A stretch of DNA of 64,000 bases from Mytilus galloprovincialis (Eukaryota; Mollusca; Bivalvia; Mytilida; Mytilidae), in the NCBI RefSeq assembly GCF_965363235.1, contig NC_134844.1:55114872-55178871 (forward strand), in the 5' to 3' direction. The notes under the pieces were generated by a model, which ran no database searches, had not been told where the DNA came from, and saw nothing but the letters and a program-made list of their open reading frames with translations. This document shows positions 1-64,000 of this stretch, one piece after another. Position 1 is the first letter of the stretch; the number at the start of each line of letters is the position of its first letter. The translations under genes and the position numbers were made by a program.

Positions 1-300
1 TTTGGTTTTTGAGTTATAAGCCAAAAACCGCATTTTACACTTATGTTCTATTTTTAGCCATGGCGGCCATCTTGGTAGGTTGACCGGGTCATTGGACACA
101 TTTTTAAAACTAGATACCCCAATGATGATTGTGGCCAAGTTTGGTAAAATTTGGCCCAGTAGTTTCAGAGAAGATTTTTGTAAAAGTTAACGACATCGGA
201 CGACGCCGGACGACGACGGACGCCGACGGACGATGGACGACAAACGCCGGACGCAAAGTGATGGGAAAAGCTCACTTGGCCCTTCGGGCCAGGTGAGCTA
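1..300. repeat. end of a bivalve interspersed repeat with terminal hairpin
   Basis: The stretch contains a run of GACG/CCGGACG-type repeats (about 186-255), followed by a near-perfect palindrome at 269-299: AGCTCACTTGGCCC, a TTC loop, then GGGCCAGGTGAGCT. This hairpin plus GACG-rich tract is a layout I remember as very common in bivalve genomes. No coding potential is seen. The left end lies outside the window. Confidence 0.6.
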
Positions 301-1638
301 AAAATTGAAGTCTTTTTTGTTGTTGTTTAGATCCTAGTTTAAAGTTTACCATCAGTTACAATTACAAAAAACAATATTTAGATAGGGAACACACTGTTTT
401 GAATTAGTACTATACGTAATTTCAAGCTAAATATACATGGATATACAATTTCATTCAACAAATCGATTGATAAAATATGATGATAAATACCGGACATCAT
501 CAATATATCTGAGCGTCAACTTACGAAATTTGGCAAAGCGATTCTTCTTTTGCATAATAATGTTTAATGTGAATAATGATTCATTGGAATATAAAAAAAT
601 GGTAGTTTGGGCTTTAGAATTCAAAGTAAACACATATAGTATAGTACTATCAATCGTCTTTCCTATTCTTAAAGAATGATCTTTATGAAAGGTATTTTTT
701 AACCTCCAGACAGTAAAGAAAATGTTTTATTCATATATGATAATAAACCATTTAACTCTCGCATTATCGTGTTGAATCACGTATGAAAACTACGTAAATC
801 CTTTGCTGATAGGTTAGTTGTATATGCTCTCCTCCATTGCTTACGATTGTGGGTTTGGTCCCACGTTGAAAACCGATGAATTGAACTTGATTTGGATATA
901 TTCACAAATATGCGGTCCTAAGGATCCTCTGACACAAAAAAAACTTCAGAACATTATCTTCCACAATAGAGAAGTTATCATATTCTGAATCTATTCAATT
1001 CTATAAAAGTCGTGAATACCATCAGGAGAATTCAGAAAAAACTCTGTAATCAATACAAATTATCTACGTGACAAAACAGCACTTACATATACAAAAACAT
1101 CACTGGCAATTGAAGGTGCCTTACTTGAGACATGCACTTGAACAGCCCTCATTTTAAAATCTTCATCAGTGTAATATTGTTGTATAATAAAACGTGATTG
1201 AAAAAAGTACAATTAAAATCTACATCGGAAAAGCAATTAACTGATTTTGATAACTGTACAATGTAGGCACCATATGGCGCAATTAAAACATCAACATTAA
1301 AATCAAAACCATTCCAAAGGTTCTGAAATATTGACATCAGTGACTAAACTGATCTAAACTGTGGCTTATATTTCACATGACAATGTCTTTCTATAACTAT
1401 GATTGATAAAATTGATGTTGATCTCCTTCTCCCCCTCCCCCCACACACAAAAAAAGAAACAACCATTGAACAGCAAAAGTATATATAATTCATAGTTACA
1501 ACGTTTATCAAGAAGTATATAAGGCAAACAGAAACATTTTGAAAGGCCACTTTCTGTCGCATTAAGCATTTGGTAACCTCTTTTGATATAATGGTGTTTA
1601 ATTTATTTTATCCTTTTCTATATTTTAAAACATCAAAG
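301..1638. other. non-coding stretch upstream of the first readable FL1 exon
   Basis: AT-rich DNA without a convincing exon. The missing signal-peptide/neck exon of FL1 should lie here or left of the window, but I found no ATG followed by a hydrophobic stretch and a phase-1 donor. The short open frames at 437-679 and 1149-1569 overlap on both strands and look random. Confidence 0.5.
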
Positions 1639-2658
1639 AAATCCCTGTAAGGGAAGTTGCGTTCGGTAAGTCATGCAGACAAAGTTCAACCTATTGGGGA
1701 GAATATGCTTCAAAGGCAGTTGATGGAGATTTGAATACATATATGCACACTAACAAGGACCAATCACCTTATTGGATTGTTGACCTTGGAAAACCATACC
1801 AAATAAAGCAGATAGAAATATTCAACAGAAAGCATGGCGACATAAACACGGGTGAGTTAAGGTTATCTACTTTTCTGTCAGGTGACGTAATATAAATCTA
1901 TTTAAACACTATTTGACGTTATATGATTCGTTATTTCTGTGTGTGTCTTCTTTTTGCAAAACCTTTCGAAATTATAGTTCTTCAATTTATTTCAACTTTA
2001 GTTGGCCTTTTTGACTTTTTTCTTCGGAGCGTCACCCCATGATGATTTGTTTTGTTGACGAAATGCGAATATGACGTACAAATTTTAGGCCTGTTTGTTA
2101 TATGTTTGTTTTTTATTGACATCTGAATTTGTTTTTATGATTAATTTCTGAAATTTGAAATGATTTTTTTGTCTGCTGTTTACGTTCGTATAAACAATAT
2201 TCTCTGACTTCTACGCAGGTGTTAAGCCTAGTAGATAATCATACTTCGAAAAAGTGTACAATTGACTTTTTCTATTCAAAATAAGAGGGACATTTCAAAC
2301 CAACCGTGAGTGTTAAAATTAGAAGATAAGAAATTGAATGCAAACGGATATGCATTGACATGGCAAACAATGAATGACCTATACGAAGAAAAAACATTGA
2401 AATAAACTTTAATGTTAGCATATAAAATATAAGATTAGCTCTTAATTTGTTTCAGGATTACGTCTGCGTGACCTGGATATTATTGTTGGTACTTCCCCTT
2501 ATAACATGCATATGTGTGCCCATTACGCAGGACCAGCTCAACTGGGAGCTCATATTGTGCTTGTATGTCAATATGACGAAAAGGCACGTTATGTGAAGTT
2601 GATGTTACGAAGAAGAGATTACTTACATGTGGCGGAAGTAAAAGTGTATGCACTATAG
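1639..2658 (+). CDS. FL1: F-type lectin (fucolectin-like) gene, two lectin-domain exons, 5' exon not found
   Basis: Exons 1639-1851 (213 nt) and 2456-2658 (203 nt) are joined by a phase-1 GT-AG intron (GTGAGT donor, TTTCAG acceptor). The product is the C-terminal F-type lectin (FTP, F5/8C-like) domain, a secreted fucose-binding fold. Visible landmarks are EVAFGK at the domain start, VDGDLNTYMHT, SPYWIVDLGK, QIEIFNR, LRLRDLDI, and the closing strand HVAEVKVYAL followed by TAG at 2656-2658. The family sugar-site pattern H-X26-R is present, but the following R-X-D-X4-R is replaced by RKHGDINTGLR, without the vicinal cysteines of FL2 and FL3. FL4 has the same loop type. AATAAA lies at 2673-2678. 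The signal-peptide exon is missing from the model, so the gene is 5' partial here; I cannot say whether it is intact. Confidence 0.82.
1852..2455 (+). other. FL1 intron (phase 1)
   Basis: Begins GTGAGT and ends TTTCAG between the two lectin exons. The content is AT-rich and I see no repeat or nested gene in it. Confidence 0.75.
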
Positions 2659-3390
2659 GATAAATCTGGCCAAATAAATCATACCTCAAGCTTTGACTTT
2701 TTTTTATAGTTCAAAAAAGTGTTTGTTTATTTTGGTTTTTAAAATTCAAAACATATTGTTAAAAGAAGTTTTTATTTGTGAAACCTAGATCTATATATTT
2801 CCGGAGACACAGCTACTTCGGTTATATCGTGGTAACATACTTGTTCCTGAGTTGGTCATTGTTCTTCACAACAGACGATACGAAGGACATTCAAACCTCA
2901 TTAGTCGAAATTGATATTGATACGCCTTGACAAAAGAAACAAAAAAACCCAAAACAAGTCATCGAAAACACTAACAAACAACAAAACACTACATAAACTG
3001 TTTCCAAGTCGAAAGCACCTTTTTTTTAAGTTGATGATACGAGGTATATGCCTTGTTTGATAAATCTGGCTGAATAAATTTTACATTTAGCTTTAACATT
3101 TTTTATATATGTTTATTTTGGTCTTAAAATTCAAACAAATATTGTTTCAAGAAGTTTTGACTTGTCAAACTTATATCTATATACTTCAGCAGGCACAAAT
3201 ACTTCGGTTATATCGTGGTAACATACTTGTCCCTGAGTTGGCATTGTTCTTAACAACAGACGATAAGAAGGATATTCAAAACACATAAGTCAAAATGAAA
3301 ACTGACAACGCCTTGACAAAAGAAAAACTAAAAAAAAAGAAAACAACAAGTCAACGAAAACACTACGTAAATAGTTTCCAAGTCTGAACA
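2595..3390 (+). repeat. tandem duplication of the FL1 3' end and downstream sequence (period about 400 bp)
   Basis: The block from about 2595 to 3000 recurs at about 3028-3390. Matching landmarks are AAGTTGATG(T/A)TACGA, TAAATCTGGC (2661 and 3061), GGTTATATCGTGGTAACATA, and a shared purine-rich tail. The second copy keeps only a few codons' worth of the last exon, with an internal deletion, so it is not a gene. Part of each copy (around 2870-3000 and 3240-3480) also resembles the interspersed repeat at 41360-41600. Confidence 0.65.
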
Positions 3391-3499
3391 ACACAAGCCC
3401 CATCATAAACTAAGGTTGATCTCAAGTGTTTCAGAATGGTACGCAGTTTCTACCCACTAGTGATACCCGGCATGTTGTTAATGGTTTGTGCACATTTTC

Positions 3500-5191
3500 T
3501 TATAATGGTCATATAACTCGTGATTTTAATTTTTCTGCGCCAAGTGAAGGCAATACTAAAGAGTAAAACTTGTCATCTCGAAACTTTGAATAGTTCGTCT
3601 CTAGGTTGACTGGTTTCCTGATTTTTACTTTAACTAGAAGTATCAAGAATCAAGAAGATCAAAGAACTATATAAACTTGAAATCTCTAACAACATTGTCA
3701 CATATACACAATAAGAACAATAATGCACTCTATGATCCATTCCTCGTCACGCCACTCGGATTTTGTAAAAAAAATGTCATTTGTGTCTGAGCGAGCAATT
3801 GATGAGACACAGTTTTGTCCAAGAACGTGTTGTCCTTTTTTTCAAAGAGTTCATCGGAAAGGACCAAGATCAACAGGGTGACTATGGATTAGAAATATGG
3901 TAATTTTAATCTTCTTCTGAACGGAAGTAAAACACTTGCCAAAACTTTTGACTGTTCGGAAAGTCATAACAGTCCCCAAGGGTGACTGAGTAATCAACAT
4001 TTTCTCGCTCTTGTATTTGTCCCGACCTGCAGTATAGCTCTTTTTGTATCACGAAAAGTGCGTTGCTGAACACGTACAATCAGTAATCACAGAAAAAAAC
4101 TCATATAGTCCGTTGCCATTATGTACCGTGTATATAGAACGGTCTAAAATCGTCTTTGCTCTTCAAAGTTTTAGGTTTTGCATTCTGTAATTTTAACTCG
4201 TACATCACTGAAAAGCAATGAATTGATGGAATGCTCATTTGGTCCAGTAAAACTGGAACTGTGAATGTTATAGGTGCAATACCCACAAATCATCGTACGT
4301 CACATCCGGTGGCATACGAAAAAGGAAAAAAAAAAGATATTCCTTTAAATTTGACAGTTGTAGCAAATTAATCCTAAATTTCAGTGCACTAAAAACATTC
4401 TGAGTCATAAACATATATCTTGGGTGTTTGAAAGCACCATTATTTTTTATTTGGTGTTTCCTTAGAATATTTTGATACATGGTTACTTAAGCTTGTACAC
4501 AGGAAAAAAGGGGTAAAATTTGATAGGTTAACTTCCAGTGATGGTTATTTTCTTATATGCAATTAACTCTTATTTGAAATTTTGTCTATAGTAGTTGACA
4601 GGATAAAACTTTACTCATGCCAAGTATTTCTTTATTTAAAACAAAGATGAATTCTGCACAATTTTTTGAAAAGTGCATATTTAACAAAGACTAATAGGGA
4701 AAAATCAATAGTGGAATTACACATATAAGTTTAAGCTTGCCTGAGTGAGTTGCAACGTTATGGTAAAACAATTTTAATTTCATCAGCTGTACAATTTTTT
4801 AGTGAGAAATGGATTATTTTCAGGCCTTGTGCATCACTGAAGATAAAATCTCATCTATATCAGTTAGATTAGTACCGTGAATGTTATTACAGAAACAAAC
4901 GTATTAATTGGAAATTTATAAACAAAACATACATATAACTGTGAAGTGTTAATATGGTTATAATTTGTTAACCTTCTTAATATTAGTAATATAAGTAAGA
5001 ATGCATATACATTTAAAGTTGTCTAAGCTGTTTTGCAAAATGTCTTAGAAATTCTAAATAGCATATAAGTTCATGTCAATGAATGAAAATTTAGAAAAAT
5101 ATAATTTGTCTAATGATGAAAACAATACGTAAGTAATTATATAGTTGTTATATAATACTGTTAAAGAAACAGCTATGCTGTTGCAAATTAT
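3500..5191. other. gene-free stretch
   Basis: AT-rich DNA between the FL1 duplication and the TRIM-like relic. The only longer open frame (4268-4480, minus) has no recognisable motif. No repeat structure was noticed. Confidence 0.45.
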
Positions 5192-6845
5192 TCAGCCACT
5201 TGGCTTGATTTTGAAAAAGTCAATCGAAAGTCCGTGGTTATTTAAGACCATTAGTTCTTTTATTTCACTATTGTAAGATAGTCCACTCGGCTCCTTTATG
5301 CCATCACTTTCGATTAAAACAATTGTGTGATTCTGTCCATCAATTGAAATTTTATATATATTATTTGAATCCATCCCTGCAACGTACACATCATCGCCAG
5401 CTACAGTTAAACCTGATGGATTGACGAGAGCAGGATGTTTAAAGGGTGGGCGGTAAAATAAACGGGTCTTTCTGTCAGACCATATTACAAATATTTTATT
5501 ACTTTCTGAAGTAAAAAAAATATCCCCAGATTGGTGTACACAAATATAACGCGGGTCAATTGTTGTTGTTATCTTGTCTAATTCGTTTCCATCAGTATCA
5601 ATTGAAACAAGGGTCTTGTCATCGGTTTTGAGCCAAATCTTTCCATTTATGCTGCTAAGTCCTTTGCAATATGTTCCTCCGATCGTAATTCTTCTTCCAG
5701 GTTTCATATCTAGAATGTTTATGGCATGTATGTAATTTTCACCGGATGATACCAGGGCTTGGTTATTATCAAACTTGCTTAGGCATTCTGGGTAGAAATC
5801 TGACGTAATTGCTTTTGAATCGGATCCGTAAAGATTACAAATGTGAAGGACAAATTCAAATTGAGGCTTTAGCAGTAACTTATCTGCTGATATAAAACAA
5901 CCGCTTGATAATTTAACGTGTTCGGCCAGAATATTTGCTTTGAAAGCACGAAGTATAGAAAGCGTTTCCCGGGGGCCACGAACAGGGACTTGACTCTGTC
6001 GTACTTTCTCCGGGTTCAGTGTCGTTGGATTTGACACCGGTTTGATTGTTAATGTTCCTAGCGATGGGAATACTGTCTTATAACTCAATAACGTTTCTGA
6101 AGGTTCAAAGGTTACAACTTGTTTGTTTGTGGTAAATTTTGCGACTTCCGATGCCTGAGTATGAACCTCTTTATCTAAGAACTTGATAACTTTGAAAAGA
6201 TGGATTTCAGATGTGTTTTCTTTTAGAGATTTTAAATCTTGTTTCCAACCGTCCAGCGTTTTAAGAATTGTTTTTAAATTCTTAAGATCAAGGTATTCTG
6301 ATTGAACATAGTTTGGGAACATTTTATCGATATCATTAGACAGCTGGTTCACTAGTTCTTCTAAGTGGAGTACTCATTTTTGCTTAACATCACGAACATT
6401 GTTCTTTATTTCGGTTTTATCATATTCATCATGTCCAATTGGATTTTTGTTATATTTAAGAATTCCCCCGATTCTTTGACTTAAGTTATCAATCCTTCTT
6501 TCTAAATCAGACAAATCTGTCCCGTTCCTAACATTCTCAGCTGGATATAGTAGATGTACAAGTTTGATGCGATTCTGACTTACATTTGTCACAAGCAAGC
6601 TGATCGTGTTGACAGCAAAAGATTTTTTTTTGTAAGCGATGCATTTCACAACTCCTTCACAGTCTAACAAGTTCTGAACTGATGCTTAATTGCTCTTTTG
6701 CCAAAACGGCATGAGGTGTTTGCAATTGTTTGTGCTATTTGGCACAAGAATTGCAGACAAATTCGCTACAATGTGCATACCAAAACAATGCAGCTATTTC
6801 GTCACCACACCGAAGACATCCAGCACAATATTCGACTTCTTCCAT
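5192..6845 (-). pseudogene. TRIM-like protein relic (B-boxes, coiled coil, NHL-type propeller)
   Basis: Read on the minus strand, the gene starts at ATG 6845-6843 (MEEVEYCAGCLRCGDE) with a B-box-like Cys pattern, then hits an in-frame TAG. A second zinc-finger piece, CQHDQLACDKC followed by SHQTC, sits in a different frame, so at least two frameshifts separate the parts. The frame open at 6374-6670 and the long frame 5192-6352 are in phase with each other and separated by one TGA (6374-6376) just before VLHLEELVNQL. The long frame encodes a helical linker and then a C-terminal propeller with NHL-like repeats (PSGLTVAGDDVYVAG, EPSGLSYNSEIKELMVL). TRIM proteins of this layout are E3 ligases or innate-immune regulators and are greatly expanded in bivalves. 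The locus appears intronless. With several lesions in the zinc-binding part it is most likely a pseudogene. The propeller part alone is an intact 386-codon frame with no ATG at its 5' end (GTG). Confidence 0.75.
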
Positions 6846-7158
6846 TCTAAAAAAAAGACGTAAATGATGGATAAATACTAGAAATATTGTTTATTCGGCG
6901 ACTTTTTATTTTATTATCAAATATGATAAGAATTTATTACCTTCCGTGTTTAAAGATTTATTATGTAGAAAGTAAGTGATGAATTGTTTCTTCTGCTTTT
7001 GGCAAAATGTCCTTTTTGGTCATATAGCTCTACAACTTTTTCGGTTCTTGTATAAATATTTTGCTTCATGCGTTCCTGATGAAGGAAAATCCAGAAAAGC
7101 GCTGCAGACGCATCAAATTTATAATGTGTTATTATGTTTCTTTTTTTCGTTTACTTTT
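6846..7158. other. short spacer with a repeat tail
   Basis: Contains a bivalve-type repeat tail (CCTGATGAAGG, then CGCTGCAGACGCATCAAATT near 7074-7120) that leads directly into the 41-bp tandem array. A related tail (GACGAAACGCGCTGCCGGCG) occurs near 40037. No gene seen. Confidence 0.45.
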
Positions 7159-7403
7159 GGGTGGTAATTAACCAAGGATCTTATTCCACATCAGCGTTTG
7201 GGTGGTAATTAACCAAGGATCTTATTCCACATCAGCGTTTGGGTGGTAATTAACCAAGGATCTTATTCCACATCAGCGTTTGGGTGGTAATTAACCAAGG
7301 ATCTTATTCCACATCAGCGTTTGGGTGGTAATTAACCAAGGATCTTATTCCACATCAGCGTTTGGGTGGTAATTAACCAAGGATCTTATTCCACATCAGC
7401 GTT
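7159..7403. repeat. tandem array, six copies of a 41-bp unit
   Basis: Units start at 7159, 7200, 7241, 7282, 7323 and 7364. Each begins GGGTGGTAATTAACCAAGG and ends CACATCAGCGTT. I see no substitutions between copies, which implies recent expansion or homogenisation. The array runs directly into TATCGACCCACTG, a string nearly repeated next to the array at 19673-20355. Confidence 0.95.
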
Positions 7404-9617
7404 ATCGACCCACTGATTATGATATTTTGAAAAAAAAAATCCTCTTTTCAGCTGTACATATACAATTCCTTGAATCTTTATCAAGGAATTGACATATTTA
7501 TGGTTATAAGAGTTATGGTTATAATAAAAATACATCAGAACAAATAAATCGATGATTGCAAATTTAAAATGATTTAGACATACAGTAAAACGTACTCTTG
7601 ATGACATGCCATAGAGCGATTTATATTTACATTAAATCCTAGATAGCCTAAAATGCTTTCACATTTTCAACCGAGTATTTTCATACAAGAAATATCATTT
7701 TATACGAGAAAATATTCACAAAGAATATGCATTGAAAAGGAAAATAACAAAAATACCAAACTCAAAGGAAAACGGAAAGTCCCTTATTAAAGGGCAAAAT
7801 CAAAAGTTGAAACGTATCAACTGAATGGAAAACAACTGCCATATTCCTGACTTGGTACAGGCATTTCCTTATGAACAACTTTAAATATTTTGTTTTTACA
7901 AGTGTTTGGCACCTAAAGATGAAGAGGTATCGAGTTACCCATAGATATAAAAGTAAACCCAAAGAGTGTTTCCATTTAATCCAAACTTCTTTAAAAGGGT
8001 TTTTATATGAAGTTTTGATTGCTCATTGATATAAGATAAAAGGAAGCAAGCTTTCTTATCCTATACTAAGTTCAGTTTTCCTAGATATGGTTGATTTAAA
8101 GACCATACATCTTTTGAATATACCTAATCTAATAGAAGTAAACTTTTGTATTGGTTCAAATAAAGGAATGCTAGTAAGATAGATACACTTTGTAAATATA
8201 TCTGATTCACAAAGCCAGCCTCGTTTCAGAAAATAAGTAATGTTCATTAGATATTTAGCGAAATTTCGTTATTGTTAAAACTATTAACAAGCGTGTAAAA
8301 TATTTTTTCACAAATACAAAAAAAAAATGTACAAGAAAAAACACTGAACTCCAAGTCAAATTGAAAAAGGGAAGTAAAAAAAACCTGACAAAATCAAACG
8401 CTATTAATCACGGAACAAGTGAAAACAACTGACTTGGTAAAAGCGTTTCCCGATGAAAATGGTAGGTTAAACTTTGTTTTATAGCTAGTTAAACCTCCCA
8501 CTTGTATGACATTTGTTTATAGTTCCGTAATATTGACAAAATCGGATAAACAACCCAAATAGACATAACTGGGTAATGTGACAATAATTAGGATCAAGCA
8601 TTCAAAACAGGGTAAACATACATCACAGACATACAACACAACTGAGTAAAACATTCAAAAAAACATGCAAATTAATCTCAGTACGTCCTAAATCGGAAAA
8701 TTCAAAAAGGAAAATCCAAAATCAAAAGGCAAAATCAAAAGTCCTAACACATCAAACGAATGGATAACAACTGTCATATTCCTGAGTTGGTACAGGCATT
8801 TTCTAATGTAGAAAATGGTGGATTGAACCTAATATTCCGTCTTAAGACTGAAAAAGATGTTCAATACATTGTTGGTTCCCTAAAGAAAATAATAATGAGA
8901 ACAATGAACAATGGAAGAGGATCCCAGCTTATTGGATCTGTATGAATAGGTGCTAGGGTGAAACTAGTTGAACTTAACAGAAATACATTGTGACATTATC
9001 AAATCTAAAATTTGAATATCAACCTTTTTTTTCATTATAATCAATATCAAATTTCTTATCCACAATAATTAAATTTTGAGTCTAATACATAACATGATTA
9101 AAATATAATCATTTTAACCCAAACATGAGCAAAGACAAGAGTCGGCTGTATAAATCCTAAAACAAAGTTGAACCTCTGTAAAATATATTTGACGACATTC
9201 AATCCCTACACACATCAAACATTTAAAACAAAAATATATAAATACAATAAGATATAATTTATTTTCTGCAACAGATGCGCAATGAATGTCCCAGTGACGC
9301 TATAACCAAACATATTTGAAAATCCAAAAGATATTAAAAAGATGCAGAGCTCATCAACCAAAAAGGACAAAAATTATAGCTTAAGCCGGACAAGTAGCTT
9401 TGCATGGGTAAGATATATTCATCAATTTAAAATTATTTTGAAATTTTGTAACAGCAAATTTTAATAACACAATATCCACAATTTTAAGTCCACAAGCAGA
9501 GTGCAAGATGCAAAAACAAACGCTCAACTTTGTCAAAGAATGGAATGATTTGTAAACAAAAAAGTGCATATCATATGGTTAAGTTCAGATTAAAGAATAA
9601 AGTACTATTCATATAAG
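7404..9617. repeat. gene-free stretch with three copies of an interspersed repeat (family S4)
   Basis: Related segments near 7735-7900, 8335-8640 and 8690-8900 share AAAATCAAAAG, CAACTG(C/T)CATATTCCTGA and TTGGTACAGGCATTT. The same family recurs near 16895-17100 (+) and 33215-33370 (-). The open frame at 8760-8945 is a by-product of this repeat. No gene is supported. Confidence 0.55.
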
Positions 9618-9895
9618 ATACAGATGAGGTATCATTGACAATGAGAAAATTCACCAAGCCTAGAAAGACCCCGGCATGACAAAGTGCGAAATATTTCATA
9701 AGAGAGACCAACAGATTGGTTTTCGTAAAAAAAAGAAAAAAAAAAAAATATGACAGGCAGCAAAAAATAAAACAAAAGACAAACACTAAATTACAGGCTC
9801 CTAAAATGGGACTCGCACATACGGAATGTAGCGGGTAACAGATTTTGCAATTGTCTATCCCCCTAACCTTGGACAGTGGTGTAACAGCATATATG
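9618..9895 (+). repeat. diverged copy of interspersed repeat family S1
   Basis: Keeps the family order GAGGTATCATTGACAATGAGA ... AAATTACAGGCTCCT ... GGACAGTGGTGTAACAG, as in the full copy at 49500-49866 (opposite strand). Strongly diverged, with an A-rich insertion near 9728-9750. The 135-residue minus-strand open frame across it is not a gene. Confidence 0.55.
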
Positions 9896-11485
9896 CAGCT
9901 AGAAATTGAATGACTTGTCATATCAACATGAAGCAAAACAATGAAAAAAAAATAACAAAATAATAAATGACACAACACATATTTCTAATTAATACTCATA
10001 GTTATTTGAAGCTGATGGAAAACCAATCACAACTGATAAATAAAACATGGTTTCACAAAATAAAATAATAATCGGTACCCATCCAACGGATTTATTCCGT
10101 TGTACGTGTTAAATGCAAATGAATGTTGACCTTAGCATACAATGGGTTGTATTTTTAAATGTTTTTCCTTGATCAAAATCCTAATTTTGCAGTACATGAT
10201 TCGTGCTAATACAACGTTAATCTAGTTTGACTATCGCTTGAATTGTTTTTAACAATTTGATTTTTAAATACGTTGAAGGTACTGCCTTTTTATTAATAAA
10301 TGATATGCTATGATATCACTTACATATAAATATGTCGTTTTAATTACTATAAGCGTAAACAAATAATATTTTATATATGTTCTTATCACAACGTATTTAA
10401 ACTTATTTCTTAACATTTAAATATAAAGAAAAATCGCTCAAATACTACATCAAATAACATCAAAGCTAGATGAAATTTACCTTAAACTGCAATGTATATT
10501 CTAAAAATCATTTAATACTAAATTAGTCCTGCTAGAGGTATGAACAACTCTATTATTTGAAAGTCAAAAACAACATTATTCCAATGATTATAACATAAAA
10601 TCTAAAAACATAATAAGGAATTATGTACTCCTCTATTTATCAAATACCATCCATCATGTTACAGATATTGTTTCGTTCGTCTCCCCTTTTCAACATCTAC
10701 CGTATATTTTAGGAATACAAGTTTGCGAACAAATGACATTTGAAATGTCCATTGCAGGTTAGAATTAATTTGTAGTAAACAAAATCAAGTCCTCTTATAC
10801 CCAATTCAAAGTGCATCTTATATCGTTCTTATTCGTTACTTAGGCAAAGTTATAATTGTATCTGAAAAAAATAAAACATTTCAAAGTTCTTGTAAAAAGA
10901 AAAGGGGCAAACTACTATATTAAGCAGGTGAAAATGAAAACGTATTACCCCAAAAAATGCCAATTTTAAAATTTAGCGAAATAGCGTAAAAAAAAAGAAC
11001 ACAAAAAAAAAATAACAACCCCCCCCCCCCCCCCCCCAATAAACCTCAAAACAAACGTAACGTTTTTACTTAACCCATGAAGATTTTCATATTTTGAGGA
11101 AGTTATGATTTTTGTTGCCTTGTGAAATAGACCACACTGACTCTCGAAATCTTATTTTTTCTTAAAACTGAAATTTGCTAGAATTTTTTTTTTGATGATC
11201 ACATTAATGAAATAAAATGTAAAAATAAAGAAAAACAGAGTGTCCATAATGAGATTAAACATTCGGTGTCTTGTCGAAAAGTCAAAAAAGTGTTCATATG
11301 TTGACGTATAAATGTTATTTGACCCCGTCTGTTGTTTTGTTGTAGTGTGCAGCCGAATAATAATACATTAGAGCATCCCAAACAAGGAAAATAATGAAAC
11401 TGATATTATACGAAATCAAAAACTTGGTATATTTTGATCCGTTTCTAAATTTCTGTTTATGAAATTTGTGCTTTGGTATGAAGAT
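9896..11485. other. gene-free stretch with a poly-C tract
   Basis: AT-rich with many stops in all frames. The one notable feature is a run of 19 C at 11019-11037 after an A-rich tract. Confidence 0.5.
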
Positions 11486-11793
11486 TCTATACTATTAAAC
11501 GAGAAGACCTCATTTTGGGTGTCGCTTCTCTTCTTTCCACAATAAATTAATCAACACGCCTCTGTGTCCTATAGGTACAGTGCATAGTCGCATTTGTCAT
11601 CCATTCATATGATTATTCAGATTGAGTTATTTTGGGAGAAAAACGAGAAAAAAGGTATCCGGATATTGTCCCGTCATTGGACGAAATTTTAAGTCAGATT
11701 AGACTTCCGGTTTGCGTTTTTCTGTATACTTTGAACATACATATACAAAGAATAAAGTGTATTTTCAGAATTCTATCTGCTATCATTTTCAAG

Positions 11794-11985
11794 TTTACTA
11801 TCTACGGCGGTCACAGAGTTTATTAAATAGAGAGAGTCTGTATACCCTATCAATGACCGCCATGGATCGATTAGTAAACTTAGAATTTACTATCTACGGC
11901 GGTCACAGAGTTTATTAAATAGAGAGAGTCTGTATACTCACGTGTGTATACTATACCAATGACCACCATGAATCGATTGGTAAAC
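11794..11985 (+). repeat. 92-bp unit, two copies, inside the Helitron-like element
   Basis: TTTACTATCTACGGCGGTCA begins each copy (11794 and 11886). The first 52 bp or so are identical and the tails diverge slightly (CCATGGATCGATTAGTAAAC versus CCATGAATCGATTGGTAAAC). Overlapping small frames here only reflect the repeat. Confidence 0.85.
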
Positions 11986-12030
11986 TTAGAATTGAAAGTA
12001 AATACACTATATTTATATAGTTACTGTAAT

Positions 12031-12180
12031 GAATGTTCATAATATACAGATAAGCGCTAAAAATATTCATGTGGACTTTTGATACCTTTTCTAAAATTCT
12101 CCAGTGAATGTTCATAATATTCAGATAAGTGCTAAAAATATTCATGTGAACTTTTGATACCTTTTCTAAAATTCTCCAGT
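12031..12180 (+). repeat. 75-bp unit, two copies, inside the Helitron-like element
   Basis: GAATGTTCATAATAT(A/T)CAGATAAG starts both copies at 12031 and 12106, each ending TAAAATTCTCCAGT. A diverged end piece (GAAATTCTCCAGTCATTCAA) recurs near 12590 after the nested S1 repeat, so the array predates that insertion. Confidence 0.85.
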
Positions 12181-12220
12181 CATTAAATCTTTTACAAAAT
12201 TCATTGATTACAAAAAAAAA

Positions 12221-12480
12221 GAAGATGTGGTATGATTGCTATGTTGAGACAACTCTTCACAAGAGACCAATATGACACAGAAATTAACAACTATAGGTCA
12301 CCGTACGACCTTCAACAACAAGCAAAGCCCATACCCCATACTCAGCTTTAAAAGGCCCCGAACTGACAATGTAAAACAATTCAAACCAGAAAACAAGCGG
12401 CCTTATTTATGCACAAAAAATGAACGAAAAACGAATATGTAACACATAAACAAACGACAACCACTGAATTACAGGATCTT
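12221..12480 (+). repeat. interspersed repeat S1, nested in the Helitron-like element
   Basis: Starts GAAGATGTGGTATGATTGC. It contains ACCGTACGACCTTCAACAAC, AAAGCCCATACCCCATA and AAAAGGCCCCGAA, and ends ACCACTGAATTACAGGATC. The matching full copy on the other strand is 49500-49866. It interrupts the 75-bp repeat area, so it inserted later. Confidence 0.8.
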
Positions 12481-12690
12481 TACTTAAATGTTCATAACAT
12501 ACTAAATGTATTTTCATATTGAAATTGATAGAAAACCAAAAATTGGGAATTTTGGAAATAATGACCTATGACTTATGATACTTTTGCTGAAATTCTCCAG
12601 TCATTCAATATTTTACAAAATTCTTCCAACAACACTTTACATACTTTAAACTACGCTCTGAATGACCGCGATTTCGCGGGTGTGTTCTAG

Positions 12691-14925
12691 TAAAAATAAA
12701 ACAAAGAAAACAATGTTGTTTGGAGACAAATAAACAGAATAACTATGCTACGAAGTAAAAACAGTGCAGTATAAGTGAATGATATAAAATTAAGGTCACG
12801 AATTAATACAAAATAAATCTTCTATTAACAACTATACTAAAAAACATAAACATGATAAATAAAACATCATACTTTCATTACGTAGATATTATTTTTACAA
12901 TTTCTTCTTTCTAATATGATTTTGTTAAACAAATCTTAGATTTTTACAGCATAATATTGCAATTAATGTTGCAATTACAGATATATGTTCATTTAATTTC
13001 AAATTAGTCATTAATTAAGACAAAAATTCGACAAAGAAATTGAAACTCAAAGTCGTTTTTCGTTGTTGTAAATGACAAAATATTCATGACTTTTGTTTTC
13101 AATTATTTGCCTTCAATCTTCTGTGTTCTTTGGGCTAAAATGTGTTTTTGACACATCAAAAAATGAGAAAATGGAGAAAATTCAATTTTTCACAGAATTT
13201 GGTGATTATGACTATAAAATCGTTTTGTCAAAATTTTGAATCATTTCAAGCATTAATAAAAAAATAAATATGCAATAGATTTATCTCAAAAGAAATAAAT
13301 GAGTGATGCGTTTCTTTAGTTGTTAGCAATATAATATTGTTTTATCAACAATGATATACGTTTTCGTTTACACACGTATTATTTCGATCAAATATTTACT
13401 GAAATAGAACATTAGAAAAAAATACAACTTGACGTTAAGAAATTATGTTAGTTCTTACTTACGAATTACTGCAGCGCTTAGTCTTAGTAATACAAAAAAA
13501 TGAAATGGTCACCAACATGTGTTAAATCCTATATATATAGAATATTAATACAATGTCCTGCTACTGATAATGAAACAAAATATCTGAAATATTTAAGAAT
13601 TACATTACTTCTCGTGGTATTAATTATCATCATGTCAAAGATAAAGTTACAACATTTTGATAAATTTTTGTTTTTTATTTTTGTTTATTTTTGGAATAAA
13701 ATTGACAGTATCATCACTCCTGGCGCATTTATATCTGAATTGGTGTAAACAATAGCAAATGTTTTAAATTGTTTGAGATGACGTACATTTATTTGTTTAT
13801 TCAATAATAACTTCATTAGTTCAATTTACATCATTCACGTTTGTTGGGGATGTCATTTGGTCACTACCTTTATTTTTAGTTAAAAAAACAGCATCATAAA
13901 GTTATTTTTAAAAGTAAAATATGAATGTATATATGCTAACACGAAGATAGTGTAAAAGGTTAAAAAAAAATCTGGTTTTATTCTAAAATCGAAAAAAAAA
14001 AAAACTTTTATGTGAAGTACTAGTATGTGAAGCTATATAAGTTAATTTTCGACTTATGAATTTCAATATTCCTTTGATAAATTCCGCCTCTTCCACAAAC
14101 AAGTTTCATTCCAAAGAAAATACTTGTAACTGAATCCATTTCTAAAAGGGAAAATGCATTCTTTTCCTGTTTGATACATGTCAATCATTATACATGTATG
14201 TACTAGAACATACTTCAGTTTAAATACCAAATGTAGATCGATATATTTAACTGACTTCATTGGAAAGTTTGAATAATTTTGAAAATTCTAACACCCATAC
14301 GATTGATATATCACTAGCAGTGATATTGAAATTTCCCCAAATTATTTTTTGATAAATTAAAAGAGTTTTGTCTCACAGAATTGGAATACTTTTTAGATCA
14401 GTGTATAAATATTTTAGACATTGGACCAAAATATAAAAATATTGGGTTAGTTCTCACATGGAATAAAACTGGTATGGCTTAATCCGTGCGTGAACCCATC
14501 ATTTGAAAACAACAAATCAAACTGTTATTTGTATTTACTTGCTTAAAACTGTTCATGCTCAAAGAAGTCTGGTCTTGAAACCAAAAACAGAAACACTTTG
14601 GACATAAGCGTCAGTGCTAAGTTGTTGATATTTAATTAATTTAAACATACAATTGTTACATTCATGCAGATGATAGGTACTGTTGTCCAACAAATGTTGG
14701 TCTCTAGACCAACTAAACGAATGATATCAAATAAAATATTATCAACCTACTTTTTTCTGGTTCCTTGACCAAGAACAAAATTGAATATGAAATATAATGC
14801 TTATAACGCTTTTTGGTCCTTAGACCAAGAACAACACGAAAACGTTACTATAATCACACTTGTTCATAGATTAGAAAGGTACATATATGTCTATACATAA
14901 TCAACCGGTAACATTTTGTATCCAA
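12691..14925. other. gene-free stretch
   Basis: AT-rich DNA. Open frames such as 13500-13748 have no recognisable domain or splice context. Nothing structured was seen. Confidence 0.45.
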
Positions 14926-14929
14926 TTAG

Positions 14930-15070
14930 AAGATGTGGTATGATTGCGAATGAGAAGACAAGAGACTAAATGACATAAAAAAAACTATAGGTTTACGTAC
15001 GGCCTTCAAAAAAGAGCAAAATCCATACCGCACCTTCAACAAAAAAGGCCCCGAAATGATGTATATTTCT
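14930..15070 (+). repeat. partial copy of interspersed repeat S1
   Basis: AGATGTGGTATGATTGCGAA, then TACGTACGGCCTTCAA and AAGGCCCCGAAATGATG. Truncated before the family's 3' half. Confidence 0.75.
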
Positions 15071-15335
15071 GGTAAACAAAAACGTGTACCATACCTGTCG
15101 AAGTATTTATTCAAAGATGAATTTCATGTAAATGTATCTGTTTTTAGATCGATTGATTACATTGAAATGGCATAATTACAAAATGTAAATTTGGAACACT
15201 CTATTTGAAATCTTACTCTTGAAATATACGTTGTAGATTTTATTTTCTTTGGTTACATCTTCTGACATCAGACTCGGACATCTCTTGAACTGAATTCTAA
15301 TGTGCGTATTGTTATGCGTTTACCTTTCTGCATTG

Positions 15336-15712
15336 GCTAGAGGTATGGTAGGAGGGTTGAGATCTCACAAATATGTTTAACCCCGCCGCATTTAGCGCCT
15401 GTCCCAAGTCAGGAGCCGCTGGCTTTTGTTAGTCTCGTATTATTTTAACTTTTAGTTTCTTATGTACAATTTGGAGTTAAGTATGGCGTTCATTATCACT
15501 GAACTAGTATAATTTATATTTGTTAAGGGGCCAGCTGAAGGACGCCTCCGGGTGCGGGAATTTCTCGTTGCTTTGAAGACCTGTTGGTGATCTTCTGCTG
15601 TTGTCGCTCTATGGTCGGGTTGTTGTCTCTTTGGCACATTCCCCTTTTCCATTCTCAATTTTACTGTCATATATATTGATGATGTCCTACGACTGAATAA
15701 CCCATATTTCAT
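15336..15712 (-). repeat. interspersed repeat S3
   Basis: Contains TAACCCCGCCGCATTTAGCG, GTCCCAAGTCAGGAGCCGCT and GGTTGTTGTCTCTTTGGCAC. The same family runs in the opposite direction at 39193-39540, and a fragment lies in FL3 intron 2 (about 36960-37065). The minus-strand open frame inside it (15452-15712) is repeat-derived. Confidence 0.7.
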
Positions 15713-16220
15713 TCACGGCTTGCATTTCATATACCCAGTGATTCTAAATTAAAATATACTACTGTTACAAGAATGACCGCTGTATACCTTGATTTTTTCC
15801 CCGAATATTGACACAGATAAAACATTTTATACTAAGATCTATGACAAATTAGATGATATTAACATCCAAATAATCAATATCAAATTTCAACAGAAACATA
15901 TCATATTCTATGTCGTATGGTGTTTATATGTATATCAATTGATACTGTATGCTCGTACATGTTTACACTATACGGGTTTCATATAAGGGAGAGTGACTAT
16001 TTTGCCGAGTGTAAATTTGCATTGGTTTACGACGTGTCTCTGTATTTATTCATCCTACATTCATGTATTTATTTATAATGTTTCTGTCGTGGTTTTGGTT
16101 GGATAATGTGGCATGTCGTTTGTAGTCCAAACAATTATAAAAAAGACTTTCTTTACCCTCAATATCTTATTACTTGTTTGGAGTAGTATGATGAAAATAA
16201 TTGTATTAATTTAAAGATTA

Positions 16221-16425
16221 TATAGATATAGAAAGATGTTGTGTGAGTGCCAATGAGACAACTTTCCATCCAAATAATAATTTATAAAAGTAAACCATTA
16301 TAGATCAATGTACAGCCTTCAACATGGAGCCTTGGCTCACACCGAACAACAAGCTATGAAGGGCCCCAAAATTTCTAGTGTAAAATCATTCAAACGTGAA
16401 AAAACAACGGTCTATATGTTTGTTA
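16221..16425 (+). repeat. interspersed repeat S2
   Basis: ATAGATATAGAAAGATGTTG, GTGCCAATGAGACAACTTTC, GAGCCTTGGCTCACACCGAA, AAGGGCCCCAAAATT. A closely similar copy is at 39655-39920. S2 shares its head with S1 but has a different middle. Confidence 0.8.
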
Positions 16426-19400
16426 CACAAAAACGTTCTGTGCTGTCTGACGTTAACGTAAGATATTCGTTGTTATTCTGCGGTTAATAAAATTTATTTG
16501 TGCGTTTCTGTGTGATGTTTGCTCTTGCTTGAATGTATGCTGTAAGCGACTTTTTTTTAAAATTGTCATATAAACCGTATATTGAACGAGCCATAAACCC
16601 AGGTTTAACCCAATATTTTTCTTAAAATGTCCTTTTAAAAGTCAAGAATATTGCAGTTGTTCTCAAATAGTTTGTTTCTATGCTTGTTGGTGTTTGTCGT
16701 TGTTGCATATGTGTTTCTGTTGTTCCCTTTCCCCTCTTATTGTTGATTTATTTCTCTCGGTTTTAGTTTCTTAGTCGATCTCTCTTAATTTATGACTTTT
16801 TAACAGCGATGTTTATTTGTTGCATTTTTTTCTTTTTAAGAGCATGCTGATCTTTCAATTATCAATGATGCAGAGTGTTCTGTAAAGCGTGTTGTGATTT
16901 CTATCAAAAGTAAAATCATAAAAATACTAAACTGCAAGGAAATTCCGTGATCAGATTACCATATTCCTGTTAAGTACAAACATTTTCCTATGAAGTAAAT
17001 TGTGGATTAAACCTGTTTTTTTTTGTTAGCTAAACCTCTCAATTATATGACAGTCGCATTCAATTTAATCATATTGACGCCGATGTGAGAAGAGACATTA
17101 TGGATAAAATATTTCTTAAATACAGCAGTCAACATTGTGCTTTAATCTTAATCATTAAAATATTGGGGGAAAAAATGCAAACGATTATGTTACAAAGGAG
17201 CACGACATGGCATATAGACCCATAATATTAGCAAAAGTTAAAGACAAGTGTACGCAAATTTACCTTATTACATGTACAATAACAAGAATAACTCAGTGAA
17301 GGTATGTAAGTAAAGAGCCCTTCATATATTTAAGAAATGACCATAACACGGCATTTACACGCAGCACATAGCAAAACTGATACATGTGATAGACAAGCAA
17401 CAAATAAGTTTGAAAATAACACAGTAACGGGAAGTACGGAGTCACACTATATGTAAATTTATCGATGTAAAACAAAAAGCATTTAGACAATGCATATAAG
17501 CAGAAATGAAAGACAAGAATACGAGAATATCATAAACAACTATTACAAAAATGTACAAGAACCACAAGCATCTTAATCGCAATAAAATACAATAAATATT
17601 TAACAAAAAGCACAAAAAAGCACGCATTAAATTTAAAAACTCATTCATTGCTCCCTTATTTTTGAATGTTATTTAATAATGTGCAATGCTTATTAAAGCA
17701 TATTAAGCTATTAATAAGAAATTATGAGAAACTATTTGCTTGCGTAGTGTTAATAACATTATCGATCCTTTTCTGAAATTGATTATATTGGCTCCAGCAA
17801 AAAAAGTAGATTTTGTAAACCAGCATTCCCAATGTAAAATTGCACATTCGTTTATAAGAAATAATCCACAATGCTCTTCCATATAAAAGACTTTCGTAAC
17901 TCCAAAATTTTCTTTTGTAACTCGCAACTCGACTTTCGTAACACTTGTAGCTCTCAACACAAAACTCGACAACAAGTGAATACACGTTAAGATATCTAAC
18001 AGCATATCTTGTTAAAAGTAAACAAACAGGTAAATCATATCATGCTAGACAGATGAAAAAGTGAGCAGTATGCTGGTTTTTCTATTGACAACATATTTTT
18101 GGAATTTTGAGTAAGAGTTTTCAACAAATTGTCGGAATTCTTAGAATATCAACTGTGCCGACCTTTTCTTGTTTTTAGTTGGTTCATCGTTCCTTTTTGC
18201 ACTTGACAAAAACAATAAGATCAAAGACACCTGGTCATCAATTTCACATTAAGATATATTTACGTTTATTTTGTATCCGAACTTTTCTGATTGTGGTCCA
18301 TAATATATCCTCAAGGATTAGAAAGAGCAGGCACGGCTTACTCCATCTCATCTTTAGATATACCCTCGAGTTTAACAAATTGGTCTTAACAATACTAGAA
18401 TCTATGACAAAAAAATAAAATAACTAAAATATCGACCTCCGAGGAAAATACAAAACAGAACGTACCTAAACATATGATTTTCAAACCGCGGCAAACTTCT
18501 GTTGCCTTTATTTGTTAAATAATATTTAGTCTTCTTCCTCAAAATATTTATCGGAGGATATCAAGACTTTGTATTCCGTATCAACCAATTTTCTACAAAC
18601 ATGATATAAGATAATACCTGTACCAAGTCAGCAGTATGATTTACTTTCCATTTGTTTGAATAGGTTTTTCTTTTTTTAAAGGTATTTAACCTACTCTTAT
18701 GTTAAAGTGCATGAATATCAACTTCAAAGGGTTATTAAAGCGCTAGGATGGGAATAGCGTGTCTAGCTTTTTCTTCCTTACATGGTCGTTTTTTAAAAGT
18801 GCAGATATTCAACTAAACATATAAATGTTACCACAAAATAATGCTAGGAATTTTATAATATATTTTGATAGCCCTTATATTTAGTGTCTAGTACGTCATA
18901 AATTATAGAGATTCATAACAGAAGGTGGTACAAAACATATATTAAGAAAATATTCACACAAAGACATACAGAAGTAGTTCTAGCCATGTCTAAATGTTCA
19001 CCATAATCCTTCGTCAATATGGCGACACGTGAAACTGAAGTGTTTGTTTTTGTTTTGCCATCTTCTGAAGACTCGAAAAACATGCACATTAAAATACAGG
19101 TTAGTTTTTGATCTTCAGAAACATAAATTGCAAATACCTTTTATATGTGTAGATTGAACCATGCCTTAAAACCTTGTCTTTGATGCACTCTGTACTCAGA
19201 GTAGATTATGTGGTGTAATTACGGCCATTGTTTTCAAAAGGTTATGATTAACCTAAATCACTCTTTATATAAAAAAAATGTAGTCCTACTAATTACATGA
19301 ATTACTAGTATTATAAATTAAAATTTAATTTGCCATTTTTTAATCAAAACTTAAATCAAAGGTGCGTGGTGGATACGTCACAGCTATGACATTTAAATTC

Positions 19401-19672
19401 TTTAGTTTATTTCAGACATGTTGAAACTGACATATTACACATGAACAAATAAGTGTTGACAATGTTTTTTGTTACAACTATTTGACACACTTAAGATCTT
19501 TGTTGAAATATCCTTAAAGGTAGAGTCTTGACTTTTGGCATGATTTCGAAAAGCGCTATTTTGGCAGTGTTGCACTGAATACGAAAACTGAAAAGAACCT
19601 TTTATCGAAGATGTTTTTTTTTAATTTAACTTCACCAGAAATGCTCAAATAAAAAACAATATGAAAGTCGAA
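16426..19672. other. gene-free stretch
   Basis: Contains an S4 repeat copy near 16895-17100 and a small S6 fragment (TTCTGTTGCCTTTATTTGTT) near 18496. Overlapping minus-strand frames at 17293-18005 have no recognisable product. No exon is supported. Confidence 0.45.
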
Positions 19673-20355
19673 GATTACTTAAGAACGTGAGTAGCAATAT
19701 GATCAAAGTGATTAAAAGAGAATAACTAAATCCACCCTATGTCAAATTTGCCTGAGGGAATTCACCTTTTTCATTATTTACAAAGACTACTTAAGAACGT
19801 GAGTAGCAATTTGATCAAAGGGATTAAAAGAGAATAACTAAATCCACCCAATATCAAATTTGCCTGAGGGATATCACCTTTTTTCATAATTTACAAAGAC
19901 TACTTAAGAACGTGAGTAGCAATTTGATCAAAGGGATTAAAAGAGAATAACTAAATCCACCCAATGTCAAATTTGCCTGAGGGATATCACCTTTTTTCAT
20001 AATTTACAAAGATTACTTAAGAACGTGAGTAGCAATTTGATCAAAGGGATTAAAAGAGAATAACTAAATCCACCCAATGTCAAATTTGCCTGAGGGATTT
20101 CACCTTTTTTCATAATTTAAAAAGATTACTTAAGAACGTGAGTAGCAATATGATCAAAGGGATTAAAAGAGAATAACTAGATCCACCCTATGTCCAATTT
20201 GCATGAGGGATTTCACTTTTTGTCCATGTTGTCTGATTTATAAAGATTACTTAAGAACGTGAGTAGCAATATGATCAAAGGGATTTAAAGAGAATAACTA
20301 AATCCACCCAATGTCAAATTTGCCCGAGGGATTTCACCTTTTTTATAATTTATAA
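19673..20355. repeat. tandem array, six copies of a ~113-bp unit
   Basis: Units start GA(T/C)TACTTAAGAACGTGAGTA at 19673, 19785, 19898, 20011, 20124 and 20245 (periods 112, 113, 113, 113, 121). Each ends with a GAGGGA(A/T)(T/A)TCACCTTTTT-like string. Copies differ by a few substitutions. The array is followed by CAGCGTTATCGACCCAGTG at about 20422-20440, close to the string after the 41-bp array. Confidence 0.93.
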
Positions 20356-20624
20356 AATTAAAATTAAAATAAAACTACAATTTTTTTTTCAGCTGATCAT
20401 CAGAAACTTGCAGTTCATCAGCAGCGTTATCGACCCAGTGCTCTTAAAATAAATGTCCATTGTGTACGTTAAGAGCGCCCGGATCACTTGTTTGGATTGA
20501 CCATCACCAGAAACGTTAAAATACACAATCTATGAAAGCCAAGGACAAATAACTGCTTGCTATACGACCATAATTACCTAACACGAAATGCCAAATCCAC
20601 CTTATGATAATGTTGCCTGAGTTT

Positions 20625-20835
20625 GAACCTTAATAAAGGCAACAGTAGTATACCGCTGTTCAATACTGGCAAATCGATTGAGAAAAACAAATCCGGGTCA
20701 CATACCAAAACCGAGGAAAACGCATCAACTGAAAGAGGAACACAGTGGAATAAAAGAAACACTGAACTGCTTCAAAAACAAACGTCAACTTACATAGAAA
20801 CGGACTTTGCCATATTCCTGACTTGGGACCTGCTT
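20625..20835 (+). repeat. interspersed repeat S6
   Basis: AAAGGCAACAGTAGTATACC, then AATCGATTGAGAAAAACAAA and CCATATTCCTGACTTGGGAC. Other copies: 26490-26660 (-), 35675-35850 (-), and fragments near 46779 (+) and 52930 (-). The open frames at 20574-20932 are repeat-derived. Confidence 0.75.
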
Positions 20836-22138
20836 TTATAGCAAGCCAAACCTCCCATTTATATGGCAATGTTAAAAATACCGCAAAAAATGACAGCATT
20901 ACGTGACTTATAGTGTTTTTATTATTTTTCAATTTCTCAACTAGTAATATATTTTGTTATCTATGTCAGTAACAAAGTACTGACTATAGAACTAACGATA
21001 ATCTCAAGGACTTGTTTCTGGAAGTGATGTTGACCAAGTGTTATTAAGTGAAAATAAAACTTAATAAACTTGGTTCGTCCGAAACAAGTATTAAGTTTGA
21101 AGCTCTAGGGCAAACATGTAAGACAACATCGAAAAATATGAAATTAATGAATGACAGATTTTTTACGAAATTATTTGGAAAATAAATGATATTTTTTTAG
21201 TTTCGCGATTTAGGGTTAAACAGAAGCATATCGTCTCTTCTTGGAGTAGTATTAGGAAAACCGTCAGGAAACGTTTAGATTAGACGCTTAACCCGTTTTT
21301 AAATTTTCCGATAGTTGTTGTGCAAACCCTATCTGAGGTCTGATTCGATAACGCTGCTTGTGGACTTGAAAAAAATTTCCCAATATAATGATATGATTTA
21401 CAGCGATATCTGAAATTTTCCATTGACAAATTTAGAATGTTTGAAAAACTAAAGTTCACATCGCCTCAGTTGAAACTCAATTCTAATGAAGGTTAATTAG
21501 GTAAATCAAGTTGCATTATATTTTTTAAATTACTTAGAGTTATAATGATATATAATTTCAAATTTGGTACTAAGTGTTTCAAATGTTCGACAATAACATG
21601 TCCTTATGTGTCGCAAAAGTTTTTATATTGATAGGTGTACACTTCTTCTTTGACTTTGAACATAGGAAGTTAAATTTGTATCATTAATTATCAATTTTGT
21701 CTACCAATGTTGATATATCGGGACATTGGAACTAATTTATAAACAACGAAGCTACGAGTAAAAAAAATCCTATTGTTGTGTTTGACTTTTGAGATCGAAA
21801 GTCAAGAATCTTTGACCTTAAAGTCCAACTCAATGAATGTTTTCAAATGTATGGTAGGGGTAAAGTCTTATTTATAAGAAATGCTTGTCTAAAATGATAA
21901 GAATTTATCATTCCAATTTCAGTGTCTCTTGAATTCCATTGAACAGATAAGATCAGAACCAACATGCTTCGAAGGCAAATAAATTCAACCTTAAAGGAAC
22001 TACTCATAACATTCATAGATTGATAACATTTGCTACACTGTATACCTATGTCTATTATTCAATTGAAAATAAAGAAATAATTAAAAATTGTCCTTTGAAA
22101 GTTTTGTTATCTTTTATTTATAGACATAGTTAATGACA
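20836..22138. other. gene-free stretch downstream of FL2
   Basis: AT-rich; no exon seen. The FL2 poly(A) signal (AATAAA on the minus strand, about 22113-22118) lies at its right edge. Confidence 0.45.
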
Positions 22139-25100
22139 TCAGTCATTTAATGCATAAACTTTCACTTCACCAACATGGAGGTATTCTCTCCCCTTGATCG
22201 TTAACCTGACATAGCGTGCATATTTGGTATTATCGTTACATTTGAATACGAGATGTTCTCCATTGCGACCCGGTCCTTTGTAATGCGCACACAAATACAT
22301 CTGATTGTGGGCAGATCCAATTGTTATGTCCAAGTCGTGAAGTCGTTCTCCTGAATAGTAAAATGAAGAAAGATAATTTTGTTTTGCTAAACATGTGACA
22401 CACTAATTTAATTCAATCATGATACAGAACAATGCAGACAACAAACAATGTATTAAAATTCATATGAGTTTTATATGAGTTTTAAAATACGTCAAAACTA
22501 GTGCTGATTAGAACATGCTAGTTTTTATTGTCAATTGGTAACAACAATAGAATCTAGATGAGCATAACACTGTTTTTCAATTTGGCAAATGTTTAATGTA
22601 ATGTGGGTATTATATATAGGATAAAGGACTTTTTGATTTTGATACTGACTTTGTCACAGTAAAATATTAGGTGAGCTCGAAGGGCGAGCCTGATATTTTC
22701 TGTTAAATAGTCAGTATCAAAAACAAAAAGTCCTTTATTCTGTTAATCGGTAATTTAAAAAAAAAATCACTACAATAATAGAGAAAATAACAAACGAACT
22801 TCTTTTTTCGCGTCGAATCACGGCGAATCACACTTGACGTCACAAGCTACATTACGTCATTTGAAATTTTCTCTTGCACAAAGTATTAAAAGGAATTACT
22901 GCATGCGTTTCATTGATATTCTGCTTTGGACATGACACTAACAATGGCAAATATAATGGTAGCATACCGGTAACATGTGTAAGTCAAATTTCTTTATTTT
23001 TCACAAAGCATCAGCATAGTGATAGTCAGAAATAAGAATTATACGATATGAACCATCAGATTTTTCATCGATCATCATTTTGAGTTCAACGAGTTATACG
23101 AGTTAACAGGTTATAATTATATTTTACTTAGTTTAGTGGATAAAACTACATTTTTTTTGTCATTATTCGCTCAGTGTTCATCATGAAAACGATCACATTG
23201 ATTTCAAATAATAGTTTTAAGAACGCACTGTGAGGAGATATTTACCCAGGGCCGGGGGCAATGTAAGCTGACTGTAAACTATCTGAACAAGCTAATTTCG
23301 TGTCGACTTCATAATTATTTTAAAGATTTTAATGGACGTCACTAAACTTTTAGCTTCTTGCTTTTTCATGTTCATGTATTATCAACACGGACCAGAAATA
23401 TGAAACTTGGAGTTAAAAGTCCCTGTTGTTAATCTAATTTTAGAAGCGAATTAAGAGGTAGGCGACCCGGGTCCCTGCACCCCTTATAAAGGCTACAATT
23501 CTGGTCAAAGCAACCTTTAAAGTTTAGTGCCCCCGGTTACCCCACTTTTAAAAAATTATCCTACGATCCGCACATGAATATCACGGTTCACTTTTTTATT
23601 CTTTGGTCTATGAATATCTGTCGTTTTGACAATGAAACCACATCTTTTAAAATTGTATATGATGATCCCACAAACATGTCGAAAATGCATAAATTTCATT
23701 TCTTTTTCTGGCTTCTCTCATGCGATAGCGGTACCTTTTTGGTAACTATTTGTGTGTTGCGTTAAACTATGTATTGTTACACGTTATAGTGACTGAACAG
23801 GTAAAACAATTACTTCTCAAGAAACAGAAAAAAAAACTACTTGGACAAGCACCAGGCTGTTTATTGGTATTGTATGGATTTTTTTTTAACAGGGACGATA
23901 TGTTAGTTGTACTTCATTTAACGCATTTTTTTGTAAAAGTCTATTGGGTTTTTTATGCACTTTTTGTTCACATTTTCACAACAATCGTTCAAAAAGGCTA
24001 AATTGACTTTGTAAAAGTTTCAAACAATGTCAAGTGTTTCATTCGCCAAAAATATCGTGGGTTTCTGCGAAACAAAATCAAGCGCAATTTTGTGAATGAA
24101 AGTAGATCCACGCGTTGCATTCGCGCATGTCTTTTGCGTACTAACCCAATAACTTTTATATCACGGCCATTCCACTGTTACTGACATTATCAGCGAGTAC
24201 ACACCAAAGGAAAAATGTACAAATTACCGATAAAAATCATATTCAGGACGGTAACACGGATATAATGTAAAAGCTCTACGGTGTACAAGTTGGACATGAT
24301 GAATCAAAGACGTGTCACTCAACCTTGACAAATATGTATAGATAAAACATAATTGTCAGTTATTAATGTTTTGTAGCTACTAACAAATATATATATGAAA
24401 TTTTTGTTGAAGTCAATTATTTTGCTGAATTGGTAACAATACTCACCACAACACCCTTTCCTATTGAAAATTTCTATCCTTTCTATATTGTATTCTTTGC
24501 CCAAGTCAACCTCCCAGTAAGGTGCAGTGTCTAGTCCTGTATGTGTAGATGTGTCTAAATTGCCATCGACAGTGGCACTGGCGTAAAAATAATAATCTGA
24601 ACTTTGCTTTGTTCGTTTTCCATATGCCACTTCACTAGCAACTTCTCTCGGTTTGACGACAATTGGCTCTGTGAACAAAATATTGACATTGATGAATGGG
24701 CGCTAATCATGCACTACTTGAAATTCATAAAAATATGTTTCGGAATAAACATTGAATTGTGTTTAAGAAAAAAATGACCCACTGAGCCATGCGCTTTTTT
24801 CATGTGTCAAATTGTACTATTTATACACCGACGCTAAAATATATTAGAGTTAAATCGAGGACTTTTTCTCATTTTTCATCGGATTTATCTTAATTTCATC
24901 CTGTATAAAAGGATCTGTGGTTCAAAAAAGTATTCGAGATGTTGCAGCAAAGTTCAGACAGTTTGCTTCAGATGAAACATACATTAAAATGACATTTTTT
25001 TTTAACTCTTACCTTCATAAGACTCCAAGCTTAAAAGTTTTATTGCCATTCCAGATTTTTGAAAATCAATGACGTCCATTTTAGCTATTTGCTTTTCTCT

Positions 25101-25465
25101 TTTTTAATTTTTTTAATCTATCGATATTAATTTCTGCATTGTTTACTATTGGAATATGAGTTTACAGTATCGCATATGGTAGTTCAGACAGCAGCTATGG
25201 CTAGGCAAATGCCATTGTCTGTCAAGGGAAGGAAGAAAGACATTGTGCATTTATTAGCTCCTTGATAACTCATTCTCTGTTGATAGAAATATATTATCGC
25301 AATATACACGTATACATACCTTCTTCTAAGTAATTCTTTCAGCATTTCAGATAACGTTGCAGTGTTACTGTTCATCGTTGATTGTAACTTTTGAAACATC
25401 TCTGAATCATATCCATTGATAATTGACAAAAAAGAAACCAGAAGAAAAGAAGACACAATCATCAT
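22139..25465 (-). CDS. FL2: secreted F-type lectin, complete four-exon model (198 aa)
   Basis: Exons on the minus strand: 25465-25320, 25029-25013, 24668-24447 and 22350-22139. Exon 1 gives a signal peptide (MMIVSSFLLVSFLSIINGYD) and a helical neck up to KELLRR. Its donor (GTATGT) is in phase 2. Because exon 3 needs phase 1, I place a 17-nt exon (SLESYE) at 25029-25013, flanked by AG and GTAAGA. This exon is inferred. The lectin domain runs from about residue 63 (EVASEVAYGK) through THTG, APYWEVDLGK, RIEIFNRKGCCGERLHDLD and CAHYKGP to HVGEVKVYALND. H97 and R124 fit the H-X26-R motif. The Asp of R-X-D-X4-R is Gly (RKGCCGER). Remaining introns are phase 1. FL3 is the nearest relative and is divergently oriented. 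Function is inferred as a soluble fucose-type lectin; alternatives are other F5/8C-like adhesion proteins. Confidence 0.83.
22351..24446 (-). other. FL2 last intron (phase 1)
   Basis: Bounded by GTGAGT (24446-24441) and TATTCAG. It holds a ~119-bp palindromic element at 22621-22739. The small frames at 23574-24001 show no recognisable product. Confidence 0.75.
22621..22739. repeat. palindromic (hairpin) element in an FL2 intron
   Basis: Left arm ATAAAGGACTTTTTGATTTT continues GATACTGACT. The right arm is its reverse complement (AGTCAGTATCAAAAACAAAA, then AGTCCTTTAT). The centre is GAGCTCGAAGGGCGAGC. Looks like a short foldback element or MITE pair. Confidence 0.8.
24669..25319 (-). other. 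FL2 first introns flanking a proposed 17-nt exon
   Basis: Between exon 1 (donor at 25319) and the lectin exon (acceptor CACAG at 24669-24673). It includes the proposed micro-exon 25013-25029; nothing else notable. Confidence 0.55.
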
Positions 25466-28400
25466 ATTGTCTGTATGTTTATCTATTATTTGTCCAAATC
25501 AAGATATATTTTGTCGTTGCGTTACTCTCAGAAACAAAACTCCGATGGGTTCTATAAAAAAAGTTATACACGCAAACTAAACATTAGTTGTTTATCATTA
25601 TAGCATACGTGTACATGTACAATATATTCGAATTTTCATTTTATAATACAGAAAATCATTAAATAGATTATATAATTTTAAAAAAGTAAATTCTATTCTT
25701 AGTAATGTTTAGATGTATTTATAAAGGAGGGAGTACACTCCAAATTAATTGAAACAAAACAATCCTTATTTATCTAATTTTAGATATAATTAGTTTTCAC
25801 CTGTTTATGCATGCAGGTTGTTTTCTTTTTTCCCGATATGATTATTTAACTTATTGTTGGTTATCATAGAACACACAATCCGACGCCCCTTTGAAGAGAT
25901 GATTTTGATTAGTTTTATGAATGAGGAATTTTTGTTCTGAAGGTCATTATTCATTTGTTATTTAATCAATTTCTAGTATTGCTAAAGTTGAACATGTTTG
26001 ATCCTTAAGTATATCTGTATTGTTTTTGTGTTCTAAGATATATTTTTCTAAAGTTTAAATGCATAATACTTACATGTATCACGTTTATTACAAATGTCTG
26101 TGACTAAATGACATTTTCTATTGGGTAAGTTATATTAATTTTATCGAGAAATAAACTTTTTCTCTCAAATTTTATACAATTCATTTCTTTTATTTCATCT
26201 TATAAATGACTAACGGTAATGAGTTTGTGCGATTCAGATTTGTACTTGTTTAAGTTTTAAAAGTTGTTTTAAGCATATCAAATCAGTTAAGACTAATTTT
26301 GTATTTTGTTTTTGAAAAAGTTGAATAAACACTTTAGATATATGATAAAACATTTCTTTCCTTCTAACATTGTTAGGACATTGTTATTCTCAGTAGCGCA
26401 TTCCTTTTTATAATAAAGTCCGTATAGGGTTAACATGCACAGATGTAACAAGATATCTAAACATTATGTTCCTCCTGAGAAATAGGAAGTTGATAACTAT
26501 TAAGTTGTTATCATCCCGTTTGTTGTGTCGTAGTTTTCCTCTTATATTTGATGCATTTGCCTCAGTTTTAGTTGGTAACCCGGATTTTTTTCTCAATCGA
26601 TATATCAATATCGAAAAGCGGTATTCTTCTGTTGCCTTTCTTTGTTATATTTTCTAGTTTAAAGTCGTCCGTATGTGTAACATTTGAAGATAAGATCGAG
26701 TTATGCAGCAGATGTTCTAGTTACGGTTTTATCCTTAATCTCAAGTTCACTATATAGCTAGTGCATGATATATAAATGTTGCTAAGTATTATATAGGTAA
26801 CAGAACATCATTAATATTCTTGAAAGTGAAATAAAAAAAAAACTTCGAAAGATGCTTTTAGTTTTATCTTTGAGAAGATTCTGTTTCAATTTTGCTTCAT
26901 ATGAGTACATAAGCAGTTGCAGTTGATATATCGATTGTCTGCTTATATAATATCTTTCATTTTTTTCGGTGATTAGAATATGTGTAAATTCTCCCAAAAG
27001 AAGGTTTTACACGTTCTAAAACAAGGCATTTGTAATAACGTTTCTCAATTTTGTAAAAAAAAGCTCTGTTTAATTGAGAATGAGGGATAGTTGTGTAAAT
27101 CATAGAACAAGGAAAGGTAAAAAAAAGATTGTGTTTTCAAATTTCGGAATACATGTTTTAGAATCCACATCTGATTGACACAACTGATAAAATATTCCTC
27201 ATCACAGTATTGCTGAAGGACATCTTTTATCGGGAAAATAAATTGTTGTAAAAACTTCAGAGGGATATTGACAATTTGACAATATAACGTCATTTTAATG
27301 GTGTTTTTTGAAGATAACATTTAGGCATCGAGTATAAATATGGGAGAGTTTTATTGTCCTATTTTATGCATATACCACAGAGAAAAATGTCCTCTATGTG
27401 AATGATGAAGGAGTATATCATGTATATGTAAGTTTCAAGTTTTTAAATGAGACTTTTCTTTTGTTATGAGAGGCTCATCGTTCACGCGCTTTACACGTCA
27501 CCTGGTTAAGTCTTCAGCTAGATAAATAGGTAACCAATAAATGAATGGTTTTACCAGTTTGATAGGAATGTATTTTTGCGATTTTTGACTATCAAATCTC
27601 TAAGTTGTTCAATATTTACAAGGCAATATGTCCAGATATAACAAGACAAGTAGAACTTTATGTATTTGGACGATGCAAAGAAGCAACTTGAAGGTTTAAA
27701 TCCCAGAGTGTAAAGGTCTCGTTTTCCCACTTTTGAGTTGAGAGCTGCAAAAGCTGCTTTAAATCGACTATACAAATGCTGACTTTTTTTAAGAGATATT
27801 GATGTCCCTGAAAATGTCCTTATACATTGAATTTCAAAGCCAACCGTTACACTTCAGAATTATTTCAAATTGTAGACTTTGACACGTTTAAGGACGTAGA
27901 CAATATGAATGGCCATAACAATAGGTTTGGTAAAATTATATGAATAGACATTTGTACATTCATATTTGAGGTAATGAAGTAGTGTTTTCTGCTCAGATTC
28001 TTGTGGAAAATAAATCTTGGTTGATGACAGCCAAAGCCTTGTAAGTGAGTTTTAGTTAATAAAACAACATGTTTGTCATCTTTAACAATAATAACTAAGG
28101 TGATTATAGGCCATAGTTAATAATTTCTGCAATTGTTGGAAACCATCTCTACTCAGAAAATTGTTTTCTATAACGAAAGTTTTTGAGCTTTGATAATGTT
28201 ATTGGAAAATATAATTTCTAATATAAAGACTTCTCAAAGGTTGATAAACATAGGAAAACACACCCTCCGTCGGCATAGTTTGAACACCTTAACTGTGCTT
28301 AGATTAAAGGAGACTACTTTCCAAACGATTACACTTAGTGGAGAGTGATAATGTCTTGCCCTTTAATAAACAATCAAATAATCCTCCTCATGATTAGCAC

Positions 28401-28984
28401 GGCTCGAAATCTGGTGTGAAAGGAGTGAGAGATAGTATTTTGTATTTTTGTCTGAAAATAATAATGCTTATTATTGGACATTTACTGTAATATGATCGTG
28501 CCATTTACGGGAAGTAAGAAAAAAGAATACATACGTGGAGAGTTTTCAGCGGAAGAGGTATTGTGCAAAAAAACCTGATCAAGGCAAGGGTAGGGTGACT
28601 TGGAGGACCACTTTAAAAATTTGAGATGGACAAATATTTTGAAGCGAGTTCACTGAGATATTTTTACATTCATGGTAATAAAAGCAAAACCCGATTATCA
28701 TGATTATCAATAAATGGACGACACCAACATGCAACAATTGTTAAATTATTAAGTTCCAATGGTGGTGATAAAAACATGAAAATTGTTTTATGTTAGAAAT
28801 ACATTAAACTATTTAGATATTACGTACGATTTTTAAATACAGCCGATTGATTATTGCAATCTGATATTTTATTTTGTTTCGAAATAAAAAGTTCTACACA
28901 TGTCTTCGTAAATATTATTAGAAATATCATGTTTACAGTAATGTCGATAAAATAAAATTAACAGATATTTACTTCCACGCGATG
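25466..28984. other. intergenic stretch between divergent FL2 and the central repeats
   Basis: AT-rich with no supported gene. Contains an S6 repeat copy at 26490-26660 (-). Open frames at 26408-27775 are short, overlapping, and without motifs I can trust. Confidence 0.45.
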
Positions 28985-29110
28985 TTTTCAGATAAGGCCA
29001 CACCAATTTAATTTCTTGTTCTACGGATTTTTGGACTCCAAAATTTGGGGCGAGCGAGCGATTTGAAAATTTTAATAAAAAAATATTTAATTTGCAAATT
29101 TTTTAGGCGA
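28985..29110 (-). repeat. interspersed repeat, inverted partner of 31140-31280
   Basis: GGCCACACCAATTTAATTTC, TTCTACGGATTTTT. The reverse complement matches CGTCGAACTAGGAATCAAAT and TTGGTGTGACCTAAGG at 31245-31280 with moderate identity. Confidence 0.55.
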
Positions 29111-29734
29111 AGCTAAAAAAAGTAAAGGCGAGCGATTATAATATTTTTTTGTAAACATAAAATAGTAGGTTTTGACATTATTAAAGCTTGATTTATCACT
29201 TGTACTTTGACATTTCTTTAATTTCTGAAGTATTTTTTCCCTGTTCACTAAGAAATAATTAATTCTGGTCTATGTATGTGTGACTGACAGACAATGAGAC
29301 AATTCTCAATCCAAGTCATAATCAGTTTCGGGGCAACCCCTTAATGTTATAAATATCCCTTTTACAAGTTTTATGAGGGATCAATACAAGTAATAATATA
29401 TTTGTTTGTAAAAAAGGGCTCATATTTTCTCAAAGAAATAATAATATATATCTATCTGGTATTAAATGGTCAAAACATGTCCAAGAATTTTGTAATATTC
29501 CTGAAATTTAACCATGTTAAATTAACACAAGTTTACTTTTATAACAGTTTAATATTGTTCAAAATAAGTGGACCCCTCTTTTAGAAAAAGTTGTTTAAAA
29601 ATATGATGTAACTCTCCTCTTTTTGAGAACAAAATTCTAAGTTTTCAAAGGTTTTGTATAGAAGAACTATAACAAATCCTTGGTATTTTTCTTTTCTTTT
29701 CTACATCAGTAAAATGACCCCTTGTCTGAGGGAG

Positions 29735-29960
29735 AGTTGTTCTAAACCTGATAATAACAAACACAGGTCAAAGTACGGCCTTTTACACAGGGATTTGATA
29801 CAGACCAAACAGCAAGCTATAAAGGACCCCAAAATTATTAGTGTACACAATTCGAACAGGAAAACCAACGATCTAATTTACATATATCCAAACGGGGAAA
29901 TACCTATGAACAACATCAACAAACGATAACTGATGAACGACAGGACAGGTGCATAAACAG
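29735..29960 (+). repeat. interspersed repeat S2, diverged
   Basis: AAAGTACGGCCTTTTACACA, AGCAAGCTATAAAGGACCCC, GAAAACCAACGATCTAATTT. A head fragment (GACAATGAGACAATTCTCAA) lies at about 29290. The open frame 29654-29929 is repeat-derived. Confidence 0.7.
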
Positions 29961-30281
29961 ATGAACATGAAGCGGCTATGGATAGTTTTGTTTCGCTAGC
30001 ATACAATATAATTGCAGTTGAAGGCAAATCTTTCAGAAGTTCTTTGTACTTTATTCTAACAACGAACATTTGTTGATACGGGGAAAATAAGTAAGGGTGA
30101 AAGAAACTAGTATTTCCGCTATTCTGTATCTGTTTCTGTGTAAGGAATTTTCTCCTTCAAAGGAGCACTTCTTTTCAGAATCGGTTTAAAAGTTCACAAT
30201 ATATATTTACAGGACTATATTTACAGGGGTCTTCGGTAAACAAAAAAGGAAAAATCTACGTGGGGTGAATGTTTGCTACAT

Positions 30282-31066
30282 TCAATGGCCCTTTCGTTTG
30301 TTTGACGGTAGAGCTTTCAAAAGTTCATTTCTTTTGGTATGTAACGTATAGCACAGTTTTCTGTTTATATACTCCACTTTGAAGCAGTTGTCCATGCATT
30401 TGCATCTACAGCCACATGCGCATAATAGTCTACTTGGGTCTAAAATAAGCTGTTTATTTATTACTAAGCTGGTTAGGTTAAAGCATTTATCACAGTTTTT
30501 AATGCTACGAAGAAAGCAGTCTAACTCATGCAAGTATGGTATATGAATATTATTCAGAGGTTTACAATCTAGAATAAAATGTTCAATAGTTTCTGAATTT
30601 TCATTGCAGAGAAGACAAGTTGGATCTATTGAGTTCTGGTTAAATGAGGATAGTGGTCAGAGGTGTTGTTTGACAACATATCCAGTCTAATGGTGTTGTA
30701 AACTTTTTCGGCTAGACTGACGTGTACAAAGATATAGTCAATTGTTGATGTTTCATTGCCATTTGAATGAATGAATGTTAATAGAGTTGCTTTAAACAAT
30801 AGCTTCTTAGAACTCATGAAGTCTTCGAGTTCCTTTAACCGTGCTGATTTAATAGATGTTTTCATCAGATCACAGTTCCAGTCTCCACATAGAACAGGTG
30901 TACATGTGTCGGAGTATTTGAGAAATATCTCGTGGAGCTGGTCAAGACATTTATTAAATATTATAGAATTTATAGGAGCACTCCACTTTGGATAAATAGT
31001 TTTCATGCCGAAACAAATATTCTTACAGATATTTACACAGTGTGGTGGGTTGCTTTTATGTTTCAA
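30282..31066 (-). mobile_element. internally deleted LINE: endonuclease piece joined to C-terminal CCHC piece
   Basis: The 5' part on the minus strand (31066-30626) encodes about 146 residues of an APE-type endonuclease of a non-LTR retrotransposon. It has CGDWNCDL, STIDYIFVH, and the catalytic NTSDHYP ending. It is followed at once, in another frame (about 30630-30282), by a typical C-terminal LINE segment: CLLCNENSETIEHFILDC (CCHC pattern) and a basic tail ending KRKGH then TGA. The whole reverse transcriptase between them is missing. It is a relic or a non-autonomous derivative and is not expected to be active alone. The start at 31066 is only the beginning of the open frame; the N-terminal catalytic residues are absent. 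Confidence 0.75.
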
Positions 31067-31139
31067 ATTGTAATATACGGGTAAGCATGGTTAGACTGTG
31101 ATTTTAAAACAAAGATTGATATCTTTTTATAATATTTAC

Positions 31140-31280
31140 AAAAAAAAAAAACCGGTGCGGGAAATGGACATGATTACATTTCCGGATGCAGGAATATAAA
31201 AAAAATATAAAAAATCCGTTTTGAAAAAAATAGGTGCGGTCGGGTCCGTCGAACTAGGAATCAAATTGGTGTGACCTAAG
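31140..31280 (+). repeat. interspersed repeat, inverted partner of 28985-29110
   Basis: Contains GGTGCGGGAAATGGACATGA, GGTGCGGTCGGGTCCGTCGA and AATTGGTGTGACCTAAGG. Homologous to the copy on the other side of the LINE relic. Confidence 0.55.
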
Positions 31281-34200
31281 GTAAAATAAATCCAAAATTT
31301 ATATTTGGAAGCCGTATGAATAAATTGTAAAAATATTGATAACTCAATTTAATGAAATGTACAATAATACTGCATTTGCAGAACAATAATGTTGCCCTTT
31401 TACTTTTATTATCATTTTTATGTTTTGATATTCAAATAACTTGATGGTATTCTATTCAAAGGTACAGCAATTTTACCGAATTTAAAGAAAAACGAATATA
31501 TTATGGTATTAAAACAAATCGCGCTCTTGACGTACACACTTTTAGTTATTGTATCGATGATGAGGTTATTGTAATGTAAAAACAAATTACATAATCCAAA
31601 TGAGATATATTAAACAAACGTGGATTTTTTTTCCATTTCTGTATGAAAATAAAACATCTTGCTTAGTAATATAAGTAACATTAAACGTACGTTCCCTTAT
31701 TTTTTCTCAGACTAATCATAGCATTTTACACGTATTAAAATTGCAAAGACAAGACGTTCTGATCATTTTATATAACATTTTAAACAATTACTCAACTATA
31801 CTTTCAAATATATATGTCTGATTTATTTTATAATTTCATCGTTCAGAGGACAATGCAATCACAAGTTCTTGACGTCAGATTATGCATCCTCCTTCCAAGC
31901 GGGCGTGACTGCATATCAAACATACCATTTGGCAATACGGGCGTCATTTCTATATGTATTTCACTGCTTTGAATCTTTTTTTTTTTTTTATAAAAACAGC
32001 CAAAAGGCCAAATGATTAGATAGACCGTTAATTTCTCGACTGCTACCTACTACTTGAAATTTGATCTAAGACAATATCAGATACAGGTATTCATCAATAA
32101 GACAGGAGCCAAACGAAAACACTGAATGAAAGACAGTCTTTTACAATAAATAGGTGTCGTTTTTATATGTTAAGTAATTAATCTTTCAGAGTCTATGAAG
32201 ATTTTGTATCGAGTAAACAAAATACTCAAATGTCTGCTTTAAAGACCCATGTATATATAAGTGGATAGGTATAAATAAGGTCGGACTTTTTCTTTATTAA
32301 AAATTAGGACTGTGACAATTGAATTCAAAATTGGACGACAGCTGAAAACAGACTCGAAGTAATCAAAATTTGTTTTATGACCCTTTAATCTTAAAGGCAA
32401 TGTTTGCTAAGTATTTAGTGTGATCTAAAAATAAACATAATATCAACCGTAAATTTAAATTGTTTCGACATAGAAGAAACAATATTTCATATAATGAGAA
32501 AAATCGCACCACTGTGTGAATGATATGCTCTATCCTTTTTTAATTTAATCAATATTATTAGTAAATGACATAATAAGTGTAAAATAAGATACCACTTTAT
32601 CATGAAAACATTATACACCAACAACAAGTACAGTACAAAATCAATGTTAGTATCGTAGAAATAAAATCCACCATAGACTAAGATACTGAAAGGAAAATGG
32701 AAGACAAATGGAATTCAACCATTTCTCATCCTTCGACTTTACATGATTTGTACAATTTTACACAAAAATAGCGGAAATCGTCAAACTTGAAATTGACTTA
32801 CATTATTTCACATGAAACAATACATCTGTTAAATAGATTTTAACTTATTGCCAGAAAATTACCTATTGTTCCAATTTCGTCATAATCTCCTAAACAAAAA
32901 ACAAAAAATGAAAATCATTCATTATGTGATCTTTTTAAAATGTACCTCAATTTATCAATGTATCTAATTTTAAAAGATTTTGTAGAAAGTACCCGGCAAC
33001 AGTACAACCGACTGTAATCTGATAACCAAACTAATCCGCTGGAAAACTATGTTAAAATAACTGAAGATCCTTTATTGATGAGAGACAGATGCTAACTATT
33101 GCCGCCTTAATTTACCAATATACCAATCTCATCGAAACAGAAATAAAGATTACTACAGGTACAGTGATTGTTTTGCTAACACAATGTTGTGAAAATTAAG
33201 GAATTTTATGCGACTGTCATACAAGTTAAATGCCTAATCCACTATTTTCTACATAAACCAATGCCAGTTACAAGTCAGGAAAATGACAGTTGTTTTCCAT
33301 TCATTTGTGTGTTTTGCTGCTATTTGTCATTTGATAAGTGATTTTTCGTTTTTGTATTTTCCATGGAGTTCGATATTTTTGTAAATTTACTTTTTGATAT
33401 ATTTATTCCTCTTTGTCATTTATAATTATGATCAATGAAATTGTGTAGCTATTGTAAGCAAACTTTTGAATACTTGTCTTTATAAAACTTTAAACACCAC
33501 TACATCACTGAGTATAACTCAGAAAAAAATTCCCGAACGTTTAAGTTACTTATGGTCTAAGGAGAAGAGTTTAACACTAATTAATAGAACCTCTGGTAGT
33601 GTATCTAAGAGGAATCTGTTGCAGCTTTCAAATGCGCGGGAATTAAAAGATTTTCTCTTGATTTTGGGAGTTCTGAATACGGCATTTTGAAAGAATTTTC
33701 AGTTCTTGGTTTGTTGGATGTCAAGTGGCAAATATTTTTAAAACGAACAATTCAAAATATAAAATGTAAAAATTGTTTTGTTTGCATTATAAATGCAGTA
33801 TTAATTCAACAAATAATATCTTACCAAATCATGAATTATTTTAAATCTTTCTTATTAATTTTACTTATCTAATTGCAAGTTTCGCTGATTAAATTTGCGT
33901 TTTAAACTATGATTCATTTCTAATAAACTATGCATCCAATAATATTTCAATAACTAATTATTATCCAAATGTATTATTATAGTTTGACATTTCGAAATCG
34001 TTTGCATGTTTGCAAAATAGTATATAACAAGCGTTAAATGACGAATAAAAGTGTTTTAATCGCTGTTTGCATACTGTCTGTTGTTTAACTTTAGAAATCT
34101 ATACTTTTTTTGTGAATTATGTTTTTTTTTAAAGGATTTTGATCACATCTTTTAACTGCTACTTTTATAGGATTATTGTTTGAATTCTTTAACCAAGCGA

Positions 34201-34849
34201 CCACATTTTAAGCTACATAATACTCCCTTCTTAGTTAAAGCATGCTATGCTTTCCATTACAAATATCAAATTAGTTAAAAAAGGTACCAGGATTATAATA
34301 TAGTACGTTACACGCGCATTTCGTGTACATAAGACTCATAGATTTAGAATAAAACACTTGTTTGTAAATTCTGTATGCTATCCTTGTGCAGGAATACGAG
34401 TTAAACTTGGATATTGGTGGCATTTTATTAATTTCAAACAATGAACAATTAATTTCAAATAATGAACAATTATTTTCATTATTCGTTGTCTGTTCAAGGT
34501 CTATATACCCGAATCAATTACAAAGAAGTATACAATCGGTGGGCATACTTAGATTTAAGCAGAACATTTTATGACTCACTTAAAAACTTCATTGAATTTA
34601 TAGCTGCAAACTTATCTTGTTTTCATTTTCGACAAAATCGATAGTGTCTATACATGTATATTGATATTTAAGTTGTTTAAAAAATACATAAACCAGCAAA
34701 CTATCTCTTGTTTAATGACACGTCATTTAATGACATCGTTGCGTGATCATTTTATTTTCGTAGAATACGAACTATTTTTAATTTCAAAAGTAACGTTTCA
34801 AAAGATATCACAGAAAGTGCAAATTTCGTAAGAAACAAGCATAAAGAAA
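31281..34849. other. gene-free stretch upstream of FL3
   Basis: AT-rich. An S4 repeat copy runs on the minus strand near 33215-33370. A repeat fragment with ACACGCGCATTTCGTGTACA occurs near 34311-34330. The frames at 33466-33872 and 34386-34644 have no recognisable product. I could not define a TATA box with confidence before the FL3 ATG. Confidence 0.45.
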
Positions 34850-37331
34850 ATGCGACTTTCACTTGTTTTTCTTTTTCTTGTTACTTTTGCGATAACAAAA
34901 GGAGATTATTTTCGACTGTTAGAAAAGCTAGAATCAAAGTTGGATGATAACTCTGAAAAACTGCAAGAAATACTCAGCCGACTTCCAAATGGTATGTATA
35001 TTTGTAAATTCAAATAACAATGCTATTTTGATAGTGCTATCTTTAAATTGGAGATTTACACAAATCCTTACTAGAAAGGGGGGGGAATCAAATACTTACA
35101 GTAAATATCTAAATTTATTGTCAGAATATTTAACATTAAAATTATTTTTTCTGTTTCTTCTATCTCCATTAAAAATCTTGTTTTTCATTAAAAGTTGAAG
35201 CTGTATACTGATGATTATTACTCAAAGATACATAAATATTCCAACATAAAAAAATGAGGAATCGCCGAAACGCCAAAAGGAAAGGAGCCAGACCGAGAGA
35301 GTAACCAATCATGGGTGTCAATACTCTTTGTAAATACAAGTCAGGAATATGTTCGTATGCAAGGTGACCTCAGTGTGACCCATCTCGTAAAAATCCGGTG
35401 ACCACAATACGCATGGATGTCCTTAAAATAAACTATTATCTGAATTTACATGTTAAACACGTGCTCAATTTCCATGCTTTTTTGTTTATTTTTCGTCAAT
35501 TGTTGACAAACAGGTGACAATCGTTAAACTTCGGCTTCAAAACACGAACTTAAATTACCTGCCATATTTTCACAACAACACTGACCGATTGAAAAAAAAA
35601 TTGACGATTATACGAAATTTACACTAGAAAAATGATAAATTCTAGCACAGAAGGCTTAGTTTATGATGTTTGTATGCATTGGTTCAAGAATTGGAAGAAC
35701 ATTACTTTTCACCGGTCTCTCGTTTCTTATGACTTTAATGACTGTGTTTTCCTCGTTTTAACTTTGTTACCCAGATTTTATTCTCTTAATGGCATTATGA
35801 CAATTAAACAGCGGTATACTACTGCTGCTTTTTTGTGTAAATACAGCAACCTTATAATGTTTGATGCTTAGCTTAAGTTGAGATAAATCTGTTTATGCAA
35901 AAAGACAAGTGAAATTACTACACATTGATTTAATGGTTTTGAAAGCTAGATAATCAGCTAATATAAAAATAATATTATAATATTGATCATGTACAAATGT
36001 ATCTCATTCAAGGTAAATCGGGTGTTCAAGTTTTGCAAGAGGTGGCAAAAGGAAAAGCATCTAGACAGAGTTTGCAGTATCTTCATTTTCGATCTGGATA
36101 TGCTAACGACGGAAATTTGAATACGTTTTCTATCACACATACGAATGGTGACCTGTCGCCATACTGGGAGGTGGATCTTGGTCATGATTTTAAAATAAGA
36201 CAGGTTGAAATATTTGTTAGGAAAGATTGTTGCGGTAAGCTAATATTTGAATTGTTATGGCTAATTTCTTTATTATGTCATTGTTAATGAAATTTAAAAT
36301 TTTTCTAAAACAAAAGTCATACATGTTTATGTTGTGCATCAAATACAACGAGGTTTATCCATACATAGTCAAAGTATTTTTTATTGAAAGAGCAATTGTC
36401 GTAAAAGAAAGCATTTAATGCATTCAGAATATTATTGAAATACTATCAACATTATTTATATAGCATGAACATTTTGTTATAAAAGTGAGATCATGTGGTG
36501 TGATTGTAATGGGAAAATGAAGGACTAGAGACTACATGCCCAGAAAATATTAACTTCAGGTCTCTGTTGGCATTCAACATTACGCAAAACTCATACCAGA
36601 GCTTATAATTACAAACATAACACAGTTTCAAACCACAAATCGCACAGTCATTATAGTGTTGGAGTACGCCCACCATGGTGTATTTATTTTTTAAATCGGC
36701 TTTGCTTTCCACAGTCTTAGCTTCTCAGTGTTTTTGTCCTTTGTAAGATATTTTAAATCCTCTAGTTTTATCCGTGCAGTACTGATACAATATTTTGTCC
36801 ATCTAACATGTTAAACCCTACTTTTGTTTTCATAATTTTATAATATACTAATTATTGTTTAACAGGCCATTTTTTAAAATATAGAATCCTTGTTTTTTTT
36901 GGTTTTTTTTAACTTGCACCAAAATGCATGAAGTATGAGTATGATTATTAGTGGAGATGTTTTCTCATTGTTTTTAAGACCCATTAGTGCCCTTGGGCTG
37001 TTTTCTGTTCTGTTGACGGGTTGTTGTCTCTTTGACACATTCCCTATTTGCATTTACTATTGCTACTCTATATTGAATAACATTAATAGCAAAGATTTAT
37101 ATTTCAGGTCACCGTATCCGTCAGTTAAATATAACTGCTGGGTCCTCACATAATCAGATGACGAAGTGTAATTTTTACAAAGGACCAGCTAGGACAGGAG
37201 ACCACCTGGTCTTTGAATGCAGTCCGATAATAAATGGCCGTTACGTCAGGATTCAAAAGATGAATCATGCATCAAACTTAGCTTTACTTGAAGTTAAGGT
37301 GAATGCTGTAGTAGACAGGACGGTTGGATAA
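34850..37331 (+). CDS. FL3: secreted F-type lectin, complete three-exon gene (195 aa)
   Basis: Exons 34850-34991, 36013-36234 and 37108-37331 are joined by two phase-1 GT-AG introns (donors GTATGT and GTAAGC; acceptors TTCAAG and TTTCAG). Exon 1 encodes a signal peptide (MRLSLVFLFLVTFAITKG) and a short helical neck ending LQEILSRLPNG. The lectin domain begins near residue 57 (EVAKGKASRQS) and shows ITHTNGD, SPYWEVDLG, RQVEIFVRKDCCGHRIRQL, YKGPARTGDHLVFEC and ALLEVKVNAV, ending at TAA 37329-37331. It has the canonical F-type sugar-site motif exactly: H90, 26 residues, R117-K-D119-CCGH-R124. It is therefore the best candidate in the cluster for real fucose binding. The neck suggests oligomerisation. 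A mobile element starts within 2-3 bp of the stop codon. Confidence 0.9.
34992..36012 (+). other. FL3 intron 1 (phase 1)
   Basis: Contains an S6 repeat copy on the minus strand (about 35675-35850). The open frame 35632-35871 lies on it. Confidence 0.8.
36235..37107 (+). other. FL3 intron 2 (phase 1)
   Basis: Carries a diverged S1 copy (about 36485-36720, ATGTGGTGTGATTGTAATGG) and an S3 fragment (about 36960-37065, GGGTTGTTGTCTCTTTGACA). Confidence 0.8.
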
Positions 37332-37333
37332 TT

Positions 37334-38529
37334 AGGTCTTTCCACTTTTCTGTGGAAAGACCTATTGTTTTTCTTCTGATTATTTTTTTTTTCTTCCGCC
37401 TAATTTTGTTCTTGCGATAAACATTTGTTTCGCAATATGTCGCTTAGATATTTTGTATATGATATCGAACAGTTTATGCGCTTTTGAAATTTACCCTGCA
37501 TAAACGAATACTTTTCTTTGTAGGAGTTATCTCCCCAAACACTGTTTTCCTTGTTATCACATCTCCTTCGCAACCGTAAAAGATTATGACAAATTTATTT
37601 TACAAAATTGCTCGTTATATCCTTCGCATGATTTGTCCTATTTTGACCGAAGCGATATGACCGCTCCATATGAGAGTTATTTCCCCTTATGCATCTGATA
37701 TAAGTGATATGAATTTCTATCTTATAAATCATAAGTGATAGAGACCTAGGATCTTTTGATTTGAGGTCCTTGGTCCCAAAAAATGAAAATTAGGTCAAGG
37801 TCAAAGGTCAAGGTCATATTCTAATATTTGAATTTGGCTTATTTTCACTTATATCCAAAGACTGTATAAGATATCAACAAATTATTTTTACTAAATTGTT
37901 AGTTGCGACATGTCGTAAGATGTAAATTTTGATTGCAAGCGTACGTTGAATGTAAAAGGGAGTTTTCTCCCCTCTTGTATTTAAAAATACGCGTTTGGTG
38001 ATATAACTCATTAACTAAATATAATTAAGACCTATGGTCTTTTGATTTGAGGTCCTTGGTTTATGACCTTGAAATTGATCTCAAGGTCATAGCTTAATTT
38101 GACGTTTTAGATTTTGACCTTTGCTTTTATTCTATATGTATACATGATAAAGATATACAACTTTTAGAAAAAGGTCTCAAACCATTTAACCTTGAAAAAA
38201 ACCAACCGGAAGTGACTTTTTGTAAACCGGAAGTAGCTATTTTTTGTACTTTATTAATATAAAAGTATATAGAACCAGATATTTTTGGAATCAGTGTCAA
38301 GTAAATATTCAAATATAATCGGAAGTAACATTTTTCAAACCGGAAGTAACAAATTATCTCCCTTATTTAAAAAAAATGTATGGAAACAATATATTTTTGG
38401 AATCAGCTTACTAGGAGCTATCATTTGACGATTGAAATGACATTTTAAACTAAGTTTCACAACTTTTCATATCAAAATACATTGTTTTGATGGAAAGACC
38501 TTCAATTGTTCTCTGAACAATTGGTTTTT
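37334..38529. mobile_element. non-coding interspersed element abutting the FL3 stop codon
   Basis: It begins with a perfect hairpin (AGGTCTTTCCAC, TTTTCT, GTGGAAAGACCT at 37334-37363). It ends with TGGAAAGACC (38491-38500), which repeats the left end in inverse, and a second hairpin, CAATTGTTCTCTGAACAATTG. AATTAG occurs at 37330-37335 and 38530-38535 and may be the target duplication. The interior has repeated short motifs such as TTTTGATTTGAGGTCCTTGG (two copies, about 37757 and 38038) and CCGGAAGT-containing strings. No coding frame is seen. I recall similar sequences as abundant in mussels but cannot name the family. Confidence 0.55.
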
Positions 38530-38834
38530 AATTAGACTTGTTTTGGTTTTTTTTTATTATAAAACGCATTTTCGCAACTTGAAATATATGTGTATCATGT
38601 AATTTTATTTCAGAAATAAATATTTAAATATAGCATTAACACAACCTGAGTATGTTTATTTTAGCTTTAAGTTAGATACTTTATTGTCTGAATTGATTCC
38701 AACTGAACGTACCACAACTCGAAGTAACCTCACATCTTTATAATTACAAGAACAAACATGTTACATTTGTATACATGTTATACTTCAATTCTGACGTGTA
38801 TTAATGCATTGATAGCTCTTTAACTTGCTGTTTG

Positions 38835-38950
38835 ATGTCAGTAAAGGCTCCGTGTTGAAGACCGTACTTTAACCTCTAATGGTTTACGTTTACAAAATGT
38901 AACTTCGATGGAGAGATGTCTCATTGGCAGTCATACCACAAATTCTTATA
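38835..38950 (-). repeat. interspersed repeat S2 fragment
   Basis: GGCTCCGTGTTGAAGACCGT, GGAGAGATGTCTCATTGGCA. Reverse of the S2 head and middle. Confidence 0.65.
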
Positions 38951-39192
38951 TCTTTTGGCGTAACATTAACGTCGATGTTATATTCTGAATAGATCCTATT
39001 AGAACGTCTAGAAAGAGCATTGGTTGAAAAACAACACATGGGCACCGTGCACAATTGATATGAAGTCAGTGGGCATCTTCTGTTGTAAGAACACGTTGAA
39101 TGGTTTTATCTCAATGCAAGATATTACGTACTTCGAAACAGAGTGAGTTCCTAAAAAAACAAATTGGGTTGTTTCAAAATTAAGATACATTG

Positions 39193-39540
39193 TAAAATTG
39201 AGAATTGAAATTGGGAATGTGTCATAGAGGCAATAACCTAACTAAAGAGCAGAAAACAGTCGAAGGCCAACAATGGGTCTTCAACACAACGTGACATTTC
39301 TGTATCAGGAGGTGGCCTTCTGCTAGCCCATAAACAAAAATATGTACTAGTTAGGTGAACATGGACGTCATAATAAACTACAAAAAATATACTAGTAAAT
39401 GAGCTTAAATTAAAAATAAAAATACAAAACTTTCTAAGGTCAGAAGCTCCTGACTTGGGACCATCACAAATATGCGGTGGGTTTAAGCATGTAAAATAAT
39501 ATCTCAGTCCTCCCCTATATCATCCTAGCGAATGATGAAA
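39193..39540 (+). repeat. interspersed repeat S3
   Basis: TTGAGAATTGAAATTGGGAA, then GAAGCTCCTGACTTGGGACC, AATATGCGGTGGGTTTAAGC and TCCTCCCCTA. Reverse orientation of the copy at 15336-15712. Confidence 0.7.
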
Positions 39541-39654
39541 CAAGAAACAAACAACAAAACGCACAGAAAAAAAACTCAATTTGAAAGACGGCCGATTAGT
39601 GTATTTAACAAACATGACAAAGATACATGTACATAAATGGAAGTACAACTAATA

Positions 39655-39920
39655 GATATAGGAAGATGTGGTGTGAGTGCCAATGAGATAACTCTCCATC
39701 CAAATAACAATTTAAAAAGTAAACCATTATATGTTAAAGTACGGCCTTCAACACGGAGCCTTGGCTCACACCGAACAACAAGCTATAAAGGGCCCCAAAG
39801 TTACTAGTGTAAAACCATTCAAACGGGAAAACCAACGGTCTAATCTATATAAACAAAACGAGAAACGAGAAACACGTATATATTACATAAACAAACGACA
39901 ACTACTGTACATCAGATTCG
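39655..39920 (+). repeat. interspersed repeat S2
   Basis: GATATAGGAAGATGTGGTGT, CAATGAGATAACTCTCCATC, GAGCCTTGGCTCACACCGAA, AAAGGGCCCCAAAGTTACTA. Followed at about 40010-40080 by another bivalve repeat tail (GACGAAACGCGCTGCCGGCG). The open frame 39731-40027 is repeat-derived. Confidence 0.8.
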
Positions 39921-40084
39921 TTAAGTTTAGTTTGGCACAAAATTTTAGAATAATGGGTCCTCAATGCTCTTCAACTCTGTACGTGTTTGTCTTAACAACT
40001 TTTTTTTTATCTGAGCGTCACTGGTGAGTCGTATGAAGACGAAACGCGCTGCCGGCGTATCAAATTTCAATTCTGGTACCTTTG

Positions 40085-41109
40085 ATACTTTAAGTACATT
40101 TTAGGAATATCTACTATAATGACCTACACTGTATACTGTAAATATAATATATTTGTAGTATTTGTAGTATTGTGTGCAGAACTTTCGAACGCTGTTTTAA
40201 CATGTTTAAGGTATCTGTGTTTTGGCTAAGCGTTGATTCTACTATTTGCAAGATTGTAAAACTAAATCCTTTTAAACCTGACAAACAAAAGATAAGAACA
40301 AAAAAGACACACTTTGCATATTCACGTTTTAATGCAATTTTAAAAGTTGCACAAATCAACAAATATTTTTGTTGTTCTGAAATATTTATCAATATGTTAC
40401 AAAAAGTGTTAAGCACGCCAAATCGACATTAGTTTACGAACAATGTATCAGATTATTTAATGCTACCGACAATCAATAAAAAGATATTACATATTTGTAG
40501 CATACCTTTTATTATGTTTTATTTTCCTAAGCTTGTGTCTTTATACCTTATCTGTTTTTGACAAAACTCTTCGAAATATTGGGTTATCAATTGTCTTCAA
40601 CTTTGAACTTTACTTGGCCTTTGTTTTCTATTATAGCGTCATTGTTATTAAACTATTATCAATGTTTCTGTGAATACTGATGTTTCTTATATGTCCTCAT
40701 GTATGTAATAATGTCCTATGCAGATGTATTGTTTTTGTAGGTTTTACATAAAACAACGCAGAATATTTTCCTTTTCACTGTTATTTTTGAGTTTCATTGA
40801 TCATTGTTGAAGACCCTCAAGAATATGTAGACAATAACCCATGTTCCTTTGATATATCAGATACATTAAATGTATTGTAATTACTAAAATCAATCAAACG
40901 AATGCAAAGTTTATTTCCACAGGATACCGTATGATCTTCGTATCTCTAATCAAATTAAGACAGGGTTAATTATCTTACAAAATTCAGCGTTCAACATGTT
41001 CAAGGCTCAACTAATCTCTTGGTTGGCATTGAGGAAAAGCAGTTCTGGAAAATTTACGAACTTTGTACACATGCACTTGTCTAAGAATATGTTTTTTATA
41101 TACTTATAA
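40085..41109. other. gene-free stretch
   Basis: Open frames at 40114-40432 overlap each other on both strands without recognisable motifs. Nothing else supported. Confidence 0.4.
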
Positions 41110-41325
41110 TACAAGGTTCTTAACTCGCAATTTAGAAATATATCAGCCGATATCGAAATTCCGTTATATTTCTGTCAACCCCACTAAAACTTGCTATGTC
41201 GTAAATCTAAATTAATTTGTCTACACAATGGTGTATAACACGCTTTCTTTTGTTGTCGCAATACTACCAAAGTATGTCAATCATAATTATTTCGTCTACT
41301 GACGTTGGATTGGAAATAAACGTCT
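41110..41325 (+). repeat. inverted-repeat partner of 44525-44765
   Basis: AAAACTTGCTATGTCGTAAA, TCTACACAATGGTGTATAAC and TACTGACGTTGGATTGGA recur as the reverse complement near 44525-44690. Together they flank the block with the reverse-transcriptase relic. Confidence 0.6.
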
Positions 41326-41359
41326 CGCAGTAAAAGGTGTCGTCCTATTCCCTTTATAT

Positions 41360-41600
41360 ACAAGAGGGACGAAAGATACCAAAGGGACAGTCAAACTCAT
41401 AAATCTAAAACAAACTGACAACGCCATGGCTAAAAATGAAAAAAGACAAACAATAGTACACATGACACAATATAGAAAACTAAAGAATAAACAACACGAA
41501 CCCTATCAAAAACCCGGGATGATCTCAGGTGCTCCGGAAGGGTAAGCAGATCCTGCCGGTAAGCAGATCCTGCTCCACATGCAGCACCCGTCGTGTTTCT
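41360..41600 (+). repeat. interspersed repeat S5
   Basis: AAAGGGACAGTCAAACTCAT, ACTGACAACGCCATGGCTAA, GATCTCAGGTGCTCCGGAAG, GCACCCGTCGTGTTTCT. GGTAAGCAGATCCTGC occurs twice in tandem here. Related segments are near 2870-3000, 3240-3480 and 46235-46385. Confidence 0.65.
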
Positions 41601-41601
41601 T

Positions 41602-42270
41602 AGGTAGCAATAAACAGTTAGAAAAAATACTAAAATTTGCCCTTATGAATTTTACCATCCCCTTTTCATTGCTTTCTTGCAATATCAAGCTTACTGTTTG
41701 TATCATATATGGGCATATGTATGTAATCAGAATCTTCCATAGATTTTATATCCAGTATATAAAATGGTAAAATATAATTTCATTTTGGTGTATCCATGGC
41801 AACAATCTGCATTTATTTGTTATAAAATATTGCAAAAAGGGGGGGGGGGGGAAGGTGTCACATATTTCCCCAAAATTTGGCTGAAAGTAGAATTTCAATC
41901 ATTTGAAGTAATACATTTTCTGAAACTGTGTACATATATCATTCAGCAAATCCAATGAAAATCATATGTCTTTCATCTCATTTTTTTGTAAAATTGCGTC
42001 AAAAACTTCGTGTAGAAAAAGAGTGTTTGTAAACAGTACATTAATTTCTGGACCGATGGCTGGTCTAGCTATGAAAATACGGATTGTCAGGCAGAAAACA
42101 GCCCATAAAACAGGTTAAAAATAATCCTGATGCTCTTATAAACCATCTTTGAAGGCTAAATTAGCACTAATCTGTATAAAAATGAATTTTATTACACAAT
42201 AACTTTCCTATTTGAAAAATTCACAGGGGCCAGAATGCGAAACTAAACTCCTAACTGTGTATTGCTACCT
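41602..42270. mobile_element. MITE copy 1 (about 669 bp)
   Basis: The left end AGGTAGCAATAAACAGTTAG and right end CTAACTGTGTATTGCTACCT form an imperfect terminal inverted repeat of about 20 bp. The whole segment is nearly identical to 43016-43682. There is no transposase frame; the open frame inside (41764-41958) is non-coding, as its twin shows by differing in G-run length. Confidence 0.85.
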
Positions 42271-43015
42271 TAATAGTAGATATTTTTTTTAAGTTCTCCT
42301 TTTTAACTTATTTTCTGAGTTCTGCTAGCTAATACAAGTAAAATGGCCTTTTATTTTTGAAAATTGGTTGAGTAATGAATATTTTATGAAGGTTAGCAGT
42401 TGACACTGAAACGCGACAAAAACTGATTTTAAAGAAAGGTGCCAAGTCAAAGGGTAAAATCTTGTCTCTACCTCAATATTTAGCCAAATCTTAAAAACTG
42501 TACCTTTTTTGTCAGTTTTTTAATGTTGAATATTTTAATAAGATCTCTGATGATGCAACATTGTACAAAATTTAGCAATTTCAAGCATAAAAATGTTAAT
42601 CTTTATGCTTATTGCATACCAAAGACTTGATTAAAAAACTTGGTGATAGGGAATCAATTTCTTATATCTGATTTAACTATACATTTAAAATATGTCAAAA
42701 TGTAACATGAAATCTTGATAAAAACAATAATTTGATATATTCGCAAGAAAAAAAACCAACGCGTTCAATTCTTAGGCTACTACATGCAGCCCAATCAATC
42801 AGAAGCAAGAGTTAAGCCGATCGAGTATAAATATAAACCTTGTGTCAAAAATGTCTAATTTTGGTTGCTAAGGACTGTAAACAATAAAATTGACATGTAT
42901 TGTCATTCTTAAACACTTAATTTACTCAGAAGTTTATTTAGAATCAAAATATCAATAGATTTGTGGCATAAAAAGTCTTAAATAATACAATTCAGAGCTT
43001 GGTAAGTATGCCATA
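42271..43015. other. spacer between the two MITE copies
   Basis: About 745 bp of AT-rich DNA with no gene and no obvious similarity to the flanking copies. Confidence 0.5.
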
Positions 43016-43682
43016 AGGTAGCAATAAACAGTTAGAAAAAAATACTAAAATTTGCCCTTATGAATTTTACCATCCCCTTTTCGTTGCTTTCTTGCAATAT
43101 CAAGCTTACTGTTTGTGTCATATATGGGCATATGTATGTAATCAGAATCTTCCATAGAATTTATATCCAGTATATAGAATGGTAAAATATAATTTCATTT
43201 TGGTGTATCCATGGCAACAATCTGCATTTATTTGTTATAAAATATTGCAAAAAGGGGGGGGGAAAGGTGTCACATATTTCCCCAAAATTTGGCTGAAAGT
43301 AGAATTTCAATCATTTGAAGTAATACATTTTCTGAAACTGTGTACATATATCATTCAGCAAATCCAATGAAAATCATATGTCTTTCATCTCATTTTTTTG
43401 TAAAATTGCGTCAAAAACTTCGTGTAGAAAAAGAGTGTTTGTAAACAGTACATTAATTTCTGGACCGATGGCTGGTCTAGCTATGAAAATACGGATTGTC
43501 AGGCAGAAAACAGCCCATAAAACAGGTTAAAAATAATCTTGATGCTCTTATAAACCATCTTCGAAGGCTAAATTAGCACTAATCTGTATAAAAATGAATT
43601 TTATTACACAATAACTTTCCTATTTGAAAAATTCACAGGGGCCATAATGCGAAACTAAACTCCTAACTGTGTATTGCTTCCT
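43016..43682. mobile_element. MITE copy 2 (about 667 bp)
   Basis: Same orientation and same ends (AGGTAGCAATAAACAGTTAG ... CTAACTGTGTATTGCTTCCT) as 41602-42270. Only a handful of differences are visible, the main one being the poly-G length (about 43255-43262 versus 41839-41850). Confidence 0.85.
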
Positions 43683-43734
43683 TATGTGATAACAAATCCG
43701 GTAAAAAGTCTAATTCGGTAGGTCAAATTCATGA

Positions 43735-44252
43735 AAGGGAAGGGGATTGTAGTTACGACGTAAGGAACATATCCGATATCATTTGTGAAACGGTTACTAG
43801 TATTCCATAACGGTCAACCAATCGTGATGGCGTCCGTAAAATATACGAAGGGATGATTTCAACTTCACCATTTGGAACTCGTGGTTTAATAGCTTCCTTG
43901 TGAGCAGTAACCCTCTATCAAGAAAATCATGATAGGAAATGCAAGCACGGAAATATCATATCAATTGGGAGATATATACCCCGTATGCAGGTTCAGCTGG
44001 AATGTTGCTACTTAGAAATGGAAAGTTCACAATTGGAAAGCTGAAATCATATCTTTTGTCGTAAAGTTTTGTCATCAACCGACCCTCATTGTCAATTTCT
44101 AGATGTAAGTCAAGATATGAAGCCGACTTAACTGTATCTGTAGTATCCTTTATCTCCAATTCGATGGGATTGATGCGTTCCACATAGTCACCAAATTTTG
44201 AATTGTTTAGTGAAAGAACGTCATCTATAATTGTCGGGGTCCAAATGGTCAA
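43735..44252 (-). pseudogene. reverse-transcriptase C-terminal relic (Penelope-like or related retroelement)
   Basis: The minus-strand frame 44252-43956 reads DDVLSLNNSKFGDYVERINP, KSASYLDLHLEIDNEGRL, TKLYDKRYDFSFPIVNFPF and AYGVYISQLI. A TGA then interrupts it. Further pieces follow in the same and shifted frames (YFRACISYHDFLDRGLLLTR, KLKSSLRIFYGRHHDW). This segment is common in invertebrate retroelement polyproteins. I associate it with Penelope-like elements, but the assignment is from memory. The N-terminal catalytic part is absent. Confidence 0.65.
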
Positions 44253-44524
44253 ATTTTATGGGAAAGTCTAAGTGATTCTCGGTTTTATCTGATCTTATTG
44301 CATTTCATACGTGAAGTCAAGAGGGAGTCCAAATGATATTGACGTAATGGTGAAATTTGTGTCTTAAAACGTAAACCCGTAAATTGCTAGACGTACCACA
44401 AATAATACTTGTTAGATTTTTTCCCGGTATCTTTGACAATTTTACTAACTGGGTTATAAGTTCTATTCAGACAAAAACTATAATTTTTTTTTCTGAAACA
44501 ACTTTTATAAGTAATCTTCGAGTT

Positions 44525-44765
44525 TTGTGTCTCCGATCCAACGTCGGTAGAAGAAAAACTTACGATTGACGTACATCGGAAGGCCTGCTACAGATCATTC
44601 GAACCACAAAGGCAGGCGTTTTATACACCATTGTGTAGAAAAATCAATTTGAATTTACGACACAACAAGTTTTAGAGGTGTTGAAAACTGATCTATCTGT
44701 ATACAACGGAAATTTGCGACTGGATGCCATTTTTCAAAAATTCAAGTGAAGTACCTTGTGTTATA
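44525..44765 (-). repeat. inverted-repeat partner of 41110-41325
   Basis: On the minus strand: AAAACTTGTTGTGTCGTAAA, TCTACACAATGGTGTATAAA, CGACGTTGGATCGGAG. It lies just 5' of the reverse-transcriptase relic in its reading direction. It could be a terminal repeat of that element. Confidence 0.6.
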
Positions 44766-45161
44766 TTAAGGTATAAAGGGAATATTTTTTGAGACAAGTG
44801 CCTGTGACTTTGTCTGTACGAATTAAATTAAAGTTTAATTTATTAATTTAAAAAGTTGGCTGTACCTGACCAGTTTGACAACTCAATCATTATGAGCAAG
44901 TAAATTGACATGGGCGCTATCAAGATACATTTTCAAAGATGAAAAACAGGTGAATAATTATTCGTAAATTGAAGGAAAAATAAGTAAAATCTGTAAGTCG
45001 AGAGGAAAGGGGGAGAAATGATATGCTGAAAAAGTAGAGTTTGCAAGATAAAATAAATCATTGTTAATAGATTTCAACTTTCCAATGTTCAACTGCCAAT
45101 TCATTTGCAGTAATTTACTCTCTGTCCCTTCGTATGGGGTTTAAATATCTCCGTTAATGCG

Positions 45162-45908
45162 TTAAGGTTTATGTACCCTTCTGTAGCCATTTTTGTACGA
45201 ACTTTTCAAACTTCAATTGTATCAAAACTGCAGATTTAATGAATAATAGATATTGGCCATTTTGTACATATTCCAAGGGGAAACTTGATGCAAAGCATTA
45301 TTTTTTACTGTTCCATTGTATTTAATAGAAAAAGAGGACTTTGTGGCAAATAAATCAAGATTTTTATAGAAAATCCACAGCCTTTATCCTTGTACTCTCA
45401 TATTTGGCAATTTGATAACTGATAGATATAGGATTATTGCATGCAGTGCTAGCATTGATTTCCTTAAAACAAGTTTATAAATGTAGTTATTGGTTAACAC
45501 ACGTATAAATATGGCCAAAATCAAGTACACCTTTTAGGGTGCGCTCGACTTTAGTGACTCAACACGAGGTGTTTTGGAATTTACAGGTTACTTAGAACTT
45601 TTTGTAAAAAATAAACACTAGCACATCATAGAAAATCAAGTGAGTAATTTATGTTTCAAATTTTATAACAAAAATCTCTGTATTAAAGGCTGTGGATTTT
45701 CTATAAAAATCTTGATTTATTTGCCACAAAGTCCTCTTTTTCTATCAAATGCAATGAAACAGTAAAAAATAATGCTTTGCATCAAGTTTCCCCTTGGAAC
45801 ATGTACTAAATGGCCTATCTCTATAATTTTTTATATCTTTAGTTTTGATACAATTGAGGTTTGAAAAATTCGTACAAAAATGGCTACAGAAGGGTACATA
45901 AACCTTAA
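45162..45908. mobile_element. foldback/MITE element with ~226-bp inverted arms
   Basis: Left arm 45162-45387 and right arm 45682-45908 are near-perfect reverse complements. Examples: TTAAGGTTTATGTACCCTTC versus GAAGGGTACATAAACCTTAA, and GAGGACTTTGTGGCAAATAA versus TTATTTGCCACAAAGTCCTC. The outermost bases on both sides are TTAA, compatible with a piggyBac-type target duplication. The ~295-bp loop is non-coding. Confidence 0.85.
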
Positions 45909-46089
45909 TCTGATGACGTTGTTTATCAACTTAATTGCGTGTAACATGGTTTTTTATTTGTATTTTCAAATTATTCCCTTTACATTTTAGTCAATTTAGT
46001 AACACCCCTTTCGTGAATCGGTTTATACATCCCGTCATTGTGTTATTGTACTATGGTGTGACGATACATTTGGACTGATAACTTATTTG

Positions 46090-46560
46090 ATGAAGTCATA
46101 TTCTAGAGCGCAATGACAACGCAGGTGAGTCGTGGTTCGATCGTAGTAGACTGGTATTGAGATCGTAATGCGATCGGTGAGATCTTGGTGGAAGCGCCAT
46201 AGATAGTGTAAGTCGTGGTATAGTCTTATTAGAAGTTAGAAGAGAGGCGAAAAATACCAGAGGGAAGTCATTCTCATAGATCGAAAATAAACTGAAAACG
46301 TCATGGTTAAAAAATAAAAAGACAAACAGACTAATATTAATACACAAGACATAACATAAAAAAATAAAGACAAGACAAGAGCGTGACAAGATCGTATTTC
46401 TATCGTAGCGAAATCTAAGCCGGATCTTGGCAAGGATGTGATATGCACGTGAAAACTAAGAGCTATTGAATATTCAAGCCGAACATACCACGATCTTACC
46501 AAGGTCTTATGTTTCATAGATCGTAGTGGGATCTAGGTCATGGTCGAGGTCTAGTTTAAC
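46090..46560. repeat. GATCGTA/GATCTTGG-rich repeat interrupted by S5
   Basis: TTCGATCGTAGTAGACTGG, GATCGTAATGCGATCGGTGA, GATCTTGGCAAGGATG and AGATCGTAGTGGGATCTAGG are variations on one short motif. They are split by an S5-like insertion at about 46235-46385. The overlapping minus-strand frames here are low-complexity by-products. Confidence 0.45.
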
Positions 46561-46911
46561 AGGGGCTTAATCAGAAATGTATATAAAAGGGCAGCCTGTA
46601 GATTAACTGACCTAATCAACTGGGTACATAAGTTTCGTTTCTTGTGATATGTTCAATCATGACCTCAAGCATTTAACGACCTTTGATCGCATAATATGTT
46701 TTAAAATCCGATTAGGTATACTATAAATTCTGTCTGATCTAGACAATAGTTCTGATCTGTAAAATGCATATAAACAAAGGCAACAGTAGTATACTGCTGT
46801 TCAAAATTCATAAATTGATAGAGAAAAAAACAGATCGTTTTGTCTGTTATTCCAGTTGTAATGTAAAATGCAATGTTTTATACAAGTCGTGAAATACTAA
46901 CCTCACTTTTT

Positions 46912-47904
46912 ATACGCCCGTCGTCTTTTAGACGGGACGTATTATGGTATACCGTTGTCCGTCCGTCCGTCTGTCCGTCCGTCCGTCGTCCACACTTCGG
47001 ACAATAACTCAAAAACACTTTCACCAATTTCCATGAAACTTAAGTGAATTGTTTATATCTATTGACGTAAGCTCCCTTTCGTTTTTTTTTAATTTCAGAT
47101 TTTAAGTTTTGGATTTATGGGGCTTTATTCATAAAAAAGGGGGGATTTTCAACACTTCGGACAATAACTCAAAAAGGCTTTCACCAATGTCCATGAAACT
47201 TTGGTGAATTGTTTATATCTATTGATGTAAGCTCCCTTTCAATTTTTATAAATTTCAGATTTTAAGTTTTGGATTTATTGGGCTTTATTTATAAAAAAGG
47301 GGGATTTTTAACACTTCGGACAATAACTCAAAAAGGCTTTCACCAATGTCTATGAAACTTTGGTGAATTGTTTATATCTATTGATGTAAGCTCCCTTTCA
47401 ATTTTTATAAATTTCATATTTTAAGTTTTGGATTTATGGGGCTTTATTCATAAAAAAAGGGGGATTTTCAACACTTCGGACAATAACTCAAAAAGGCTTT
47501 CACCAATGTCCATGAAACTTTGGTGAATTGTTTATATTTATTGATGTAAGCTCCCTTTCAATTTTTATAAATTTCAGATTTTACATTTCTGTGTTATGAA
47601 TTTTTATGCTTAAAAAAGGGAGGATTTTCCAATTTTGGGACAATAACTAACACTTTCACAAAATTTTATGCAACTTTGATAAATTGTTTATATCTATTGA
47701 CATAAGCTCCCTTTCCATTTTTATAAATTTTAGAGTTTACGTTTTCTTAAGTAATGAAATTTTATACTTAAAAAAAGGGGGATTTTATGAAACTTTGGTG
47801 AATATATTAATGTAACATCCCTTTTGATTTGTATATATATTTCTAGTTGATCATATAAATTCATTTAAAGCATAAAAGACAAGTTAAAAGAGCAACGGGC
47901 GTAT
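46912..47904. mobile_element. element with terminal inverted repeats and 160-bp internal tandem repeats
   Basis: Ends are ATACGCCCGT (46912-46921) and ACGGGCGTAT (47895-47904). The left end carries a hairpin (CCCGTCGTCTTTTAGACGGG) and a (GTCC)n-like tract near 46958-46990. The right flank has GCGCTAAAGCGC. Inside, ACACTTCGGACAATAACTC recurs at 46992, 47152, 47311 and 47471, with a diverged copy at about 47631 and a truncated one after 47760 (period 159-160 bp). No coding frame. Confidence 0.8.
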
Positions 47905-48829
47905 CATGCGCTAAAGCGCAGCCCTTTATTTCAATATATTGTGCTCAGCCTTTATTTCAATATAGCCTCTTCTTATTCATGTTATTATAAAAAAACTTGT
48001 AGAAACCATTCCCCCTTAATCTTTTTTGTTTATGCTATAATAATTTTTGAAATTTCATTTGATCTTCCTTTATTAAAAAAAGAAGAACACAATCTTACTA
48101 TGCTCGGCCAAATATTGTTTGATTTCGACAAGATTAGTTTTTTCCTCTATGGTCTGCCTGTCCACATATTCTATTGAATGTAAAGAATGAAAGGAATCGC
48201 AAAATGTACTGGACAGTATAACATACTAGATGACTTACTAATGTGGCATATTTCAAATATAAATAACCGACATACAAACTTGGGCTATTAACAACTTATA
48301 TGGTCTTTGTAGTTTAAGTTTGTACTGACAAAATTGGTGTGGGGATAAAACAGATTAAAGTGTGCAAACACCTCCCCCTATCAATTATCTAAACTTTGTG
48401 TCGTAAAAAAAGAACAAATAATTAAAATCATGCACTGTGCAGATATAAATGGATAATCACTTACTTGAATAAGGAAATAAAAGTGCACTTATTTCAAAAG
48501 CAAGGTATGATGTATATTTATATCATATTGGAACTTACAAATATAATCATTAACACACTATCGACAAACTATATATAAAGGGACATAATAGGTTACACTC
48601 GAACGCGTTGGATATATTATATCTACTCCATAATTTGTCTCACCAAATTATAAATAAACTTAACTGGATTAGATTTTAGATATTTTTAACATCCAGGTTT
48701 CCACTAATAGATACTGGCTTAAATATTAAACTAAATACACATGCAAAGCTAGAGTAAATGTGTATTTCAATCGATTAACTGATTTATCCAGTAAGCAGCT
48801 TCTCTGTTCCTTGTATTTCTTGATTTTAT
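47905..48829. other. gene-free stretch downstream of FL4
   Basis: AT-rich; the frame 47941-48177 has no recognisable product. An AATAAA on the minus strand (about 48825-48830) overlaps the end of the FL4 stop region. Confidence 0.45.
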
Positions 48830-49053
48830 TTATTTTAAAGTAGAACAGTCATTCACTGCATACACTTTGACCTCTGCAACATTCAAGCAGTTTGTTCCTG
48901 TCAAGACCAGTTTTACATAACGTGCATTTTTGACATGTCCACATGTAAATTGGAGATGATCGCCACGTTGTGCCGGTCCAACATAATGGGCACATATCTG
49001 CATTTCATTATGTGACGGGCCAATCATAATGTCCAAATCACGAAGACGTTCTC

Positions 49054-50707
49054 CTAAAACAAAACAAAAATATTAAAAATATTAACCTGGAAATAACTGC
49101 GCAACTTTCACTGCTTAATATAGTAATTTGTTCAGAATTGAGTTATATATTTGACCGGTTTGTATAGAGATATGAATTAACAATGTATATGGACTTCAAG
49201 GACAATGTTAATTTCGGGGAAATTGTTTCTTCCTGAAAACAAATAGTGATTGACTAATAACGTCCCGACTGACTAAGTACTTCCAATGTTGGATAAGATG
49301 TGTTCGTTGAAACAGGTTAAAAAGCTCGACTTGCATTATAATGTATGGCAGTCTATCCTTTTCAAGTCAAGAACATCTTAAAGTCAACTGATATGTGTCG
49401 TATGACTTTTATTATTTTAGACATTCTAATGAAAAATTGTGTCAATAAATTGTTATGTTAGGTTCATCCCTTGTTTGTTAATAACTGTACTTGTACTGTT
49501 ATACCACTGTCCCAGGTTAGGGGGAGGGTTGGGATCCCACTAACATGTTTAACCCTGCCACATTATTTATGTATGTGCCTGTCCCAAGTCAGGAGCCTGT
49601 AATTCAGTGGTTGTCGTTTATTTATGTGTTACAAATTTGTTTTTCGTTAATTTTTTTTTTTTTTTTTTTTTACATAAATAAGGCCGTTAGTTTTCTCGTT
49701 TGAATTGTTTTACATTATTTTCTTATCGGGGCCTTTTATAGCTGACTATTCGGTATGGGCTTTGCTCATTGTTGAAGGCCGTACGGTTACCTATAGTTGT
49801 TAATGTTTGTGTCATTTTGGTCTTTTGTGGATAGTTGTCTCATTGGCAATAATACCACATCTTCTTTTTTATATTATGGATTTTACACTGCATTTTAACG
49901 TTATAGTTTATTTGCCATTTCCGTAAATGATCCTGTGACGAGAAGTCCATTTGTACGAGTTGTTTACCTCTGAAGAGTCACAAATGTGTATGGCTAATAA
50001 AGAGCAAGACGATAGAACTAACATCAGTGTGCTTAATGTAAGTGACCTGTAGCTTTTATAATCATTAAAAAGCTTCAGCTTCAGCTAAACACATTTGATT
50101 TGAATAGTAGTTTTCAAATAAACAGAGGTTAAAACCTAATTATAACACTTTCAACTGGTCATGCTTTGTATAGGTAGCAGCTTAATTTGTCCGGTTTATT
50201 AATAGTAAATATAACAAAAAAAACCCCTCTTTTTTTCTATTAAAAACAACAATAAACAAATACACAAATCACTACAACTCTTGATAATGGATGGCTGCTA
50301 AACGTCTAATTACAAATTAAATGCCTATTCATGACGAAAACATGGCAATGCAATAAGAATATGTATCCTGCTTTATAAAAGACTGACACATACAGCCTGA
50401 TTTTGAACATGCAAGTTCACAAGGTATATTTCGTGTCGAGGCTTCATAAAGCCGACAATAATGTGTGCAATATTTTCATTGCTGAAGTCCATGTGCTTGC
50501 CAATAATTCCTGGCATCCGCTTTATTAAAACATCGGCTTATAGTTGTCTCATTAGCAATCAGACAACGCTTCCTTATTTTCATAAAAACTAATGCAGCTT
50601 CACAAGTGAATGCGAAATATCAAATACATAAAAAGGTAAAATTCATCGGCAATATCTGTATTTCATGTCAGCAGATAGGAAACAAATGTGTTTATACTTT
50701 GACCTAC
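49054..50707 (-). other. FL4 last intron (phase 1)
   Basis: Donor GTAGGT at 50707, acceptor TTTTAG next to 49053. It holds a full S1 repeat. Confidence 0.75.
49500..49866 (-). repeat. full-length interspersed repeat S1
   Basis: On the + strand it runs CCACTGTCCCAGGTTAGGGG, CCCAAGTCAGGAGCCTGTAA, GGCCGTTAGTTTTCTCGTTT, CGGGGCCTTTTATAGCTGAC, GAAGGCCGTACGGTTACCTA and TAGTTGTCTCATTGGCAATA to CCACATCTTC. This is the most complete copy in the window and serves as reference for the others. Confidence 0.85.
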
Positions 50708-50931
50708 CTGTTGATTTGTCTCCGATATTTCTATTGAAGATTTCAATTCGCTGTATTTGATAGTTTTCCCCAAGTCTACAATCCAATAAGGCGATTGCTC
50801 TATGTTTGTGTGTATATATGATTTGACATTTCCATCAACAGCTCTTGATGCAGAATGTCCGGCGCTGTAGACTGAACTTTGTTCGGATGGTTTGTTGTGT
50901 GCAACTTCCTTTAAGTTGATCGTACAATTTT

Positions 50932-52723
<1,792 letters not shown>

Positions 52724-52833
52724 CTCTCTGCACAGCTTTTATAGTTTCTTGCAAAATACCATCATGATGTTTGAGAATAGCAGTAGTTTCGTTAAAATTT
52801 GATTTCATTCTCTCCAAAGCCAATGAATTTTGC

Positions 52834-54424
52834 CTAAGAACATATATCATGCTATTTACTGTAAAATCAAAAGTAAATTATTTTTAAATATATATAATAA
52901 ATTTATATTTTATGTACACATTATGAATTTCGAAAAGCGGTATACTTTTGCCTTTATTTGCCCTTTTGAGTCAATGTATCATTCATAAAGGGAGACCTTA
53001 ATTTTTCGAAAGAACAAAATATAAAAAAAAATGAAAGATTTCACATTTTTTTTCTAAAAGGTAATATCAGGGATATGTGAATAATGAAATATACATAATA
53101 CATTAAAGTAACAAAGTAACAAAGTAGTAAAGAAAACATATTGATTTTTTTTATTATTATGTACAAGAAGTAATTAATTTTAATGAAGACAGTCCAATTC
53201 AAATATGCATAATATACGATTTTAACAGGTGTCGTTATGAACTGATAGTACAACTTTACAAAACTACCAATCTTTAGAATCACATTGTAGGAATCGGAAT
53301 TAAACAAGATACAAGTGTAGAATGTCGGTTGAAATCCCTGAACATTCAACCTTTAAATCAAGCCTCTGCTGTTTATTCGACTAAATTTCAATTTAATACA
53401 TCGAAAATATGAATGCTACTGTAAATACTACTCGCATGCGAAATATGCATTGTACCAGAACATTTCCAAAAGCAATTTTTGATACTTCAATATTTTCATA
53501 TCAAAGTCATATGAAATGGGTGACTGGTGAAAATTAATGTTTATCCAGTTCTTAAACCAATGCATGTATATATCATAAACTTAGTCTTCTGTGCACGATT
53601 TTATGATTTCATACGCAAAATTATCGTATAATCGTCAATTGTGTTGTCTCTGTCTGTTATGATTTAACACAAATGGCAGCAAACTAATTGCCGTGTTTTG
53701 AAGCCTTATAGTGAACAACCAACAAAGAAACATGGATATTGAGCACGTGTATAACATATACAATAAGATAATGACAGATCTCTGCGTACTGCGATCACCG
53801 GAGTTTTACGAGAGGATCACGCTTAGGTCACTGGCATTCGGAAAATATTTCGGCGAATTGCTGCCTGAAAGCAACCAAAGGTAAACTTCCTCTAAATGTC
53901 TACAAGTTTATCAATTTCCTTAAAAAGTATATGTGCATTACTTTTATAATAAAAACTATCCTTTTAGTTATAAAAACATATGCATATATTTTTTTTTATT
54001 TGCAGACTTTGATAATCCCAAACAAACAGATTATTACCTCCATCTTTACGATTTACGTTTTTATGATTTTAAGGTGACAACGAGTTTAACGTTAAGTTCC
54101 CTTTATAAATGGTTTATTGGCTCAAATGTGCAAAATAGAAAATTAAAATAATCACAAAATTCTAAACAAGCTTTACACTAAATTCATTTTATGTTTGATA
54201 AGTACTGATTGAGAATTTAGTCTTAGATTCTTGACTGTTTATATTAGTTGTTATACGCTTTGAACTAGCTGTCAGAAACTGCGAGTACTCTCAGGTCTGA
54301 ACTTCGGGTTGTTTTCATTATTGGGATGTACAAGTACCTGGCCACATCCACTTAGTTTTTGTTAGATGTATTTCTGTTTGTATCCATCTGATGATTTAAG
54401 CATTTTTCAACTAATTCAAATGGT
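52834..54424. other. gene-poor stretch upstream of FL4
   Basis: An S6 fragment (AAAAGCGGTATACTTTTGCC) lies at about 52934. A candidate FL4 signal exon is at 53102-53139 (-). Small frames at 53041-53349 and 53933-54151 have no recognisable domain. Confidence 0.4.
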
Positions 54425-54637
54425 GTACGGTTACACCACTGTCCCAGGTTAGGGGAGGGTTGGGATCCCTTTAACATGTTCAACCCACCACATTCTGTAT
54501 GTATGTGCCTGATCCAAATCAGGAGGCTGTTTTTCAGTGGTTGTCGTTTGTTGATGTGTACCATATTCGTGTTTCGTTTAATTTCATTTTGTTCATTAAT
54601 TTGGCCGTTAGTTTACACGTTTCGCTTGTTTTACATT
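54425..54637 (-). repeat. S1 repeat, left half, split by a transposon insertion
   Basis: CCACTGTCCCAGGTTAGGGG to GGCCGTTAGTTTACACG and TTGTTTTACATT. The remaining half (GGTGCCTTTTGTAGCTGACT to GTTGTCTCATTGACAATCA) continues at 58300-58450. The two halves join to the same family layout as 49500-49866. Confidence 0.85.
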
Positions 54638-57600
54638 TAGTGGGAGATATTATGGACATAATTTTGCAAATCGTGATACAAGCATGAAATTTGGTATAAA
54701 GGTTGACTACATGATACTTAAAAGAAATCCGCTGCTGACCAGAAAATTTTTTTTTTTCAAGATGGCCACCACACATTTCGGAAATGGCGTCATTACAAAT
54801 TGACAATAATTCGTTAATCCTTTAAAAGGTGTGTTATATGTAAAATACAATGTTAGATTTGATAAAAAGTAAATGACAGTTGCTAAATTACGACTAGACA
54901 ATACATTAATGAAACTAAAGGTGACTTCCGGTTTCAAAATGCCGGCAAAAAAGTCAAAAATTTTTATTTTTATACTTTCAAGCAATTTCACAAGGGATGT
55001 TAATTCTTGAAAGATGTGTTATAGGTATAATCCAATGTAAGTTATGATAAAACGTTAAAAAAAAATTTCCTAAGTACGACAAAACAACACATAATGAAGA
55101 AAAATAGTGACTTCCGGTTCCAAAATGGAGGCAAATACGTAAAAAATATTTTCATAATTTCCATCAACTTAATAAGTGTTAACACTCTTTGTTAAGTTTA
55201 AATGCCTAGTTTGGTTAGAAAGACAGGTTGCTTATTTTATAATTATCTGATAGTTGCCTATACAACAACCCGTACAAGGAAGGCCAGAACGGTAGCATCT
55301 ACAGTTACCAACACAGCTGGATTTTCGCCTCCGCTTTTCAAAATTTTCTGACACGAGGATGCAACGGCAGTCAAAGAAGTCCATTTTGGTTTCCAACTGT
55401 CATTGATTCTTTTTTTCATCGAACCCCAGTGTTCATGACTTGGAACACGTACCTGTCGAATACATGAATCAGGCTGAGCCCAAACAACTCCTCCTTGATA
55501 TACTTCTCTTTTGATGTGCTCTGGAAAAAACCTCTTGTAGGCGGAATTGTATCACAATGCCGCTGCTTCCTGGCAAACAATTCACATCGTGCCTCGCTTC
55601 ATACTTAAGCCTGAAAAAAACGTCCTTAACATCTGGAAAACCTTCCATTGTTAGACAAGCTGACCTTTTGCCTTTCTCATGACAATTCGACAAAGTGCCA
55701 CATCAACTTAATGCATTGACGAAAGGAAGAGCAGCTACACAAGGACCAAACACATTTGATATGTCACGTGCAGGAAGCCATCACAAGTCGTTATTCCTTC
55801 CATAACCTATCCACAGTTTGTTCTACCTTATTATGCGATTGCTGCAATTCTTGATACTATTTCATCTGTGTCAGTACTACCTAAAATTACATTTTACAAC
55901 ACTTTTCATAATCATGCCGAACATGGACAAACATTCGTGTATCTGCTTCTTCATGATTACAAGGGGATAGATAGGAAGTATCTTTATTGAAATTGCAAAG
56001 AATATGTTCACCATGAGTAACATACACATTTGTATTAGTCTCTTAAGAAGCAATTTTGTCACCAAGAAACTTGAACAATTTCGTTGGGTTGTCATCTTCA
56101 CAGAGAAAACTACCCGACACCCTTGGTGTTCTACCAGAACCAACACCTTTCCATCTGGCACAAGAACATTGCCTTTGTCTTGTCACAGCCTTTAAATTAT
56201 TCATTTAGTAAACATCAAATACAATGTCTACTTTTGAATACTTATCGATGCAAGATTTTATATAAGGCAGTATGACATCATTAGCATAATCATCAAAATT
56301 TTTGCCCAACTTTGTGACCTGGAATTAACCATTGCTGCCCCACCAACGATAAATGCGTCCGAATTTGGATCAGCAAATCGCAGAATGTTTCAAGTAAACC
56401 CGTTTGCAGCGATTTAATACCACTATTTCAAGTGACATCCTGAGATAAAGACGGAGGAGCAGTTTGGTTTCTATGGATAAAGAAATATTCCGATTAAAAC
56501 TGTCTACTGTGACAAGAAATGAAAAGTATAGAAAAGATATCGCAATCACTTTTGAGGTTCTCTAGCTTTGTTTTTGACAAAGACGTTTCCAGTTTCATTT
56601 TGCGGCCAAAATAGGAAGTTGTTCTTTTAATTTTGCATTTAGTTATAAAAAGCAGGCTCTCCTTCGTTTTGCATTTGCTTCAAAAGATCTTCGTATTGTT
56701 TGGACCGATATCTTGGAGTTTATTTACATATCTTACCTGTTTCCGAATCAACAATTTCCTAAATGGAGTATTTTAATAACAAATCTGACGACTATTCTAG
56801 GAATGAATTTCCAAATTCGTTCATCACTTTGCAAAGCCTTTAAAGCTGTTTAAAGAAATCTTTTTGTGTTTTCGTAGAGTCTTCATTATGTCGTTCGTCT
56901 GTTTTAGAATGACCCAAACCACTAGATCTTTCAAATTAATCTTCTAGTATACTGACTCCTGGTCCAGCTACCATCAATTTGTCTAAAAGGGATCTTTGGT
57001 TAATCCTATGGCACCAACATTGCCCTTCACAACTGCATTATTCTGTTTTTGTGCCTGATCAATTCTGTTACAAGAAAGAAATTTGCTGGTCTTATGTACA
57101 GTGAAATCATCATTTTCAAATTCCATTGCCACCTGTGGGTGATGTTCGGGAAGGGAAGTCATATCTCGGAGATGAGTCGGTAACGATCGAGCATAATTTA
57201 CACGATCAAGACCTAAAACAATACGCTATCATGCTTTATATGGACTGTTTGAAAAGTACGAAATCTCACTCATGAAAGGAGCATAATACCAAAATCAAAA
57301 GAAGTTCTTAATTTATAATTGAACGGCAGGAATTTAACTGTGGTCGAGATGACTCTATTTCCTTACACTAGTCTTTTAAATCATTGAACGTCACAGAGTC
57401 ATGACATAATTATATATTCTGAGTTAAGCTTTCATAATCTGAAATTAACAATTTTTAAGCAAAATACATGCAGTTGCCTGATGCGCCTGTCTAGTCCTAG
57501 GTACATTTTAACATACATAAAAAGAATCTGCCGTTCTTGGTGTTGCAAAGTTGGCTTCAGTAAGACAACATGTCTATCCCCTATCACGCAATATATCACC

Positions 57601-58299
57601 CAGAGTTTTATAACAAGTCATTTCAATGTGAAATCTACCAAACATGACGATACACTTATATTTTCCTTACAAATCAGGCCATTCCCACTGAATTTGCTTA
57701 GGCATTTCCAAGTGGCTGATCTGCAGTTACAATTGATGTTTCTACGGGATTAACCACATTTTCGCCTTAACCATTTAATACCTGAGAATTACCTGGTAGT
57801 GCATACAAATCGCTCTTGATGTCTATAAATAGTTTGCACATGCGCAAAAGTGTGAAACACGTGTGTATCATAACCTTGAAAAATGTTATTAAACCAATTC
57901 ATAATATCATTAGAAATCCAAAAACACTAAATATATAGTAAAATAGTTCAAATGTTTTTTAAATAATTTTGTTACATTTTCGCGCATGCGCAAATACTGG
58001 ATATGTCAAATATTCATTTTTAATAAATATGTGATGTAAGGAAGGTAGCCACCAAACCTGGTAATTGGTTTTTACTAAAAGAAGTTCAAAGAAAAGTTTT
58101 CCAGAAAAATCAGTATTTTAAAACTAAAGAAAACAGCCATTTTAGAAAATGGCCGTGGCCATCTTGAAAAAAATATTTTGTTTAATGGCCAGCAGTTATT
58201 TCTTACAAAGTATATAATAATGATGCTTTGTGGTAATTTTCATGCTTGTATCATCATTTGCACAATTCCCTCGATTTTGCTTGCTAATATCTTCCACTA
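54638..58299 (-). mobile_element. DNA transposon (3662 bp) with long terminal inverted repeats, inserted in an S1 repeat
   Basis: The left end TAGTGGGAGATATTATGG and the right end, read in reverse complement (TAGTGGAAGATATTAGC), are inverted repeats. The match goes on inward for about 150 bp with gaps, through GTGATACAAGCATGAAATTT versus ATGATACAAGCATGAAAATT and then TTTTTTCAAGATGGCCAC on both sides. CATT stands at 54634-54637 and again at 58300-58303, a 4-bp target duplication. The S1 repeat resumes exactly where it was cut. The interior carries one decayed minus-strand ORF (55255-57755). The superfamily cannot be assigned by eye. Confidence 0.82.
55255..57755 (-). pseudogene. decayed transposon ORF: HEEADTRM / DTD / GCDT-like protein with C-terminal CXC cluster
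   Basis: Minus-strand pieces in order, over several frames: IVTADQPL; KQIQWEWPD; YKCIVMFGRFHIEM; LTEANFATPRTADSF; PRTRQAHQATACIL; NYARSLPTHLRDMTSLPEHH; FTVHKTSKF; RIDQAQKQNNAVVKGN; VDIVFDVY; CNHEEADTRMFVHVRHDYEK; GSTDTDEIVSRIAAIA; AALPFVNALS then CGTLSNCHEKGKRSACLTME; GGVVWAQPDSCIRQ; NDSWKPKWTSLTAVASSCQK; CVGNCRCYRSGLPCTGCC. I recognise this order from uncharacterised proteins repeated in cnidarian and mollusc genomes. The spaced acidic residues (EEAD, DTD) look like a PIN/FEN1-type nuclease core, and the last part like a tesmin/TSO1 CXC zinc domain; both are inferences. There are many stops and frameshifts, so the ORF is dead. The N-terminus is missing or unreadable. Confidence 0.75.
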
Positions 58300-58450
58300 C
58301 ATTGAACATTTCGGTGCCTTTTGTAGCTGACTTTGTGGTATGGGCTTTACGCATTTTTGAAGACCGTATTGTGACCTATGGCGAGCTGTAGTGGTTAAAT
58401 TAGTTGTTCTCTTGTGAATAGTTGTCTCATTGACAATCATACAACATCTT
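58300..58450 (-). repeat. S1 repeat, right half, split by a transposon insertion
   Basis: CATTGAACATTTCGGTGCCT, TATGGGCTTTACGCA, GAAGACCGTATTGTGACCTA, TAGTTGTCTCATTGACAATC. Continues the half at 54425-54637. Confidence 0.85.
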
Positions 58451-59739
58451 TTTTAATATATGAACTAATGAAACACAAAATATAATCATGATTATTGCAC
58501 AGTAGCGCAAGTTCAAGAACGTTTGATTTGCTTTGGATGGCGCACACGTGTACGTCCAAAACGTTGAATTAATTTCCTTTACTTCATTCATTATTTGCAT
58601 TATGAACTGTTGCTTCCATAGAGTTTGTAGCATTTTTCTGCCATTTTCAAGAATTCCATGTAAAACTTTTTTATATAACACCCGTTGATTTTAAGAGTCT
58701 CACTGAACACAAAACGACGGTGCTTGAGTTGTTTTGAACCAATTTCTAACCAAGGTTACAGCTTGCTATATAAGCATGTTTTTTTAAGTTACATTGACAG
58801 CCTTACAAGTGGATAAAATTACGGAGAATGAATACTCGACTTTCTCATAAATTATACCTGCTGTCGTAGCTCAAAGTAGTTATATTAAATCATAAATTGA
58901 TCATCAAGTTGAACGTCTGAACATACTTGTTGCAAACTTTATTAACAATTCTCCAATTTCCTTTCATGATAGTTCTTTTGTTGCATTTTTTCAATTCAGT
59001 TTTTAACAGTATCCTGGTACAATTTTCTGCTAGATTTAAAATGTAAATACGATAATTTAGCATTGCGTTATAATTGCATATCTTTATAATGAACAGAATG
59101 TTTATTATATGAAAGTTGATGGATTTCAATGACTCCATCACTACATATCCGGGAGTAACTTGTAAGGTAAAATATCGTGCGATTCAGAGCATAATTTGTT
59201 ATGCCAATTAATTCCGAAAGCTCACTCACAAGCGATTATCTATCAAAGCATAATTTAATGTCAAGGGTATCTTTAAACGCTATTTTTGTTTTACAGTCAT
59301 ACAATTGATGCTGGTAAAGTATCTTCAGTGATTCTATGGACTATGTATTTATCATTCTTTTACTTATGCAGCATATGATGGTCCAGGAATTTGTAAGTAT
59401 GAATGTAATTTTTTTTAACTGGTATTTTTGTATGTTTACATATTAAGTTGTTTTTTTCGTTTAGTTTAAATTAACCGCAGTTGGTGACTACATTCAATAA
59501 TAGGACTGGCAAATGTCATTATTTAGCCAATTCTATCTATTGTTTGTACCATTGGTTCTGTAATTCTACGAAGAGAAACTAAAGTCCTTCAACAATTTAT
59601 ATGTTTTCTGTTCTCGTACTACATACAAACAAATATTTCCGTTCTCCATGTATACTGAAGTACAGCTCTTTGTAAAATGCAGGCAGGGGCTGATTCATGA
59701 CAGTTTCAAAAAGACTTGAAATTTTACCACAGTAGTAGG
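58451..59739. other. gene-free stretch
   Basis: AT-rich; the minus-strand frames at 58427-58681 and 58890-59141 have no recognisable product. Confidence 0.4.
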
Positions 59740-60920
59740 ATTAACCCCTGAAAAAAAAAATTGGAACTTTTTTTCCAAAAATTGTACTGGTTGCCATGGT
59801 AACATGGGCAGTATTTTTACCTAAAATGGAGGGCCAAATATGTCAAAAATCAACACATTTCAAATGTCAATATATTTTATTAGGATTGACAATAAAAATA
59901 AAACAAAATATGTTTTGAGCAAACCAATTCATACATTTTCATATTATATTATCGACATTTAAGTTATCAATATCATTAAAATGAAATAATAGATGTGAAA
60001 ATGTGAAAAAAATGCAAATTTGCTATTTCTCAAAAACTGTGATTTTTTATGCTTAAGATCGTTTAATTTCTTCAGTTACCAGATTTAATTACTTAATCGA
60101 TGCTGTGAATGATACTATCCAAACTATACTTGTTTAATAAAAACTTTTAAAATTTTGGGATCTGCGCCCATTTTTTGTTGCAATGGCAACAGAAATCTCT
60201 TGTTTTTGAAAATCTCAAAAAATGTGAATTTCACTACTATTACCCGAAAACCCATATTTTGTCACATAATAATAGTATAAAAATTAGTAGTGTGCCAAAT
60301 GATAATTTAAATTTAGATATTACAGAAAGCTCTTAAAAAATTTGATATAATACAAATTTCTGTTGCCGTGGCAACAAAAATCTTTTATTTGAGATAATTG
60401 TAAAAAAGTGAAATTCCCTTCTATTTTCAGTAAGATTATATTTTGTCATTAGATAATATTAAGCAATTCTTGGTGTTCCTAATAATGATTTAAGTTCAGA
60501 CACTATTTGAAATTTATTTAGAAAAGATTAATTTAGAACCATTTCAGTTTCCATGGCAACAAAATCTATCTTATCAAATGTTGAAAGACACATGAATTAC
60601 ACTACTTTTTCTGGTAAGATTTTACTTTGTCACAAAATTATAACATGAAATTGGTGGTGTGCCTTAAATTGACTAAAGTTTAAGACATATATGACCCACT
60701 ACAAAAGTTAGAATATAAACCTGTCTTTGTTGTCATGGCAACAAAAACCTTAAATTTTGAAAATGTAAATGAAATCAATTTAACTCCTATTTCAAGTCAC
60801 TAATATTTAAAACTATGCTTAATGACAATCAATATAATGAACAACAACGGTTTTAAATGATTTTGCTCTCCTACTGATACTTTTAGAGCTTCTGCTCTTC
60901 ACAAAAGACCTATCTCCAAA
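59740..60920. repeat. diverged ~185-bp tandem repeat with RFX X-box-like palindromes
   Basis: A near-palindromic 14-mer recurs: GTTGCCATGGTAAC 59790-59803, GTTGCAATGGCAAC 60177-60190, GTTGCCGTGGCAAC 60362-60375, GTTTCCATGGCAAC 60547-60560, GTTGTCATGGCAAC 60729-60742. Spacing is 387 (two units), 185, 185 and 182. Between them, GTGAA(A)TT..ACTAC-like and TTTTGTCA(C/T)-like strings recur at fixed offsets, so the whole unit is duplicated. The motif matches the RFX X-box consensus known from ciliary and MHC promoters; binding here is unproven. Confidence 0.8.
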
Positions 60921-61331
60921 CTATCAATTTTGACAAAAACATTGTTTTCCCTAAAATCAATTAGCCAAATTTCACAAAAATTTCACCATTACAAATTATG
61001 CACAACAATTGTGCAAAATGTCATTGGCCTTCTACCAATAGTTTTGAAGTTCTTGTGCTTATACAAAATATGTTTCTCAAAATGTGTGATGTTAAAAATT
61101 ATTACATTGGTTGCAATGAATCACATTGATTTCCCAGCTAAATAAAAACCGATAATTTCACATGTGAAATAAACATGGTTATTTCACTCTCTTACGTCAT
61201 ACAACAATAGGCGTTGTCAAGACGTCGATAACGGTGGATCAAAACAAATTGTGAGTGTGTAGAAAAAAGATATAGATCCTTACATGTTTTATATTAATTT
61301 CTTTAAAAAACCATTTGCCAATGTAATAAAA

Positions 61332-61490
61332 AGAATAACTAATTAAAGAATTCAAATATCGAAAAATTTTCTACTCGTGACCGAACAACACTGATAATTA
61401 ACTCATGCGCTACGCACATTCGTGAATTAATGTGTTGTTAGGTCACTCGTTGAATATTTTTCTCTATTTAAATCTTCGATTAGTTATTCT
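61332..61490. repeat. palindromic element 1
   Basis: Left arm AGAATAACTAATTAAAGAAT through CTCGTGACCGAACAACAC; right arm GTGTTGTTAGGTCACTCG through CGATTAGTTATTCT. About 70-bp imperfect arms around ACTCATGCGCTACGCACATT. Confidence 0.8.
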
Positions 61491-61554
61491 ATAATAAATT
61501 GTTGACAGACAGACATACAGAGGGACAAATGAGGCTTAATAAAATTTTATGTTA

Positions 61555-61668
61555 TAGGGTTATTGCATGAATATTGTCCCGAGTAGAATTTTATATTGCA
61601 CGAGCTTGCGAGTGCAATATATGTTCTACGTAGGACAATATTCCCCAATATTCATGCAATAACCCTTT
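61555..61668. repeat. palindromic element 2
   Basis: AGGGTTATTGCATGAATATT on the left and AATATTCATGCAATAACCCT on the right, with a nested inner palindrome TATATTGCACGAGC / GCGAGTGCAATATA. Probably a foldback element; only 65 bp from palindromic element 1. Confidence 0.85.
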
Positions 61669-61822
61669 TATTGTATAGCAATGTAATATTTAAAAGTAAA
61701 AATTGGTTTAAACTAAGATTTTATCGTTGATGACGTCATGAATTTTGAAGATTTAGTGCACTAGTGCAATATTAGAATTTGTTGCACGCTAACTTTTGGT
61801 TACTTTCTGTGGGAAATATTAT

Positions 61823-63279
61823 TGTAACGTTTTCGCTAACCGGTGAGAGAACCTTTCTAACCAACCAAACCCAACCAACAGACCAGACAGACACCAACAA
61901 CAAACCAAATTGAAAAGAAATAAACAGGAAATATGAATGCTCAGAATTACTACTGCTACCGCTACTGCATACTGCATATCACACAAATATAGTTTCTAAG
62001 TCGGCAAACGGTCTCCTTTTTATGTGTGTGTGTAAAACGATGGTATTTTTATATGTATTGTAATTAAGTATCAGATCAGTTTGATGTTCTGAATGTAAAC
62101 ACAAAGTCACTTCAAATGTATAACAAGTTTTATTAACCAGACATAATATTAATAACAACAGGAACAAGAATGGACAGATATAAATCTCTTAAAGCAGCGA
62201 TCAATAATTAACAATATTTCGTATAGATTAGACAAACAGAGAATTCTTTAAAACAGCTACACCAAAATCAGCATTCAACAAACACAGATACTATCAGCAA
62301 CTCTCTATGTAAATACAAGTAAAATACTACGCAAATAAATAAGTCACAATGTTCCTAACCCCTTAACAACAACCCTGACTATTTAAAACAAACGGACACT
62401 ATTGCCGACTTTACGCACCTTTCTCCTATTTAAAGTTAAAATTCATTATCAAACTTTATTCTCTTTAAAACTATTAAATTTCTGCCTCCGTTAAAAACTG
62501 GAAACTGGAACAATTAAATGAACTGCATAAATAATTATATTGCATAAATATTGCAATATTCTGGAACTTAAACTGCGGCTTTAGAAAACTGTACCTTGAA
62601 ATTAATGAGAAAGTAAATAAAGCTGCTAGCCGGCGGCAGGGACAAGCTGGAACTGACGTAAAATACTATAAATCTTACGATAGTGTTGTTATTTCGCGTG
62701 AGAAATATTCCAAATATGGGGTGAAATCAATGACCTAATAAGGAGACTTCCTTATAAGGTACATATCTTTGCACTAAACGTCTGATCAAATGACGTCATA
62801 ACAGCCCAATTACTGTGAAAAGGTGCGCAACGTCGGTGCAAAAATAGTTCATAAGAACTTATTACAATAATAGGAATAAAACTCTCTTCTACATAAACCT
62901 TACATAAAATACTCTAACATTTATCCCTATTTTGAAAAACATACAAAAATATAACTACAGCATGTTCAGGACAGTGTACAAATTATTCGATTTCTATTGT
63001 CACTATATTTATAATAATACTCGTGACTTCCGGTAAAAGCGAAAGTGAAAGTAACGTACAATTAATCAAAAGCTGTCGATTAGAAAACACACGTTTTCTA
63101 TCGTTCTGGAACATACAATATTAAAACGATTAAACCATGAATAGGTAATAATGAAATAAAATACACACATTTACTGCTTTAATAAAATAATACAAAGTAG
63201 GGTTGGAAGAACTATAGCCAAAACTATGTAGACAATATCAATAAAAATTTAGGCACTGTTATCTGTCAAAAACGTCACA
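61823..63279 (-). mobile_element. probable 3' LTR of an LTR retrotransposon (minus orientation)
   Basis: On the minus strand the segment begins TGTGACGTTTT (63279) and ends AAAACGTTACA (61823). This gives TG...CA ends and an 11-bp inverted terminal match with one mismatch. Directly upstream on that strand is a polypurine tract, GGAGGGGGTAA (63290-63280), as expected before a 3' LTR. The internal coding part would lie to the right, beyond the window. The LTR is about 1457 bp. The second LTR is not in view, so this is a candidate only. Confidence 0.5.
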
Positions 63280-63290
63280 TTACCCCCTCC

Positions 63291-64000
63291 TTACAAACAG
63301 AGGTCGCCCCGACCGCGGGTTATACACAACCAAATACGGTAACTGTCGCTACCTGATTTCACATAGACAAGTGGTTCCAAGTTATACATACATTATTATT
63401 AGTACTTATAACTATTAAATGACAATATCCATTATAGATAATAAAACAACACTATTTGAGCTTTAAAGTTGTAATGGTGTCCAAAATAAATTATACCCAC
63501 ACATTTACCCGTAATCATTTTAACAACCCATATACATGTAAACTACAATTTTCTTTCTTATTCCCTCCCCTGTTTTAAATTTAGTTTTACAATTCCGAAC
63601 AATAAATAATAGGTATACACAGAGACATATAATACTAGTATACATTAAGTCCATAGTGGTTTCATGATAACATATCACTACTAGAGAGTCCACTAAATAT
63701 CTTCTTCGTTGCCGGTCATCAGGATTATTTATGTAGACGAGATCTTGAAAGTTCTTGTGACTGACTTACATACATTAAACATGATGTACTAGTATACAAA
63801 TAAAATATTACATGTACCTATACTGTTACACTTGCATATTTTCAAATTTGGATAAAGTTAATACTTAAACAATTACAATTTTATAATATGAACTATACCT
63901 AAAAGAAAAACATTTGAATTCTAAATTCTAAACTTCTATTTTTAAAATACAATTTATAAAAACATACCACCTATCGTTATCTTACCAAAAGTTACTAGAT
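63291..64000. other. possible internal (non-coding) region of the LTR element; no gene seen
   Basis: AT-rich and without a long frame on either strand. If the LTR call is right, this would be the 3' untranslated internal part of the retrotransposon. Confidence 0.35.

Follow-up and report, generated by a model that had tools for sequence, protein, structure and literature searches.

What kind of mobile element interrupts a repeat at 54638-58299, and does the decayed reading frame inside it belong to the element's own machinery? The locus lies in a 64,000-nt stretch of Mytilus galloprovincialis DNA (GCF_965363235.1, NC_134844.1, positions 55,114,872 to 55,178,871, forward strand), hereafter the window, and it is a DNA transposon with paired ends (Table 1). 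The element begins with TAGTGG on its first base and finishes with CCACTA on its last, exactly where the original prediction had set its limits. A within-window comparison aligns the two ends as inverted repeats at 71.4% over 133 bp (E 1.9e-11), and a second alignment gives 70% over 132 bp, together with 16/18 at the outermost bases. The predicted CATT duplication flanks both tips, and the predicted cutting of a repeat is borne out as well: the joined flanks align through one continuous repeat copy at each of two other places in the window, on opposite strands. Small gaps near the junction mean that these copies establish the interruption without settling which bases were duplicated. Inside the left end, a subterminal unit is present twice in the window copy and once in each of two 5.8-kb relatives, where a single stretch (1440-1622 in L060, 5266-5446 in L059) matches both window units.

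Table 1. The element, its target repeat and its coding relic in the window
Feature	Position	Strand	Evidence
Left terminal inverted repeat, tip TAGTGG	54638..54788	+	end alignment; 40 scored genome matches
Right terminal inverted repeat, tip CCACTA	58136..58299	-	end alignment
Target-site duplication CATT, left copy	54634..54637	.	3-4 bp duplications in 18/21 copies
Target-site duplication CATT, right copy	58300..58303	.	duplication count over copies
Uninterrupted copy of target repeat	49492..49874	+	joined flanks match, 77%, E 6e-81
Second uninterrupted copy of target repeat	12218..12474	-	joined flanks match, 73%, E 2e-37
Subterminal direct duplication, two units ~185 bp apart	54813..55182 (~54813-55003, ~54999-55182)	+	self-comparison of window
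Dead ORF remnant, ~ residues 392-1256 of the L059 protein	55255..57755	-	translation, alignment to relatives
Remnant of C-terminal CXC cysteine cluster	55255..55360	-	translation; sub-threshold TCR/CXC in relatives
Site of 2.3-kb internal deletion (N-terminal gene part gone) relative to 5.8-kb relatives	57751..57941	.	window element 3113-3303 vs L059 2609-146

Searching this genome with the left end produced 847 first-look candidates and, out of these, 40 scored matches: the window copy plus 39 others at 92-93%. We examined 23 copies, comprising the window copy, 20 fetched by the left end and the two 5.8-kb relatives (L059 and L060). The right end is absent from two of these (L010 and L016); among the 21 copies with both ends located, 16 carry a 3-bp duplication, two a 4-bp duplication and three none, namely L025 plus L009 and L015, whose right tip differs from CCACTA. 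When the flanks were permuted (2000 shuffles), duplications of at least 3 bp turned up in 2.06 copies on average and in 8 at most, against 18 observed, and a chance origin of the duplications is thus rejected. ORF remnants lie inside all 20 copies fetched by the left end, and both 5.8-kb relatives hold the gene between both ends; the ORF family accordingly belongs to the transposon, as had been proposed.

The 5.8-kb relatives have the same tips as the window element and measure 5,821 bp (C4, duplication TAA) and 5,839 bp (C12, duplication AAA). The main ORF of C4, encoding the L059 protein and given by the assembly interval C4:41788300-41796500, is open over 1,256 aa, and the window copy is 79% identical to C4. 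The relatives encode candidate DDE residues together with a region resembling FEN1/XPG and a CXC tail. Between C4 and C12, dN/dS amounts to 0.17 across 778 codons; for the 294 codons of the FEN-like part, which is under purifying selection, the value is 0.11. Every motif noted earlier in the window relic was confirmed on the minus strand: HEEADTRM, a DTD motif within TDTD, GTLSNCHEKGK, WKPKWTSL and a cysteine cluster. They are distributed among three frames, which many stops interrupt. GTLSNCHEKGK aligns with SGCDTVSAFRGKGKKSA of the C4 relative, which identifies it as a decayed GCDT motif, in keeping with the earlier reading of it as GCDT-like. In the relic, the first FEN-like Asp has become Gly, as has the Asp of GCD, and the candidate DDE Glu has become Lys. 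A literature search found no mention of the HEEADTR motif; proteins with the HEEADTRM/CXC motif order are, according to the original prediction, numerous and uncharacterised in cnidarians and molluscs.

The C-terminal region of these proteins looks like a flap nuclease of the FEN1/XPG kind, a reading for which motif order and weak matches to Exonuclease 1 and Xni offer some support. In L059, in L065 and in the diverged relative L061, seven acidic positions follow the FEN1 order (D, D, E-E-x-D, D-x-D, D) at comparable distances, a correspondence drawn by hand; the candidate residues in L059 are D857, D900, E989/E990/D992, D1016/D1018 and D1074, and L065, 34% identical, retains them. As in the FEN1/XPG/EXO1 superfamily, the order D..D..E-E-x-D..D-x-D..GCD precedes a glycine-rich turn that HMMER aligned to EXO1; unlike in that superfamily, the region appears here fused into a transposon protein of more than 1,250 aa without a Pfam XPG match, and 89-90 residues separate the second Asp from the E cluster in L059, compared with 72 in Pyrococcus FEN1. 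A three-sequence C-terminal profile searched against 177,635 PDB sequences gave four matches up to E 10, all Exonuclease 1 constructs (E 0.35), and a core profile gave four Exonuclease 1 matches among five (E 0.14); these matches represent a single protein in four constructs, and a reversed control profile matched zero PDB sequences. The best NCBIfam match for L061 was the flap endonuclease Xni (E 0.0075 and 0.0034, far below the family cut-off), with no NCBIfam match for L059 or L065. Every E-value for the FEN link is at least 0.003. Pfam scans of L059, L061 and L065 returned no XPG match, the PHROGs search named no nuclease, L059 and L061, each used singly as a PDB query, reached unrelated chains only, and hhalign against five archaeal FEN1 proteins gave P 0.12. 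AlphaFold, run on the C-terminal part of L065 without an alignment, reached a mean pLDDT of 34 and gave no usable fold. Matches to PF18276 on L065 (E 0.011, better than the EXO1 E-value), to flg_new in the NCBIfam search and to PHROGs entries were judged to be chance. The original prediction of a PIN/FEN1-like nuclease gains some support from the acidic order and from flap nucleases as the top PDB and L061 NCBIfam matches, but because Pfam and PHROGs are silent on a nuclease and no structure was usable, the fold is unproven.

Upstream of this region, a candidate D/D/E triad can be drawn in the same order in two proteins, D227/D400/E622 in L059 and D341/D552/E799 in L065, from an alignment at 24% identity. 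The Glu of GGLHIEM was dropped as third residue and E622/E799 taken instead, because L065 has Thr at that place. A profile of the DDE part found no transposase in the PDB, and its matches (a designed protein, whose E 0.0015 was made up of many weak pieces, as well as betaine-binding and ferritin chains) were judged to be chance. The cysteine tail matches TCR/CXC below the Pfam threshold in L059 (E 0.018) and L065 (E 0.043) and has no such match in L061. No Pfam family reaches its cut-off in L059, L061 or L065; the viral_contigs scans led nowhere, and L066 showed no relative.

The nuclease of the transposon lineage AcademX is taken to be of XPG type; our literature search found no paper pairing Academ with XPG. 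AcademX and AcademH are lineages of the Academ superfamily (reportedly Kojima 2020). AcademX is described as a DDD/E transposon lineage with an encoded nuclease and target duplications of 3 or 4 bp, and AcademH as having a helicase and 9-10 bp duplications (PMC10045372). Judged by these described traits, our elements probably form a new AcademX-like family: the duplications are 3 bp in 16/21 and 4 bp in 2/21 copies, and a probable nuclease is encoded with the transposase, whereas the window copy differs in being non-autonomous and without the N-terminal part. The view that the family fits no known superfamily is therefore probably wrong. Length, a weak criterion, agrees: Academ elements are bivalve-rich, and the 100 curated bivalve examples average 5,565 bp (PMC10294476), close to the 5,821 and 5,839 bp here. 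AcademH, which would share the superfamily if the Academ assignment is right, is rejected on duplication length and because the Pfam scans of L059, L061 and L065 gave no helicase. Among the families returned by the general Pfam scans there was none of the KDZ (Kyakuja-Dileera-Zisupton) group. Kolobok elements target TTAA. KolobokE and KolobokP likewise are DDD/E transposons encoding an additional nuclease, but their nuclease types, lambda-exonuclease-like and His-Me finger, differ from the FEN-like one here (PMC9587614).

Could the family nevertheless be of DDE type, with the FEN1-like nuclease fused on, and yet belong to a superfamily other than Academ, so far unnamed in print? We regard this as unlikely, though deserving of some weight: Pfam coverage amounts to sub-threshold DUF6589 only (E 0.003-0.004 in L065 and L061), but the AcademX traits fit, with short duplications and a likely nuclease, and the element length agrees with published bivalve Academ. 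A slightly more doubtful version holds that this superfamily apart from Academ is abundant in the genome and that both the DDE core and the fused nuclease act in transposition; if so, the nuclease would itself process flaps or hairpins at the element ends, with no need of host repair for them, and long non-autonomous families would persist on borrowed protein. Close to the bolder side of the original prediction, the FEN1/PIN-like domain might itself be the transposase, with no DDE core. Conservation, which is highest in the nuclease-like region (33-34% to L065, against 24-27% upstream), and purifying selection on that region between C4 and C12 would suit this idea, but the upstream half is also retained with its D, D, E order in L059 and L065, and terminal inverted repeats with short target duplications are usual for DDE transposases; we consider it very improbable.

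The history of the window copy bears on two further readings. Lesion sharing was judged on 12 sister copies, those of 3.4-3.76 kb among 18 fetched copies with both ends; sister copies are 92-99% identical to one another (mean 95%). The N-terminal deletion, E622K and D857G are present in 12/12. Beyond residue 387 the window copy has 18 frameshifting indels, of which 14 recur in at least 10 of the 12 sisters and four are private or nearly so. Of its 22 stops in the C4 frame, 12 are common to most sisters and 10 are private or found in one sister. These shared inactivating lesions indicate that the gene was dead before the family spread, and hence that the 3.6-kb family is non-autonomous; the 10 stops that are private or in one sister indicate that the window copy decayed further after insertion. 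A formerly autonomous element that decayed in place would also be riddled with stops and frameshifts, some of them private, but decay solely after insertion is rejected, since the deletion and most lesions are shared, and this origin is barely credible. Capture of the ORF, once, by unrelated inverted ends has equally little to recommend it and is rejected on the linkage in 20/20 fetched copies and two 5.8-kb relatives; the 3.6-kb family and L059/L060 are diverged sub-lineages that share both the tips and the gene enclosed by them. Because the first candidate DDE Asp went with the N-terminal part and the candidate Glu is now Lys, the relic resembled a nuclease alone. The window family resembles large non-autonomous, internally deleted transposon derivatives of the MITE/Ds type in keeping its ends around a dead gene and presumably amplifying in trans, but differs in being long (~3.6 kb) and retaining much of that gene.

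Based on the paired ends, the 3-4 bp duplications, the linkage of ends and ORF, the 5.8-kb relatives and the spread with a dead gene, all of them observed, it appears likely that the element at 54638-58299 belongs to an AcademX-like family as a non-autonomous copy, mobilised in trans by the DDE and FEN1-like protein of a full-length relative. We propose that such a relative supplies one large protein, whose DDE/RNase H-type core (candidate D227, D400 and E622) would cut the TAGTGG..CCACTA ends and join them to a staggered target, generating the 3-4 bp duplications; the C-terminal FEN1/XPG-like region may trim or cut branched DNA, whether at the element's ends or in the gap left at the donor site, and the CXC cysteine tail may bind DNA. 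The window copy would retain the ends that these proteins recognise while making no working protein.

Large proteins that fall below every Pfam cut-off thereby gain a likely identity, as probable transposon proteins and not host genes. Copies that have the gene and copies that lack it both occur naturally, and they could be used to ask what reason a cut-and-paste element has for carrying a domain of the flap-nuclease-like kind.

The element at 54638-58299 of the window (hereafter the window copy) starts with TAGTGG at 54638 and stops with CCACTA at 58299, exactly where the original prediction had placed its boundaries, and CATT flanks both ends, as claimed. Its inverted ends, said to extend about 150 bp inward, match at 70-71% over about 130-150 bp. 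The proposed insertion into the interspersed repeat S1 also holds, since both flanks derive from one such repeat, of which uninterrupted copies lie elsewhere in the window (see table). Among the other repeats there, the 41-bp tandem units match at 100% and are thus recent or recently homogenized.

A comparison of the left 150 bp with the 1.385-Gb assembly (window at C7:55114872-55178871) gave at least 40 matches, the window copy and 39 others at 92-93% identity; of 847 first-look candidates 40 were scored, and all 40 matched. From these we retrieved the best 20 places after the window, a selection biased to copies near the window copy. Both ends are present in 18 of them, and all 20 carry ORF remnants, in agreement with the view that the ORF belongs with these ends. 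Target-site duplications were scored in 21 copies with both ends (the window copy, these 18, and two 5.8-kb relatives): they are 3 bp in 16, 4 bp in 2, and lacking in 3, so that 18/21 have at least 3 bp; with permuted flanks, duplications this long arise in 2.06 copies on average and in 8 at most. The expectation of CATT-like 4-bp duplications therefore survives as short duplications whose usual length is 3 bp, the window copy being one of the two exceptions. The family is a mobile one, with defined ends and duplications of 3-4 bp.

Repeats and relatives of the window copy (window positions unless a contig is named)
Feature	Location	Strand	Details
S1, uninterrupted copy of target repeat	49492-49874	+	diverged
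S1, uninterrupted copy of target repeat	12474-12218	-	diverged
S1	39915-39808		diverged
S1	15088-14998		diverged
Tandem array	7156-7403		six 41-bp units
Tandem array	19671-20360		113-bp units, 6.1 copies
Tandem array	46992-47745		160-bp units, 4.7 copies
C4 element (L059)	within C4:41788300-41796500		5,821 bp; tips TAGTGG/CCACTA; duplication TAA
C12 element (L060)	C12		5,839 bp; duplication AAA; broken frame
Seven open frames	C13:51150616, C10:21991649, C7:91170676, C8:68197041, C13:42158033, C11:21757541, C12:79054736		788-1,020 aa; 48-50% to L061

An approximate read-through of the window relic found at least 226 genomic matches (113 of 2,003 candidates scored); among those listed most are broken by stops, and a few diverged relatives are open. 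An open ORF between paired ends, as sought, is found in the C4 element, which encodes 1,256 aa together with a separate 203-aa ORF upstream; the two may be linked by an intron or a frameshift, and this element is perhaps not fully intact. The C12 element is 95% identical to it. Both share the left end of the 3.6-kb family (the window copy and its internally deleted sisters) at 78-87% over about 200 bp, and the window copy is 79% identical to C4 over aligned parts. The 3.6-kb family has a subterminal 185-bp direct duplication (54813-55182), present as a single unit in both 5.8-kb elements.

Lesions were compared in the C4 frame between the window copy and 12 sister copies of 3.4-3.76 kb, taken from the 18 with both ends (mean identity among sisters, 94.8%). 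The window copy and all 12 sisters lack 2.3 kb of the N-terminal part. Beyond residue 387, the window copy has 18 frameshifting indels, 14 common to at least 10 of the 12 sisters and the remaining four found in 0, 0, 1, and 3. Its 22 stops include 12 common to at least seven sisters; the other 10, in none or one, reflect later decay. The window copy has Lys for E622 and Gly for D857, as do 12/12 sisters; it also has Gly for D1074, a substitution seen in 8/12. The common lesions show that the gene was already dead when the 3.6-kb family spread, presumably through proteins supplied in trans.

More distant relatives include L061, a 735-aa frame on C1 with 62% identity to L059, which has at least 85 genomic matches (61 of 4,386 candidates scored). 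Among those listed, nine run stop-free from residue 1-3 to 734-735 at 48-100% identity (C1, C4, C7, C8, C10, C11, C12, and two on C13; ends known for C4 alone). The seven open frames in the table probably belong to at least one additional family whose genes are open. Screening of prokaryote contigs added one relative, L065. This contig of 6.5 kb was assigned to a Planctomycetota bin (MAG Dive96_bin10.66), and its frame (1-4329, 1,443 open codons) runs off the 5' edge; it is 33-34% identical across the C-terminal core and, upstream, 24% to L059 and 27% to L061. Its place in this bin likely reflects eukaryotic contamination. Four scans of viral contigs gave no relative.

The PIN/FEN1-like nuclease suggested originally gains partial support. 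The C-terminal part (L059 numbering) keeps D857, D900, E989/E990/D992, D1016/D1018, and D1074, which follow one another in the same order as D27, D80, E152/E154, D173/D175, and D236 of Pyrococcus FEN1. Against 177,635 PDB sequences its profile matched Exonuclease 1 alone (four constructs, E 0.35), and a core profile gave EXO1 in four of five matches (E 0.14); the reversed control profile matched nothing in the PDB. In NCBIfam, L061 matched the flap endonuclease Xni (E 0.0075 and 0.0034); L059, L065, and two reversed sequences had no match. On the other hand, Pfam returned no XPG match and PHROGs no nuclease, and hhalign, although it aligned the DTD and GCD motifs with those of FEN1, gave P 0.12; single-sequence PDB searches hit unrelated chains, and the AlphaFold model (pLDDT 34) was unusable. 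Each match is weak alone; taken together, the flap-nuclease hits from two libraries, both around this GCD motif, make a relationship likely, but not proven. Between C4 and C12, dN/dS is 0.17 across 778 codons, with 0.11 for the FEN-like part, indicating selection on this domain in that lineage at least; C4 versus L062 gives 0.25 over a stretch ending in a frameshift, and dS is saturated versus L061. The cysteine tail has sub-threshold TCR/CXC matches in L059 (E 0.018) and L065 (E 0.043) and none in L061.

Upstream, L059 and L065 conserve D227/D341 (within DNID), D400/D552, and E622/E799, a putative DDE triad with a long insertion ahead of the Glu. The upstream profile matched no PDB transposase; Pfam gave sub-threshold DUF6589 in L065 and L061 (E 0.003-0.004) and not in L059.

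AcademX, a lineage of the Academ superfamily, encodes a nuclease of XPG type. It shares duplications of 3-4 bp with the window family. Academ elements are described as amplified in bivalves (100 curated elements, mean 5,565 bp; PMC10294476), AcademX with 3 or 4 bp duplications and an encoded nuclease, and AcademH with 9 or 10 bp duplications and a helicase (PMC10045372). Judged by published descriptions, the fit to AcademX is good, and membership is probable. In such an element, the DDE core would cut and join the ends, the FEN-like part would work at the ends or the donor gap, processing flaps or branched intermediates, and the CXC tail would bind DNA. The duplicated end sequence of the window family may affect transposase binding.
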